A stretch of 39,693 nucleotides of DNA, taken from IMG/VR virus record IMGVR_UViG_3300009506_003034, positions 1 to 39,693 of that record; one strand, 5' to 3'. Positions 1 through 39,693 of the stretch are shown here, in pieces. Under the pieces are notes generated by a model. It saw only the letters and a list, made by a program, of their open reading frames with translations, was not told where the DNA came from and ran no database searches. The translations under genes and the position numbers were made by a program. This DNA is from a virus. Within the stretch, counting starts at the first letter, position 1, and each line of letters opens with the position of its first letter.

Positions 1-747
1 TTAGCTGTCATCTTCTTTGTGATCTGCGTGCCAACTCTCCCAACCACGTCGTACTATTTCAATCATACCGCTCACTCTATAAATTCTAGGAACGTGGGCT
101 TCAAGTCCTTTATCTCTTTCGATATCGGTAGAAGCTCTAACGTTTTCTGGTGCAATCCAGAATAGACCCTTGATTCTTGGAGCAAAGCATTCCAATAATC
201 CCATCGGGCTAAGGGCTCGAAAATATAGCTTATCGCCTATATCGAAATACTGCTCCACAATATCGTCCAATTCCGATACCTCAATCCACTCACCAGGTGT
301 TGGATACTTCCAAGGCTTCGCGGATTCCTTCTCCACTAGAGAGGGGAATGCTCTCTTTGCGATTTTCCAGGCAACTGACTTAACTGTATAGCCATCAAGA
401 TAAAGCCCATTCTTACTTCGAAGCTCGACAGGAAGGGCTGAAAATTTTGTGCCAGTAATTGCTATTGGCATAATCTTTTCAGTACCCACAACAAGCGTAA
501 CTTTCTTAAGCGCTAGTTTCAACTCGCGTTGCTGCCCTTTAGCGTTAGGCGTGCTTTTGGAGACTACGAAAATCACTAGATCAGATTCCATAATTCTCGA
601 TTCGATTTCTTCCCACGCGTCAGCAGCTAAAATTCGGTCTATCGAGTAAACCCAAGCTGTGACCCCAAAACGACCAAGGTGGTCGCGGAGGTTTTCGACA
701 ATATCTTCGTCAGCGCCAGCGTAGCTTATGAATGCGTTGTATTTCAT
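1..747 (-). CDS. TIR-domain protein, integron cassette gene
   Basis: This 248-residue protein starts with a TIR domain (about residues 1-125). Visible motifs are FISYAG (6-11), the box-2-like segment SDLVIFVVSKST (55-66) and Q-Q-R-E-L, in which E75 takes the place of the conserved TIR glutamate. Bacterial TIR domains are often NAD-cleaving enzymes in anti-phage systems such as Thoeris, or act as signalling scaffolds; which applies here is inference. Residues 126-248 resemble nothing I recognise and could be a sensor or partner-binding part. The ATG is preceded by AAGGA at good spacing. The gene starts just after an attC core (GTTAGCA) and reads in cassette orientation. Its own attC would lie outside the window. 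It is AT-rich relative to the phage late genes. Confidence 0.85.
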   Translation of the reverse strand: MKYNAFISYAGADEDIVENLRDHLGRFGVTAWVYSIDRILAADAWEEIESRIMESDLVIFVVSKSTPNAKGQQRELKLALKKVTLVVGTEKIMPIAITGTKFSALPVELRSKNGLYLDGYTVKSVAWKIAKRAFPSLVEKESAKPWKYPTPGEWIEVSELDDIVEQYFDIGDKLYFRALSPMGLLECFAPRIKGLFWIAPENVRASTDIERDKGLEAHVPRIYRVSGMIEIVRRGWESWHADHKEDDS

Positions 748-761
748 CGATCCTTTATAAC

Positions 762-849
762 TGCTAACGTAATTTATTAGCTACTGGCCAATAAACTTAC
801 AGGAAACAATCCCACAGTTATTTCAGTCAGCTCAAAAAACAGGTTAGTC
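762..849 (-). other. attC recombination site (integron), 88 bp
   Basis: Read on the minus strand, an R''-like core GACTAAC (849-843) is followed by L'' AGCTgACTG (832-824), then L' CAGTAGCT (786-779) and the R' core GTTAGCA (768-762). L'' and L' pair perfectly except for one extra base in L'', the extrahelical base typical of attC sites. The site lies directly between the stop of the DUF6602 gene and the start of the TIR gene. Confidence 0.8.
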
Positions 850-1722
850 TTACTTTTTTGATGTCTTTGATTTCAATTTGTTTTCAGCCTTCCGGTATAT
901 ATCTCTTTCTCCAGCGCCATGCCAGTGGATGTAATCATTGGGCTTAAATTCTGGAAGTTTTATTGTATATAAGTCTGACAAGAGTGATGAGTAATACATT
1001 CCAAATGTGTGTTTTCCCCACCTTCCGATCGCAAAGGAGTTACTTAACATATGATAAATCTGGCCTTTGCCCATTACGACAATTTCGTTCACTAAAAAAA
1101 ACTCACCAGTCAAGTCGTTAAATCCGGGGGATTTTTTACTGTATTGGCTGAAGCTGTAAGTTCTCTTATGTTGTTTAGAGAGCTTTGCATAATTATTTAG
1201 AATTGTTTCGAGCTTTCGAGTATCACCGAATGAAAAAATCGAAAGTGATGGCGGATACATATTGACAAAATCATTAGTTGAACAATCCTTAGGCTTCGAT
1301 ATCAAAGATGAAACTGAGCTTAGATTTTCAAACGCCTCACTTAATGACGATGAAGTTGTTTTAGTTTTTATTTCCGTGACATTGTAGACGCCTTCAATTG
1401 GTAATATTACGTTTTGATTTTCATCAATAAACAAAACAGGACAATTAATTTTATCGTAAATAATCAAATCTAGGTGTTTGCTTGTATCCCCAGTTGAATT
1501 AAGTAATTTCCCTTTTGCTATACCGAATCTAGATGGTAATAATTCAGATAACAAGTTTCGTAAGATGATCTCTGCTCCTAAGCCATATTCCAGATTATGA
1601 CCTATGACTTGACCACGTGTTCTATTTTCAAGTAGCCTTTCATTAAATTGCTCACTTATAGCTGAAACTATTTTGGAGAGTGGGCGGGCATTACTTAAAT
1701 TTCTCGTGACTACTTTTTTCAT
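850..1722 (-). CDS. DUF6602-like putative PD-(D/E)XK nuclease, cassette gene
   Basis: The 290-residue protein resembles DUF6602 proteins. A conserved acidic residue (E51) precedes LLPSRFGIAKG, then SKHLDLIIYD with D85, PIEGVYNVTEIKT with E110, E117 and K119. The order E, D, E-x-K is that of the restriction-endonuclease-like fold, so a DNA- or RNA-cleaving role is a reasonable inference. The C-terminal half (about 130-290) is not recognised. The cassette start core GTTAGGC (1758-1752) differs by one base from the complement of its end core GACTAAC, as expected for one cassette. Base composition is AT-rich. It may work alone as a defence gene or be unrelated to its neighbours, as is usual in cassette arrays. 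Confidence 0.75.
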   Translation of the reverse strand: MKKVVTRNLSNARPLSKIVSAISEQFNERLLENRTRGQVIGHNLEYGLGAEIILRNLLSELLPSRFGIAKGKLLNSTGDTSKHLDLIIYDKINCPVLFIDENQNVILPIEGVYNVTEIKTKTTSSSLSEAFENLSSVSSLISKPKDCSTNDFVNMYPPSLSIFSFGDTRKLETILNNYAKLSKQHKRTYSFSQYSKKSPGFNDLTGEFFLVNEIVVMGKGQIYHMLSNSFAIGRWGKHTFGMYYSSLLSDLYTIKLPEFKPNDYIHWHGAGERDIYRKAENKLKSKTSKK

Positions 1723-1751
1723 CGTTGCCTGCCAAAGTTATATTTGATTTT

Positions 1752-1857
1752 GCCTAACATCGTAACAATCGTTTATACAATTCAATAAATCTGACCCAGT
1801 TTAGTAACATTTAACATTTTCAATTTTATTAAAGTGGTTTCAAATCGGACGTTAGTA
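1752..1857 (-). other. attC-like site ending an ORF-less cassette
   Basis: Minus strand: core TACTAAC (1857-1851) and, 106 bases from end to end, core GTTAGGC (1758-1752). The inner pairing is weaker than in the neighbouring sites. Together with the attC at 1924-1978 it delimits a cassette of about 170 bp without a convincing ORF. This accounts for the 291-base gap between the flanking genes. Confidence 0.5.
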
Positions 1858-1923
1858 ACTGTCAAAGCAAGTGCCACGCAACAGATTCTACAGTAAAATA
1901 AACGTAATAGTGTTTGTAAATAC

Positions 1924-1978
1924 ACTGAACTCGCCAATCGCAATGGAGCGAGCCATCAAGCGAAACGCTCTGTTAGCA
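1924..1978 (-). other. attC-like site, 55 bp, degenerate R'
   Basis: Minus strand: R'' TGCTAAC (1978-1972), then a stem in which TCGC and ATGG in the first arm pair with CCAT and GCGA in the second, with extra bases in the first arm. It ends with a degenerate core GTTCAGT (1930-1924). The R'' complement (GTTAGCA) matches the start of the same cassette at 2426-2420 (GCTAGCA) with one mismatch, supporting a single cassette around the 2014-2397 gene. Confidence 0.65.
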
Positions 1979-2013
1979 TTTACTCAGGTTCAGTCGGGCA
2001 CATAAGTAACATT

Positions 2014-2397
2014 TTAATCTTTAAAATAAGAGATCATGACGCTAAGGAGCCACAATATCTCTAAGATAATCGGTATTAATACAGAAATAAGAAAGGTTGG
2101 TCGAATTCGCATTGGCAGAAAAATATTAGTTCTGATCCTCTCGCTATCGGTCCGATTAGTTTCTTGAGATTCATAGTTATTAAGCAAATTAATATATCGT
2201 GAAGCATCAATTCCACACCAGATCCAAAAGATATTTATCATGATTAGTGCAGTTGAAATAAGAATACGGAGGTCAGTGAAATCCGATAGGCCAACTGCTA
2301 CAAGTGCTAACCCATTAAAAGTAAGGATAATTTGACTTCGTTGCATAAGTAGCGTACTTTCATATTCGGCACGCCTTCTGAATTCATTAATTGACAT
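2014..2397 (-). CDS. Small membrane protein, cassette gene
   Basis: A 127-residue protein with a charged N-terminus (about 1-20) and three apparent membrane segments (about 22-40, 44-64 and 102-124). A polar stretch rich in N, E, S and R lies between the second and third. No catalytic motif is visible and I do not recognise the family. Small membrane proteins are common in cassettes and in defence operons as effectors, but nothing here shows that role. A purine-rich AGAGAGA lies upstream of the ATG. Bounded by attC sites on both sides, it forms a single-gene cassette. Confidence 0.7.
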   Translation of the reverse strand: MSINEFRRRAEYESTLLMQRSQIILTFNGLALVAVGLSDFTDLRILISTALIMINIFWIWCGIDASRYINLLNNYESQETNRTDSERIRTNIFLPMRIRPTFLISVLIPIILEILWLLSVMISYFKD

Positions 2398-2419
2398 CAG
2401 TGATCTCTCTTTAATTTCA

Positions 2420-2480
2420 TGCTAGCGACGCGGATAATTCGCGAGCGGTTAGCGAGTCGAAATTGATCCGCTTATTATGT
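2420..2480 (-). other. attC-like site, 61 bp
   Basis: Minus strand: core ACATAAT (2480-2474), L'' GCGGATcAA (2471-2463), an inner hairpin, L' TTATCCGC (2437-2430) and core GCTAGCA (2426-2420). The arms pair perfectly apart from the extra C in L''. Both cores have drifted from the consensus, so the site may be poorly active. Confidence 0.75.
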
Positions 2481-3083
2481 TTTCTTTGATTCTTGATAAT
2501 CTATAAGCGCTTCAGCCAGAGAATGTAGTTCTTTTGTCCATTCAGCCAATTCGGAATAGAGGATTATATTGCCAAATAGTTCAACACGGTCGCTCTGTAC
2601 CATCAGAGTTGTAGCTTGGCCATCTTCTATATTCCCATTAAGAATTTCATCTTCAAGGTGCTCAATATCGTTACGCATATCGGCGATGCGTTTGCCCACA
2701 TCATCTGATAAGACCGATAGCTTTCCGATTCTCGGGCTGTCTTTGTGTCGTCGCATGCGTCTAGCAAACTTTATTGACCTGTGTGCAGTATTAATATGTG
2801 TCTCTATGTGAGCTAGACAACGAAAGAAATGACTTAGAGTGTGATTTGGTGTGTCAATATAATCTTGAAGCGCGTCGCGAGCAGCATTGTACTCCCAAAC
2901 TAACTGATCCACGAGACGAACATAATTAACCCAAAATGCCTTTGCTTTGTTGTCCACTGGACCAGCTCCACGAAAAACTGTATTCAGTGTTAAACCTAAA
3001 ATGAGCTTCTGAGTAAGCGATGAAAGATCGGGCATTTCATTTCTTTTTGGGGGCCATTGGCCTTCTTTTCTTTCGTCGTCCAT
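2475..3083 (-). CDS. Hypothetical alpha-helical protein, cassette gene
   Basis: The 202-residue protein is mostly helical and soluble, with long amphipathic stretches (about 45-75, 85-110 and 120-150, 165-200). It lacks membrane segments, cysteine clusters or recognisable nucleotide-binding motifs. Its stop codon overlaps the R'' side of its attC, a tight arrangement usual in cassettes. I do not recognise the family. The gene is AT-rich and its orientation agrees with the array. Confidence 0.65.
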   Translation of the reverse strand: MDDERKEGQWPPKRNEMPDLSSLTQKLILGLTLNTVFRGAGPVDNKAKAFWVNYVRLVDQLVWEYNAARDALQDYIDTPNHTLSHFFRCLAHIETHINTAHRSIKFARRMRRHKDSPRIGKLSVLSDDVGKRIADMRNDIEHLEDEILNGNIEDGQATTLMVQSDRVELFGNIILYSELAEWTKELHSLAEALIDYQESKKT

Positions 3084-3108
3084 TTGTCACTCTGATGAAA
3101 AGATCGGG

Positions 3109-3173
3109 ACATATAGTTGGAATTAACCGGTGTGCTGGTGTTTGGCTCATCCGTGTTAAACGGCTTGTTATCT
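3109..3173 (-). other. attC-like site, about 65 bp
   Basis: Minus strand: R'' AGATAAC (3173-3167), L'' TTAACaCGG (3159-3151), L' CCGGTTAA (3130-3123). L' pairs with L'' except for one extra A in L''. The R' side is degenerate (TATATGT, 3115-3109) but still matches the complement of the next cassette's end core (ACATAAT) at six of seven bases. Confidence 0.75.
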
Positions 3174-3178
3174 GATTA

Positions 3179-3640
3179 TTAAATACCTCTGCCATCATTA
3201 CCGTCATACTTGAATGGCCTTAAATGCTTTTCACATCCAGGGCAATACCATGTAAAGCTGTTATCAGTATTGTAGTTTGGTTGAATCTTTGATGGTAGAC
3301 GGTGCTTGTCCATGCAATTGGCACAAAACCATAAATCTTTTTTCTTTGGATCATTTTTTAATATGTAGAAAATGAGATCATTAGAAGTTTTATAAATCTC
3401 ATAATTATCAATATTTGCTTCTTTCGAAAGCTTAATTTTGAGGTGGACAAGATATAACAATAGGAGAAATAATATTAAAGATAGTCCTGATAACATTTTA
3501 CCAAATAGTATTGGTTCTATGTTTTTGGCAAGAACAGGTGGAAGATATTCCCATAATAAATAACCCAACCCTCCATAGATTGGGAGAAATATCACAGCTA
3601 ACCCTGCTTTCATATGCCATTTCTGAAACGATATTTTCAT
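3179..3640 (-). CDS. Membrane protein with C-terminal zinc ribbon, cassette gene
   Basis: This 153-residue protein has two N-terminal membrane segments (about 12-33 and 48-66), a cytoplasmic linker, and a C-terminal metal-binding module: W-F-C-A-N-C followed about 25 residues later by Y-C-P-G-C. The paired C-x2-C knuckles are those of a zinc ribbon. No family name can be given. It is the cassette closest to the prophage: its leading core GTTATCT (3658-3652) is the exact complement of its end core AGATAAC (3173-3167), which is strong evidence for an intact mobile cassette. Confidence 0.7.
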   Translation of the reverse strand: MKISFQKWHMKAGLAVIFLPIYGGLGYLLWEYLPPVLAKNIEPILFGKMLSGLSLILFLLLLYLVHLKIKLSKEANIDNYEIYKTSNDLIFYILKNDPKKKDLWFCANCMDKHRLPSKIQPNYNTDNSFTWYCPGCEKHLRPFKYDGNDGRGI

Positions 3641-3651
3641 TTATTGTCTAC

Positions 3652-3681
3652 AGATAACATAGTTTATACGGTTAAATTCGC
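3652..3681 (-). other. Truncated attC interrupted by the prophage (left flank)
   Basis: Minus strand: the core GTTATCT (3658-3652) is preceded by 23 bases (3681-3659) that would be the L' side of an attC. The R''/L'' half is absent because the prophage begins at about 3682. Confidence 0.6.
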
Positions 3682-3697
3682 TGTATATTTTTTTTGC

Positions 3698-4459
3698 TCA
3701 ATTACTGATTAACAACTCTTTTCTTAGCTTAGATCTACTGCCCAGTTTATTACTCATACAATAAAGTAATTCTACCTCTTCAATATTGAATATGGCAAAT
3801 ATTTTCCTAATTTCAGGAGTATCGTTGAAGGTCAATAGGAAACGGCCTTTGATACTGGATAATACCTCAGCAAGATCAACAAAGTCCTGCTCCTCGAAAT
3901 TATGGTTGTAACACTTGAACTTCCAATATGGCGGATCTAGAAAAAAGAGAGTATGCGGCCTGTCATACTTCGGAATAAGCTCCCTGAAATCGATACACTC
4001 CAGGGTCACCTGCGCAAGCCTAATCCAAGCGTCCTGAATAGTCTGCTCAAGGGTAAAAAGATTCAGCCTCGGTACACCGGTCGTGCCGGTACCAAATACC
4101 CGGCCATTGACCTTGGCCCCAAACGATGTGCGCTGTAAATAGAGATACCTGGCAGCACGCTGAACATCAGTCAACGTGTCGGGATTGACCTGGATCTGAC
4201 GATTGAACTCGTCACGAGAGACGAGAGAGAATTTAAATTGATTATGCAGCTCTTCAGGATGGTGTTTAACGACCCTGTAAAGGGTGATTAAATCCTTATC
4301 TAAATCATTTAATATTTCAGTCTTTGACGCTTCCTTGGCAAAGAGTACATTAGCAGCTCCTCCGAAAACCTCTACATAGCAGGAGTGTTCAGGAAACTTT
4401 GAGATAATTGTCTTTGCCAGTCTTGATTTGCCTCCAAAATACGGTATTAACGCTCCCAT
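3698..4459 (-). CDS. Dam-type (D12) DNA adenine methyltransferase
   Basis: The 253-residue protein has the D12 class methyltransferase layout: PYFGGKSRLA at residues 6-15 (SAM-binding motif), VEVFGGAANVLF (29-40), NDLD (51-54) and the catalytic motif IV DPPY (175-178). It would transfer a methyl group from SAM to adenine N6; the exact target is unknown, possibly GATC. In Mu-like phages the right end often carries a DNA modification gene (mom in Mu) that protects phage DNA from host restriction, and this gene has that position. It is separated from the late operon by 173 bases and is more AT-rich, so it may have been acquired separately. Its stop lies only 16 bases from the proposed phage end. 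Confidence 0.85.
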   Translation of the reverse strand: MGALIPYFGGKSRLAKTIISKFPEHSCYVEVFGGAANVLFAKEASKTEILNDLDKDLITLYRVVKHHPEELHNQFKFSLVSRDEFNRQIQVNPDTLTDVQRAARYLYLQRTSFGAKVNGRVFGTGTTGVPRLNLFTLEQTIQDAWIRLAQVTLECIDFRELIPKYDRPHTLFFLDPPYWKFKCYNHNFEEQDFVDLAEVLSSIKGRFLLTFNDTPEIRKIFAIFNIEEVELLYCMSNKLGSRSKLRKELLISN

Positions 4460-4587
4460 TTTTAACCTTGAATATTGCCAGGTTACCTGCTACTACACCA
4501 GTGCGCTGTGCATCAGCGTTGCGCCGGGACTATAGCAGGAGAACCTGTGGACCTCCTTCCGTTTCTACCGGTACGGTCGGATGGTTT

Positions 4588-4609
4588 GGTGGGAGGTGCT
4601 ACTCCCACC
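4588..4609. other. Hairpin in the gap between fibre genes and methyltransferase
   Basis: GGTGGGAG (4588-4595) and CTCCCACC (4602-4609) form a perfect 8-bp stem with a 6-base loop in the 173-base gap 4460-4632. No T-run follows on either strand, so it is not a classical terminator. On the plus strand the same stretch can encode G-T-V-G-W-F-G-G, and one base off frame G-G-A-T-P-T-G, resembling a tail-collar motif; this may be a relic or chance. Confidence 0.4.
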
Positions 4610-4632
4610 GGTCCCGTCCTCGTGTTACTTAA

Positions 4633-5178
4633 TTACTCTACAGACTCCCAGGTGATCGCCTTCACAGCAGCTTTATCGGCAGCCTGATCGATTGCAGCTT
4701 CCTTTGCCCATTTCTTCTGATAAAGCCCCAGCCCGAACTCCTGCAACTCTTCAATAACAACCTGAAGCTGGGCAGGTGTCACCTTGATAAAACTGTTGTC
4801 ATAAAGACGCAGATCCGTCTCGGTAAGACTTAAGCGGTTGCAGTAATCGAGCAGCTCCCGAAAATTATCCTTATCCTCACGTCCGGAATCGATCTTCACG
4901 CCAAGCGAGGCCGAAATCATCCCCTTTGCCGGAATCCGCAGAAAATCAGCCTTAACTTTTTCCTTCTGTTTCTTCTTCAGGGCCCTCAGATGCAGACCAT
5001 CAATCTCAGCCGTCTCCCTTTCCTGGAACTTATTATCGACAACCTTGTACTCCTCCGGCTTGGATATAACCCAGCCGCAATCCTCCTCCGGAACCTTAAT
5101 CACGGATTCACCCGGAAGGGGCTGCAGATCGACCCCGGCCCTAGTCACATCTTCGCCTCTGAAACATACGGTGATCAT
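4633..5178 (-). CDS. DUF4376-like protein, tail fibre accessory
   Basis: From the ATG at 5178 the protein has 181 residues. This start overlaps the fibre gene stop as ATGA and is preceded by AAGGAGA, so a longer reading from 5253 is unlikely. The second half (about 90-175) resembles DUF4376: a basic KKKQKEKVKADFLRIP segment, D-L-R-L-Y-D, then a helical stretch ending Y-Q-K-K-W-A-K-E-A-A-I-D-Q-A-A-D. Such proteins are found next to tail fibre genes in Mu-like and other phages and may assist fibre folding or sit in the fibre. Role by position and similarity only. Confidence 0.65.
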   Translation of the reverse strand: MITVCFRGEDVTRAGVDLQPLPGESVIKVPEEDCGWVISKPEEYKVVDNKFQERETAEIDGLHLRALKKKQKEKVKADFLRIPAKGMISASLGVKIDSGREDKDNFRELLDYCNRLSLTETDLRLYDNSFIKVTPAQLQVVIEELQEFGLGLYQKKWAKEAAIDQAADKAAVKAITWESVE

Positions 5179-6239
5179 CCTCGTCTCCTTATTATGACCT
5201 CGTGCAAGCGCAAATCCGCATTTGTATTGTCTCCGGCCCCGCCGCGGCCCCAATAAATACTTGTTGATTGAATCGGCATAAACATAGACGGCCTGCCGTC
5301 ATTGTCATCCCAGGCGTCATATTGACCATCGCCGTTGCTTGCACTGTTCACCCGGAGCGAATGATGCGTATTTGTCCCGTCAAAACTCAGTGCTATATGT
5401 TGCGCACCTGATGCCGACTGCCCGCCCATTCGTACAAGAGTTGTAATCGGCGGAGGCGGTATCCAACCGGAAAGAGAGACTGCCGTATAAGTTTCCGGGA
5501 CCGCCTGTTTACTGATCACCGCCATATCAGATGCCTTGACAAAAGTAATCCTTTCCCCGTTTGGACCGGCCTGGACCGAATCGATGATATTGGCGCTGCC
5601 GTCCGTGCGCAGGTAACGAAGCTTGTAATATTTTGTATACGTTGGATGATCAGCCAGGAGATTTGCCGCATCCGCATCAGTGTCATAACCGATCGAGAGT
5701 ACCGTGCCGTCGTCATTGGAAAGCGCAAAACCATAATAAAGGGTATTGGCCCTCGGATGCGGAGTCGGGTCATTGATCAGACTAGACGACATGCCGCCGT
5801 TACCTGAACCGAGAACAACATCAAGCTGTACAACCTTATCCGACGAGAACACCATCTTAACCAGCCCGGTCGTGTCCCAGCAGACACCTGCGGAAAAATC
5901 CATGTCTTTGTCCGGATCTGTTGCATTAGTGGAACCGATAAGGCCGAACTCGACACCGGGCGTGCTCCATTCAAGAGCATCCATATCCGTCCACTCTTCT
6001 TCAGTAGCGTCCCAGACCCAACGATGCCCGGTATCGGCAGTGATTTTGCTCTCTCCATCCGTTGCACCGACACCTAAAGCAGCCTCGTCGGCAACAATGG
6101 AGATAACAACCCCGCCAGCACCGTGCGTGTGACTGTTTTCCGCCTTTGACTCGATCCCGTCCTTCCAGGTATTTAAGGAAGAACGTACTTTAGAATCAAA
6201 ATTCTCCTCTCCTGTCTGCGGTAAATCAGGAAGCGACAT
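5175..6239 (-). CDS. Tail fibre-like protein
   Basis: A 354-residue protein with an N-terminal helix-rich part (1-35), a S-H-T-H-G motif (about 36-40) of the kind found at metal-binding knots in fibres, and a long beta-rich, Gly/Asp/Thr-rich remainder. It lies after the tail-tip genes and before a DUF4376 protein, the normal place for a receptor-binding fibre. The C-terminal region (about 300-354) is rich in Gly, Asn and Asp. No enzyme motif is seen. Receptor unknown. Confidence 0.6.
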   Translation of the reverse strand: MSLPDLPQTGEENFDSKVRSSLNTWKDGIESKAENSHTHGAGGVVISIVADEAALGVGATDGESKITADTGHRWVWDATEEEWTDMDALEWSTPGVEFGLIGSTNATDPDKDMDFSAGVCWDTTGLVKMVFSSDKVVQLDVVLGSGNGGMSSSLINDPTPHPRANTLYYGFALSNDDGTVLSIGYDTDADAANLLADHPTYTKYYKLRYLRTDGSANIIDSVQAGPNGERITFVKASDMAVISKQAVPETYTAVSLSGWIPPPPITTLVRMGGQSASGAQHIALSFDGTNTHHSLRVNSASNGDGQYDAWDDNDGRPSMFMPIQSTSIYWGRGGAGDNTNADLRLHEVIIRRRG

Positions 6240-6240
6240 A

Positions 6241-6984
6241 TTAAACCTCCTCTAAAAAACTCCAGGTTGCATACCCATAACGGTTATCCGAGCTGGCCGA
6301 AGGCATCTCGTAGAACCCGGCAAAGGTAAAATGGTTGATGTTCTTCTGGTCCGTGAGCCACCAGAATGTAGGCTCTTCGCCGATCTCCTGAGCAAGATCA
6401 TCAAGCCAGACAAACAGGTCCGGATTAAGATCAAGCCTTACTTTCCCAGAATATTTATGAACAATGTCCCGCTTGAGATAATACTTGCCTCCGGAGCTGT
6501 AGCGGTCTTTAACCGAGTAATCCACCAGTCCGAACGAAAGGCTGGTCGACTCCCGCCACCTGTATAAAGGCCCGGCCCCGCCAACGCCGCACTCGGCCAT
6601 TATCTCGTCGTTGCCTGTATCGATCGTCACAATCACCTGATGCGCGTCGCTCTGATAAGGATAGACAAAACCAACCCTTGTTCTTGGTTTGACGCGCTGG
6701 GTAAAGAATTTATAATAGGTATCGATCCCGACCAGGTCGATATCGGTCTCGGCAACAATCTGCGAGCTGCTGTCTTTGACCTTTATATTGACCGCAACCC
6801 CATTCAACCCGGCAAGACCAACCGCTTCAGCGCCACCGGCAACATTAAGGGTAAGGGTCCCGGCTTTATCAAGCGCTTGATACGGGAGGCTCGGCACCCT
6901 GTCTAGTACGTTGGTCGCCGGGTATTCAGAGTTTTCGGTGTCAGCTGAAACGGACACAACAAGGTCTGGAAATATACACTTCAT
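6241..6984 (-). CDS. Tail-tip virion protein (hypothetical)
   Basis: 247 residues, beta-rich. The N-terminus (about 1-100), with SEYPATNVLD and T-L-T-L-N-V-A-G, resembles a carbohydrate-binding-like jelly-roll used by many tail proteins. The C-terminus is Trp/Tyr-rich. The start overlaps the stop of the upstream gene as ATGA, so the genes are translationally coupled. It lies between the hub-like gene and the fibre. I do not recognise a named family. Confidence 0.6.
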   Translation of the reverse strand: MKCIFPDLVVSVSADTENSEYPATNVLDRVPSLPYQALDKAGTLTLNVAGGAEAVGLAGLNGVAVNIKVKDSSSQIVAETDIDLVGIDTYYKFFTQRVKPRTRVGFVYPYQSDAHQVIVTIDTGNDEIMAECGVGGAGPLYRWRESTSLSFGLVDYSVKDRYSSGGKYYLKRDIVHKYSGKVRLDLNPDLFVWLDDLAQEIGEEPTFWWLTDQKNINHFTFAGFYEMPSASSDNRYGYATWSFLEEV

Positions 6985-7967
6985 GAGATCCCACCTTCGC
7001 CGGTGACCTTCACTTTCCGGTTGGCAATATCAAAGGTGAACATCCTGCCCCGTATCCAGCTGTTTGTTTCCTTGTATTGCCGTTTATCCAGCAAATTGAT
7101 CCTTTCACCAGGCATAGGCAGATTATCGGCCTGCATGGGTATCGTTAGTTCAACCCTGGGCGCGTTCAGAATAGCCAAGATCCTATCAAGAGCGTCTTCG
7201 ATCTGGGTCTGGCCGGTATGATAAGGTGTAACTGAAACGGACTTGTCGAAGGTAAAAGCAGAAGTGCGCCTGTAGTCATTATCGCCGCTGGTCGCCGTCA
7301 CCTCGTATGTCGGGGCGTTGTAGGAATATTTCGGTGAGAACACTTTCTGGTTCACCAGGCTGCGGCTGCCGTTGTCTGATTCCATGTCGATCAGATGCAA
7401 AGTATCTGTTGCCCGGTCGACATAATAAAGATGTGTAAAAAAAGCGGCCATGGAGGAAGCCAGGTCCATGCCGTTCTCATCACTTGAAGTGGTATGGGAA
7501 ACAGCCGGAGAGGGACTTCGTGCCAGGGAATCATCAAGGTTTGCTATATTCAGCCTGCTGGAATCGCACAACCAGTCAAACACATCGACAAGCGTAGTAG
7601 GGAGAGTCGTATTATCCGGCACCTCGTAATCATAGGTTGGTTTGTATAACCTATACTGGACCGAACTCTCGTCCCATTCCTTGATATAGACAGAACCGTC
7701 AAAAAAACCGACACCATTTTCACCAATCGCGCTGAGCATCTGCTCCATGATAAAACTGACCGGCGGCGGCCAGACATCTGGCAGAAAATCAGGCGCGAAC
7801 TTGATAGTCCCAAACGCTGGACGGCACCAGCCGCCGTAATCGTACTCGGTCTTTACCGTGGTCGAGGAAACTGAAAATATTTTACGGTTCCAGGGATGGG
7901 CAAGTTTCAACTGCCGGTCGCTGAAACGGTATATCAAACTCTCTATTGTTGCCTTGACCAGAAGCAT
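6981..7967 (-). CDS. Tail hub/tip protein (hypothetical)
   Basis: A 328-residue protein directly downstream of the tape measure gene (TAATG overlap). The region immediately after the tape measure in siphophages encodes the distal tail and hub proteins. The N-terminal 110 residues are aromatic and beta-rich; the C-terminus contains M-P-G-E-R-I-N-L-L-D and W-I-R-G-R-M-F-T-F-D-I-A-N-R-K-V-K-V, typical of hub-type beta domains in which a ligand or domain is placed along the tail axis. Assignment rests mostly on position. Confidence 0.6.
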   Translation of the reverse strand: MLLVKATIESLIYRFSDRQLKLAHPWNRKIFSVSSTTVKTEYDYGGWCRPAFGTIKFAPDFLPDVWPPPVSFIMEQMLSAIGENGVGFFDGSVYIKEWDESSVQYRLYKPTYDYEVPDNTTLPTTLVDVFDWLCDSSRLNIANLDDSLARSPSPAVSHTTSSDENGMDLASSMAAFFTHLYYVDRATDTLHLIDMESDNGSRSLVNQKVFSPKYSYNAPTYEVTATSGDNDYRRTSAFTFDKSVSVTPYHTGQTQIEDALDRILAILNAPRVELTIPMQADNLPMPGERINLLDKRQYKETNSWIRGRMFTFDIANRKVKVTGEGGIS

Positions 7968-10900
7968 TACATGACCCTCACTTCAGCCATCTCGCCGCCA
8001 CGCTCGTTGATGTCGGCAATGGCATCGGTCACAACCGACCTGGTCGTCTCTTTCAGCTCCTCTCCGTCAATATGGTTTGCGACCCTGACCGTCAAATTGA
8101 CCGTAATCGGCTGCGAACCGCTGGAGCGGATCTCGGAAACATGATCGGCAATGTCCTTCATCATGCCCGGCCCGTACGGCAAGGGGAGTATGGCCTCGGA
8201 ATACCCGGCCTCGGCCACATGGTGCAGGATGGTCGGCCTGGTGTAGATACCGCCGAGCGCGTGGCTGGAAACAGACGAGCCGGAGCTTTGATAAGATGAA
8301 CTATCATTTTTTATGCTCGCCACAATTTCAGAAGCGGAATCGGCATATCCGCTGATTTCACTCAGAGTTGAAACGGCCTCATCTGCCACGGTGGTTAGTT
8401 GGCTCGATACAACAGATAGAGAAGAAGAAGCGTCATCTCCCGCACTGGATATATCCAGTAAGGAATCGGAAGTGGAATTAACGGAAGAAATAAGAGCAGA
8501 AGCCGCAACGCTTGCATCATCTGCCGATAATCCGAACGATTCAAGTAAACTTATTAACTCGCTTGTTGCTGTTGAATCCCCTTCAAAAGCCCTGGTTGCT
8601 AACTCGACCATTGTACTGGCGTCTTCAGCCGACACAGAAACGCCGGACAGAGACTCAACGAACGACCCGAACGAATCACTGGTAGTGGTCAGATTTTCGA
8701 CCATGGAGGCGGTTCCGCTGCCAAATACTTCGTCCATGACCTCCCAGGTCGCTGTAATTTCGTCAACTAACCCCTGTGAATAAGCAGTCCAATCCGTGCT
8801 GTCCTCACCAAGTGTGTTTTCTTGAGAAGCCAGTAACCGGTCTGTCAGTGTCCCTAACTGCTCGGTCAGATAATCGATTGAACCACTGGAATATTCATCT
8901 GCAGAACCGTAATACTCAGACGAGATGGTCCGGACCATAGTGCCGTCTGAGCCGTAATAGACATCTTTATCTCTTTCTTCGTCTACTATTCCAAGCCCTT
9001 CAAAAACCGACTCAATCCCTTCTTTAGACGCACTGGTGAGATCCTCGGTAATAAAATCGGTTATTTCATCACCGAACATAACCCACGCAGCCCCGACACC
9101 CGCCATGGTCCCGCTAGATAATCCGGCTGCTGACGAGCCAACGGTTGAACCTTCAGCAACAGTTGTTGTTGTGGCGGTTGTCGTGCTGGTTGTGCTGAGA
9201 AGTGAGTCTATATAACCCGCTGTTTCCTCAGATAATGCGCTGGTGATCTCTGATGAAAACAAAGAAGATGCTTCTTCACTCGATGACAAGATCGAACTGG
9301 CCCAGGTTTCGGCCCCGGTATCCATCGCACTTAAAACAGAAGACTCCCAGGTGGCGGATGAAGTCTCAAACATGGTACTGACAGAGGCAAGAGCAGTTCC
9401 GGATGAAGCGGTTTCCCCGATCCCAAGCCAACCTGAAACAGTATCCCAGCCGGACGATAATTTTGAGCCAATGCTTGAGAGACTTGAAATCGAAGATATC
9501 GAAGAAAGACCGGAAGTCCCGCTGCTGGACGAACTAAGACCCAAAACACTGCTCAAAGACCAGTCGACAGCCTCGTCGGTAAATAAATCCTTGAGTGCCA
9601 TTGTGCCGATGCGTTCCAGCCACGCAATCCACATGTCGAGCAGCATGTCGACAAAGGAATCATATACGTCACTGAAATCGGCCTTGCCGGTTTTGACCCA
9701 GTCTTTCAGGTCGTCTTTGGCATCACCCCATAAGTCGCCCCATTTGATACCTATCTTATCGGCAGTTTCATCCGACTTATCCAGGATGTCGTCCATTTTG
9801 GCGTCATGATAATCCATAAACGCCTGCAACGTGTCGGCATTGCCATCCCATGTTTCAACAAACGCATCAGCCTCCCTCTCCAGCTGATAAATGGAATAGT
9901 CTGTTGAACTTAATGTTAACTCTTTATATTTATCCGTGTATGTTTGAACGGTTTCTTTCTGGGCCTCAGCTGACGCCTTTGCTTCAGCCTCAAGCTTTGC
10001 GTTATATACCTTTTGATTGGCCAGGATCTCGATATAGGACATGCCCCAATAATCTTGGGCCTGATCGGCGGTCAGCTCAAAACTTGATCTAATGCCTGTG
10101 TTTGATACTTTTATCTTGGCATTATATTTATCTTGCTGCTTAACAAGCTCGTCATAGGACATACCCCAAGAGTCTTGGGCTTGAGCAGCGGTCGCCTTAA
10201 AGCTTGAACCGACATCCGTATTTGAGGACTCAAGCGTTGTTTTTAAGATTTTGATTTTTTGCTTGAGGGTTTCAATCTGGTTTTCCGTGTCCTGCGGATA
10301 GCCGTTGAATATGTTGTAGAAATACTGATAGACAGCATCATATGCGCCCAGCCCCTCAAGCTCTTCAACCTGGCTCTCAAGATCGGAAATCTCATTTTTC
10401 AGCCTGGCCGAGGATGAGGAGTTCTCATCGATCCACTCGGCAGCTTCTTTGGCATCCATTGACAGGGCATCGAAAACGCCCAGGTCCCCGACAGAGACCG
10501 CGCCCATGATCGTGCCGAAATTGTTCAGACGCTCGAACATGCTGCCAAATGACGAGACAACACTGTCAATACCGGAGCCGACAGCGCCGACAAAAGATAT
10601 TATCTCCTCCTTATGCTCGCGCAGCCAGGTGGTAGCGTTCTGGAGGGACTCGCGCATCTCACCTTCGTACTCGTTGAAGATATCGATTTTTAAAGATTCT
10701 AAAGCGGAGTTGAATGACTTAAGATCGCCCTCGAAGGTGTCGCGCATTATCTCGGCAAGGCTGCTGGTAGCACCTTCTGCGTTTTCCAGCTCAGAGATAT
10801 ATTCCCTGATAGCATCCGCACCTGTGCCCTTTAATGCCAGGACAGCACGACCGGCGCGGTCGCCGAAAATCTCCATGATATCTGCCGCAGACGCGCCCCT

Positions 10901-11743
10901 GTCCTCAAGCAGTTCGATGGCATCGACCAGATCCTTTGTCGAGCCATCAGCGTTTGTGGCAGAGACCCCGTACTTCTTAAATACCGCCTCCGCGTCACTG
11001 AAGGCGGCGGCAAGCTGGGTGCCTGCCATGGAGCCTTGGATACCTGAATTGCCAAGTATCCCGATAAGACCTGACAGCGTTTCGATCTCGTAGCCGTACC
11101 CGGCAGCGACCGGTGCGGCGTACTTGAACGATTCCGCCATCATTTCCATATTGGTGTTGCTGGAGGAAATGGTGGCGATAAAGGTGTCGTTGACGCGGCC
11201 TAACTCGTCAACTTCAAGACGCATTGCTGTTAATGCATTGGAGGCAATATCGGCAGCAGAGCCGAGATCGATGTTTCCGGCAGTGGCAAGATCGAGTACG
11301 CCCGGCAGGGCCGCAACCGACTCTTCGGCGTCGAACCCTGCCATGGAGAGGTACTTGAGGCCGTCCGCTGCCTGACTGGCGCTCCATTCCGTGGTCTCGC
11401 CCAGTTCGCGGGCAATATCATCGAGATTCTGGAGAGAGGCTCCGGCAGCGCCGGACACGGCCTCCACCTCAGCCATGGACTGCTGATAAGCAGAGCCGAT
11501 CTTGACGATATTGTCCGCTGCCTGAACCAGGGCAACAGCAGAGAGGGTGATGCCCAGGGCGGCAAGTAAAGAGGTGGCGGTCTTTATTAAGCTGTTAAAG
11601 GAGCCGAGCGACTTCTTGGCCTTGTTAAAACCTTTTTCACTCTTGGACGCTGCAGTCTCGGCGGTATTGCCGAGTTGTCTGATCTTGGCCGAGCCGTTGT
11701 CGTCGACCTCGATCTCTATCTGCAATGTTGCTGTATTAGCCAT
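7967..11743 (-). CDS. Tail tape measure protein
   Basis: The 1258-residue protein is the largest late product. Its N-terminal third carries a TP901-type tape-measure core: a hydrophobic helix near 50-75, then L-G-E-T-T-E-W-S-A-S-Q-A-A-D-G-L-K-Y-L-S (about 110-130) and the following Ala/Gly-rich helices. The middle is coiled-coil, and the C-terminal half is unusually rich in Ser, Ala and Thr. Near the end, G-G-I-Y-T-R-P-T and E-A-G-Y-S-E-A-I-L-P-L are typical C-terminal tape measure motifs. By the usual rule of about 0.15 nm per residue the tail would be near 190 nm. It is preceded by the frameshifted chaperone gene, as in lambda. Long open frames on the opposite strand are composition shadows. 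Confidence 0.92.
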   Translation of the reverse strand: MANTATLQIEIEVDDNGSAKIRQLGNTAETAASKSEKGFNKAKKSLGSFNSLIKTATSLLAALGITLSAVALVQAADNIVKIGSAYQQSMAEVEAVSGAAGASLQNLDDIARELGETTEWSASQAADGLKYLSMAGFDAEESVAALPGVLDLATAGNIDLGSAADIASNALTAMRLEVDELGRVNDTFIATISSSNTNMEMMAESFKYAAPVAAGYGYEIETLSGLIGILGNSGIQGSMAGTQLAAAFSDAEAVFKKYGVSATNADGSTKDLVDAIELLEDRGASAADIMEIFGDRAGRAVLALKGTGADAIREYISELENAEGATSSLAEIMRDTFEGDLKSFNSALESLKIDIFNEYEGEMRESLQNATTWLREHKEEIISFVGAVGSGIDSVVSSFGSMFERLNNFGTIMGAVSVGDLGVFDALSMDAKEAAEWIDENSSSSARLKNEISDLESQVEELEGLGAYDAVYQYFYNIFNGYPQDTENQIETLKQKIKILKTTLESSNTDVGSSFKATAAQAQDSWGMSYDELVKQQDKYNAKIKVSNTGIRSSFELTADQAQDYWGMSYIEILANQKVYNAKLEAEAKASAEAQKETVQTYTDKYKELTLSSTDYSIYQLEREADAFVETWDGNADTLQAFMDYHDAKMDDILDKSDETADKIGIKWGDLWGDAKDDLKDWVKTGKADFSDVYDSFVDMLLDMWIAWLERIGTMALKDLFTDEAVDWSLSSVLGLSSSSSGTSGLSSISSISSLSSIGSKLSSGWDTVSGWLGIGETASSGTALASVSTMFETSSATWESSVLSAMDTGAETWASSILSSSEEASSLFSSEITSALSEETAGYIDSLLSTTSTTTATTTTVAEGSTVGSSAAGLSSGTMAGVGAAWVMFGDEITDFITEDLTSASKEGIESVFEGLGIVDEERDKDVYYGSDGTMVRTISSEYYGSADEYSSGSIDYLTEQLGTLTDRLLASQENTLGEDSTDWTAYSQGLVDEITATWEVMDEVFGSGTASMVENLTTTSDSFGSFVESLSGVSVSAEDASTMVELATRAFEGDSTATSELISLLESFGLSADDASVAASALISSVNSTSDSLLDISSAGDDASSSLSVVSSQLTTVADEAVSTLSEISGYADSASEIVASIKNDSSSYQSSGSSVSSHALGGIYTRPTILHHVAEAGYSEAILPLPYGPGMMKDIADHVSEIRSSGSQPITVNLTVRVANHIDGEELKETTRSVVTDAIADINERGGEMAEVRVM

Positions 11744-12523
11744 GTCTCTTTTTCTTGCGCGCTATTAAAGGGCAGATTAAAGGCGGATTAAACGCCTGTT
11801 TAATCCGGGCCAGATCAAACCATTCTTCAGGTAACAGGTCGTCAGCCTGCAGCGGGTACCCGGCCTGCTGCAGGCTGTAGTTTGTCAAGAGTTTGCGGGT
11901 GTAGGGATGCAGCTCCTCCGGCCGCACCCTGGGACATATTTTGCAACTCTGTTTGAAATACTCGCCGCTTTCCAGGCGGCATTTTTGTTCCTCTTCTAGA
12001 GTGCAGAGACCTCGCTTAATGGCTGCGAGGTCGCTTGCGAGTTTCCCTCGGCTTCCTCCGGTTGTTCAGCTATTTCGTCGATATCCAGATCAAGCGGGTC
12101 TCTGTCGCTTTCAGTCCTGCTGTCGGATGTTATGGCGGTCGACTCAAAGACATGCGCGCCTAAAAGCATCATGATATCCGGCAGGTATTGCTTAAGGATC
12201 TTCTTCCAGTCTTTCCGGTAATCAGGCGAATCCGGATCGGAAGAAACAGGGATTTGTCCTCCCTTGCCGTCGCTGATGGCAAGCTCACCGTCTTCAATGC
12301 CTGTGCAGACCTTGAGGCCGCCTCTTAAGCGGACGCCTGCCTGGTCAAACTTAATTGTGCGGTTTTCCCGTTTGACTATGGAGTTGGAAAAGGCAATCTG
12401 TTCCTCAGTGGTCGGGTCACGGTAATACAGCGTGATTGAACGGCCTGATTTTACATGTTCCAGCACCAATTTATTGTCGTTACAGATCTCCAAAACCAGG
12501 GGGCCTTTATTTTCTGACATCAC
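11736..12523 (-). CDS. Tail assembly chaperone GT fusion, made by -1 frameshift
   Basis: Ribosomes that slip back one base at GGGAAAC (12047-12041) continue in a frame that stays open to 11736, giving a product of about 262 residues instead of 175. The added part reads D-L-A-A-I-K-R-G-L-C-T-L-E-E-E-Q-K-C-R-L and then C-K-I-C, with four cysteines in all. In lambda, gpG and gpGT coat the tape measure during tail assembly and only the T part contacts tail tube subunits. Without the shift the downstream frame would have only a weak GTG (11927) to start from. Position, slip site, -1 relation and gene order all agree. Confidence 0.85.
11996..12523 (-). CDS. Tail assembly chaperone G
   Basis: The unshifted product has 175 residues: a beta-rich N-terminus (1-90) with S-I-T-L-Y-Y-R-D-P-T-T-E-E, a helical part (about 110-130), and a short acidic tail ending in S-E-V-S-A-L. 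It lies between the tail tube and tape measure genes, where phages with long tails carry the chaperone pair. The acidic linker before the slip site (E-Q-P-E-E-A-E-G) resembles the flexible joint in other G/GT proteins. The ATG follows AAGGAG at normal spacing. Confidence 0.8.
   Translation of the reverse strand: MMSENKGPLVLEICNDNKLVLEHVKSGRSITLYYRDPTTEEQIAFSNSIVKRENRTIKFDQAGVRLRGGLKVCTGIEDGELAISDGKGGQIPVSSDPDSPDYRKDWKKILKQYLPDIMMLLGAHVFESTAITSDSRTESDRDPLDLDIDEIAEQPEEAEGNSQATSQPLSEVSAL
12041..12047 (-). promoter_or_regulatory. -1 ribosomal frameshift site GGGAAAC
   Basis: On the minus strand the heptamer G GGA AAC lies in the zero frame of the G gene (GAG GGA AAC). It fits the X-XXY-YYZ rule and is close to the lambda GGGAAAG site. 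It is 14 codons before the zero-frame stop at 11996, and the -1 frame is open across that whole overlap and for 85 codons more. Confidence 0.85.
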
Positions 12524-12565
12524 ATACTCCTTTTGATTGGTTGAATTATTGATTTCCGCTATTTG

Positions 12566-13852
12566 TTACGCAGCCTGCGCGTATTGATTGACCAGGTTTT
12601 TCACCCTGCTGATAACCGATCCGTACACACCGTCCTGCAAAACCTGCAGGTCACCGGCCTCGGCGATCCGCTTGTTGTCGGTCGACAGCGGTGCGCTCAA
12701 GATCCCCAGCCGCGGGAAGATCAGCTCCAAGGTGAACTTATGGCCGGTATCGAACTCCGCGCCTTCGGCAAGAAGATGGAGTCCGAAATACTCGTTTGCG
12801 GACATGTATTGCTGCATGAGCAGATTTCGCATTTCCCTGGTCAGCTTGATGGTCTGGCTCCGGGCAGGCCGGAAACAGCGTCCGGCATATGCGCCGCCAG
12901 CGCAGGAGGTGAACTCGATACTCAAGTTGTTTTGCAGTGAGTATTCAAGGGACCTTAGCGATGCGCCCACCTTGGTGCCGCCGATAAAACTTGTTCCATT
13001 CCAGCCGCCGCCCATGTAGAGGCACATCTCGGAGACACGCATTGGCGATTCCGTGATCTTGGCCGGAAAACTCGCCCAGGCCGGTTCGACCGGGGTATAG
13101 AGGATCTTGTAATCGATGTTGGAAAGGCCGTCGCCGCCCAGGGACTCGATGGTGATGACAGCCGGTGTATCTGCGGAAACCGCTGTCACGGTCGCAAACT
13201 TATACTCGATGCCCGACTCCGAGGCCCTGACGACCTGGACATTATCAAGCCGTTCCTGGGGCGTTGAGCCTTGGACTCCGTTTGCGGCCAAAGTAAGAGT
13301 CGTTGTGTCGTTGAGTTCGTTGACGATCTCTTCTTCGACAGTACTTTCGTATTTACCGGTGCCTTTGATCCCGCCGCTGCCTTTGATCCAGTCGTCGGTG
13401 TTAAAATTAAGACTGACGGTATCCACAAAGCAGCTGGCAAACCGGCGTTTCACAAGGGCATTGCCGATACGCTGGGCTGCCGTAAAACTGGGGTTTGATC
13501 TGGACTGGTCAATGTCGCCGCTGATCGGGGTGATCGTGTGCTGCTTGCCAGCGCCTGCAGCAATGGAAGCACAATTACCGAGTCCGTAAGCAAGCAGAAA
13601 GGCTGCCTGGTTGGGCCTGAGTTTTTCAAAGTTGAACGTTCCCTCGACTGTTGCGCCGTTATCATAGATGCTATCGGCTTCTTCCTTGCCGGTTGCTTCA
13701 CCAGCGTTATTTTCACGGCGGGGGGTAAGGTTGAGATAGTCGCCGTCGCCGACCATCAGAGACTGGTCCAGGGTCTGGAAACTGTTTATCTCGTCCTCCA
13801 TGGTTCCTGCCGACACAGCCAGCAGGTTCAGGTTCGATCTTGCGTTGATCAT
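12566..13852 (-). CDS. Major tail tube protein (siphovirus type)
   Basis: The 428-residue protein lies in the tail tube position, before the G/GT chaperones and after the connector genes. Features are an N-terminal segment rich in Asn/Leu, F-N-F-E-K-L-R-P-N-Q-A-A-F-L-L-A-Y-G (about 75-92), and the tail-tube-like S-L-E-Y-S-L-Q-N-N-L-S-I-E-F (about 305-320). It is longer than lambda gpV (246), suggesting an extra domain. No sheath gene accompanies it, which supports a non-contractile tail. Confidence 0.75.
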   Translation of the reverse strand: MINARSNLNLLAVSAGTMEDEINSFQTLDQSLMVGDGDYLNLTPRRENNAGEATGKEEADSIYDNGATVEGTFNFEKLRPNQAAFLLAYGLGNCASIAAGAGKQHTITPISGDIDQSRSNPSFTAAQRIGNALVKRRFASCFVDTVSLNFNTDDWIKGSGGIKGTGKYESTVEEEIVNELNDTTTLTLAANGVQGSTPQERLDNVQVVRASESGIEYKFATVTAVSADTPAVITIESLGGDGLSNIDYKILYTPVEPAWASFPAKITESPMRVSEMCLYMGGGWNGTSFIGGTKVGASLRSLEYSLQNNLSIEFTSCAGGAYAGRCFRPARSQTIKLTREMRNLLMQQYMSANEYFGLHLLAEGAEFDTGHKFTLELIFPRLGILSAPLSTDNKRIAEAGDLQVLQDGVYGSVISRVKNLVNQYAQAA

Positions 13853-14043
13853 TTGTCAGTCTCCTTCTTTGCTGTTGAGACCGGAGTCTTGCTTTTTGAG
13901 GGGACCGGACTTTTTACCTTGGCAAACCGGTCCTTGTAGTTGTCCGGGATTTCCTTATACTTTTGGCCCGGCTGAAAGCTGCGGCCGGTCATAGGGCCGT
14001 CCACAATCTCAAAGGCGGGCTCTCCTTTTTTCAGTTCAAACAT
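13849..14043 (-). CDS. Small late protein, probable tail completion or connector component
   Basis: A 64-residue basic protein, F-E-L-K-K-G-E-P-A-F-E-I-V-D-G-P-M-T-G-R at the start and a Lys/Ser/Thr-rich tail. It overlaps the tail tube gene start as ATGA and follows the DUF1834 gene directly. Mu-like phages carry a similar small gene (gp38 position) here. Role unknown. Confidence 0.65.
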   Translation of the reverse strand: MFELKKGEPAFEIVDGPMTGRSFQPGQKYKEIPDNYKDRFAKVKSPVPSKSKTPVSTAKKETDK

Positions 14044-14487
14044 TTATCGCTCCTTCACATATTCAAAGGTGATGGTTTTCTGTTGCAGCTCATTGCCCTT
14101 GGTGTCGATGAACAAAAGAGATTCGCTCTCGGCAATGGGCCTGGCCAGCTGCATACCTGTGATACTCAACAATTTTCCGGTCATGTTCTCTTCGATATCC
14201 CCGATCACATCGAGCACGCCCGGCTGATCGGACGATTCATCGCCGATGATCGATGCCTCTTTTTTCGAAAGCGAGACCGTGGCCACATAGGTGACCTGCA
14301 AGGTTTTTTCGATCACTCCGCCGGTCAATTCCTTACGGATGACCTTGCCGTCTTTTATGCCGATACAAGGCGTTTTGACGCCGGACGGCAGGAAGTTGAC
14401 TGCCGGTGTGATATACACAGCATCGTCACGTACACTTGATACGCTGGCTTTAATTTCTGTTTTCGCTGCCTTTAAAAGCTCTTTCAT
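14044..14487 (-). CDS. DUF1834, Mu gp37-like tail terminator/connector
   Basis: 147 residues with the DUF1834 features: an N-terminal helix K-E-L-L-K-A-A-K-T-E-I, V-Y-I-T-P-A-V-N-F-L-P-S-G-V-K-T-P-C-I-G-I-K-D-G (about 24-47), and later D-V-I-G-D-I-E-E-N. Mu gp37 lies in the same place, after gp36. The family is thought to close the head-tail joint or tail end. Only 1 base separates it from the next gene. Confidence 0.8.
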   Translation of the reverse strand: MKELLKAAKTEIKASVSSVRDDAVYITPAVNFLPSGVKTPCIGIKDGKVIRKELTGGVIEKTLQVTYVATVSLSKKEASIIGDESSDQPGVLDVIGDIEENMTGKLLSITGMQLARPIAESESLLFIDTKGNELQQKTITFEYVKER

Positions 14488-14498
14488 AGCCGTTTAAC

Positions 14499-14921
14499 CT
14501 AAAAAGTATCCAGAACGTCCTCGGTAAACTCACGGTCCTTGCTCGACACCTGCAGATTGGAGCTTGTACCTGTGCCTTCCGGATCGGACGCGCCCAGGCT
14601 TATTTTTCCTGCTGCGACCTTTTCCAGGAACCGGACTGCGTTGTCGTATTTCTTCTCGATATAGTCCGGCGGTCCCTGTCTGCGGGTATAGAGGTTGTAG
14701 ATGGCGATATCGCAGCAGAGTTTATTTATTGTGCCGGGCACACTTGCAAGCGGCAGGTCGTAGCGCTCTCCTAAATATCCGTCTATCTCCATCGATGCTG
14801 CTTCCAGGACTGTGTCGACCTTGTCGGTGTCAACAGTCCCGGAATCATCGTCATCGGTGAGTTGGACCAACTCGTCCTCGTCGATCCAGTTTTCCAAGTC
14901 CGATAAAGTGGCGTAGCTCAC
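14499..14921 (-). CDS. DUF1320, Mu gp36-like head-tail connector
   Basis: 140 residues, opening with S-Y-A-T-L-S-D-L-E-N-W-I-D-E, then D-T-V-L-E-A-A-S-M-E-I-D-G-Y-L-G-E-R-Y-D-L-P-L (about 35-57), the DUF1320 signature. The family forms the adaptor ring under the portal. Its start overlaps the upstream stop (ATGA). An Asp-rich loop D-D-D-D-S near residue 25 is unusual but probably surface exposed. Confidence 0.85.
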   Translation of the reverse strand: MSYATLSDLENWIDEDELVQLTDDDDSGTVDTDKVDTVLEAASMEIDGYLGERYDLPLASVPGTINKLCCDIAIYNLYTRRQGPPDYIEKKYDNAVRFLEKVAAGKISLGASDPEGTGTSSNLQVSSKDREFTEDVLDTF

Positions 14922-15268
14922 TGGTTACGCTCCTGATACAGCTGCCAGGCTTCGTCACGTTCACCGGCGCTGACGTTCTCGCCGAGTATCTCGGAGAGCA
15001 CTGCCGCTTGCGGTTTGCCGGAACTGGTCCATGAGGACTGGTCGTCTATGGGTAATGTACTGATGGCCTTGACGATCAGCTCTATTTTGGACGGTGGGTT
15101 ATTGCCGGACGGACCCGTTTTTTCGGCCTTCCCGCTATCACCAGCCGGACGGATGACGCCAAGTTTCAAGAGCCGCTTGGCATCTTTCTCCTCGAACTCC
15201 ACCTCATCACCAGGATGGTGCATGGCCTTGCCGTCATCTATAGTGTGGCCGTCATTTACGATATACAT
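14918..15268 (-). CDS. Mu gp35-like protein with HeH/LEM-like C-terminus
   Basis: Start chosen at 15268 (116 residues), because GAGAGGAG lies just upstream and this reading follows the capsid stop; an upstream extension to 15430 would run inside the capsid gene. N-terminus M-Y-I-V-N-D-G-H-T-I-D-D-G-K, a linker with Ser/Gly/Pro (50-70), and a C-terminal module with S-G-K-P-Q-A-A-V-L-S-E-I-L-G-E and E-R-D-E-A-W, like the small helix-extended-helix motif at the end of Mu gp35-type proteins. Probably a minor head protein. Confidence 0.65.
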   Translation of the reverse strand: MYIVNDGHTIDDGKAMHHPGDEVEFEEKDAKRLLKLGVIRPAGDSGKAEKTGPSGNNPPSKIELIVKAISTLPIDDQSSWTSSGKPQAAVLSEILGENVSAGERDEAWQLYQERNQ

Positions 15269-15284
15269 GGTTTCTCCTCTCTCG

Positions 15285-16277
15285 TTAGATGACCTGGGCG
15301 TAGACGACGCAGAGCGGTCTGAAAAAGACCGGCAGGGGCCGTGCTTCGACCTTGATCCATTGGCCGGACGGGTCTTCCACTTCCCACATTTTAGAGAAGA
15401 AGATCTGGGCCTCTTTTCCTTTGCCGACACCGGTTGCAGCCTTCAGGTCGACGACCGGCGCAAAGAGTTCGGCTGCCACGTCAGGGCCGAGCCCGACTAA
15501 TACAAAAACATCGTCCGGGATCATGTCCTGGCGGTCGCCGCTGTCGTCCAGGTAGGAGCCGAAATATTCATCGATATCGACTCCGGCGAGGTGCGCGATC
15601 CGGCCTTCCTCGGCGATCTGTTTGCCTGCCGTATATTTGAGCAGCTCACGGGCGTTATCGTTGTTGATCAGGGCGTCCATGACACCGCTGCCGCAAAAGG
15701 CTGCCCAGCCGGTGATTGTCCCGGCCTGCTGGCCGATCAGCTTTTTCCAGCCGCGGATGTTCTTTACCGGGTCGGACGAGGCGTCCGTCCAGAGCGCGGC
15801 ACCTGCCAAGACAGGTTTATGTGCGGCAGGCAGGTTATAGTTGACGAGCGTCTTGCCGTTCTTGTCGATGACCTGGCCGGACAGGGCCTTGACTGCCATG
15901 TATTCGCGGGTAAGGTCGACGTTCATGCGCATGTCAAACTGTTCTTCGCCGATACGCTCTTTAAGCAGTTCCGGATATTGGAGCTTACCGAAGGCGCGCA
16001 TGTTCTCGATATCGGCAGCGGATATCAGCTCCTTTTCAGCAAAGCGGGGCGCTGAGCAGGTCACGTTCTTGCGGCCGATCCCGCCTCTGACTGTCGCCTC
16101 GGCGCTGGTCGAGATACTGCCCATCAGCTTTTCGCTTGAGTATTTGATGTCCCACTCGAAAGTGCTGGTCAGCTGCCGTTTTTTGCGGCTGAAGACCTTA
16201 TCGAGTACTCTTGTCTTCACCGGTTTTATGAGGTTGACTGCTATGGTCAACGCCCTTGGTGTGAATTGATCTGCCAT
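15285..16277 (-). CDS. Major capsid protein, lambda gpE family
   Basis: The 330-residue protein fits the lambda gpE-type capsid family rather than Mu gpT. It has the E-K-E-L-I-S-A-A-D-I-E-N-M-R-A-F-G stretch (about 80-97), then R-M-N-V-D-L-T-R-E-Y-M-A-V-K-A-L-S-G (about 116-133) and a beta-rich C-terminus. Length is close to gpE (341). It follows a gpD-like decoration protein and a protease/scaffold gene, the lambda order, while the surrounding genes are Mu-like. The capsid module thus appears mosaic. Confidence 0.85.
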   Translation of the reverse strand: MADQFTPRALTIAVNLIKPVKTRVLDKVFSRKKRQLTSTFEWDIKYSSEKLMGSISTSAEATVRGGIGRKNVTCSAPRFAEKELISAADIENMRAFGKLQYPELLKERIGEEQFDMRMNVDLTREYMAVKALSGQVIDKNGKTLVNYNLPAAHKPVLAGAALWTDASSDPVKNIRGWKKLIGQQAGTITGWAAFCGSGVMDALINNDNARELLKYTAGKQIAEEGRIAHLAGVDIDEYFGSYLDDSGDRQDMIPDDVFVLVGLGPDVAAELFAPVVDLKAATGVGKGKEAQIFFSKMWEVEDPSGQWIKVEARPLPVFFRPLCVVYAQVI

Positions 16278-16335
16278 GGTTTCTCTCCTTTTGGCTATTC
16301 AGCTGTCTGTGTTGACAACGAAAATGATAAAAAGA

Positions 16336-16671
16336 TTATTTGAAGTAGATGCCCCGTGCTTCAAGCGCTGTCTTGGCGGCAGCGTCCAGGCCGGTCATGT
16401 TGTCTTCTATGTAGACACCGGCAAAGCCGACAGTCGCCTCCACGTCGGCAGAAGCGGCTGCAGCGTCCTCCATGAGGACAGCGACCGGGTTCTCGGTTCC
16501 GTCGGAGTTGCCGGAGTCGTATTCTTTTAATTTGCCGTCTGCTGTTACCCGGCCAAGTATGGTGCCCTTGACCAGGTCAGCCCCTGTCCCGATTGTCTTG
16601 GTGAGCAGTACCGGGCCGTAGGTGTCGCTGCCGATATAGGCTTTCATGTCGAGTGTGGTTTCAGTCGTCAT
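16336..16671 (-). CDS. Head decoration protein, lambda gpD family
   Basis: A 111-residue protein with the size and pattern of lambda gpD: short acidic N-terminus, K-G-T-I-L-G-R-V-T-A-D-G-K-L-K-E-Y (about 35-51), E-N-P-V-A-V-L-M-E-D (about 61-70) and G-F-A-G-V-Y. Trimers of gpD bind the expanded capsid at three-fold axes and stabilise it against the packed DNA. The neighbouring gpE-like gene supports this. GAGGAGAT precedes the ATG. Confidence 0.85.
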   Translation of the reverse strand: MTTETTLDMKAYIGSDTYGPVLLTKTIGTGADLVKGTILGRVTADGKLKEYDSGNSDGTENPVAVLMEDAAAASADVEATVGFAGVYIEDNMTGLDAAAKTALEARGIYFK

Positions 16672-16728
16672 CGGTTATCTCCTCAATTCTTATGACTTGT
16701 CAGTTGATGAATGATTCAGATTGATTTC

Positions 16729-17163
16729 TCAGGCGTTCACCGTCCCGGCGATCTCTTCGCCCAGCTTTTCTTCTTCGGCAAAGTCGTCCTTCGACTCTTT
16801 GTCAGGGGGTGTCATCTCCTTGAAGAGCGGGTGCTCGCTAAAGGATTCGAGGAAGTTTTTGAACCAGGCAGCCGGGGTTTCCTTTTTGCCTTCCGAGAAC
16901 TCGTAGGTCTCTTCATGGGACTGGAGCGAGTCCATGAACTCGACAAGGCCCTGGTCTTTCCAGGCAGGCAGGATCTTGCCGTCCTTGATGCCCTGTTCGA
17001 CAAAGCTTTCAATTTCTTTGCGTTTGGACTTTTTCTGGTGCTCAGCAAAGTCGGACTCCGACTTGTCAGCCCTGGCCTTGTTCTGTTTGGCTTCCGACTC
17101 TGCGGCCAGCCGTTTCTTTTTCTCATCGTCCAGCTGCTTTTGCAGCTCTTCTACTGTGGGCAT
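16729..17163 (-). CDS. Nested in-frame scaffold protein (Mu gpZ equivalent)
   Basis: An internal ATG at 17163 in the protease frame is preceded by GGAGGAG with five bases from the GGAGG core to the ATG, a strong ribosome site in the middle of a gene. It would give a 144-residue product, M-P-T-V-E-E-L-Q-K-Q-L, consisting of the charged coiled coil only. In Mu the scaffold gpZ is produced in this way from gene I, and lambda Nu3 from gene C. Confidence 0.75.
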   Translation of the reverse strand: MPTVEELQKQLDDEKKKRLAAESEAKQNKARADKSESDFAEHQKKSKRKEIESFVEQGIKDGKILPAWKDQGLVEFMDSLQSHEETYEFSEGKKETPAAWFKNFLESFSEHPLFKEMTPPDKESKDDFAEEEKLGEEIAGTVNA

Positions 17164-17580
17164 AGTCTCCTCCATGTCCTGAAATTCATAGGTAACGGCT
17201 TCCTCGTCGCCAAAAGAGATATCTTTCAGCCCCTTTACTGCCGGAGGCTGTGCGCCCAGGAAGCCGACATGACGCAGAGTGCCGTCCGGATAAACTGATA
17301 TTGACCGTTTCTTGAACCGTCCTTTCTCGACCATCTCGGCAAACTGCGGCTCAACCTGTTTGAACTTGGCCAGCAGTGTCTTGCCTGTGCGTTTCAAGCC
17401 TTCGACCCAGCCGTAGGCAGGATGGTTGCTCTGAGGATGGCCGATTACAACCGGCGCTTCGTGTTTGTCAGAGCTGTAGCTGTCGACCATCATGTCCAGG
17501 TCGGACTCGGTCCACTGCTTGGTATGGCCGTTATTTGAGGTATGTTTACCGGTACTGAAAACTTCGATCCAACCTTTCAT
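16729..17580 (-). CDS. Mu I-like head maturation protease with scaffold domain
   Basis: 283 residues. The N-terminal half (1-135) resembles the Mu gpI protease: K-H-T-S-N-N-G-H-T-K-Q-W-T at 13-25, P-V-V-I-G-H-P-Q-S-N-H-P-A-Y-G-W-V at about 43-59 and K-R-S-I-S-V-Y-P-D-G at about 92-101, with a conserved His and Ser. The C-terminal half is a highly charged coiled coil that would act as scaffold. The protease removes scaffold during head maturation. The start codon overlaps the upstream stop (TAATG). A nested gene encodes the scaffold alone. Confidence 0.85.
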   Translation of the reverse strand: MKGWIEVFSTGKHTSNNGHTKQWTESDLDMMVDSYSSDKHEAPVVIGHPQSNHPAYGWVEGLKRTGKTLLAKFKQVEPQFAEMVEKGRFKKRSISVYPDGTLRHVGFLGAQPPAVKGLKDISFGDEEAVTYEFQDMEETMPTVEELQKQLDDEKKKRLAAESEAKQNKARADKSESDFAEHQKKSKRKEIESFVEQGIKDGKILPAWKDQGLVEFMDSLQSHEETYEFSEGKKETPAAWFKNFLESFSEHPLFKEMTPPDKESKDDFAEEEKLGEEIAGTVNA

Positions 17581-18041
17581 TATCCTTCTCCCTTCAAAAC
17601 AAAGTCGGCCAAGATGGCCTTGATCTCGATCTCGTCTTCCTTTTGCAAAAGCAGATACGGTCTTGCCGGAATTAAGACCTTTCTGTTTCTCCCTGCATTG
17701 CCGCCGAAATGATGGATAGCTGCCTGGGGGACATTGGCAGGTGACAGAATCGTTTTTCTCTTCTCTGCCTGGTATGAGATCCGTTTCATCTCACCGGATC
17801 TGACCAGGATCTGGCCGGGCCATTTCTTAAGCTTTTTTCGCTGCCTGATGGTCGAGTCGCTCAAATTCTTCCATTTGCCCGGCCGTCCGCCTTCCTCAAA
17901 GTTTTTTTGTATCGAGGCAACACCCGTCTCACCGATCTCTTCCATGGCTGGTGTGAGGTCGCTCATTTTCTTGATCAGACGTTGAACAAGCTTCTGGATT
18001 TTGCTATCATCAAAGGTATAGATCAGGCCCGGTTGACTCAT
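17580..18041 (-). CDS. Mu gpG-like virion morphogenesis protein
   Basis: 153 residues of the Mu gpG family: an N-terminal helix K-I-Q-K-L-V-Q-R-L-I, G-R-P-G-K-W-K-N-L-S-D-S-T (about 52-64), L-V-R-S-G-E-M-K-R-I-S (about 79-89) and I-H-H-F-G-G (about 109-114). The family lies between portal/gpF and protease genes and is thought to act in tail completion. A diverged partial copy of its 5' end lies upstream (18178-18366). Confidence 0.85.
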   Translation of the reverse strand: MSQPGLIYTFDDSKIQKLVQRLIKKMSDLTPAMEEIGETGVASIQKNFEEGGRPGKWKNLSDSTIRQRKKLKKWPGQILVRSGEMKRISYQAEKRKTILSPANVPQAAIHHFGGNAGRNRKVLIPARPYLLLQKEDEIEIKAILADFVLKGEG

Positions 18042-18507
18042 TTTTACATATCCGTTTAAACATCGTTTAAATTCCTTTGTTTCGAACGCAACTTACCGTG
18101 TCTGAGTCTATGGGCCTGATCTCTCTTGCATTCAAAAAAGGGCCGTTTTTGCGGTTTTTTGAATTTGAGCATCAAGTTCATGGTTTTGTCCCCAGCCTTT
18201 GCAGCTCGCTGTCCGCCTTCCTCAAAGTTTTTTTTATCGAGGCAATGCCCATCTCACCGATCTCTTCCATGGCCGGAGATAAATCATTCATCTTCTTAAT
18301 TAGACGTTGAACAAGCTTTTGGACTTTGATATCATTAACAATACAGATCAGGCCCGGTTGACTCATTTTTCAGTATCCCGTTTAAACATTGTTTAAACTC
18401 CTTAGTCCTAGACGCTGGCCACGCTCAACAGTCTCTCTGGGCCTGATCTTTTTGAAATCTAAAAAAAGGCCGTTTTTGCGGCTCACGGTTTTGTCCCCCA
18501 GCCTTCG
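17881..18507. repeat. Diverged tandem duplication, about 300 bp per copy
   Basis: Two copies (about 17881-18200 and about 18210-18507) each hold the 5' part of the gpG gene, the sequence upstream of it with CGTTTAAACAT (18053/18375 region) and GGCCGTTTTTGCGG, and the last codons of the portal/gpF gene (GGTTTTGTCCCC). They have diverged clearly by substitutions and small indels, so the duplication is not recent. Confidence 0.8.
18178..18366 (-). pseudogene. Truncated duplicate of the gpG gene
   Basis: The 62-codon frame begins M-S-Q-P-G-L-I-C like the intact gene (M-S-Q-P-G-L-I-Y) and matches it over about 45 residues, then departs at the FEEGG position and ends in G-T-K-P, the same four residues that end the portal/gpF protein. 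This is what a tandem duplication joining gpG to the tail of the upstream gene would produce. Probably non-functional, though a short translated product is possible. Confidence 0.75.
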
Positions 18508-20633
18508 TCAGGAATGAGAAAAATCTTTTTCAGTTCGCCGGTCGCTTGATCGAGTTTCTCGACAGCCGTTCCGGTCAGATCCTTTGTCTCCACTTTCACA
18601 TCGTCGCGCTCGATCTCGCGTTCTGAATACGAGACGACCTGGCAGCGGCAGTTGAATCCGTTGGGCGGATACCAGGTCTGCCAGATCGGGTTGTCGTTAC
18701 GGAATACTTTGCCGTGCATGGCTGCGTGTGCAGGACGTGTACTGCCGTCCAGGACGGCGACGTAGCGCCAGTATGGTCTTCTCTTCTTGTTATGTGTTGA
18801 GGTCATCTGGCTATAGCGGCCGCCCTGGAAGGCTGTCTGCATGTTGGTGCGGTAAATGAGATTGATCCTGTTGGACGAGAGCTGCTCAACACCGTATCCG
18901 GCAAATAAGTCTTTTATGGTCGACTTAAAAGTATTGATATCGCTGCCGGACTCCATGGCCTCTACTAGCTTGATTTTTATGCTTTCAAGCAGGTCCTCAA
19001 CGGAAACACCGGCGATCGTAAAGCTCTTATTTCTGAAGTAATCGATCGCTTCCTTAAAAGGCGTGCCTTCGCCCCAGAGTGTTTCAGCAAACTCCAGCTT
19101 TTCGCTGTCAGAGCCGAGCCGGTGGGATTCCATCAGTGCGTAGGCGATGTGGTCTGCCCATGGTGTGAGGTCAAAGTCGTTTGAAAGTGCTAATAAGTCA
19201 CCGACCGCTGATTCAAAGGATTCGGCTTCTTTTAAGAAAGCGGTTATCCGGTCAATGTATGGTTTGAAGATTGAAATGCCCTGGCTTGTTTTTTGGTCCG
19301 CAAGTTGGTCGAGTCTGTTCTGGCAGGCCAGGACTTGGGCTACGCGGTCATCCGTATCTTGGAGCGGTTCACTGAAGCCTTCATGCTGGGGAGCAAGAGT
19401 TTTTGGGTCATCAATAATTTCAAAATCGTCTTCGTGAAAGCCGTATCTTCTGATATAATATTCTCTAGTGAGCCTGACCCGTCCGCCTTCAATCAGTGTC
19501 TTATCCCGATCAGCAAAATCCTTTTGCGGGTCTTCAACCTCGAACCAGGTGAAGATCGGCTGATCAGCGGATGGGTCATTTATTAATGTATAAATCCTGG
19601 CAATCTCCTCTAAGGTCGCCTTGACCAGTTTCTGGTCCGATTCCTGGTACAACTCCAATACGTTTTCATGTGTCTTGCTGGCGCTGTAGCTGCCTTTATT
19701 GCCGATTTCTGCAGTCAGGGTCTGGCCCATGATCACCTTTGACATTTCCGCGTCCATGGCTTCTTTAAGCTGTTTGTGGATAAGCGCTGAACCGGTTGAC
19801 TGGCTGCCGCCGCCGATCATCTCGACAGTGCTGCCGTCAGGCACAACAGCCACGGCGTCCTTGACCATCTTTTCGAGCTTGGTCAGCATGTCCTGTTGTT
19901 CCGGTTCCGGTGTGCCTTGAGCGTATTTGCCAAGCAGAAACGGCATACCGTATTTCTCGGCCAGGGTGATCCAGAATTTTAGGCCGCCGCGTTTGAAGAC
20001 GACCGGCCAGAAACAGCGGGACAGGAGTCTCAAGCCGAACGGATTGTCGTAGGTCGGAAAGTGGTTGGCAAAGACGAACTTGCCCCAGGGCAGACTCTCT
20101 CCTTCCCACTGGTTGTTCAGGCTGATGAACTTGGGATTATTATCCTCGTCGTAGCCGAACCAGCGGTGCGGGAGCGGTCTTAAGTTTTGGATGGCGATAT
20201 GGTCTTTTCTCGGCTGCCAGAGGATCTCGATCGGCGTGAAACCGAACAGGGGTGCGTCCAGGATAGCTGAGATAAGGTCGTATAATTTTATGTTTTTTAA
20301 GTCCTCAGCAAACTGCTCGCACAGTTTTTGAGAGGTAGGCGACGGCTTGCTGCCTTCTTTGCAGCCGGGGTCCCATTTGTATTCGCGTTTGAGAGTTCCC
20401 AATTTGCGGGTCTGGATAACGCTGATCAGATGGCCGTCGCTGGTAAGGCCGTCAAGTATCTCAGCGCCGTCGCCGCGTTTGGCAAGGACCGGGTCAGGGT
20501 CGGGCAGTAAACCGATCAGGCCGGAAAAGTCCCAGGCGCTCTGTCTACTGGCGATCTCATTTGACAGGGATTTCTTGCCAGACATTTCACCAAAGCTGAC
20601 GAACTTGTTTTCAGATACCCAGAGCCCGCTCAT
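18483..20633 (-). CDS. Fused portal (Mu gp29, DUF935) and gpF-like head protein
   Basis: A 716-residue protein. Residues about 1-420 match the Mu portal family DUF935: S-V-I-Q-T-R-K (about 71-77), P-I-E-I-L-W-Q-P-R-K-D, R-P-L-P-H-R-W-F-G-Y-D, the conserved K-F-V-F-A-N-H-F and later S-K-V-I-M-G-Q-T-L-T-A-E-I-G. Residues about 560-690 match the Mu gpF/SPP1 gp7 head-morphogenesis domain: R-I-N-L-I-Y-R-T-N-M-Q-T-A, D-G-S-T-R-P-A-H, W-Y-P-P-N-G-F-N-C-R-C. In Mu these are two genes; here no stop or frame break separates them. The portal forms the DNA gate and gpF enters the head. The start overlaps the terminase stop. Confidence 0.88.
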   Translation of the reverse strand: MSGLWVSENKFVSFGEMSGKKSLSNEIASRQSAWDFSGLIGLLPDPDPVLAKRGDGAEILDGLTSDGHLISVIQTRKLGTLKREYKWDPGCKEGSKPSPTSQKLCEQFAEDLKNIKLYDLISAILDAPLFGFTPIEILWQPRKDHIAIQNLRPLPHRWFGYDEDNNPKFISLNNQWEGESLPWGKFVFANHFPTYDNPFGLRLLSRCFWPVVFKRGGLKFWITLAEKYGMPFLLGKYAQGTPEPEQQDMLTKLEKMVKDAVAVVPDGSTVEMIGGGSQSTGSALIHKQLKEAMDAEMSKVIMGQTLTAEIGNKGSYSASKTHENVLELYQESDQKLVKATLEEIARIYTLINDPSADQPIFTWFEVEDPQKDFADRDKTLIEGGRVRLTREYYIRRYGFHEDDFEIIDDPKTLAPQHEGFSEPLQDTDDRVAQVLACQNRLDQLADQKTSQGISIFKPYIDRITAFLKEAESFESAVGDLLALSNDFDLTPWADHIAYALMESHRLGSDSEKLEFAETLWGEGTPFKEAIDYFRNKSFTIAGVSVEDLLESIKIKLVEAMESGSDINTFKSTIKDLFAGYGVEQLSSNRINLIYRTNMQTAFQGGRYSQMTSTHNKKRRPYWRYVAVLDGSTRPAHAAMHGKVFRNDNPIWQTWYPPNGFNCRCQVVSYSEREIERDDVKVETKDLTGTAVEKLDQATGELKKIFLIPDEGWGTKP

Positions 20634-22168
20634 AAATCATACCCTTCAAACATGGTCGCTGTCTCCCTGGGCATGGAAGAAAGCACTGCGCTCCGGCCGC
20701 TGCCGCCCTGGATCATGCTGACAGCGCCCTCCAGCGCGTCCGGGCCGTCGTCGTTAATGTTCTTGTTGAGGATATAGATGAGCTGCTCAACTAGAAGGTC
20801 CTGGTCGCTGTGGCCTCTTTCGAAAAGGAGTTTGCCATGTTCGACCAGGTAGCCGAGGGTGCCGATGATCCGGGTCTCCTTATTTGTGGAATGGTGGACC
20901 GGTTGCCAGGGCAGGTATTTGCCGACATCGCGGGCGTAGTTGTAGATCGCTTCGTGCAGGAAATCCTTGAGCATGTTCTCCTCGATACCGACCGACCCAC
21001 CGTATATATCATGCTGGCGGTAGGCTGCTGCGAACATCTCGCCTGGTGTTGCCCGCCTGATCCAGGCGTGCAAACATCTGAAGATCATAATGTCCCGCTG
21101 CAGGCCGACTGTGATGATTGCTTTGTAGTCGTTAGCCTCGCCGTTCTTGGCGCTGGGGTCGACAAAGGTGGCCACGATCATCGAGGGGACGAGCAGTTCG
21201 ATATGCAGCCGCTCAAAGTATTTGAACCAGCTTTCCTGGAACGGTGAGTCGTCAGCGCCGGTCAGGTTCATCATCTCGGCGTTGAAGTCCCTGGTCCCCA
21301 TGGTGCGCTGTTTTTTAATGAGCCGCTCGGTCGGCCAGAGCGCTGGCCAGAGCGGTCGCTGATCAGGTTTGCCGTAATCGATCCAGGCGCGGTAGACCCT
21401 CGATATATAGAGCTTGTCTCCCTCCTCGTCCTTTTCGGCAATGAGTTGGGAGAGCACGGATTTCGGATGGAACAGGTTGCCGACCATCATGAATAAAAAA
21501 CCGGTGCCCATGGAGCCGATCACTGCGCGCCGGAGCCACTGCAGTCCCTTTTTTACGAGCTTGGGGTTCTCGACGTTCTCGTCGTTTTCAAAGTCGTCGA
21601 CTACAGCATAATCGGGTCTGTGCTGGCGGTTCTTGAGGCCGCGTACCTTTTCGCCTTTGCCCCTGGCCAGGGTCTGGACTCCGTTTAAAGTTATAAAATT
21701 GCCGCCCTGCCAGATGGTACCTCTTAAATTTCCGAAGTCATGTTTCAGTCTGGGGTTGTCTTCCAGCTCTGCACGGATGGCGAGTGTAAAACCCTTGGCC
21801 TGGTCGTTGGTGTCCGAGATCACCAGTTGAAATTTTCGTAAGCTATAGACGATGTTCCTGACCGGTACGGCGAATGACCAGAAGGTGGATTTTGCATGTT
21901 CCCTAGGTGCTGCGACCAGAGCGACTTCGTCACGTAGGATGGAAAGCTCTTCCCATTCCTCGTGGAACTCGCCGAACTCGACCGGGAAATAGTGCGGCAG
22001 GTAGGTCTTGCAGAAATAGAGTAGATCGTATTTTCCGCGTCTTTTCCTTTGGGCCTGTTTTTCAGGGGTGTCATCCTCGAAGGGAGATACTGACTCCTGT
22101 ATCCACGACTTGAGGTCTTCGGCCCAGCGGTCAAAGCCGTATTCTGTCAGTTTAGGTCGTTTGCGCAT
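20630..22168 (-). CDS. Terminase large subunit (Mu gp28-like)
   Basis: 512 residues. The ATPase domain has a Walker A-like A-P-R-E-H-A-K-S (87-94), V-I-S-D-T-N-D-Q-A-K (116-125) and Walker B Y-A-V-V-D-D-F-E-N-D (187-196). The nuclease domain starts with T-F-V-D-P-S-A-K-N-G-E-A-N-D-Y-K-A (about 337-353), followed by G-I-E-E-N. It cuts and pumps DNA into the head; Mu-type phages package headfuls including host DNA at the ends. Length is near Mu gp28 (551). Overlaps the start of the portal gene as ATGA. Confidence 0.9.
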   Translation of the reverse strand: MRKRPKLTEYGFDRWAEDLKSWIQESVSPFEDDTPEKQAQRKRRGKYDLLYFCKTYLPHYFPVEFGEFHEEWEELSILRDEVALVAAPREHAKSTFWSFAVPVRNIVYSLRKFQLVISDTNDQAKGFTLAIRAELEDNPRLKHDFGNLRGTIWQGGNFITLNGVQTLARGKGEKVRGLKNRQHRPDYAVVDDFENDENVENPKLVKKGLQWLRRAVIGSMGTGFLFMMVGNLFHPKSVLSQLIAEKDEEGDKLYISRVYRAWIDYGKPDQRPLWPALWPTERLIKKQRTMGTRDFNAEMMNLTGADDSPFQESWFKYFERLHIELLVPSMIVATFVDPSAKNGEANDYKAIITVGLQRDIMIFRCLHAWIRRATPGEMFAAAYRQHDIYGGSVGIEENMLKDFLHEAIYNYARDVGKYLPWQPVHHSTNKETRIIGTLGYLVEHGKLLFERGHSDQDLLVEQLIYILNKNINDDGPDALEGAVSMIQGGSGRSAVLSSMPRETATMFEGYDL

Positions 22169-22676
22169 ATTCGCTCTTGAATTGATAAAGGAGTGCGTCG
22201 TAATTTTTGGCCAGGATCTTCAAGCCTTCAGGATCGATTTCTTTGAGTTTGGCGGAGAGCCACTGCAGGTGCTCCATGAAGATCCTGGGCTTGTCGATGT
22301 CGACAACCGTTTCCTGTTGGTTCTTGGCCGCTTCGGCACGTTCGATGTCGTCCCATTTACGGACTATGGCGGCTGCCTTGGAAAGCGAATCGTAGTCTGC
22401 CGGGGTGCGTTCCCTGGGTGAGAGTTCCCTTAAATATTCGAGCTGCTCTTTGAAGAGCGATCTGAGCTGGTCGATAAAATCTCTATGCCCCTGTCTGGCC
22501 AGGTCCCATTCGTCCAGATCCGACTTGGGATCTTTGGTTTCGACTTTCCAGCGGCTGAGGCTATTAATTGAGACGTCCAGCTTCTCGGAGATCTCCTGGA
22601 GGCTTGCGCCCTGGGCGTACAGATCCTTGGCAAGTCCTTCTTTTGAGGCCCGGTCTCCTCTCTTACCCACGGCCAA
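22152..22676 (-). CDS. Mu gp27-like (DUF1804) terminase small subunit
   Basis: 174 residues. The N-terminus has a helix-turn-helix: A-K-D-L-Y-A-Q-G-A-S-L-Q-E-I-S-E-K-L-D-V and S-I-N-S-L-S-R-W-K (about 16-44), then a long coiled-coil region (80-170). The family recognises phage DNA at the start of packaging. It overlaps both neighbours by about 15 bases, typical of a tightly coupled late operon. Confidence 0.8.
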   Translation of the reverse strand: MAVGKRGDRASKEGLAKDLYAQGASLQEISEKLDVSINSLSRWKVETKDPKSDLDEWDLARQGHRDFIDQLRSLFKEQLEYLRELSPRERTPADYDSLSKAAAIVRKWDDIERAEAAKNQQETVVDIDKPRIFMEHLQWLSAKLKEIDPEGLKILAKNYDALLYQFKSEYAQTT

Positions 22677-22914
22677 GCTCCTTCTTTATCCGCTTGATCT
22701 GGGAGTTGACGCCTTGCAGTTTGACGTAGCTGAATTCCAGGTCCCGCATCTGTTGGGAAATCAAGGGGATTTCCAGTTCCTCGACAGGAGTCAGGGCGGT
22801 GTTGAGACCTGCGCGGATGGAAGTACAAAATCCTTCGATTTTAAGGATTAGATTTCTGGCATCCTGCTCAAGGTGGGTCAGCTTTCCTTCCATCATCAAC
22901 CGTTCTTTGCTCAT
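22663..22914 (-). CDS. Small helical late protein (Mu gp26 position)
   Basis: 83 residues, all helical and charged, with no membrane segment: K-L-T-H-L-E-Q-D-A-R-N-L-I-L-K-I-E-G-F at 11-29 and a basic C-terminus. It fills the gap between the lysis genes and gp27 that gp26 fills in Mu. Function not known. It overlaps both neighbours by a few bases, which supports it being translated. Confidence 0.65.
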   Translation of the reverse strand: MSKERLMMEGKLTHLEQDARNLILKIEGFCTSIRAGLNTALTPVEELEIPLISQQMRDLEFSYVKLQGVNSQIKRIKKELGRG

Positions 22915-23243
22915 TGAATATCCTTTGGCTTGGATGTTTTACGTACTATCGGGCAGTGCAGATTATTCAGCGCAACCTCCTTGGCTTCAGTCACTGCCTG
23001 GGTCGTCCAGATGGTCAGCTCCTGGTGTTTTTTGCTCAGTTCCTGGAATCCTTCTGCAAGGACCACGTTGTTTCTGTACATCTCGACAACCGCTTCAAAG
23101 CGGCGGTGCTGCTGGTATGAAACAAAAATCAGTACGCACCAGGGTGTCAGAAAGAGCGAGGCAAGAAACGTGAGCGGGCCGATCCCTGAAAAGAACTGGA
23201 TTAAGGTTGCAATGGCAGCTGCTGTAGACAGGTCCGGGTTCAT
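22911..23243 (-). CDS. Membrane protein, probable lysis component (DUF2730/i-spanin-like)
   Basis: 110 residues. One long hydrophobic segment (about 18-42), then a coiled-coil periplasmic or cytoplasmic region rich in Glu, Gln and Lys (45-95). The plan of one membrane helix followed by a coiled coil matches inner-membrane spanins and the Mu gp25-like DUF2730 proteins. Position after transglycosylase and holin-like genes fits a lysis role. Not certain. Confidence 0.6.
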   Translation of the reverse strand: MNPDLSTAAAIATLIQFFSGIGPLTFLASLFLTPWCVLIFVSYQQHRRFEAVVEMYRNNVVLAEGFQELSKKHQELTIWTTQAVTEAKEVALNNLHCPIVRKTSKPKDIQ

Positions 23244-23413
23244 TTACTTTTTTCGATCTTATGGCCGATGCCGATAAGTCCCAGAGCAAAGGTGATCTTT
23301 GCCAAACCCGCCTCGATGTCTCCGTTTGCGACATCAACTGCGCCCAGCAAAAAAAATGCTCCTGCAGCGGTCCAGGTCTTCCAGCCGCCCATAATGTTCT
23401 TTACTTCCAGCAT
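23240..23413 (-). CDS. Small holin-like membrane protein
   Basis: Start chosen at 23413, where AAGGAGA precedes the ATG; a longer frame from 23665 would lie inside the transglycosylase gene. The 57-residue product has hydrophobic stretches A-A-G-A-F-F-L-L-G-A-V (about 16-26) and A-L-G-L-I-G-I-G (about 43-50) and a basic end, K-I-E-K-S-K. Size and position next to the endolysin suggest a holin or antiholin; no sequence signature proves it. Confidence 0.55.
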   Translation of the reverse strand: MLEVKNIMGGWKTWTAAGAFFLLGAVDVANGDIEAGLAKITFALGLIGIGHKIEKSK

Positions 23414-23439
23414 GGTGTTCTCCTTGTTGTTTTTGAGGT

Positions 23440-24153
23440 TCAGCCGCCCATCCCGGCCTTGATACGCTCGATCCGTCTGACATATTCGATGGTCTGCTTG
23501 GCATATTTGCCGGTGACCCTGTGCAGCTGCGCGGCCGTAAATGCCCAAATTTCCTTTTTGCTCGCTTGCCGCCATGCCGCCTTGATATTGCCGTATCCGG
23601 CGTTGTAGCTTGCGAACATGAACCGTAGCCGCTCCATGAGTTGCAACTCCGGCCAGTGCTCCCACATCTTCCGGTCATAGGCGATGCCCATCATGATCGA
23701 GATGGTCGGCGAAAACGGCAGAAGCGGGATGTCATGGCTTGCCGCTATCTCTTCTCCGGTCTTCGGCATGATCTGCATCAGGCCCCTGGCTCCTCTGGAG
23801 CTGACTGCCAGCCTATCAAGACCGCTCTCTGCTATTCCCTGGGCCTTGAACCAGTGCCAGTCCACAGCGCGGGCAAAAAAGCGGCGGCTGTGTTTCTTGA
23901 AAAAATGGTCGTACTTGTTTGTCACCTGAGCCCCGTGCGCAGAAGAGACCACCAGCGCCACGGACAGGATCACGGCTGCAACAACGATCGCCACGGACAG
24001 GTTGTTTTTAAAAAGTTCAGTCAGGATGTTGATCCGGCCGAGTCCATGCCGGTTGACCAGCCAGATGAAGACTGCGGCGATCACTAGTGCGGTGACCGCG
24101 TAGATGCTGTTTAAGAGCCAGGCTATTGCGGAAAATTTTAAGGTCTCGATCAT
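23440..24153 (-). CDS. Membrane-anchored lytic transglycosylase (endolysin)
   Basis: 237 residues. Two N-terminal membrane segments (about 17-33 and 52-70) precede a type-1 SLT domain (about 95-230). The catalytic Glu is E109 in G-I-A-E-S-G-L-D, followed by A-V-S-S-R-G-A-R-G-L-M-Q-I-M-P (116-130), A-S-Y-N-A-G-Y-G-N-I and later Y-A-K-Q-T-I-E-Y-V-R-R-I. It cleaves peptidoglycan. Two membrane anchors are unusual for an endolysin and may hold it in the inner membrane until lysis, like a signal-anchor-release enzyme. Confidence 0.88.
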   Translation of the reverse strand: MIETLKFSAIAWLLNSIYAVTALVIAAVFIWLVNRHGLGRINILTELFKNNLSVAIVVAAVILSVALVVSSAHGAQVTNKYDHFFKKHSRRFFARAVDWHWFKAQGIAESGLDRLAVSSRGARGLMQIMPKTGEEIAASHDIPLLPFSPTISIMMGIAYDRKMWEHWPELQLMERLRFMFASYNAGYGNIKAAWRQASKKEIWAFTAAQLHRVTGKYAKQTIEYVRRIERIKAGMGG

Positions 24154-24638
24154 TCTTCACCCGTGTCCATGTACTCGGTGACGTCCTTGTTAAAGTCGAT
24201 GCTCGATTGCGAGCCGCTCACTTCCAGGACATAGCCGTCGCCTGCAAAGTCATAGGTCGTATTGTTGTTATGCTGGCTGCCGTCAGTGAAGAGATCCAGG
24301 AGCGGCACATATTTTTCGACCGAGCCGAGGGTGCGGTTGTAGAACATGTACGCGCCTTCCCAGGGTGCTGGGACGTGGAACTGTTTTTGTTCTGTTTCAC
24401 TTTGCTGCTGGATATAAGGCTGGTTGACGGTAATGGAGTGCTGGTTCCCGTCCGTGTCCGTCCAGGTGTGGCTGACCAGCGGGGTCTCCAATGCCTTTTG
24501 CCGAAATTCGCGCTCAAGTCTTGCGTCCTCACACATGCCTTTGTATTGCTCTGCCAGGGCGGCGTAGTAGCCGTCGTTGGCGCAACCGGTGAGCAGGAGG
24601 AAAGAGACAGGAAACAGGAGGCAGATGAATTTGCTCAT
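24150..24638 (-). CDS. Phage lipoprotein
   Basis: 162 residues with a signal peptide and lipobox L-L-T-G-C (15-19), so probably anchored to a membrane by a lipid. The rest is soluble and acidic, with W-T-D-T-D-G-N-Q-H-S-I-T-V near the middle. It overlaps the transglycosylase start as ATGA. Its place at the head of the lysis cluster suggests an outer-membrane spanin or superinfection-exclusion role; no family recognised. Confidence 0.65.
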   Translation of the reverse strand: MSKFICLLFPVSFLLLTGCANDGYYAALAEQYKGMCEDARLEREFRQKALETPLVSHTWTDTDGNQHSITVNQPYIQQQSETEQKQFHVPAPWEGAYMFYNRTLGSVEKYVPLLDLFTDGSQHNNNTTYDFAGDGYVLEVSGSQSSIDFNKDVTEYMDTGEE

Positions 24639-24639
24639 A

Positions 24640-24993
24640 TCAGCACTCCTTGGTCTGAGGTTTCACCTTGAGAATGGATTTGCGGCTGTCGAAGAACTGC
24701 AGGATCGGGATGTGCTCGAAGGTCTCGTTTGTTTCCAGCACTACCCTTAAGGGGGTGATCCGGATGATCTGGGCGTCCACTGTGCCGGTGGTTGTCGGCA
24801 GGCTGACCCAGCAGCCCTCTGTCAGGTATTTGTGGCTGCGCAGGGTGCGGTAGGCTTGCCGACGGGCAACGAGATTGCTCATCCAGTTGCGGATGGAGAT
24901 GACTATAAAAAGTACGATCAGAATTTGTAATAAAGACAGGGCAAGGGATGGGGTTAGGCCGTTTTCAAAAACAGCCATAAGGGTCTGTTCCAT
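24640..24993 (-). CDS. Small membrane protein with MscS-like beta domain
   Basis: 117 residues, first gene of the late operon. One membrane helix (about 18-36), a basic linker, then G-C-W-V-S-L-P-T-T-T-G-T-V and I-I-R-I-T-P-L-R-V-V-L-E-T-N-E-T-F-E-H-I-P (about 60-97), which resembles the cytoplasmic beta domain after the pore helix of MscS channels. It lacks the rest of MscS. It could form an inner-membrane pore or modulator for lysis. GGAGG sits at normal spacing and can be hidden by the upstream leader (see 24997-25059). Confidence 0.6.
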   Translation of the reverse strand: MEQTLMAVFENGLTPSLALSLLQILIVLFIVISIRNWMSNLVARRQAYRTLRSHKYLTEGCWVSLPTTTGTVDAQIIRITPLRVVLETNETFEHIPILQFFDSRKSILKVKPQTKEC

Positions 24994-24996
24994 TGG

Positions 24997-25059
24997 TAAT
25001 CCTCCGGTGAGATGTGGTCTTTCATATCAGATGTTATGAAAGATATATCAGGAGGATTA
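24997..25059 (-). promoter_or_regulatory. Late-operon leader with anti-Shine-Dalgarno arm and inner dyad
   Basis: On the minus strand TAATCCTCC (25059-25051) is perfectly complementary over nine bases to GGAGGATTA (25005-24997), which contains the ribosome site of the first late gene. Between them an 8-bp inverted repeat, CTTTCATA/TATGAAAG (25042-25035 and 25026-25019), would bring the arms together or serve as a dimer-binding operator. The upstream gap 25060-25250 holds a TATAAA-like box (about 25090-25100, minus strand) but no clear -35, as expected for an activator-dependent late promoter. Confidence 0.55.
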
Positions 25060-25250
25060 TTAAATAGTTAGGGGTGTTGATTCGGATTTTTATAGGGGGT
25101 AGATGAGGAAGGAAGTGGTTAATAGTTGAAGCTCGGCCTTGCAATCAAGATTAATGGTTGGCTACCGTAATCAGCAGTGGCACTAAAGAAATTGTCGCGC
25201 TGCAGCCGTTCTTGCCATCCACTGAATTATTTTATGTATTTTTCATGTAT

Positions 25251-28200
25251 TCATGCGATATAGAGATCATCCACTGTGTTTGCAAATGGCACTGATTCAA
25301 CATCATCGGCACGAATGCCAGTTGCAAGAAAGGTTACGACGAATTTTATCCAGTCACCACGCCTAAAATCACCGCGTTTAAAGTACTTAGGGTTAAATGT
25401 TATGTAGAAATTATCTCCACCACTTGTCATTTCAATTTGGCCAAAAGAACCTCCAGGCTTAACTTCCTTAATACGCCCATTCCATATATATGCATGGTCT
25501 TGAAAATTCCGTTCTTTAGAAGGAACTAGCTTTGTATCTTTCTTCCAAAAGTAACCACGTGGATAAGACTTTGAGAAAAGGCCACTTGCCCCTAGGTTCT
25601 GTATTGCAGTGCGTGCATCAGAAAATTCACGAAGCGCCATTGAAATTAATAAATTCCAGTACGCCATTTTCCTTTTCATTTCAGGTTTTACAATTTCAGA
25701 AGAGAAACGTTTTGCAGAATCAATAGCCAATGCAGCTTCTGTATAATTCTCATTTCGTGCTTGTATTTCAGCTTCCTTGATCCACAGATAAGCCTTTGAT
25801 TGCGATACTCCTTTTTGTTGTTGGAGTATCTCTATGGCAGTTTTAAAATCTCCCGATTGGTTTAATACGTCAGCAAGAAAAGCAGCCGCATATATTGAGG
25901 CTTTGCCTAGAGTTACTGCTTTCGTGAGTTGAGAGGTCAGGCTCTTTTTCTCCTCCTTGTTTAACCCGAATGTTTTTTGAAATCTTGATTCGAGCAGGAA
26001 ATTAAATCGATCATGTGGCACTACCTGTAGTCCTTCTCTGTAAAGGCTTGCGCCCTCTGCGACTAGATTATCTATCTTGATCCTATCACGTTCATTACTG
26101 ATCAATCCTAATAGCATGTCCAAATGAGTCACATATCCATACTCATCAGGTTCACCCTCTATCCTACTAAATGCAAAACATTCCCTAGCCTCTTCAAATT
26201 TGTTTTCAGCCCCTTCTGTATCTCCATTATTCAAAAAATGCATTCCCCACTTTTGCAAAACATTTCCTTTTGTATGCTGCACTGGTGGATATTCTGGGTT
26301 GTCTTCCTGAGCCCTTTCTGCCCAAGCAAGAGCAAGTTCGAATTCGCGTCTTCTAAGTAAGTATTTAGCGCCTTGTTGACATATTACCCAATCGTCATCG
26401 CTTGCGGTTGCTGCCTCTCTGAATAGTTTTTGAGTTTGTTCATCCGTTGATAAATTAATTTCGTAATCATTTATTTGTTTGACTAAACGTCGCATTTGTT
26501 CAAGATCAATCCTATGGCTCCGAAAATTTGCCAATAACAAAAATAGCTCTTCTTCGATTCTATCAGTATTGAATCCCGAGGCTCTAATTAGTTGATCAGC
26601 AATTAGAGAATGACGAGTTTGAACGCATGGTTCATCCTCAATGAGGACTTCAGCTAGATCGCCATTTCTGACGAGTGATTGATATAGCTCTAATATTTTA
26701 GATTGTTCATGATTAGCGAAACTGGATATTAACGGATATAGTCGTGGTGTAAACATACTCCCGAAGCGATGGAAGGCAGCAACTCTTATGATGAGATTTT
26801 TTGATTCTTCATTTGGCAGTCTTTTCCATGTATCAAAAATAATCTCAGAAAATGGCCGGTGCTCTTTATCAAATATCACCTGGAGGGCAAGAATCAGAGC
26901 AACGTCAGCCCCTTCTGCAATTATCCTTTGGACAACCAACTCACGTTGCGATTCATCCTTAAAAGTAGCTATATGATGGAGCGAGCAAAAATCTATTAGT
27001 TTTTGAACATCTAATCTTGACTCGTCTCCAATGCTAGGTTGAAATACTCTGGTCTTTCTAAAAATGGGATAATTTTCTAATAATGCATCAAATTCAGCGT
27101 CTCGAGCAGAGAAAATTAGTAAAAATTTCCTTCCGTTGCGAGATAGGGTTCTGAAAAGAGCCAGTACCTCGGGTATTCGCTCCGCGCAGTTGTCAGCTAT
27201 AACAATAGGTAAAGCATTTCTCGCCTCAATACCAACATTGGTTGCTAATTCTGAAATATCACTCAAAAGACCGTCGAGCCTTACCAAATCCCATGCGCCA
27301 CGCCTAATTTGCTTGCGTCCACTTGTCGCGATTTCCATAGTCCCGTAAGGATTCAACCATATAATCGGTCTTGAGGACCAATAAAATTGTATGGCTATGT
27401 CACGAAGGAGAAAAGTCTTACCCCATCCTGGTGGGGCAACCAAGCAAAGGAATTCTGCGTTCTCTTGAAAGTCTCGCTCTATCTCTTCAATAAAATTATC
27501 CCTGCAGGCTCTTTCTATAAAATGTCCATTTACAAAGCTACTCCAGGTCTCTTGACCATTTAAAGAATCTGTGACACTTGGTGGTTGCATGGCCTCTATG
27601 TAGTCACCAAGTATATCGAAATGCCGCTTATCATTTTCATAACCGTCGGCATTAATACTGAAAGTAGTCTGTCCGATAGGCACGATAATAGGTGGTCTTG
27701 TATCGAGAGAGGTGTAGTGCCCTTCCAACCTCTCACTAAGCACCTGCATGAAGTCGCCAAAGGTAGCATTATGCACCTCAATCTTAGAGGATTTAAGAAT
27801 AGCGCATGCTAAGTTGGCATAATTAGTAGCAGAATTGAAAGGAGTAATGCAGTAATGAGTACGGGCCGCTGGTCCCATTTCTCTAAGGAGATTTTGGAGT
27901 TGCACAAACTCAGGTGATGTACCCGGTATCGTCGAACCTGGATGAACAAACTGAAATCCAACAAATATTATTGGGCCATTAATGGCTTCTTGGCGCAAAA
28001 GAGAGTAAAAATCCTTTTCACGGCTAGCTGCCTCTTGTTGTTCAGCAAAAGTTAGTACAAGTTTATGATATACATTACGCTTTGCTTCATCAACAGAACC
28101 ATTCAGCTTTATTATACGAATTGTGTTTGGCTCATACTGGAACATCTGTGGATCTGAGGAATAGAATGGCAAATATCTTTGCACGCATTGGCGCGTTGAC

Positions 28201-28571
28201 TCGTAAGAGATTTCGATGAGTCTATCATAATTAGTCGTAAATATAGAACGCCACTTCAACATTGTCATTAGTTCGTGAGCAGTACTTGGAGGTCGTTTAA
28301 CTGATTCGGTAATTGTAGCGAAATAACTAATCACCTCATCTCGGACCCATTGTTCTCCAAACCCACGTTCAAAGTACAAATATTGCGCAACAGCATCTAA
28401 TGGTTGATCTGCCAATTTTGTGGTATGTGGCTCTCCTGCTTTTTTAGCTAAATGTACAGCCAACTCAGCCGCAGTGGGGAAGCCAGCTTCTCGAGATGCG
28501 CCAGCTCCCAGGAAAAGAGTTGCTTTCCCATTTGCAACATCAGATATTAACGGATTAGGAATCTCCATCAT
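25251..28571 (-). CDS. SIR2-domain P-loop STAND-like protein with repeats and OB-like tail
   Basis: 1106 residues. N-terminal SIR2-like domain (1-290): F-L-G-A-G-A-S (20-26), F-T-T-N-Y-D (111-116) and I-I-F-V-G-F-Q-F (201-208). The position usually held by the catalytic His (HGS) reads L-N-G-S with N157. A P-loop ATPase follows, with A-P-P-G-W-G-K-T (379-386) and P-I-V-I-A-D-N (about 453-459). Then come helical TPR-like repeats (about 690-1010). The last 85 residues (I-W-N-G-R-I-K-E-V, G-S-F-G-Q-I-E, G-D-W-I-K-F) resemble a cold-shock/OB fold. SIR2-STAND proteins such as Avs5 sense phage and deplete NAD. The gene is AT-rich and sits between early and late regions, as a cargo gene would. Confidence 0.8.
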   Translation of the reverse strand: MMEIPNPLISDVANGKATLFLGAGASREAGFPTAAELAVHLAKKAGEPHTTKLADQPLDAVAQYLYFERGFGEQWVRDEVISYFATITESVKRPPSTAHELMTMLKWRSIFTTNYDRLIEISYESTRQCVQRYLPFYSSDPQMFQYEPNTIRIIKLNGSVDEAKRNVYHKLVLTFAEQQEAASREKDFYSLLRQEAINGPIIFVGFQFVHPGSTIPGTSPEFVQLQNLLREMGPAARTHYCITPFNSATNYANLACAILKSSKIEVHNATFGDFMQVLSERLEGHYTSLDTRPPIIVPIGQTTFSINADGYENDKRHFDILGDYIEAMQPPSVTDSLNGQETWSSFVNGHFIERACRDNFIEEIERDFQENAEFLCLVAPPGWGKTFLLRDIAIQFYWSSRPIIWLNPYGTMEIATSGRKQIRRGAWDLVRLDGLLSDISELATNVGIEARNALPIVIADNCAERIPEVLALFRTLSRNGRKFLLIFSARDAEFDALLENYPIFRKTRVFQPSIGDESRLDVQKLIDFCSLHHIATFKDESQRELVVQRIIAEGADVALILALQVIFDKEHRPFSEIIFDTWKRLPNEESKNLIIRVAAFHRFGSMFTPRLYPLISSFANHEQSKILELYQSLVRNGDLAEVLIEDEPCVQTRHSLIADQLIRASGFNTDRIEEELFLLLANFRSHRIDLEQMRRLVKQINDYEINLSTDEQTQKLFREAATASDDDWVICQQGAKYLLRRREFELALAWAERAQEDNPEYPPVQHTKGNVLQKWGMHFLNNGDTEGAENKFEEARECFAFSRIEGEPDEYGYVTHLDMLLGLISNERDRIKIDNLVAEGASLYREGLQVVPHDRFNFLLESRFQKTFGLNKEEKKSLTSQLTKAVTLGKASIYAAAFLADVLNQSGDFKTAIEILQQQKGVSQSKAYLWIKEAEIQARNENYTEAALAIDSAKRFSSEIVKPEMKRKMAYWNLLISMALREFSDARTAIQNLGASGLFSKSYPRGYFWKKDTKLVPSKERNFQDHAYIWNGRIKEVKPGGSFGQIEMTSGGDNFYITFNPKYFKRGDFRRGDWIKFVVTFLATGIRADDVESVPFANTVDDLYIA

Positions 28572-28715
28572 AATTCCTCTCTACATTAAAATAAGACCAA
28601 TATGCTTTTTCACATTTTATGGTTTGCACACAACATTAATTGGAATCCATATTGCCAGGAACAACCTCAACATTTAAATTAAAATAAGGGTTAGGATATC
28701 ATGAATAGCTTATTT

Positions 28716-28745
28716 TATATAAAGCATATTTCGATAATAGCTCAA
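28716..28745 (-). promoter_or_regulatory. Possible promoter for the SIR2 gene
   Basis: In the AT-rich 289-base gap 28572-28860 the minus strand reads TTGAGC (28745-28740), 18 bases, then TATATA (28721-28716). This is a mediocre sigma70 match about 145 bases before the start codon, and AT-rich DNA gives such matches by chance. A private promoter would let the gene be expressed in the lysogen. Nothing else is evident in this gap. Confidence 0.25.
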
Positions 28746-28860
28746 TTAATATTTTATTGTCTTTTTATCTAATAAGAGAGGAGTTTTACTGAAAAAATAT
28801 TGCGGCGCAATGAATTGCATTTGATCGTAACAATGAAAATAAGAAGAAAAAATTATTTAT

Positions 28861-29220
28861 CTAAAACAAATTCAACTGTCTCTCGGCCGACTCATCCTGA
28901 TCCATCTTGCCCGGCCTGGACAAGATGTCCTCAACCCAACGCTTGGAAAGCCTCCACTTAAGTGCAATTTCACGTACCTTGTGCCCCTCATTGTACTCTT
29001 TCCTGATAGCATCATCCCTAATTTGCCGAATCAGATAATCAATATTGCGAAAATACAAGTTCTGCCCCCGAAAGACTTGGGCCAGAAACAAGGTCAAAAC
29101 AACACCCATACTAGGCCAATGTTCCTCGATCATCTCGGCGATCCGCGCCAGGTCGCCCGGTAAGTGATCAATCTCTGGCCTATATTCCTCAGGTATTTCG
29201 ATCGGCTCAGCCAAACTCAA
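28861..29220 (-). CDS. mor: Mor-family transcription activator
   Basis: 119 residues. The N-terminal dimerisation part (1-70) includes D-L-A-R-I-A-E-M-I-E-E-H-W-P and L-Y-F-R-N-I-D. The C-terminal helix-turn-helix lies in G-H-K-V-R-E-I-A-L-K-W-R-L-S-K-R-W-V-E-D-I-L (about 79-100). In Mu, Mor turns on the middle promoter and the related C protein the late promoters. Here only one such gene is visible, so it may activate the late operon itself. Its start overlaps the GemA-like gene. Length is close to Mu Mor (129). Confidence 0.85.
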   Translation of the reverse strand: MSLAEPIEIPEEYRPEIDHLPGDLARIAEMIEEHWPSMGVVLTLFLAQVFRGQNLYFRNIDYLIRQIRDDAIRKEYNEGHKVREIALKWRLSKRWVEDILSRPGKMDQDESAERQLNLF

Positions 29221-29629
29221 CTCCCTCGCGTTTGCCCCAGTCTTTCAGGGCCTCGATCACTTTGTTTTTCTGATCCGCCGAACACCATTCCAGCCTGTTA
29301 ACCTTAACAGTCCGTTCAACAACTCTCAAAAGAGCCTTATTTGATCCGTTTTGTACGGCCCCGGCTTTAAAAAGGGTAATCCAAAGCGCCAGGATCTTCC
29401 GACTCTGACCATCGTAAGGGATCGTAGCATCAGGTTGCTTCGACTTATTCTTTGGCTGCCAGCCGAGTTGCTTGAAATGTTCTATCAATCGGCCAGATTG
29501 GACAGTTGTAAGATCTTTAGAGCTTCTTTTCCGAAACTTTTGCCATAAGATATCCCGGTAAACATCATCAGCCAGTCCCAGATCTCTAACGGCTATATGA
29601 ATTTTCTGAAGATATTTATAGCTGGGCAT
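29207..29629 (-). CDS. gemA: GemA-like protein (Mu gp16, DUF1018)
   Basis: 140 residues from the ATG at 29629, which has GAAGGA upstream; a GTG at 29662 would give 11 more residues but lacks a good site. The start Y-K-Y-L-Q-K-I-H-I-A-V-R-D-L-G-L-A-D-D-V-Y-R-D-I-L-W is the DUF1018 pattern, with a later basic K-L-G-W-Q-P-type segment and a C-terminal helical half. In Mu the gemA region affects host gene expression and DNA supercoiling; exact role unsettled. It precedes mor, as in Mu-like phages. Confidence 0.85.
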   Translation of the reverse strand: MPSYKYLQKIHIAVRDLGLADDVYRDILWQKFRKRSSKDLTTVQSGRLIEHFKQLGWQPKNKSKQPDATIPYDGQSRKILALWITLFKAGAVQNGSNKALLRVVERTVKVNRLEWCSADQKNKVIEALKDWGKREGVEFG

Positions 29630-29658
29630 TGTGTAATCCTTCGTTAAATCAGACCTGA

Positions 29659-30522
29659 TCACCCGCTACAAACTTCCGTCCTGGCAGTTTTCAAACACTG
29701 CATCAGGGTATCATAATGGTTCACAATCGCCGAAACAACAGACCTGGGTAAGCCAGATAATTTGGCAAGCTCTGTCGGATTTAACTCTAAAGTATCCATC
29801 AGTTTTTTAGGTGTCGACACGACGTCGACAGTTTCATTCTCAAGTGTCAACGCGCTGTCAACACTTTCCTCTTCAATTTCGACACCCGTCGACACTTCAG
29901 CTTGAACTGTCAACACATCTTCAGCAGGTGTTAACACACTGTCGACACCCTTTAGGACTAAAGCATCACGTCGCATCCTACCAGCCAGCCAGAATATCCA
30001 TAGATTAGTAAGCTGCAATGTAACCTTGAGAGCGATACCTGCCAGCAACCCGGCCCAGAAACGAATATCACTTTCAGACCGCTCTAAAATCGTCACCAGT
30101 TGTGACCTCTCTTTCCTCTGACTGCGAGTAGTCAAGGCAAGGTTTGTACTCTGTTTATTCTCCCTCATATAAGCAGCATTCGCCTTTTCCTGACTAAGTC
30201 CATCACTTAGCACCACCGCGATCCGCGTGTCCCTGTCTATATCGGCTATCTTGTCCCAGGCAGGTAAAGCTGTCTGTAAAGCAGAAACAGAAACTGCCAA
30301 ACTAAACAACAAAACCGTCAACAGGTTGATTGCCAGGTTGGCAAGCCGGGTGTTCAGTTTGACGCTGATCGCCAATGCCAAAAATATCTCAATAAGCGCC
30401 GCCTGCACATAACCCTGACCATACTCGCCATAAGCGGCGCTTTGCTGGTACCAAGCCCCAGCGTCAACAACGATCAAGGCCGCAGCCAACACGCCCAATA
30501 TTCTAAGTGCTATTGTTTTCAT
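29659..30522 (-). CDS. Membrane protein with C-terminal HTH-like segment, early operon
   Basis: Start chosen at 30522 (287 residues), where GCAGGAG precedes the ATG just after the previous stop; an upstream extension to 30666 would be out of place. Four membrane segments are visible (about 5-22, 35-52, 60-80, 150-175), with a charged loop in between. The C-terminal 110 residues are soluble, ending in a helix-turn-helix-like N-P-T-E-L-A-K-L-S-G-L-P-R-S-V-V-S-A-I-V. The linker is Val/Asp/Thr-rich and its DNA carries nine palindrome copies. Function unknown; perhaps a membrane-tethered DNA-binding protein. Confidence 0.7.
   Translation of the reverse strand: MKTIALRILGVLAAALIVVDAGAWYQQSAAYGEYGQGYVQAALIEIFLALAISVKLNTRLANLAINLLTVLLFSLAVSVSALQTALPAWDKIADIDRDTRIAVVLSDGLSQEKANAAYMRENKQSTNLALTTRSQRKERSQLVTILERSESDIRFWAGLLAGIALKVTLQLTNLWIFWLAGRMRRDALVLKGVDSVLTPAEDVLTVQAEVSTGVEIEEESVDSALTLENETVDVVSTPKKLMDTLELNPTELAKLSGLPRSVVSAIVNHYDTLMQCLKTARTEVCSG
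29811..29948. repeat. Nine copies of a GTGTCGACAC-like palindrome
   Basis: Copies lie at about 29811, 29822, 29844, 29855, 29876, 29886, 29907, 29928 and 29939, each close to SWGTCRACAC. They occur in two reading frames of the gene (codons GTC GAC and GTG TCG AC), so DNA sequence rather than protein sequence appears to be kept. Copies are about one or two helical turns apart. Likely a protein-binding cluster. Confidence 0.7.
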
Positions 30523-30523
30523 A

Positions 30524-31018
30524 TCAGCTCCTGCCGTGTATTTGGTCATACTTGCGCATGATCTCCGAGACCTCTCCATCTTGGTGACGATAGCTCCCGT
30601 TACCCTCAGCCTTTCTGATTCTTGACTCCTGACTTCTGTCTTCCTTGTCCGCCAGGCTCCAGGCAATATGCCGCAGATAATTGTGGTTCTTCAATGGCCG
30701 CTGTAATTGCTGCCTCCGCTCGATCATCTGCTCAATTGCCAAGGCCCAGATTCGGGGAGGACAAGGACGGGAGACTTTTCCCTGGACCTGTACATTTCCT
30801 GTCGCGACCAGCTTCAATAATTCTTCCGTCAAACGGTGCGCCTTCGCCCAGTTCAAAGCACTACTTTGCGGCCGGAATAGCGATAGATAACTTTTTATAT
30901 ATCTGTGTAAAGGTGCTGGCAAATCAAGCATTGCAGCATTCGCATGCCTGCTGTTGGTATCATTCTCCCAAGCTTCAGCGCTGGCGATCGCCCCACAAGC
31001 TGGACATGTCTGTTTCAT
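30524..31018 (-). CDS. Zinc-finger early phage protein
   Basis: 164 residues. The N-terminus has C-P-A-C-G (5-9), a single C-x2-C knuckle; the partner residues might be His25 or come from dimerisation. Then P-L-H-R-Y-I-K-S-Y-L-S-L-F-R-P (about 37-51) and W-A-L-A-I-E-Q-M (about 92-99), and a basic tail. Similar genes are found in early operons of Mu-like phages, with unknown function, perhaps in replication. The tail (about 128-145) has low complexity. Confidence 0.65.
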   Translation of the reverse strand: MKQTCPACGAIASAEAWENDTNSRHANAAMLDLPAPLHRYIKSYLSLFRPQSSALNWAKAHRLTEELLKLVATGNVQVQGKVSRPCPPRIWALAIEQMIERRQQLQRPLKNHNYLRHIAWSLADKEDRSQESRIRKAEGNGSYRHQDGEVSEIMRKYDQIHGRS

Positions 31019-31021
31019 GAT

Positions 31022-31087
31022 TTAAAACACCCTCAAGGCATAGATTGTCCAAACCGAGCAAAGCGCCAACCATTCGTATTTTGTCAT
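31022..31087 (-). CDS. Very small hydrophobic protein (21 aa)
   Basis: M-T-K-Y-E-W then a hydrophobic W-L-A-L-C-S-V-W-T-I-Y-A-L-R-V-F. GAGGAGGAG precedes the ATG with good spacing and it fits the gap between two early genes. A single short membrane helix. The call rests on the ribosome site and position only. Confidence 0.45.
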   Translation of the reverse strand: MTKYEWLALCSVWTIYALRVF

Positions 31088-31130
31088 TTTCAGCTCCTCC
31101 TCTTGATTGCCCGTTTTAGGATCAGTAACC

Positions 31131-31745
31131 TCAAACACTAGCAAGATTAAGCCGGATGGTTTTCCAGGCACCTTCTTTGTCACGCTGCTGAAAATGAAAA
31201 TAAGTCTTTGAACCGGATATAAGGATTGCATCTGCAATCAGCTCCATGGCGCTCTGCCACTCTTTATCTTTAATTTTTACGGTGCGCAGATGTAGAATAC
31301 TTTTTGCGTCAAGCTTACCTTTTTCATTGACTTCAAAGGCACGATAAACAACTGCTTTCAGGTTATCGTCAGCGCCCTCGCTCCATTTCTCCAGGCAGCG
31401 ATCGATCTTCTGTTTGGCCAGGTGCAATCGCTCATCAAAATCAATAAGCTTATGGACTTTGATACACAGCCGTTTGTCTCCGCTGAAACCTGGCAGGATG
31501 TAGTTGCCACCTGGATTGAGAGCATCCTCTCCATGGCTTGTTGCAAGCCAGTCCAAGTACTTTGCGAGATCTGCTCGTACATTGACTTTAAATTTATAAA
31601 GCCTGTCATATATAAGGAGGGCCTGACGAACATGTCGTTCAATCATCTGGTCGCGTAATTTTGCGGTCTTATCTACATATTTCACAGGTATCGGATTTCC
31701 GATAGGATCGATCCAGCGGCCTTTGTCGTCTTTTTTTGCCATCAC
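31131..31745 (-). CDS. DUF3164 early phage protein
   Basis: 204 residues. It starts with D-D-K-G-R-W-I-D-P-I-G-N-P-I-P-V-K-Y-V (5-23), the usual DUF3164 opening, and ends with W-K-T-I-R-L-N-L-A-S-V. DUF3164 genes lie in the early operon of many Mu-like phages between B and gemA. Function is not known; the acidic/basic alternation and size would suit a DNA- or protein-binding role. It overlaps the previous gene's stop. Confidence 0.8.
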   Translation of the reverse strand: MMAKKDDKGRWIDPIGNPIPVKYVDKTAKLRDQMIERHVRQALLIYDRLYKFKVNVRADLAKYLDWLATSHGEDALNPGGNYILPGFSGDKRLCIKVHKLIDFDERLHLAKQKIDRCLEKWSEGADDNLKAVVYRAFEVNEKGKLDAKSILHLRTVKIKDKEWQSAMELIADAILISGSKTYFHFQQRDKEGAWKTIRLNLASV

Positions 31746-32179
31746 TGCACCTCTTGAAGTCGCCTGTGTTGCTTTAAGTTTTCCGCCTGCCTGGCAGCCT
31801 CCTGCCGTGCTTCGTTCTCCTTGGTTTCAATAATGTCCGCTTTCTTTGCAATCTCTCCGACGGCAACATGGCTGCGCAACTCGTAGTACTTTCTGATCTT
31901 GGCAGCCAGGGCCTCAGCTGCAAATGAAACTCTGAAGAGTTCGCTGTCCGGCATGGAAGAAACATTTTCAAGTATCTCATGTAAGCGATACGCCTGGTCT
32001 ATTGTGTCCTGCCTGTAGCCTTTCAGGATGTCGAACTCGTTCGTCCCTTGTTCCATCAGCTTGAGGGCCGTTGATTTCAGGGCAGACAACCGTTCGATAA
32101 TCTCATGGTTTCCCTTACCGGCCAGATCGGACTGTATCTCAGAGATCCCTGTCAAAATCTCAACTATCTGATTATTCAT
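31742..32179 (-). CDS. Helical early phage protein
   Basis: Start chosen at 32179 because AAAGGAGG lies just upstream; the earlier ATG (32212) lies inside the preceding gene. 145 residues, strongly helical, with a C-terminal coiled coil rich in Glu, Ala and Arg (about 105-145). No motif recognised. In the same coupled early operon. Confidence 0.65.
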   Translation of the reverse strand: MNNQIVEILTGISEIQSDLAGKGNHEIIERLSALKSTALKLMEQGTNEFDILKGYRQDTIDQAYRLHEILENVSSMPDSELFRVSFAAEALAAKIRKYYELRSHVAVGEIAKKADIIETKENEARQEAARQAENLKQHRRLQEVQ

Positions 32180-32190
32180 AATGGCCTCCT

Positions 32191-33036
32191 TTAACTGTTT
32201 CTTAAATCGCATTTAATACAGGTTTTATACAGACGGATTAGCCTGGGATTTCCACACCTCACTCCAATTTTCTTGGCTTTATTGTAGGTGTCTGCACACT
32301 TTTCCGGTGAGATTTCCATTTGCACCGGACACTGTACCTTGCCGCCCTGGCCATACATTTTCATGACACGCTTTGCCATCTTTTCAATTCCTGCTGGATA
32401 TCTGTTGTTCAACAACAATGAGATCGCTGTCGGAGATATACCAAGCTCCCGTGCTGTGGCAGCATTGCCTATCTTGTCAACCCGCTGCTCTAATATCTTC
32501 AGCCAGCCATCGCCTAGCTCTAGTTCTTTCTTTTTTTCATCTGTCATTTTTTCACCTACCCATGGTCTCTTTGCCGTTGCTTTTTTAGTAACAGCAAACA
32601 CTTTCTGGTTTCCTTTTTTGCCTATAGTTTTGAGAATGTTGTTACGTTCAAGCAGCTTGGTAAAATCCTCAACAGTTGATACGCCCGCTCCTGACGATCT
32701 CATCAAATCAGTACGGGTAAATCCCCGTTTCTGTCGCCAGATCCGCCGCCAGATTTTATCACGCAGGGTATCTCTCTTAGGACGCATCTTGGGACGCTCA
32801 GATACATCACCAATAATCAACCAGGTGGGATTACGTTTTATGGGCCCATATTCTCTATTCATACGGGGCAGGGGTTCATCTCCTATCTGTTCCAGAAATC
32901 CCTCTTTTGACAGCTTGTCCAAGATCCGGAGGACCGCCTTGCGTGGAAACTCTGTGCCCTCAACAACCTGGTCAAGAGTCACCTTCTTGCGGGCGCTCAG
33001 CAGAAGGAAATGAATTACAGGGTCCAGCACTGTCAT
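32191..33036 (-). CDS. Multi-HTH early regulatory or replication protein
   Basis: 281 residues. A winged-helix-like N-terminus (about 1-55: K-V-T-L-D-Q-V-V-E-G-T and R-I-L-D-K-L-S-K-E-G-F-L), a second one (about 95-150: F-T-R-T-D-L-M-R-S-S-G-A-G-V-S), a classical HTH at about 195-215 (A-T-A-R-E-L-G-I-S-P-T-A-I-S-L-L) and a C-terminal cysteine group (C-P, C-A, C-G, C-I-K-C) that may bind metal. It overlaps the end of the B gene. A role in transcription or replication is inferred from the domains. Confidence 0.7.
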   Translation of the reverse strand: MTVLDPVIHFLLLSARKKVTLDQVVEGTEFPRKAVLRILDKLSKEGFLEQIGDEPLPRMNREYGPIKRNPTWLIIGDVSERPKMRPKRDTLRDKIWRRIWRQKRGFTRTDLMRSSGAGVSTVEDFTKLLERNNILKTIGKKGNQKVFAVTKKATAKRPWVGEKMTDEKKKELELGDGWLKILEQRVDKIGNAATARELGISPTAISLLLNNRYPAGIEKMAKRVMKMYGQGGKVQCPVQMEISPEKCADTYNKAKKIGVRCGNPRLIRLYKTCIKCDLRNS

Positions 33037-33734
33037 TTTTTCTTCTCCTTCTTCAGATATACCTGCAAGTGCTCGGCTCCTACTGTTTCAATACCCTTGT
33101 TGTGTTTGACTATACTTTCGGCCTGTCCAAACCAGGAAACTGTCAGCCTCAGCTTGCCTTGGCCATGATGCTTGATAAATCTAATCCCCGAATCATCAAT
33201 ATTGACCTCACAGATCTGTTCGGCTAGATTTCTGATCTCTTCTTCATCAAACAGTTCAAGTTTGACCACCGCTCTGATCCTGTCATACAGATGGCGGTAA
33301 CTTCTCAGTCTTCCATCAAGATTTTCCATGCCCATTAACACAATGGGTACATTAGTCATGTCGCTGATGTCTCGGATGGTTTCAATAACATCGGACTTAA
33401 CCAGATAGTCGACCTCATCAATAATGATGGGAGGGGAGAACTCATCAAGAATATTCAAAACCTGCTCAAACAGAGTATTTGTGCGGAAAGTAGGTACCTC
33501 CTTCAAGGAACCTACCAGGTCAGACAATATGGATCGGTGGGTGGAGGTTTTTAGCGCTCTCACATACGGAAAGCTATGCTGAGAGTTATACCAGTCGCCA
33601 ATCTCAGTTTTACCGCAGCCCGGAGGGCCATAGGCAAGCATAAGACCATATTTCCCCTTGATAGGAGTTCTTAAAATCTCCATCCCGGCCATAAAACGAC
33701 GTACATTTTTTGTCATTGCAAACGTCGATTTCAT
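33033..33734 (-). CDS. MuB-like AAA+ ATPase, transposition target activator
   Basis: 233 residues. Walker A G-P-P-G-C-G-K-T (36-43), Walker B I-I-I-D-E-V-D-Y (103-110) and a sensor-like I-V-L-M-G-M-E-N (about 128-135). MuB binds DNA with ATP, chooses targets and stimulates MuA. It lies directly after the transposase gene, as in Mu. It is shorter than Mu B (312), mostly through lack of an N-terminal HTH domain. A 39-base hairpin lies in its leader. Confidence 0.88.
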   Translation of the reverse strand: MKSTFAMTKNVRRFMAGMEILRTPIKGKYGLMLAYGPPGCGKTEIGDWYNSQHSFPYVRALKTSTHRSILSDLVGSLKEVPTFRTNTLFEQVLNILDEFSPPIIIDEVDYLVKSDVIETIRDISDMTNVPIVLMGMENLDGRLRSYRHLYDRIRAVVKLELFDEEEIRNLAEQICEVNIDDSGIRFIKHHGQGKLRLTVSWFGQAESIVKHNKGIETVGAEHLQVYLKKEKKK

Positions 33735-33776
33735 CCGTTAGAATCCTCCTAAACTAATTCAAATAGTTTCACGTTA

Positions 33777-33815
33777 GGCCGGATGTTTTTATCGCTCTCC
33801 AAAAAACATCCGGCC
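33777..33815. terminator. Strong hairpin between the A and B genes
   Basis: GGCCGGATGTTTTT (33777-33790) and AAAAACATCCGGCC (33802-33815) give a perfect 14-bp stem. On the plus strand it is followed by GCTTTTTATC, terminator-like for transcription against the operon. On the minus (operon) strand no T-run follows, so it would more likely attenuate or stabilise mRNA between A and B. Confidence 0.55.
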
Positions 33816-33823
33816 GCTTTTTA

Positions 33824-36049
33824 TCATCCTTCTGCTTCCACAAGGTTTCGGAGCCCCATTTTTTCACGCAGGTCACCCTCAAGCGTCAGATACATCATGC
33901 CACCAGGCTCTTTATAATATTCTGTTAACCAGTCATATTCCTGCTGGGTCAGCCCTTGAATTTTCCGCTCACGGGTTTTAATCCAGTTGTATTGATCACT
34001 TTTGGTTGTAAATATCGGCACAACCTTGCTGTTCTTTTTCTTCTGGTTGACAACGGGTTTTAGTTTTTGTTCCTGCTGCTCTGTTGCAAGCAGCCCTTGG
34101 GCGATAATATTGTCGATTGCCCGGTCTTCACGCCGGTCTCTCATTACTGCTTCAGCCGCTTTCCCGGCTTCCTCAAGAGCATTGGTGGTATATGTTTCAG
34201 ACGGTTTAGGGAATTCGATCACGTTGGCAAATTCTGCCTCGCGGTGTTCCAGGATACGCTCATGCATGTTGTCGAGCGCCTGTTTCCTGACCAGCTTTTT
34301 CAGCTCCTTGCGGCCTTCGCTCATGAGCTTCTTCTGAGTGGCCTTCAGTTTTGCCGCCTCTTCAGCGCGGTCAAGGCCCTTTCTCAGTGGGTCATAGGCA
34401 GCGCCCAGATACTTCCAATCTTCAGAGAACAGATAGATCGTGCCCAGGTCGGTTTTGTCCAGCTTGACCCGAACATCCTGACCGGCAAGGCTTGCGATTT
34501 CCTCGGAGAAATATCTGATCCTATCAACCCGGACGCCTTTCTTTCGTACAGTTCGAACTCCGCCGTTGCCGGGGACTTCAGCCAGCAGGATATCAAGTGC
34601 GCGTTCGTCCTCTATCCGCCGCTCAACTCCCTGCCAGATCCGTGCTACTTCCACCGGGCTCTTATTGTCCAGGCTCCTGTGCGGCTCCTGGTGATACATC
34701 GCATTGCACCAGCGGTCGCATAAGGTCTGCAGTTCCTCTGCCGTCATCTTGATTTCTACGATCTCTTCGCGTTTCATCAGTCTGTCGGCAAAACTCTTGC
34801 GCGCCTCGATCGCTTTGCGGTCACTTACATTATGGCCTATGTATCCAGGTAAAAGTGGAGCTATGGAGTGGGAAAAGGTTCGGAAAGCACGTTCGATATG
34901 CGGTTTTGCTTCCGGAGTAAAAGGCGGGCAGAGCAGCTGTTCGATCTCCAGGGTCTCAAAGACCTGGGTGATATGGTTGGAGACATAGTCGGAGCCGTTG
35001 TCCGTCTTGGCGATTTCCGGCACACCCCAGTCAAGGATTGCGCGTCTGACTAAGGCTGCTACTGCTGATGACTTTGAGGTCTTTGAGACGAGCAGTTTGA
35101 ACCGCCTGGTGAACACGTCTATTACGCCGATAATTGAATGGCGGCCGTCAGCAAGCATTACGTCGGCAGGTGTGGAGTCGAACTCCCACACTTGGTTGAG
35201 CCGAATGATCTTCTCTGAGGCATCTCCTGCCGCGTACATATGTTTGCTCTTCCAGGCGTCCGGGTTGGTCATGAGAAGGTATAGACTCTTGTTTTCTGTT
35301 TTCCATTTGCGTAGAAAACGCCGGACTGTGCTGTAGCTCGGCAAGTCTGTAAAACGTGTTGCCATGGCATCCATGATCATCTTTAATGAACAGTCCGGAT
35401 ACTTGACGATCATGGAGACGGCAAAGTCCTGTTGGTCATTGCCAAGAGAAGTTGCGCCCTTATTAGGATTGCAGTAGCCGTTGACCAGACCTGTAATGCC
35501 TTTTTCTTTATATGCTGCCTGCCATCTTTTTAAGTTCGACCAGGAAACGGTTTTTAAATATTTTCGGATTACCTCAGAGAGGTTGATCTCGCCTTCATTG
35601 AAATGTCTGCAGAAATATTGGGTAGCTTTTTTTCTGGTACAACCTGCCTGCTCAACATATGCCTGCCAGGTCAGCAGAACATCACGCCTGGCATAGGCTT
35701 TTTCCTGTTCTTCAATTGAATATTCATGAAAACGGGCAAGGAGACGTTCTTTTTTGATGCGTTCTTTCTCGTTATTTATTGCTTTGGTCTGGGCCACTTT
35801 TGCTCCGGCGATCGCGCCTGCGGTTGCATTTGGATTATGAGATGTAAAAGCACTCTGTGAAACATTGGCTCTTGCCAGTGCGATCCTGTAGGATTCAGGG
35901 AGGTGAGAAACGAAAAAATATTTACACCTACCGCCTCTGACATATCGCCAGGTGTAGGGACAGTTTTTCTTGTCCAGGGCACGACGGATTGTTGTCTCAT
36001 GTTTACCGGTTGCTGTTGCCAGTTCACTCAGAATAACTGTCTGTTTCAT
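33824..36049 (-). CDS. MuA-like DDE transposase
   Basis: 741 residues. N-terminal HTH (about 5-30: L-A-T-A-T-G-K-H-E-T-T-I-R-R-A-L), further DNA-binding helices (about 130-250), then an rve-type catalytic core: W-E-F-D-S-T-P-A-D with D291, K-T-D-N-G-S-D-Y with D350 and K-P-H-I-E-R-A-F with E386, the DDE triad. A Mu-transposase C-terminal domain and a basic tail (about 580-741) follow. It joins phage ends to target DNA both in lysogenisation and replication. It is longer than MuA (663). Start overlaps the upstream stop as ATGA. Confidence 0.93.
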   Translation of the reverse strand: MKQTVILSELATATGKHETTIRRALDKKNCPYTWRYVRGGRCKYFFVSHLPESYRIALARANVSQSAFTSHNPNATAGAIAGAKVAQTKAINNEKERIKKERLLARFHEYSIEEQEKAYARRDVLLTWQAYVEQAGCTRKKATQYFCRHFNEGEINLSEVIRKYLKTVSWSNLKRWQAAYKEKGITGLVNGYCNPNKGATSLGNDQQDFAVSMIVKYPDCSLKMIMDAMATRFTDLPSYSTVRRFLRKWKTENKSLYLLMTNPDAWKSKHMYAAGDASEKIIRLNQVWEFDSTPADVMLADGRHSIIGVIDVFTRRFKLLVSKTSKSSAVAALVRRAILDWGVPEIAKTDNGSDYVSNHITQVFETLEIEQLLCPPFTPEAKPHIERAFRTFSHSIAPLLPGYIGHNVSDRKAIEARKSFADRLMKREEIVEIKMTAEELQTLCDRWCNAMYHQEPHRSLDNKSPVEVARIWQGVERRIEDERALDILLAEVPGNGGVRTVRKKGVRVDRIRYFSEEIASLAGQDVRVKLDKTDLGTIYLFSEDWKYLGAAYDPLRKGLDRAEEAAKLKATQKKLMSEGRKELKKLVRKQALDNMHERILEHREAEFANVIEFPKPSETYTTNALEEAGKAAEAVMRDRREDRAIDNIIAQGLLATEQQEQKLKPVVNQKKKNSKVVPIFTTKSDQYNWIKTRERKIQGLTQQEYDWLTEYYKEPGGMMYLTLEGDLREKMGLRNLVEAEG

Positions 36050-36294
36050 GCCGCGGCCTCCCGCATATCATCAGGAAGGTCCAGGTATTCAGCCGGGCAG
36101 CCCAGGTCCAGGAGGTAGCTTAAAACAGCTCTGCTGTTTCGCCAGCCGTTTACGGTCTCGGATGTCTGGGTCAGTTGTCTATGGCCGATAGCCCTCTGGA
36201 TATTAACCAGTGATATGCTGCGTTCCGCGAGCCAGCCACGTGCTTTGCTGCGGTCTTTTTTTATAATCTTCCTGATCCTGACAGTTTTTTTCAT
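36046..36294 (-). CDS. Small DNA-binding early protein
   Basis: 82 residues, directly upstream of the transposase and overlapping its start. Basic N-terminus (K-K-T-V-R-I-R-K-I-I-K-K-D-R-S-K) and an HTH-like part S-L-V-N-I-Q-R-A-I-G-H and V-N-G-W-R-N-S-R-A-V-L-S-Y-L-L (about 28-62). It could be a Ner-type repressor of early transcription, but no clear match. Confidence 0.6.
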   Translation of the reverse strand: MKKTVRIRKIIKKDRSKARGWLAERSISLVNIQRAIGHRQLTQTSETVNGWRNSRAVLSYLLDLGCPAEYLDLPDDMREAAA

Positions 36295-36312
36295 TATGCT
36301 TTGCCTTTGTCG

Positions 36313-36972
36313 CTAGAGTTCTTCTGCGGCTGCCAGTAATGCCCTCAAATTTTCGATAAGCATTTTTTTGCTGGTGTTGCGCCAGCCGTTATTGATCTCA
36401 GTTTCAATAACGGAAACAAACTGTCTGAAGGCTTCGTCCATTTCGGCAGAGATCTTCTGGCCGTTATGCCCCCTGGCCTTTAATCTTTTGATCTCTTCTT
36501 TTATTGGAGTCTGTTTGTATTCACGGACGCATTTCTCGACGAGGTCAGATGTGATCCGGATATTTTCTGTTGATGAGGTATCAAGGACTCGTTTCCAGAT
36601 CTCGATCTGTTCTTCTTTGGAAAAGGGGACAAGCGGCCGGATCTGACGTTCGCTGGTTGGGAGAATGTCTACCATGGTAGACATTTGGTTCTCTTCCTCC
36701 AGTTGGATCATCTCCAAGTTCTTGGCAGCTTCGGCGCTCTTGATTAATTGATAGGCACGTTTTGCTTTGACGTCCCACACTTGGATCATGTACTCGTCAA
36801 AGGTTTTGTATTCGAAACGGTAAAGGCGGGAGTCTCTAATTTCAGCCAGTGCCATGCCGACATTTATATATCCTTTGAGATTAGTATCGACTACAGCTTC
36901 AAGTTCTGCCAGTCGTCTTTGCTCATTTCTGGACAGTGGCATTTCTTCCTTATCGACTCTTGTTATTTCCAT
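36313..36972 (-). CDS. Early DNA-binding protein, ParB-like HTH
   Basis: 219 residues. Y-I-N-V-G-M-A-L-A-E-I-R-D-S-R-L-Y-R (about 35-52) and K-T-F-D-E-Y-M-I-Q-V-W-D-V (about 56-68), then A-Y-Q-L-I-K-S-A-E, are seen in phage and plasmid proteins with a ParB-related DNA-binding part. The rest is helical and charged. Second or third gene of the early operon, so a regulatory or replication role is inferred. Not a named family with certainty. Confidence 0.6.
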   Translation of the reverse strand: MEITRVDKEEMPLSRNEQRRLAELEAVVDTNLKGYINVGMALAEIRDSRLYRFEYKTFDEYMIQVWDVKAKRAYQLIKSAEAAKNLEMIQLEEENQMSTMVDILPTSERQIRPLVPFSKEEQIEIWKRVLDTSSTENIRITSDLVEKCVREYKQTPIKEEIKRLKARGHNGQKISAEMDEAFRQFVSVIETEINNGWRNTSKKMLIENLRALLAAAEEL

Positions 36973-36982
36973 TTTTCATCCT

Positions 36983-37402
36983 TTACAGTTCGGGTTCCAG
37001 TCGGCGCATTTGTATGCGCTCTTTTTTTGCCCTTTGATAATGTTTTGCCCACTGCAGCAGTTTGACGTCCTGTTCTTCTATTATCAATCCGCCAAGTGGA
37101 GATAAGAGGACTCGCATTGGTTCCAGGTCTTCGACCGCGCCGCAAAAAACGACCAGTGCGTTTGGTGAAGGGATATATTCCTTGGCATTAGGGTTCAGCC
37201 ACTTTTCGAACGTGGCCATGGTCAGGGATTGACCGTTTCCCTTGAGAAGGCGGACGCCGTATCGGTCGGCCAGATCGTTCATTCGGTCAAGCACTTCGTC
37301 TCTTGATAATCCGCTTTGCTTGACCGACTGAGCCATCTGGTCACTGAGTGACCTGTTGATGTTGAAACTTATTTGGTTAAATAGATTCAGCTGTTTAGAC
37401 AT
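36983..37402 (-). CDS. Early regulator-like protein, HTH type
   Basis: 139 residues, first clear gene downstream of the early promoter. S-V-K-Q-S-G-L-S-R-D-E-V-L-D-R-M-N-D-L-A (about 26-45) and T-M-A-T-F-E-K-W-L-N-P (about 61-71) suggest a phage-type HTH. It lies where Mu has ner, the early negative regulator. The ATG has only a weak ribosome site. Function inferred. Confidence 0.6.
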   Translation of the reverse strand: MSKQLNLFNQISFNINRSLSDQMAQSVKQSGLSRDEVLDRMNDLADRYGVRLLKGNGQSLTMATFEKWLNPNAKEYIPSPNALVVFCGAVEDLEPMRVLLSPLGGLIIEEQDVKLLQWAKHYQRAKKERIQMRRLEPEL

Positions 37403-37545
37403 CCGTCTTTTTGGCTATTTTCATGAAGCTTTGGTGATGAGAAGAGACGTTTTTTTTTCACTATCCAGGCCGACTCTCCATCACTATCCGATCTTTTACG
37501 CTGATGGACGTTGACCCAAGTCCCAAAAAACAGTAACTTAAACAT
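37387..37545 (-). CDS. Possible small leader-region protein
   Basis: A 52-residue frame, M-F-K-L-L-F-F-G-T-W-V-N-V at the start, fills the leader between the early promoter and the 37402 gene and overlaps that gene by 16 bases. It has no good ribosome site. A longer reading from 37605 is impossible for mRNA from the promoter at 37599-37571. May be leader RNA only. Confidence 0.3.
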   Translation of the reverse strand: MFKLLFFGTWVNVHQRKRSDSDGESAWIVKKKRLFSSPKLHENSQKDGCLNS

Positions 37546-37570
37546 GTGATAAGTATCACATCTGTATATA

Positions 37571-37599
37571 GTATTAGCGCAAATATTGTGCACAGTCAA
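37571..37599 (-). promoter_or_regulatory. Early lytic promoter (sigma70)
   Basis: Minus strand: TTGACT (37599-37594), 17 bases, TAATAC (37576-37571). A near-consensus promoter with ideal spacing, reading into the early operon. An inverted repeat GCGCAAAT/ATTTGCGC (37577-37584 and 37607-37614) overlaps the spacer and the region upstream of -35, in good position for repression. Confidence 0.75.
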
Positions 37600-37612
37600 G
37601 CTCAAAATTTGC

Positions 37613-37725
37613 GCAGGACTTAACTTTGTTCTCTTTTGCTAATTAATTCAGCTTCTACCTGTTTATTCAACTAGTTATATAAAGTCCTGCGTTTTCACCA
37701 TTATGCAGGACTTTATGCAGGACTA
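37613..37725. promoter_or_regulatory. Operator cluster, four copies of GCAGGACTT
   Basis: Copies at 37613-37621, 37682-37690 (inverted), 37705-37713 and 37717-37725 (last base A). They lie between the early promoter and the repressor gene. This is the layout of phage operators; the repressor or an early regulator probably binds them. The 37682 copy follows a TATATA box (37676-37681) that might be the repressor promoter's -10. Confidence 0.7.
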
Positions 37726-37753
37726 AATTAATATTAACCAAACGTTAAAGCCT

Positions 37754-38209
37754 ATGAATGATGACTTGAAAAAAGCAATCGGGGAAAGGATAAAATTTGT
37801 GCGAGGTGGTTTGAGTAGAGAGAAGTTTGCGCAAAAAATAGGCTCATGTCGAAATTCAATAATGCGTTACGAAAACGGGAAAGCGTCACCAAGCATGGAG
37901 TTAATGGCTAGAATTTGTACAGAGTTTAATATTTTACCAAACTGGCTTCTTTTGGGTGAAGGCCCAAAATACAAAGGTAACGAAGCTGAAGGTAACAAAA
38001 AAGAAAATAATAATATCGGATACTTAGAAGATCCATTCATAACAACAATTAAGAAATGGCTTATAAAAATGATATCTAAAAACCCTGACAGGATGGCCTG
38101 GTTCAGGGTAGAAATGCTTAAACATTTCCCAGAGTTAGAAGAATACCACGAACAAGAAGAGGCGAAAAAGGGGGCAAGTGATTCCTTTGAGGAGGGTGCA
38201 GCAGGTTGA
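37754..38209 (+). CDS. cI-type phage repressor, XRE HTH, no protease domain
   Basis: 151 residues. HTH at about 20-43 (L-S-R-E-K-F-A-Q-K-I-G-S-C-R-N-S-I-M-R-Y-E-N-G). Then I-L-P-N-W-L-L-L-G-E-G-P, typical of phage repressors. The C-terminal half is acidic and helical, with no S24 peptidase Ser/Lys pair, so induction by RecA-driven self-cleavage is unlikely. It is divergent from the early operon, like Mu c. The ATG has a weak ribosome site. Likely keeps lytic genes off. Confidence 0.85.
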   Translation: MNDDLKKAIGERIKFVRGGLSREKFAQKIGSCRNSIMRYENGKASPSMELMARICTEFNILPNWLLLGEGPKYKGNEAEGNKKENNNIGYLEDPFITTIKKWLIKMISKNPDRMAWFRVEMLKHFPELEEYHEQEEAKKGASDSFEEGAAG

Positions 38210-38264
38210 TAACAAAAAATCGGATAGATACCATAGCGTAACCACCCAATTCAATTAGTAAAAT

Positions 38265-38284
38265 TACCTAAAATCATTTAGGTA
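38265..38284. terminator. Hairpin downstream of the repressor
   Basis: TACCTAAA (38265-38272) and TTTAGGTA (38277-38284) form an 8-bp AT-rich stem with a four-base loop, followed by TTTCTACC. It may be a weak terminator for the repressor transcript or part of the phage end structure. Confidence 0.35.
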
Positions 38285-38294
38285 TTTCTACCTA

Positions 38295-38359
38295 TCGCAA
38301 AACTTAACAATTTGTAGTTTCGATAAAAGTAACGACTAAAATAAATTTAAAAATAGACA
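38295..38359 (-). other. Phage left end with two transposase-site-like repeats
   Basis: TCGCAAAACTTAAC (38295-38308) and TCGATAAAAGTAAC (38320-38333) share TCGNNAAANNTAAC and are 25 bases apart, like the MuA binding sites near Mu ends. The end CA (38358-38359) closes the terminal repeat TGTCTATTTTT on the minus strand. I could not find the same repeat at the other end. Confidence 0.45.
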
Positions 38360-38388
38360 AAATTATTTGAAGTTCCAAGAAGTTGTGC
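38360..38388 (+). other. Truncated attC interrupted by the prophage (right flank)
   Basis: Plus strand: 22 bases after the phage end comes the core GTTGTGC (38382-38388), the exact complement of the end core GCACAAC (39259-39265) of the DUF3800 cassette. This marks the start of an intact plus-strand cassette; the outer half of the attC is missing. Confidence 0.65.
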
Positions 38389-38412
38389 ATTCAAATCATA
38401 AGATGAGACTCT

Positions 38413-39234
38413 ATGAAAATTTGCTACTGCGATGAGAGTGGTACAGGAGACGAACCAATTGCCGTCTTGGTTGGTGTAGTTGTCGATTCTCAAAGAATGC
38501 ATGTTACAAAAGAACATTGGGGTGACTTGCTAGAAAGTTTATCTACGGCAATTGGTAAAAAATTAAGCGAATTACATACCAGAAATTTTTATGCAGGCAG
38601 TGGTGTTTGGCATGGAATGGAGGGGAATAAGAGATCTGAAGTAATCAGCCTCGTTTTTAAATGGATAAAAGAGAGGAAGCATCACTTTGTTTATTCAAGC
38701 GCGGTAAAAGAAACATATTACGCAAACCTTGCTGCTGGAAAGATCCCAACTGAGCTTAACACCCTTTGGAGATTTCTTGGGTTTCATTTGGTTCTTTCGA
38801 TGCAGAAAAAATATCAAAGCGAAAATAAAAATAAAGGAAATACGATTTTTATCTTCGATAATGAGGAAAGAGAGCAAATGAGGTTTACAGATCTCATCAA
38901 CAATCCACCAGCATGGAGCGAGACATTTTACAGAAAAGGCAGAAAACAAACTCCTCTCGACCAAATGGTAGATGTCCCATATTTCGGTGATTCAAAGGAA
39001 GTGCCTCTAATCCAGGTGGCTGACTTTATGTCTTTTTTTCTGCGCAAATTCGGAGAATTAACAGACGGCTTTTTGAAGCCGAGTTATAAAGGCGAAACTG
39101 AGAAGGTTACTAATTGGGTAAAAACAATAGGTGAGAGGTCAATCGGGCGTTCGATTATTTACCCAAGCAAAGGAAGGTGCAACTGTGCAGAGTTATTTTA
39201 CCAGCACGCGCCACGCTCAATAGCCACTTTGTAA
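38413..39234 (+). CDS. DUF3800 protein, cassette gene
   Basis: 273 residues of the DUF3800 family. M-K-I-C-Y-C-D-E-S-G (1-10) with the conserved Asp-Glu pair, T-I-F-I-F-D-N-E (about 149-156) and I-Q-V-A-D-F-M-S-F-F (about 201-210) with a conserved Asp. The fold is thought to be RNase H-like, so a nuclease role is possible. DUF3800 genes are common in cassettes, phages and defence islands. Both cassette ends are visible, so it is complete and reads plus. Confidence 0.85.
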   Translation: MKICYCDESGTGDEPIAVLVGVVVDSQRMHVTKEHWGDLLESLSTAIGKKLSELHTRNFYAGSGVWHGMEGNKRSEVISLVFKWIKERKHHFVYSSAVKETYYANLAAGKIPTELNTLWRFLGFHLVLSMQKKYQSENKNKGNTIFIFDNEEREQMRFTDLINNPPAWSETFYRKGRKQTPLDQMVDVPYFGDSKEVPLIQVADFMSFFLRKFGELTDGFLKPSYKGETEKVTNWVKTIGERSIGRSIIYPSKGRCNCAELFYQHAPRSIATL

Positions 39235-39258
39235 CCACTTAAAATATGGGAACAAATC

Positions 39259-39326
39259 GCACAACAAAGCAATTCAGTGGAAAAGTTGGCCTGTGGCCAA
39301 TTTTCCGTTGATCGCAGCCGTTAGGC
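39259..39326 (+). other. attC site, 68 bp, clear hairpin
   Basis: R'' GCACAAC (39259-39265), a stem GGAAAAgTTGGCC (39279-39291), loop TGT, GGCCAATTTTCC (39295-39306) and R' GTTAGGC (39320-39326). The stem is perfect apart from one extra G in the first arm. Core GTTAGGC matches the GTTRRRY consensus fully. Orientation plus. Confidence 0.9.
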
Positions 39327-39378
39327 ACTGTAGAAATACTAATATTTTACTTAAATACGAAATTATTAAGAGGTAGTA

Positions 39379-39693
39379 ATGAAAAGGGAAAAATTATTCT
39401 TTTTACTTTTATTTATTTTTTTCGCTTTACTAATAAGTGGCTGTGCTGCCAAAACACGCATTACCTCATCTCCTCCAAATTGTAGTGTTTCCTTAAATGG
39501 GAACTACATAGGTTCAACACCATTTGATGCATATATTAAAGATGTTTTTGGTTTCTTGTCAGTTTACGAATTTGTTGCAACTAAGGATGGTTACACATCT
39601 GATACGATAATAATAACAGAATCTATAACTGATGATGCCTCAAGGGTTATACCAAGTCATATTCATTTTGATCTGGAAAAATTATCTGAATAA
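39379..39693 (+). CDS. PEGA-domain-like lipoprotein, cassette gene
   Basis: 104 residues. Signal peptide with lipobox L-I-S-G-C (18-22), so probably lipid-anchored. Then T-S-S-P-P-N-C-S-V-S-L-N-G-N-Y-I-G-S-T-P (30-49), the core of a PEGA-type beta domain, and a further beta-rich part. These surface domains are of unknown binding role. It starts just after the attC core, so it belongs to the next plus-strand cassette. AGAGGTAGT precedes the ATG. Confidence 0.75.
   Translation: MKREKLFFLLLFIFFALLISGCAAKTRITSSPPNCSVSLNGNYIGSTPFDAYIKDVFGFLSVYEFVATKDGYTSDTIIITESITDDASRVIPSHIHFDLEKLSE

Follow-up and report, generated by a model that had tools for sequence, protein, structure and literature searches.

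A helically phased array of palindromic sites within an orphan gene of a Mu-like phage

Iteron arrays situated within the linker-coding portion of the binder's own gene are already known for replication initiators, and in phage lambda the iterons bound by the O protein lie within the O gene. Lambda O occupies four 19-bp iterons as a higher-order assembly termed the O-some (PMC3985674). Phage DNA can also be organized at a membrane, as in the case of phi29 p16.7, an integral membrane phage protein with this role (PMC4974454). In the prophage-borne AlpA/alpS system, the alpS sites occupy a promoter region and an actin-like protein serves as partner (PMC5539076). In phage Mu, the strong gyrase site (SGS) functions best at the centre of the genome (PMC10052514). 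Here we describe nine closely packed sites with a palindromic core that lie in the linker-coding portion of a gene for a predicted membrane protein, and we compare this locus with each of these systems.

The phage and the gene that holds the array

The window analysed is a single 39,693-nucleotide stretch of viral DNA, catalogued as a virus in IMG/VR. It encodes a transposase (MuA), a MuB-like ATPase, and DUF3164, GemA, Mor, Portal_Mu and Mu_F proteins. The matches to MuA, MuB, GemA, Mor and Portal_Mu bear out the comparison with Mu in the first-pass annotation and identify this as a Mu-like phage. The features that matter most are as follows.

29659..30522, minus strand: array-holding gene (P0002), encoding a 287-amino-acid orphan protein with a predicted N-terminal membrane domain, a linker and a putative C-terminal helix-turn-helix (HTH)
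29977..30522, minus strand: predicted membrane domain, residues 1-182 (hydropathy)
29662..29820, minus strand: putative C-terminal HTH, residues 235-287, four helices, Cro/C1-like (AF2, Foldseek, weak Pfam)
30524..31018, minus strand: phrog_2161 gene, next upstream of the array gene
29207..29629, minus strand: gemA, next downstream of the array gene (Pfam GemA, 1e-33 on the longer ORF 29207-29662; ATG at 29629)
28861..29220, minus strand: mor-like activator gene, downstream of gemA (Pfam Mor, 1e-10)
33033-33734: MuB-like ATPase
33824-36049: transposase
32191-33036, 36046-36294 and 36983-37402: early HTH-like regulators

Several other features of the window were recorded. Adjoining mor is a gene (25251-28571, minus strand) for a 1106-amino-acid protein with SIR2-like, STAND NTPase and TPR parts, which resembles anti-phage defence proteins of the ThsA/Dsr/Avs5 type and has a GC3 of 0.32, below that of its neighbours. 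Beyond the repressor, a DUF3800 protein (38413-39234, plus strand) weakly matches a candidate defence model. The regulator gene at 36983-37402 contains an inverted repeat of 24 nucleotides (88%, with a 23-nucleotide loop) at 37270-37340. Finally, GCAGGACTT recurs at positions 37608-37727 between a divergent early gene and the repressor, with three direct copies and one inverted copy, which are probable repressor operators.

The best relatives of the phrog_2161 gene are found in Desulfobulbales prophages and viral contigs, and in most close relatives in which both genes are recognised, gemA begins within about 60 bp after phrog_2161 (loci with negative distances, which derive from weak matches, were left out). 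In others, the gap that corresponds to window positions of about 29630-30524 is filled by unrelated small genes (L168, L170-L173 and others). Judged from these loci, the phrog_2161-gemA junction is an insertion spot for accessory genes. Neither the 287-amino-acid gene nor a comparable array is present in over 120 related loci. Searches with the whole protein, the membrane part or the HTH part returned no close homologue from viral contigs. The same was true for the gene in genome contigs, phages, plasmids and sets of 13, 258 and 395 genomes, which are samples that may overlap and in which pattern-based scans reach only close relatives. A phmmer search over all ORFs of the fetched loci gave only matches with E above 0.2. 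The base composition of the gene (GC 0.48, GC3 0.49) equals that of the phage, and therefore it is no obvious recent import.

Hydropathy reveals strong hydrophobic segments at residues 4-22, 38-56 and 63-81, and a fourth, weaker segment near 160-180, followed by RMRR, was read by eye. The position of RMRR after the fourth segment favours a cytoplasmic C-terminus. The prediction is thus three to four transmembrane segments, and the HTH could lie outside if there are three. The array encodes about residues 192-238, which form the linker that joins the membrane domain to the HTH, and it stops where the HTH begins. This array-coded segment is modelled with low confidence and partly as coil (AF2). 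The HTH part itself is modelled with a pLDDT of 84.6, and its Foldseek matches are XRE/Cro cores, although these are weak (E about 0.3-1), as are its Pfam HTH matches (HTH_3 0.014, below the cut-off). VIA-align rows all have middling Z and were left out of the family assignment, and the full-length AF2 model (pLDDT 52) was rejected as unusable. These models and matches give weak support for a Cro/C1-like HTH at the C-terminus. No Pfam, PHROG or NCBIfam match to an initiator domain (Lin1244_N, O-like or VapE) was obtained for the protein.

Nine sites on one face of the helix

An array site was defined as a 10-mer with no more than three mismatches to GTGTCGACAC. Nine such sites occur within 138 bp, with a gene-strand consensus of GTGTYGACA and a core of GTYRAC. 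The first-pass annotation had reported nine motifs packed into this interval, and this count holds; the nine starts run from 29811 to 29939 and all fall inside it.

29811..29948, minus strand: array of nine sites
29939..29948, minus strand: site 1, first within the gene, GTGTCGACAG
29928..29937, minus strand: site 2, GTGTTAACAC
29907..29916, minus strand: site 3, GTGTTGACAG
29886..29895, minus strand: site 4, GTGTCGACGG
29876..29885, minus strand: site 5, weakest of the nine, GTGTCGAAAT
29855..29864, minus strand: site 6, same letters as site 3, GTGTTGACAG
29844..29853, minus strand: site 7, GCGTTGACAC
29822..29831, minus strand: site 8, CTGTCGACGT
29811..29820, minus strand: site 9, perfect palindrome, GTGTCGACAC

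The perfect 10-mer is found at only one of the nine sites (start 29811). All nine match TGTYRACA at seven or more of its eight positions, and five match it exactly. Orientation on the gene strand is mostly uniform, as evident from the G at position 6 of GTGTYGACA in eight of the nine, and therefore the array is better termed a set of direct repeats with a palindromic core. A scan of the window found no second TGTYRACA cluster.

Chance does not readily yield such a cluster. When all palindromic 6-mer classes in the window were scanned without bias, the eight copies of GTYRAC in 134 bp formed the largest cluster, with the runner-up class reaching five in about 110 bp. Windows simulated with a third-order Markov model (n=300) never held more than five sites in 140 bp, versus the eight observed. 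Across 100,000 synonymous recodings of this protein, drawn according to the codon usage of the phage, the mean was 1.2 sites and the maximum six, versus nine observed, an effect that far exceeds the freedom gained by taking the motif from the data before the test. Five sites lie in one reading frame of the minus-strand gene (encoding V-[LS]-T or A-L-T) and four in another (V-D or V-E). The excess over synonymous recoding, together with the use of two frames, indicates that selection acted on the DNA, and the array is a DNA-level array rather than a protein repeat.

The first-pass annotation had already argued from the two frames that no protein repeat explains the motif, and that argument is upheld. 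Selection for V-[DLS]-T at heptad-like steps of about 3.5 residues in the linker, with the DNA motif as a by-product, could draw on the recurrence of VDS-x-LT and on the equality of 10.5 bp and 3.5 codons, by which heptad and helical spacing coincide. However, one 8-mer is read in two frames to give different residues, and synonymous recoding loses the motif, which makes this explanation highly improbable.

Successive sites are separated by 11, 22, 11, 21, 10, 21, 21 and 11 bp. These spacings correspond to a helical period of 10.61 bp (R=0.959), with p=1.6e-4 relative to random spacing of nine non-overlapping sites over the same span, and p=5.5e-5 when the random draws are restricted to two frames. 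All nine lie on a single face of the double helix, an arrangement that suits proteins docking side by side.

The palindromic copies might instead act in the early mRNA, by folding it into a long hairpin that influences its processing or the translation of gemA. The array mRNA is predicted to form a hairpin of -68 kcal/mol, which is more stable than dinucleotide shuffles (z = -7.6) and than free shuffles of the spacers (0 of 200 reach it). However, when the sites were held fixed and the spacers synonymously recoded, 16 of 300 sequences folded equally well (z = -1.7), and therefore the palindromes themselves account for most of the hairpin stability. An RNA function would not require helical spacing, and there was no Rfam match. 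The hairpin seems to be a consequence of the array and not its cause, and an RNA element is accordingly very improbable as an explanation. The best reading of the 138 bp, and one we hold with considerable confidence, is an array of protein-binding sites.

Regulatory readings and the same palindrome in other phages

The first-pass annotation had offered an operator array, an enhancer, or a centre for phage DNA pairing. Of this proposal the protein-binding array survives, whereas its specific forms, an operator for the phage repressor, a Mu enhancer and a central gyrase site, do not. The intergenic region between the repressor and the early genes carries GCAGGACTT instead, and TGTYRACA is absent from 36000-39693. 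A transposition enhancer or central gyrase site like those of Mu is in keeping with the Mu-like gene content, yet an enhancer would be in the wrong place here, and neither the repressor nor the left end has copies nearby. In contig coordinates, as distinct from mapped phage ends, the array is at 29.8-29.9 kb and the repressor at 37.8-38.2 kb of 39.7 kb. This position, about 8-10 kb from the repressor-side end, is off-centre for a gyrase site, and the array is not conserved, being absent from the related loci examined. We consider this explanation barely plausible.

The search of related phages and host genomes that the annotation had suggested yielded no comparable array. For arrays of any palindromic 6-mer, the relatives again held nothing comparable (L217 gives 11 GC-rich matches). 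A strict three-site pattern applied to 253 Desulfobulbia genomes likewise found nothing comparable, and the three 3-site matches that it returned are isolated and unlike the array. Since the phage has no second cluster and these genomes contain nothing like it, there is no sign of a host regulon.

A different regulator of the phage could be the ligand. Bound by one of the early HTH-like regulators, the array would serve as an operator or roadblock within the gene and would time transcription into gemA-mor. Several early genes are HTH-like, and gemA and mor follow closely downstream of the array on the same strand. However, TGTYRACA occurs nowhere else in the early region, where the repressor-early segment has the GCAGGACTT family, and relatives with the same early-gene context do without the array. 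We therefore regard this explanation as unlikely.

The same palindrome does occur in unrelated phages. Among viral contigs, a three-site TGTYRACA pattern gave 101 stretches versus 79 for a reversed-motif control, and this raw count was rejected as a sign of anything special. Clusters of at least four sites with divergent flanks numbered 44 versus 3 in the control, and those that were helically phased as well numbered 18 versus 1 (near-duplicate contigs included in all of these latter counts). Most of the control clusters are tandem repeats or peptide repeats whose flanks are nearly identical. Foremost among 96 proteins encoded next to or around such arrays are VapE-like (16), DUF5906 (15) and Lin1244_N (6) proteins and SNF2/DEAD helicases. 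Ten named phages were also checked, and clear TGTYRACA arrays were found in two of them, Listeria phage LWP01 and C. difficile phage phiCDKH02, in each case directly after the VapE gene. Lin1244-type initiator genes, which were picked because they contain sites, carry TGTTGACA every 10 or 21 bp in their linker-coding part (NVDxN repeats).

L043:6030-6220, and in L048, L059, L086, L101 and L112: Lin1244-type genes with TGTTGACA in the linker
L319:3936-4196, L320:3901-4157, and in L042, L069, L096, L100 and L106: TGTYRACA arrays, many beside VapE/DUF5906-type helicase-primase genes, several helically spaced

The arrays beside VapE/DUF5906 genes are probably phage replication origins. A search of the literature for TGTYRACA as a phage origin motif found nothing relevant. 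Not all Lin1244 or VapE phages use this motif. The VapE phages Fontainebleau (GGTAACG; L318:3900-4200) and Troy (TTGTCCC; L321:3900-4290) have other repeats in the same place, as read by eye, which suggests that origin iterons change motif between VapE phages.

No VapE, DUF5906 or Lin1244 replication gene was recognised in the window. The array could nevertheless be a captured origin or decoy, a copy of VapE/DUF5906 or Lin1244-type iterons that draws off the initiator of rival phages. The membrane protein would assist in sequestration, and its gene would be an accessory one devoted to interference. In keeping with this, the palindrome is common to replication-module arrays of unrelated phages, among whose 96 neighbouring proteins VapE-like and Lin1244_N types recur, an origin would be of no evident use to a Mu-like phage, and the gene sits in an accessory spot of a phage that also has a SIR2-STAND gene. 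There is also a precedent in lambda, where extra iterons on a plasmid lower the establishment of lambda plasmids (PMC3985674). Against it, the motif may have arisen by convergence, the Desulfobulbia genomes scanned revealed no replicon of this kind, and VapE-phage origins elsewhere also use other motifs. On balance we judge a decoy to be improbable.

A candidate self-bound docking array compared with known systems

The explanation that we favour, to which we assign slightly less than an even chance, is a cooperative array bound by the HTH of the membrane protein itself, which would tether phage DNA, control gemA-mor, or do both. Nine mostly one-directional GTGTYGACA iterons on a 10.6-bp lattice, facing one side of the helix, would constitute the cooperative binding array. 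Its likeliest ligand would be the Cro/C1-like C-terminal HTH, which the predicted topology places in the cytoplasm. Several copies of the membrane-anchored protein would then dock next to each other, thereby tying phage DNA to the inner membrane, and the bound array could also serve, a short way before gemA and mor, as an operator or roadblock within the gene. Here we infer the binder, its cooperative binding and any consequence for tethering or regulation.

Self-binding, with this HTH as the ligand, we consider about evenly balanced, reasoning by analogy from the position of the array and from initiators that hold their own sites. The placement of the array between the membrane domain and the HTH counts in favour of self-binding, Lin1244-type initiators and lambda O offer a precedent for sites within the binder's own gene, and phi29 p16.7 offers one for a membrane protein that organizes phage DNA. 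Several considerations count against the proposal. Dimers of the Cro/C1 type usually contact half-sites about one turn apart, but the TGT and ACA halves of an array site are only about 5 bp apart, and therefore a ligand of another kind, such as a ribbon-helix-helix or winged-helix protein, may bind. The weakness of the HTH match (Pfam below the cut-off, Foldseek E about 1) counts against self-binding, and the reliance of the topology on hydropathy, with a weak fourth segment, counts against a cytoplasmic HTH. In the case of an orphan protein, homologues offer no coevolution of HTH and motif in support of self-binding. Furthermore, replication by transposition calls for neither an origin nor a centromere, and such a phage would gain no evident benefit.

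A broader form of the docking proposal, which we hold to be doubtful, is that the self-encoded array fastens any DNA bearing the gene, whether prophage, transposition copies or incoming genomes, to the inner membrane. The same protein might also capture the origins of rival phages, which is conceivable because the palindrome is common to the array and to the replication iterons of unrelated phages.

Each known system resembles this locus in part. The Mu enhancer and strong gyrase site are likewise internal control sites of a transposable phage, but the array is positioned otherwise and relatives do without it. With the ParR/parC and AlpA/alpS centromeres it has in common short repeated sites near the binder's own gene, although here the array is intragenic; a scan of the early genes, which are part of the gene complement of the contig, found no gene for a motor or filament partner. 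Phi29 p16.7, compared by description rather than by sequence, is also a phage integral membrane protein that contacts phage DNA, a contact that is putative here, but it acts on single-stranded DNA and terminal protein, and the account cited describes no site array for it (PMC4974454). The VapE/DUF5906 arrays of Listeria phage LWP01 and C. difficile phage phiCDKH02 have the same palindrome and many sites in 130-250 bp, but theirs are intergenic, of mixed orientation and in a replication module, genes of which were not found here.

The closest likeness is to lambda O with its origin and to the Lin1244 (DUF4373)-type initiators, in which repeated sites, putative in the present case, also lie in the linker-coding part of a gene for a DNA-binding protein. 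The Lin1244 group also has the TGTYRACA palindrome and the 10/21-bp spacing. The differences are that the protein here is a predicted membrane protein with a putative C-terminal HTH, that no initiator domain was detected in it, and that its phage transposes. If the docking proposal is true, a membrane protein with such an array in a phage that replicates by transposition would represent a new use of this arrangement, either as a self-marking membrane tether or as an intragenic switch before gemA-mor. More generally, the comparison suggests that helically spaced TGTYRACA arrays are a recurring and easily searched mark of VapE/Lin1244 phage origins.
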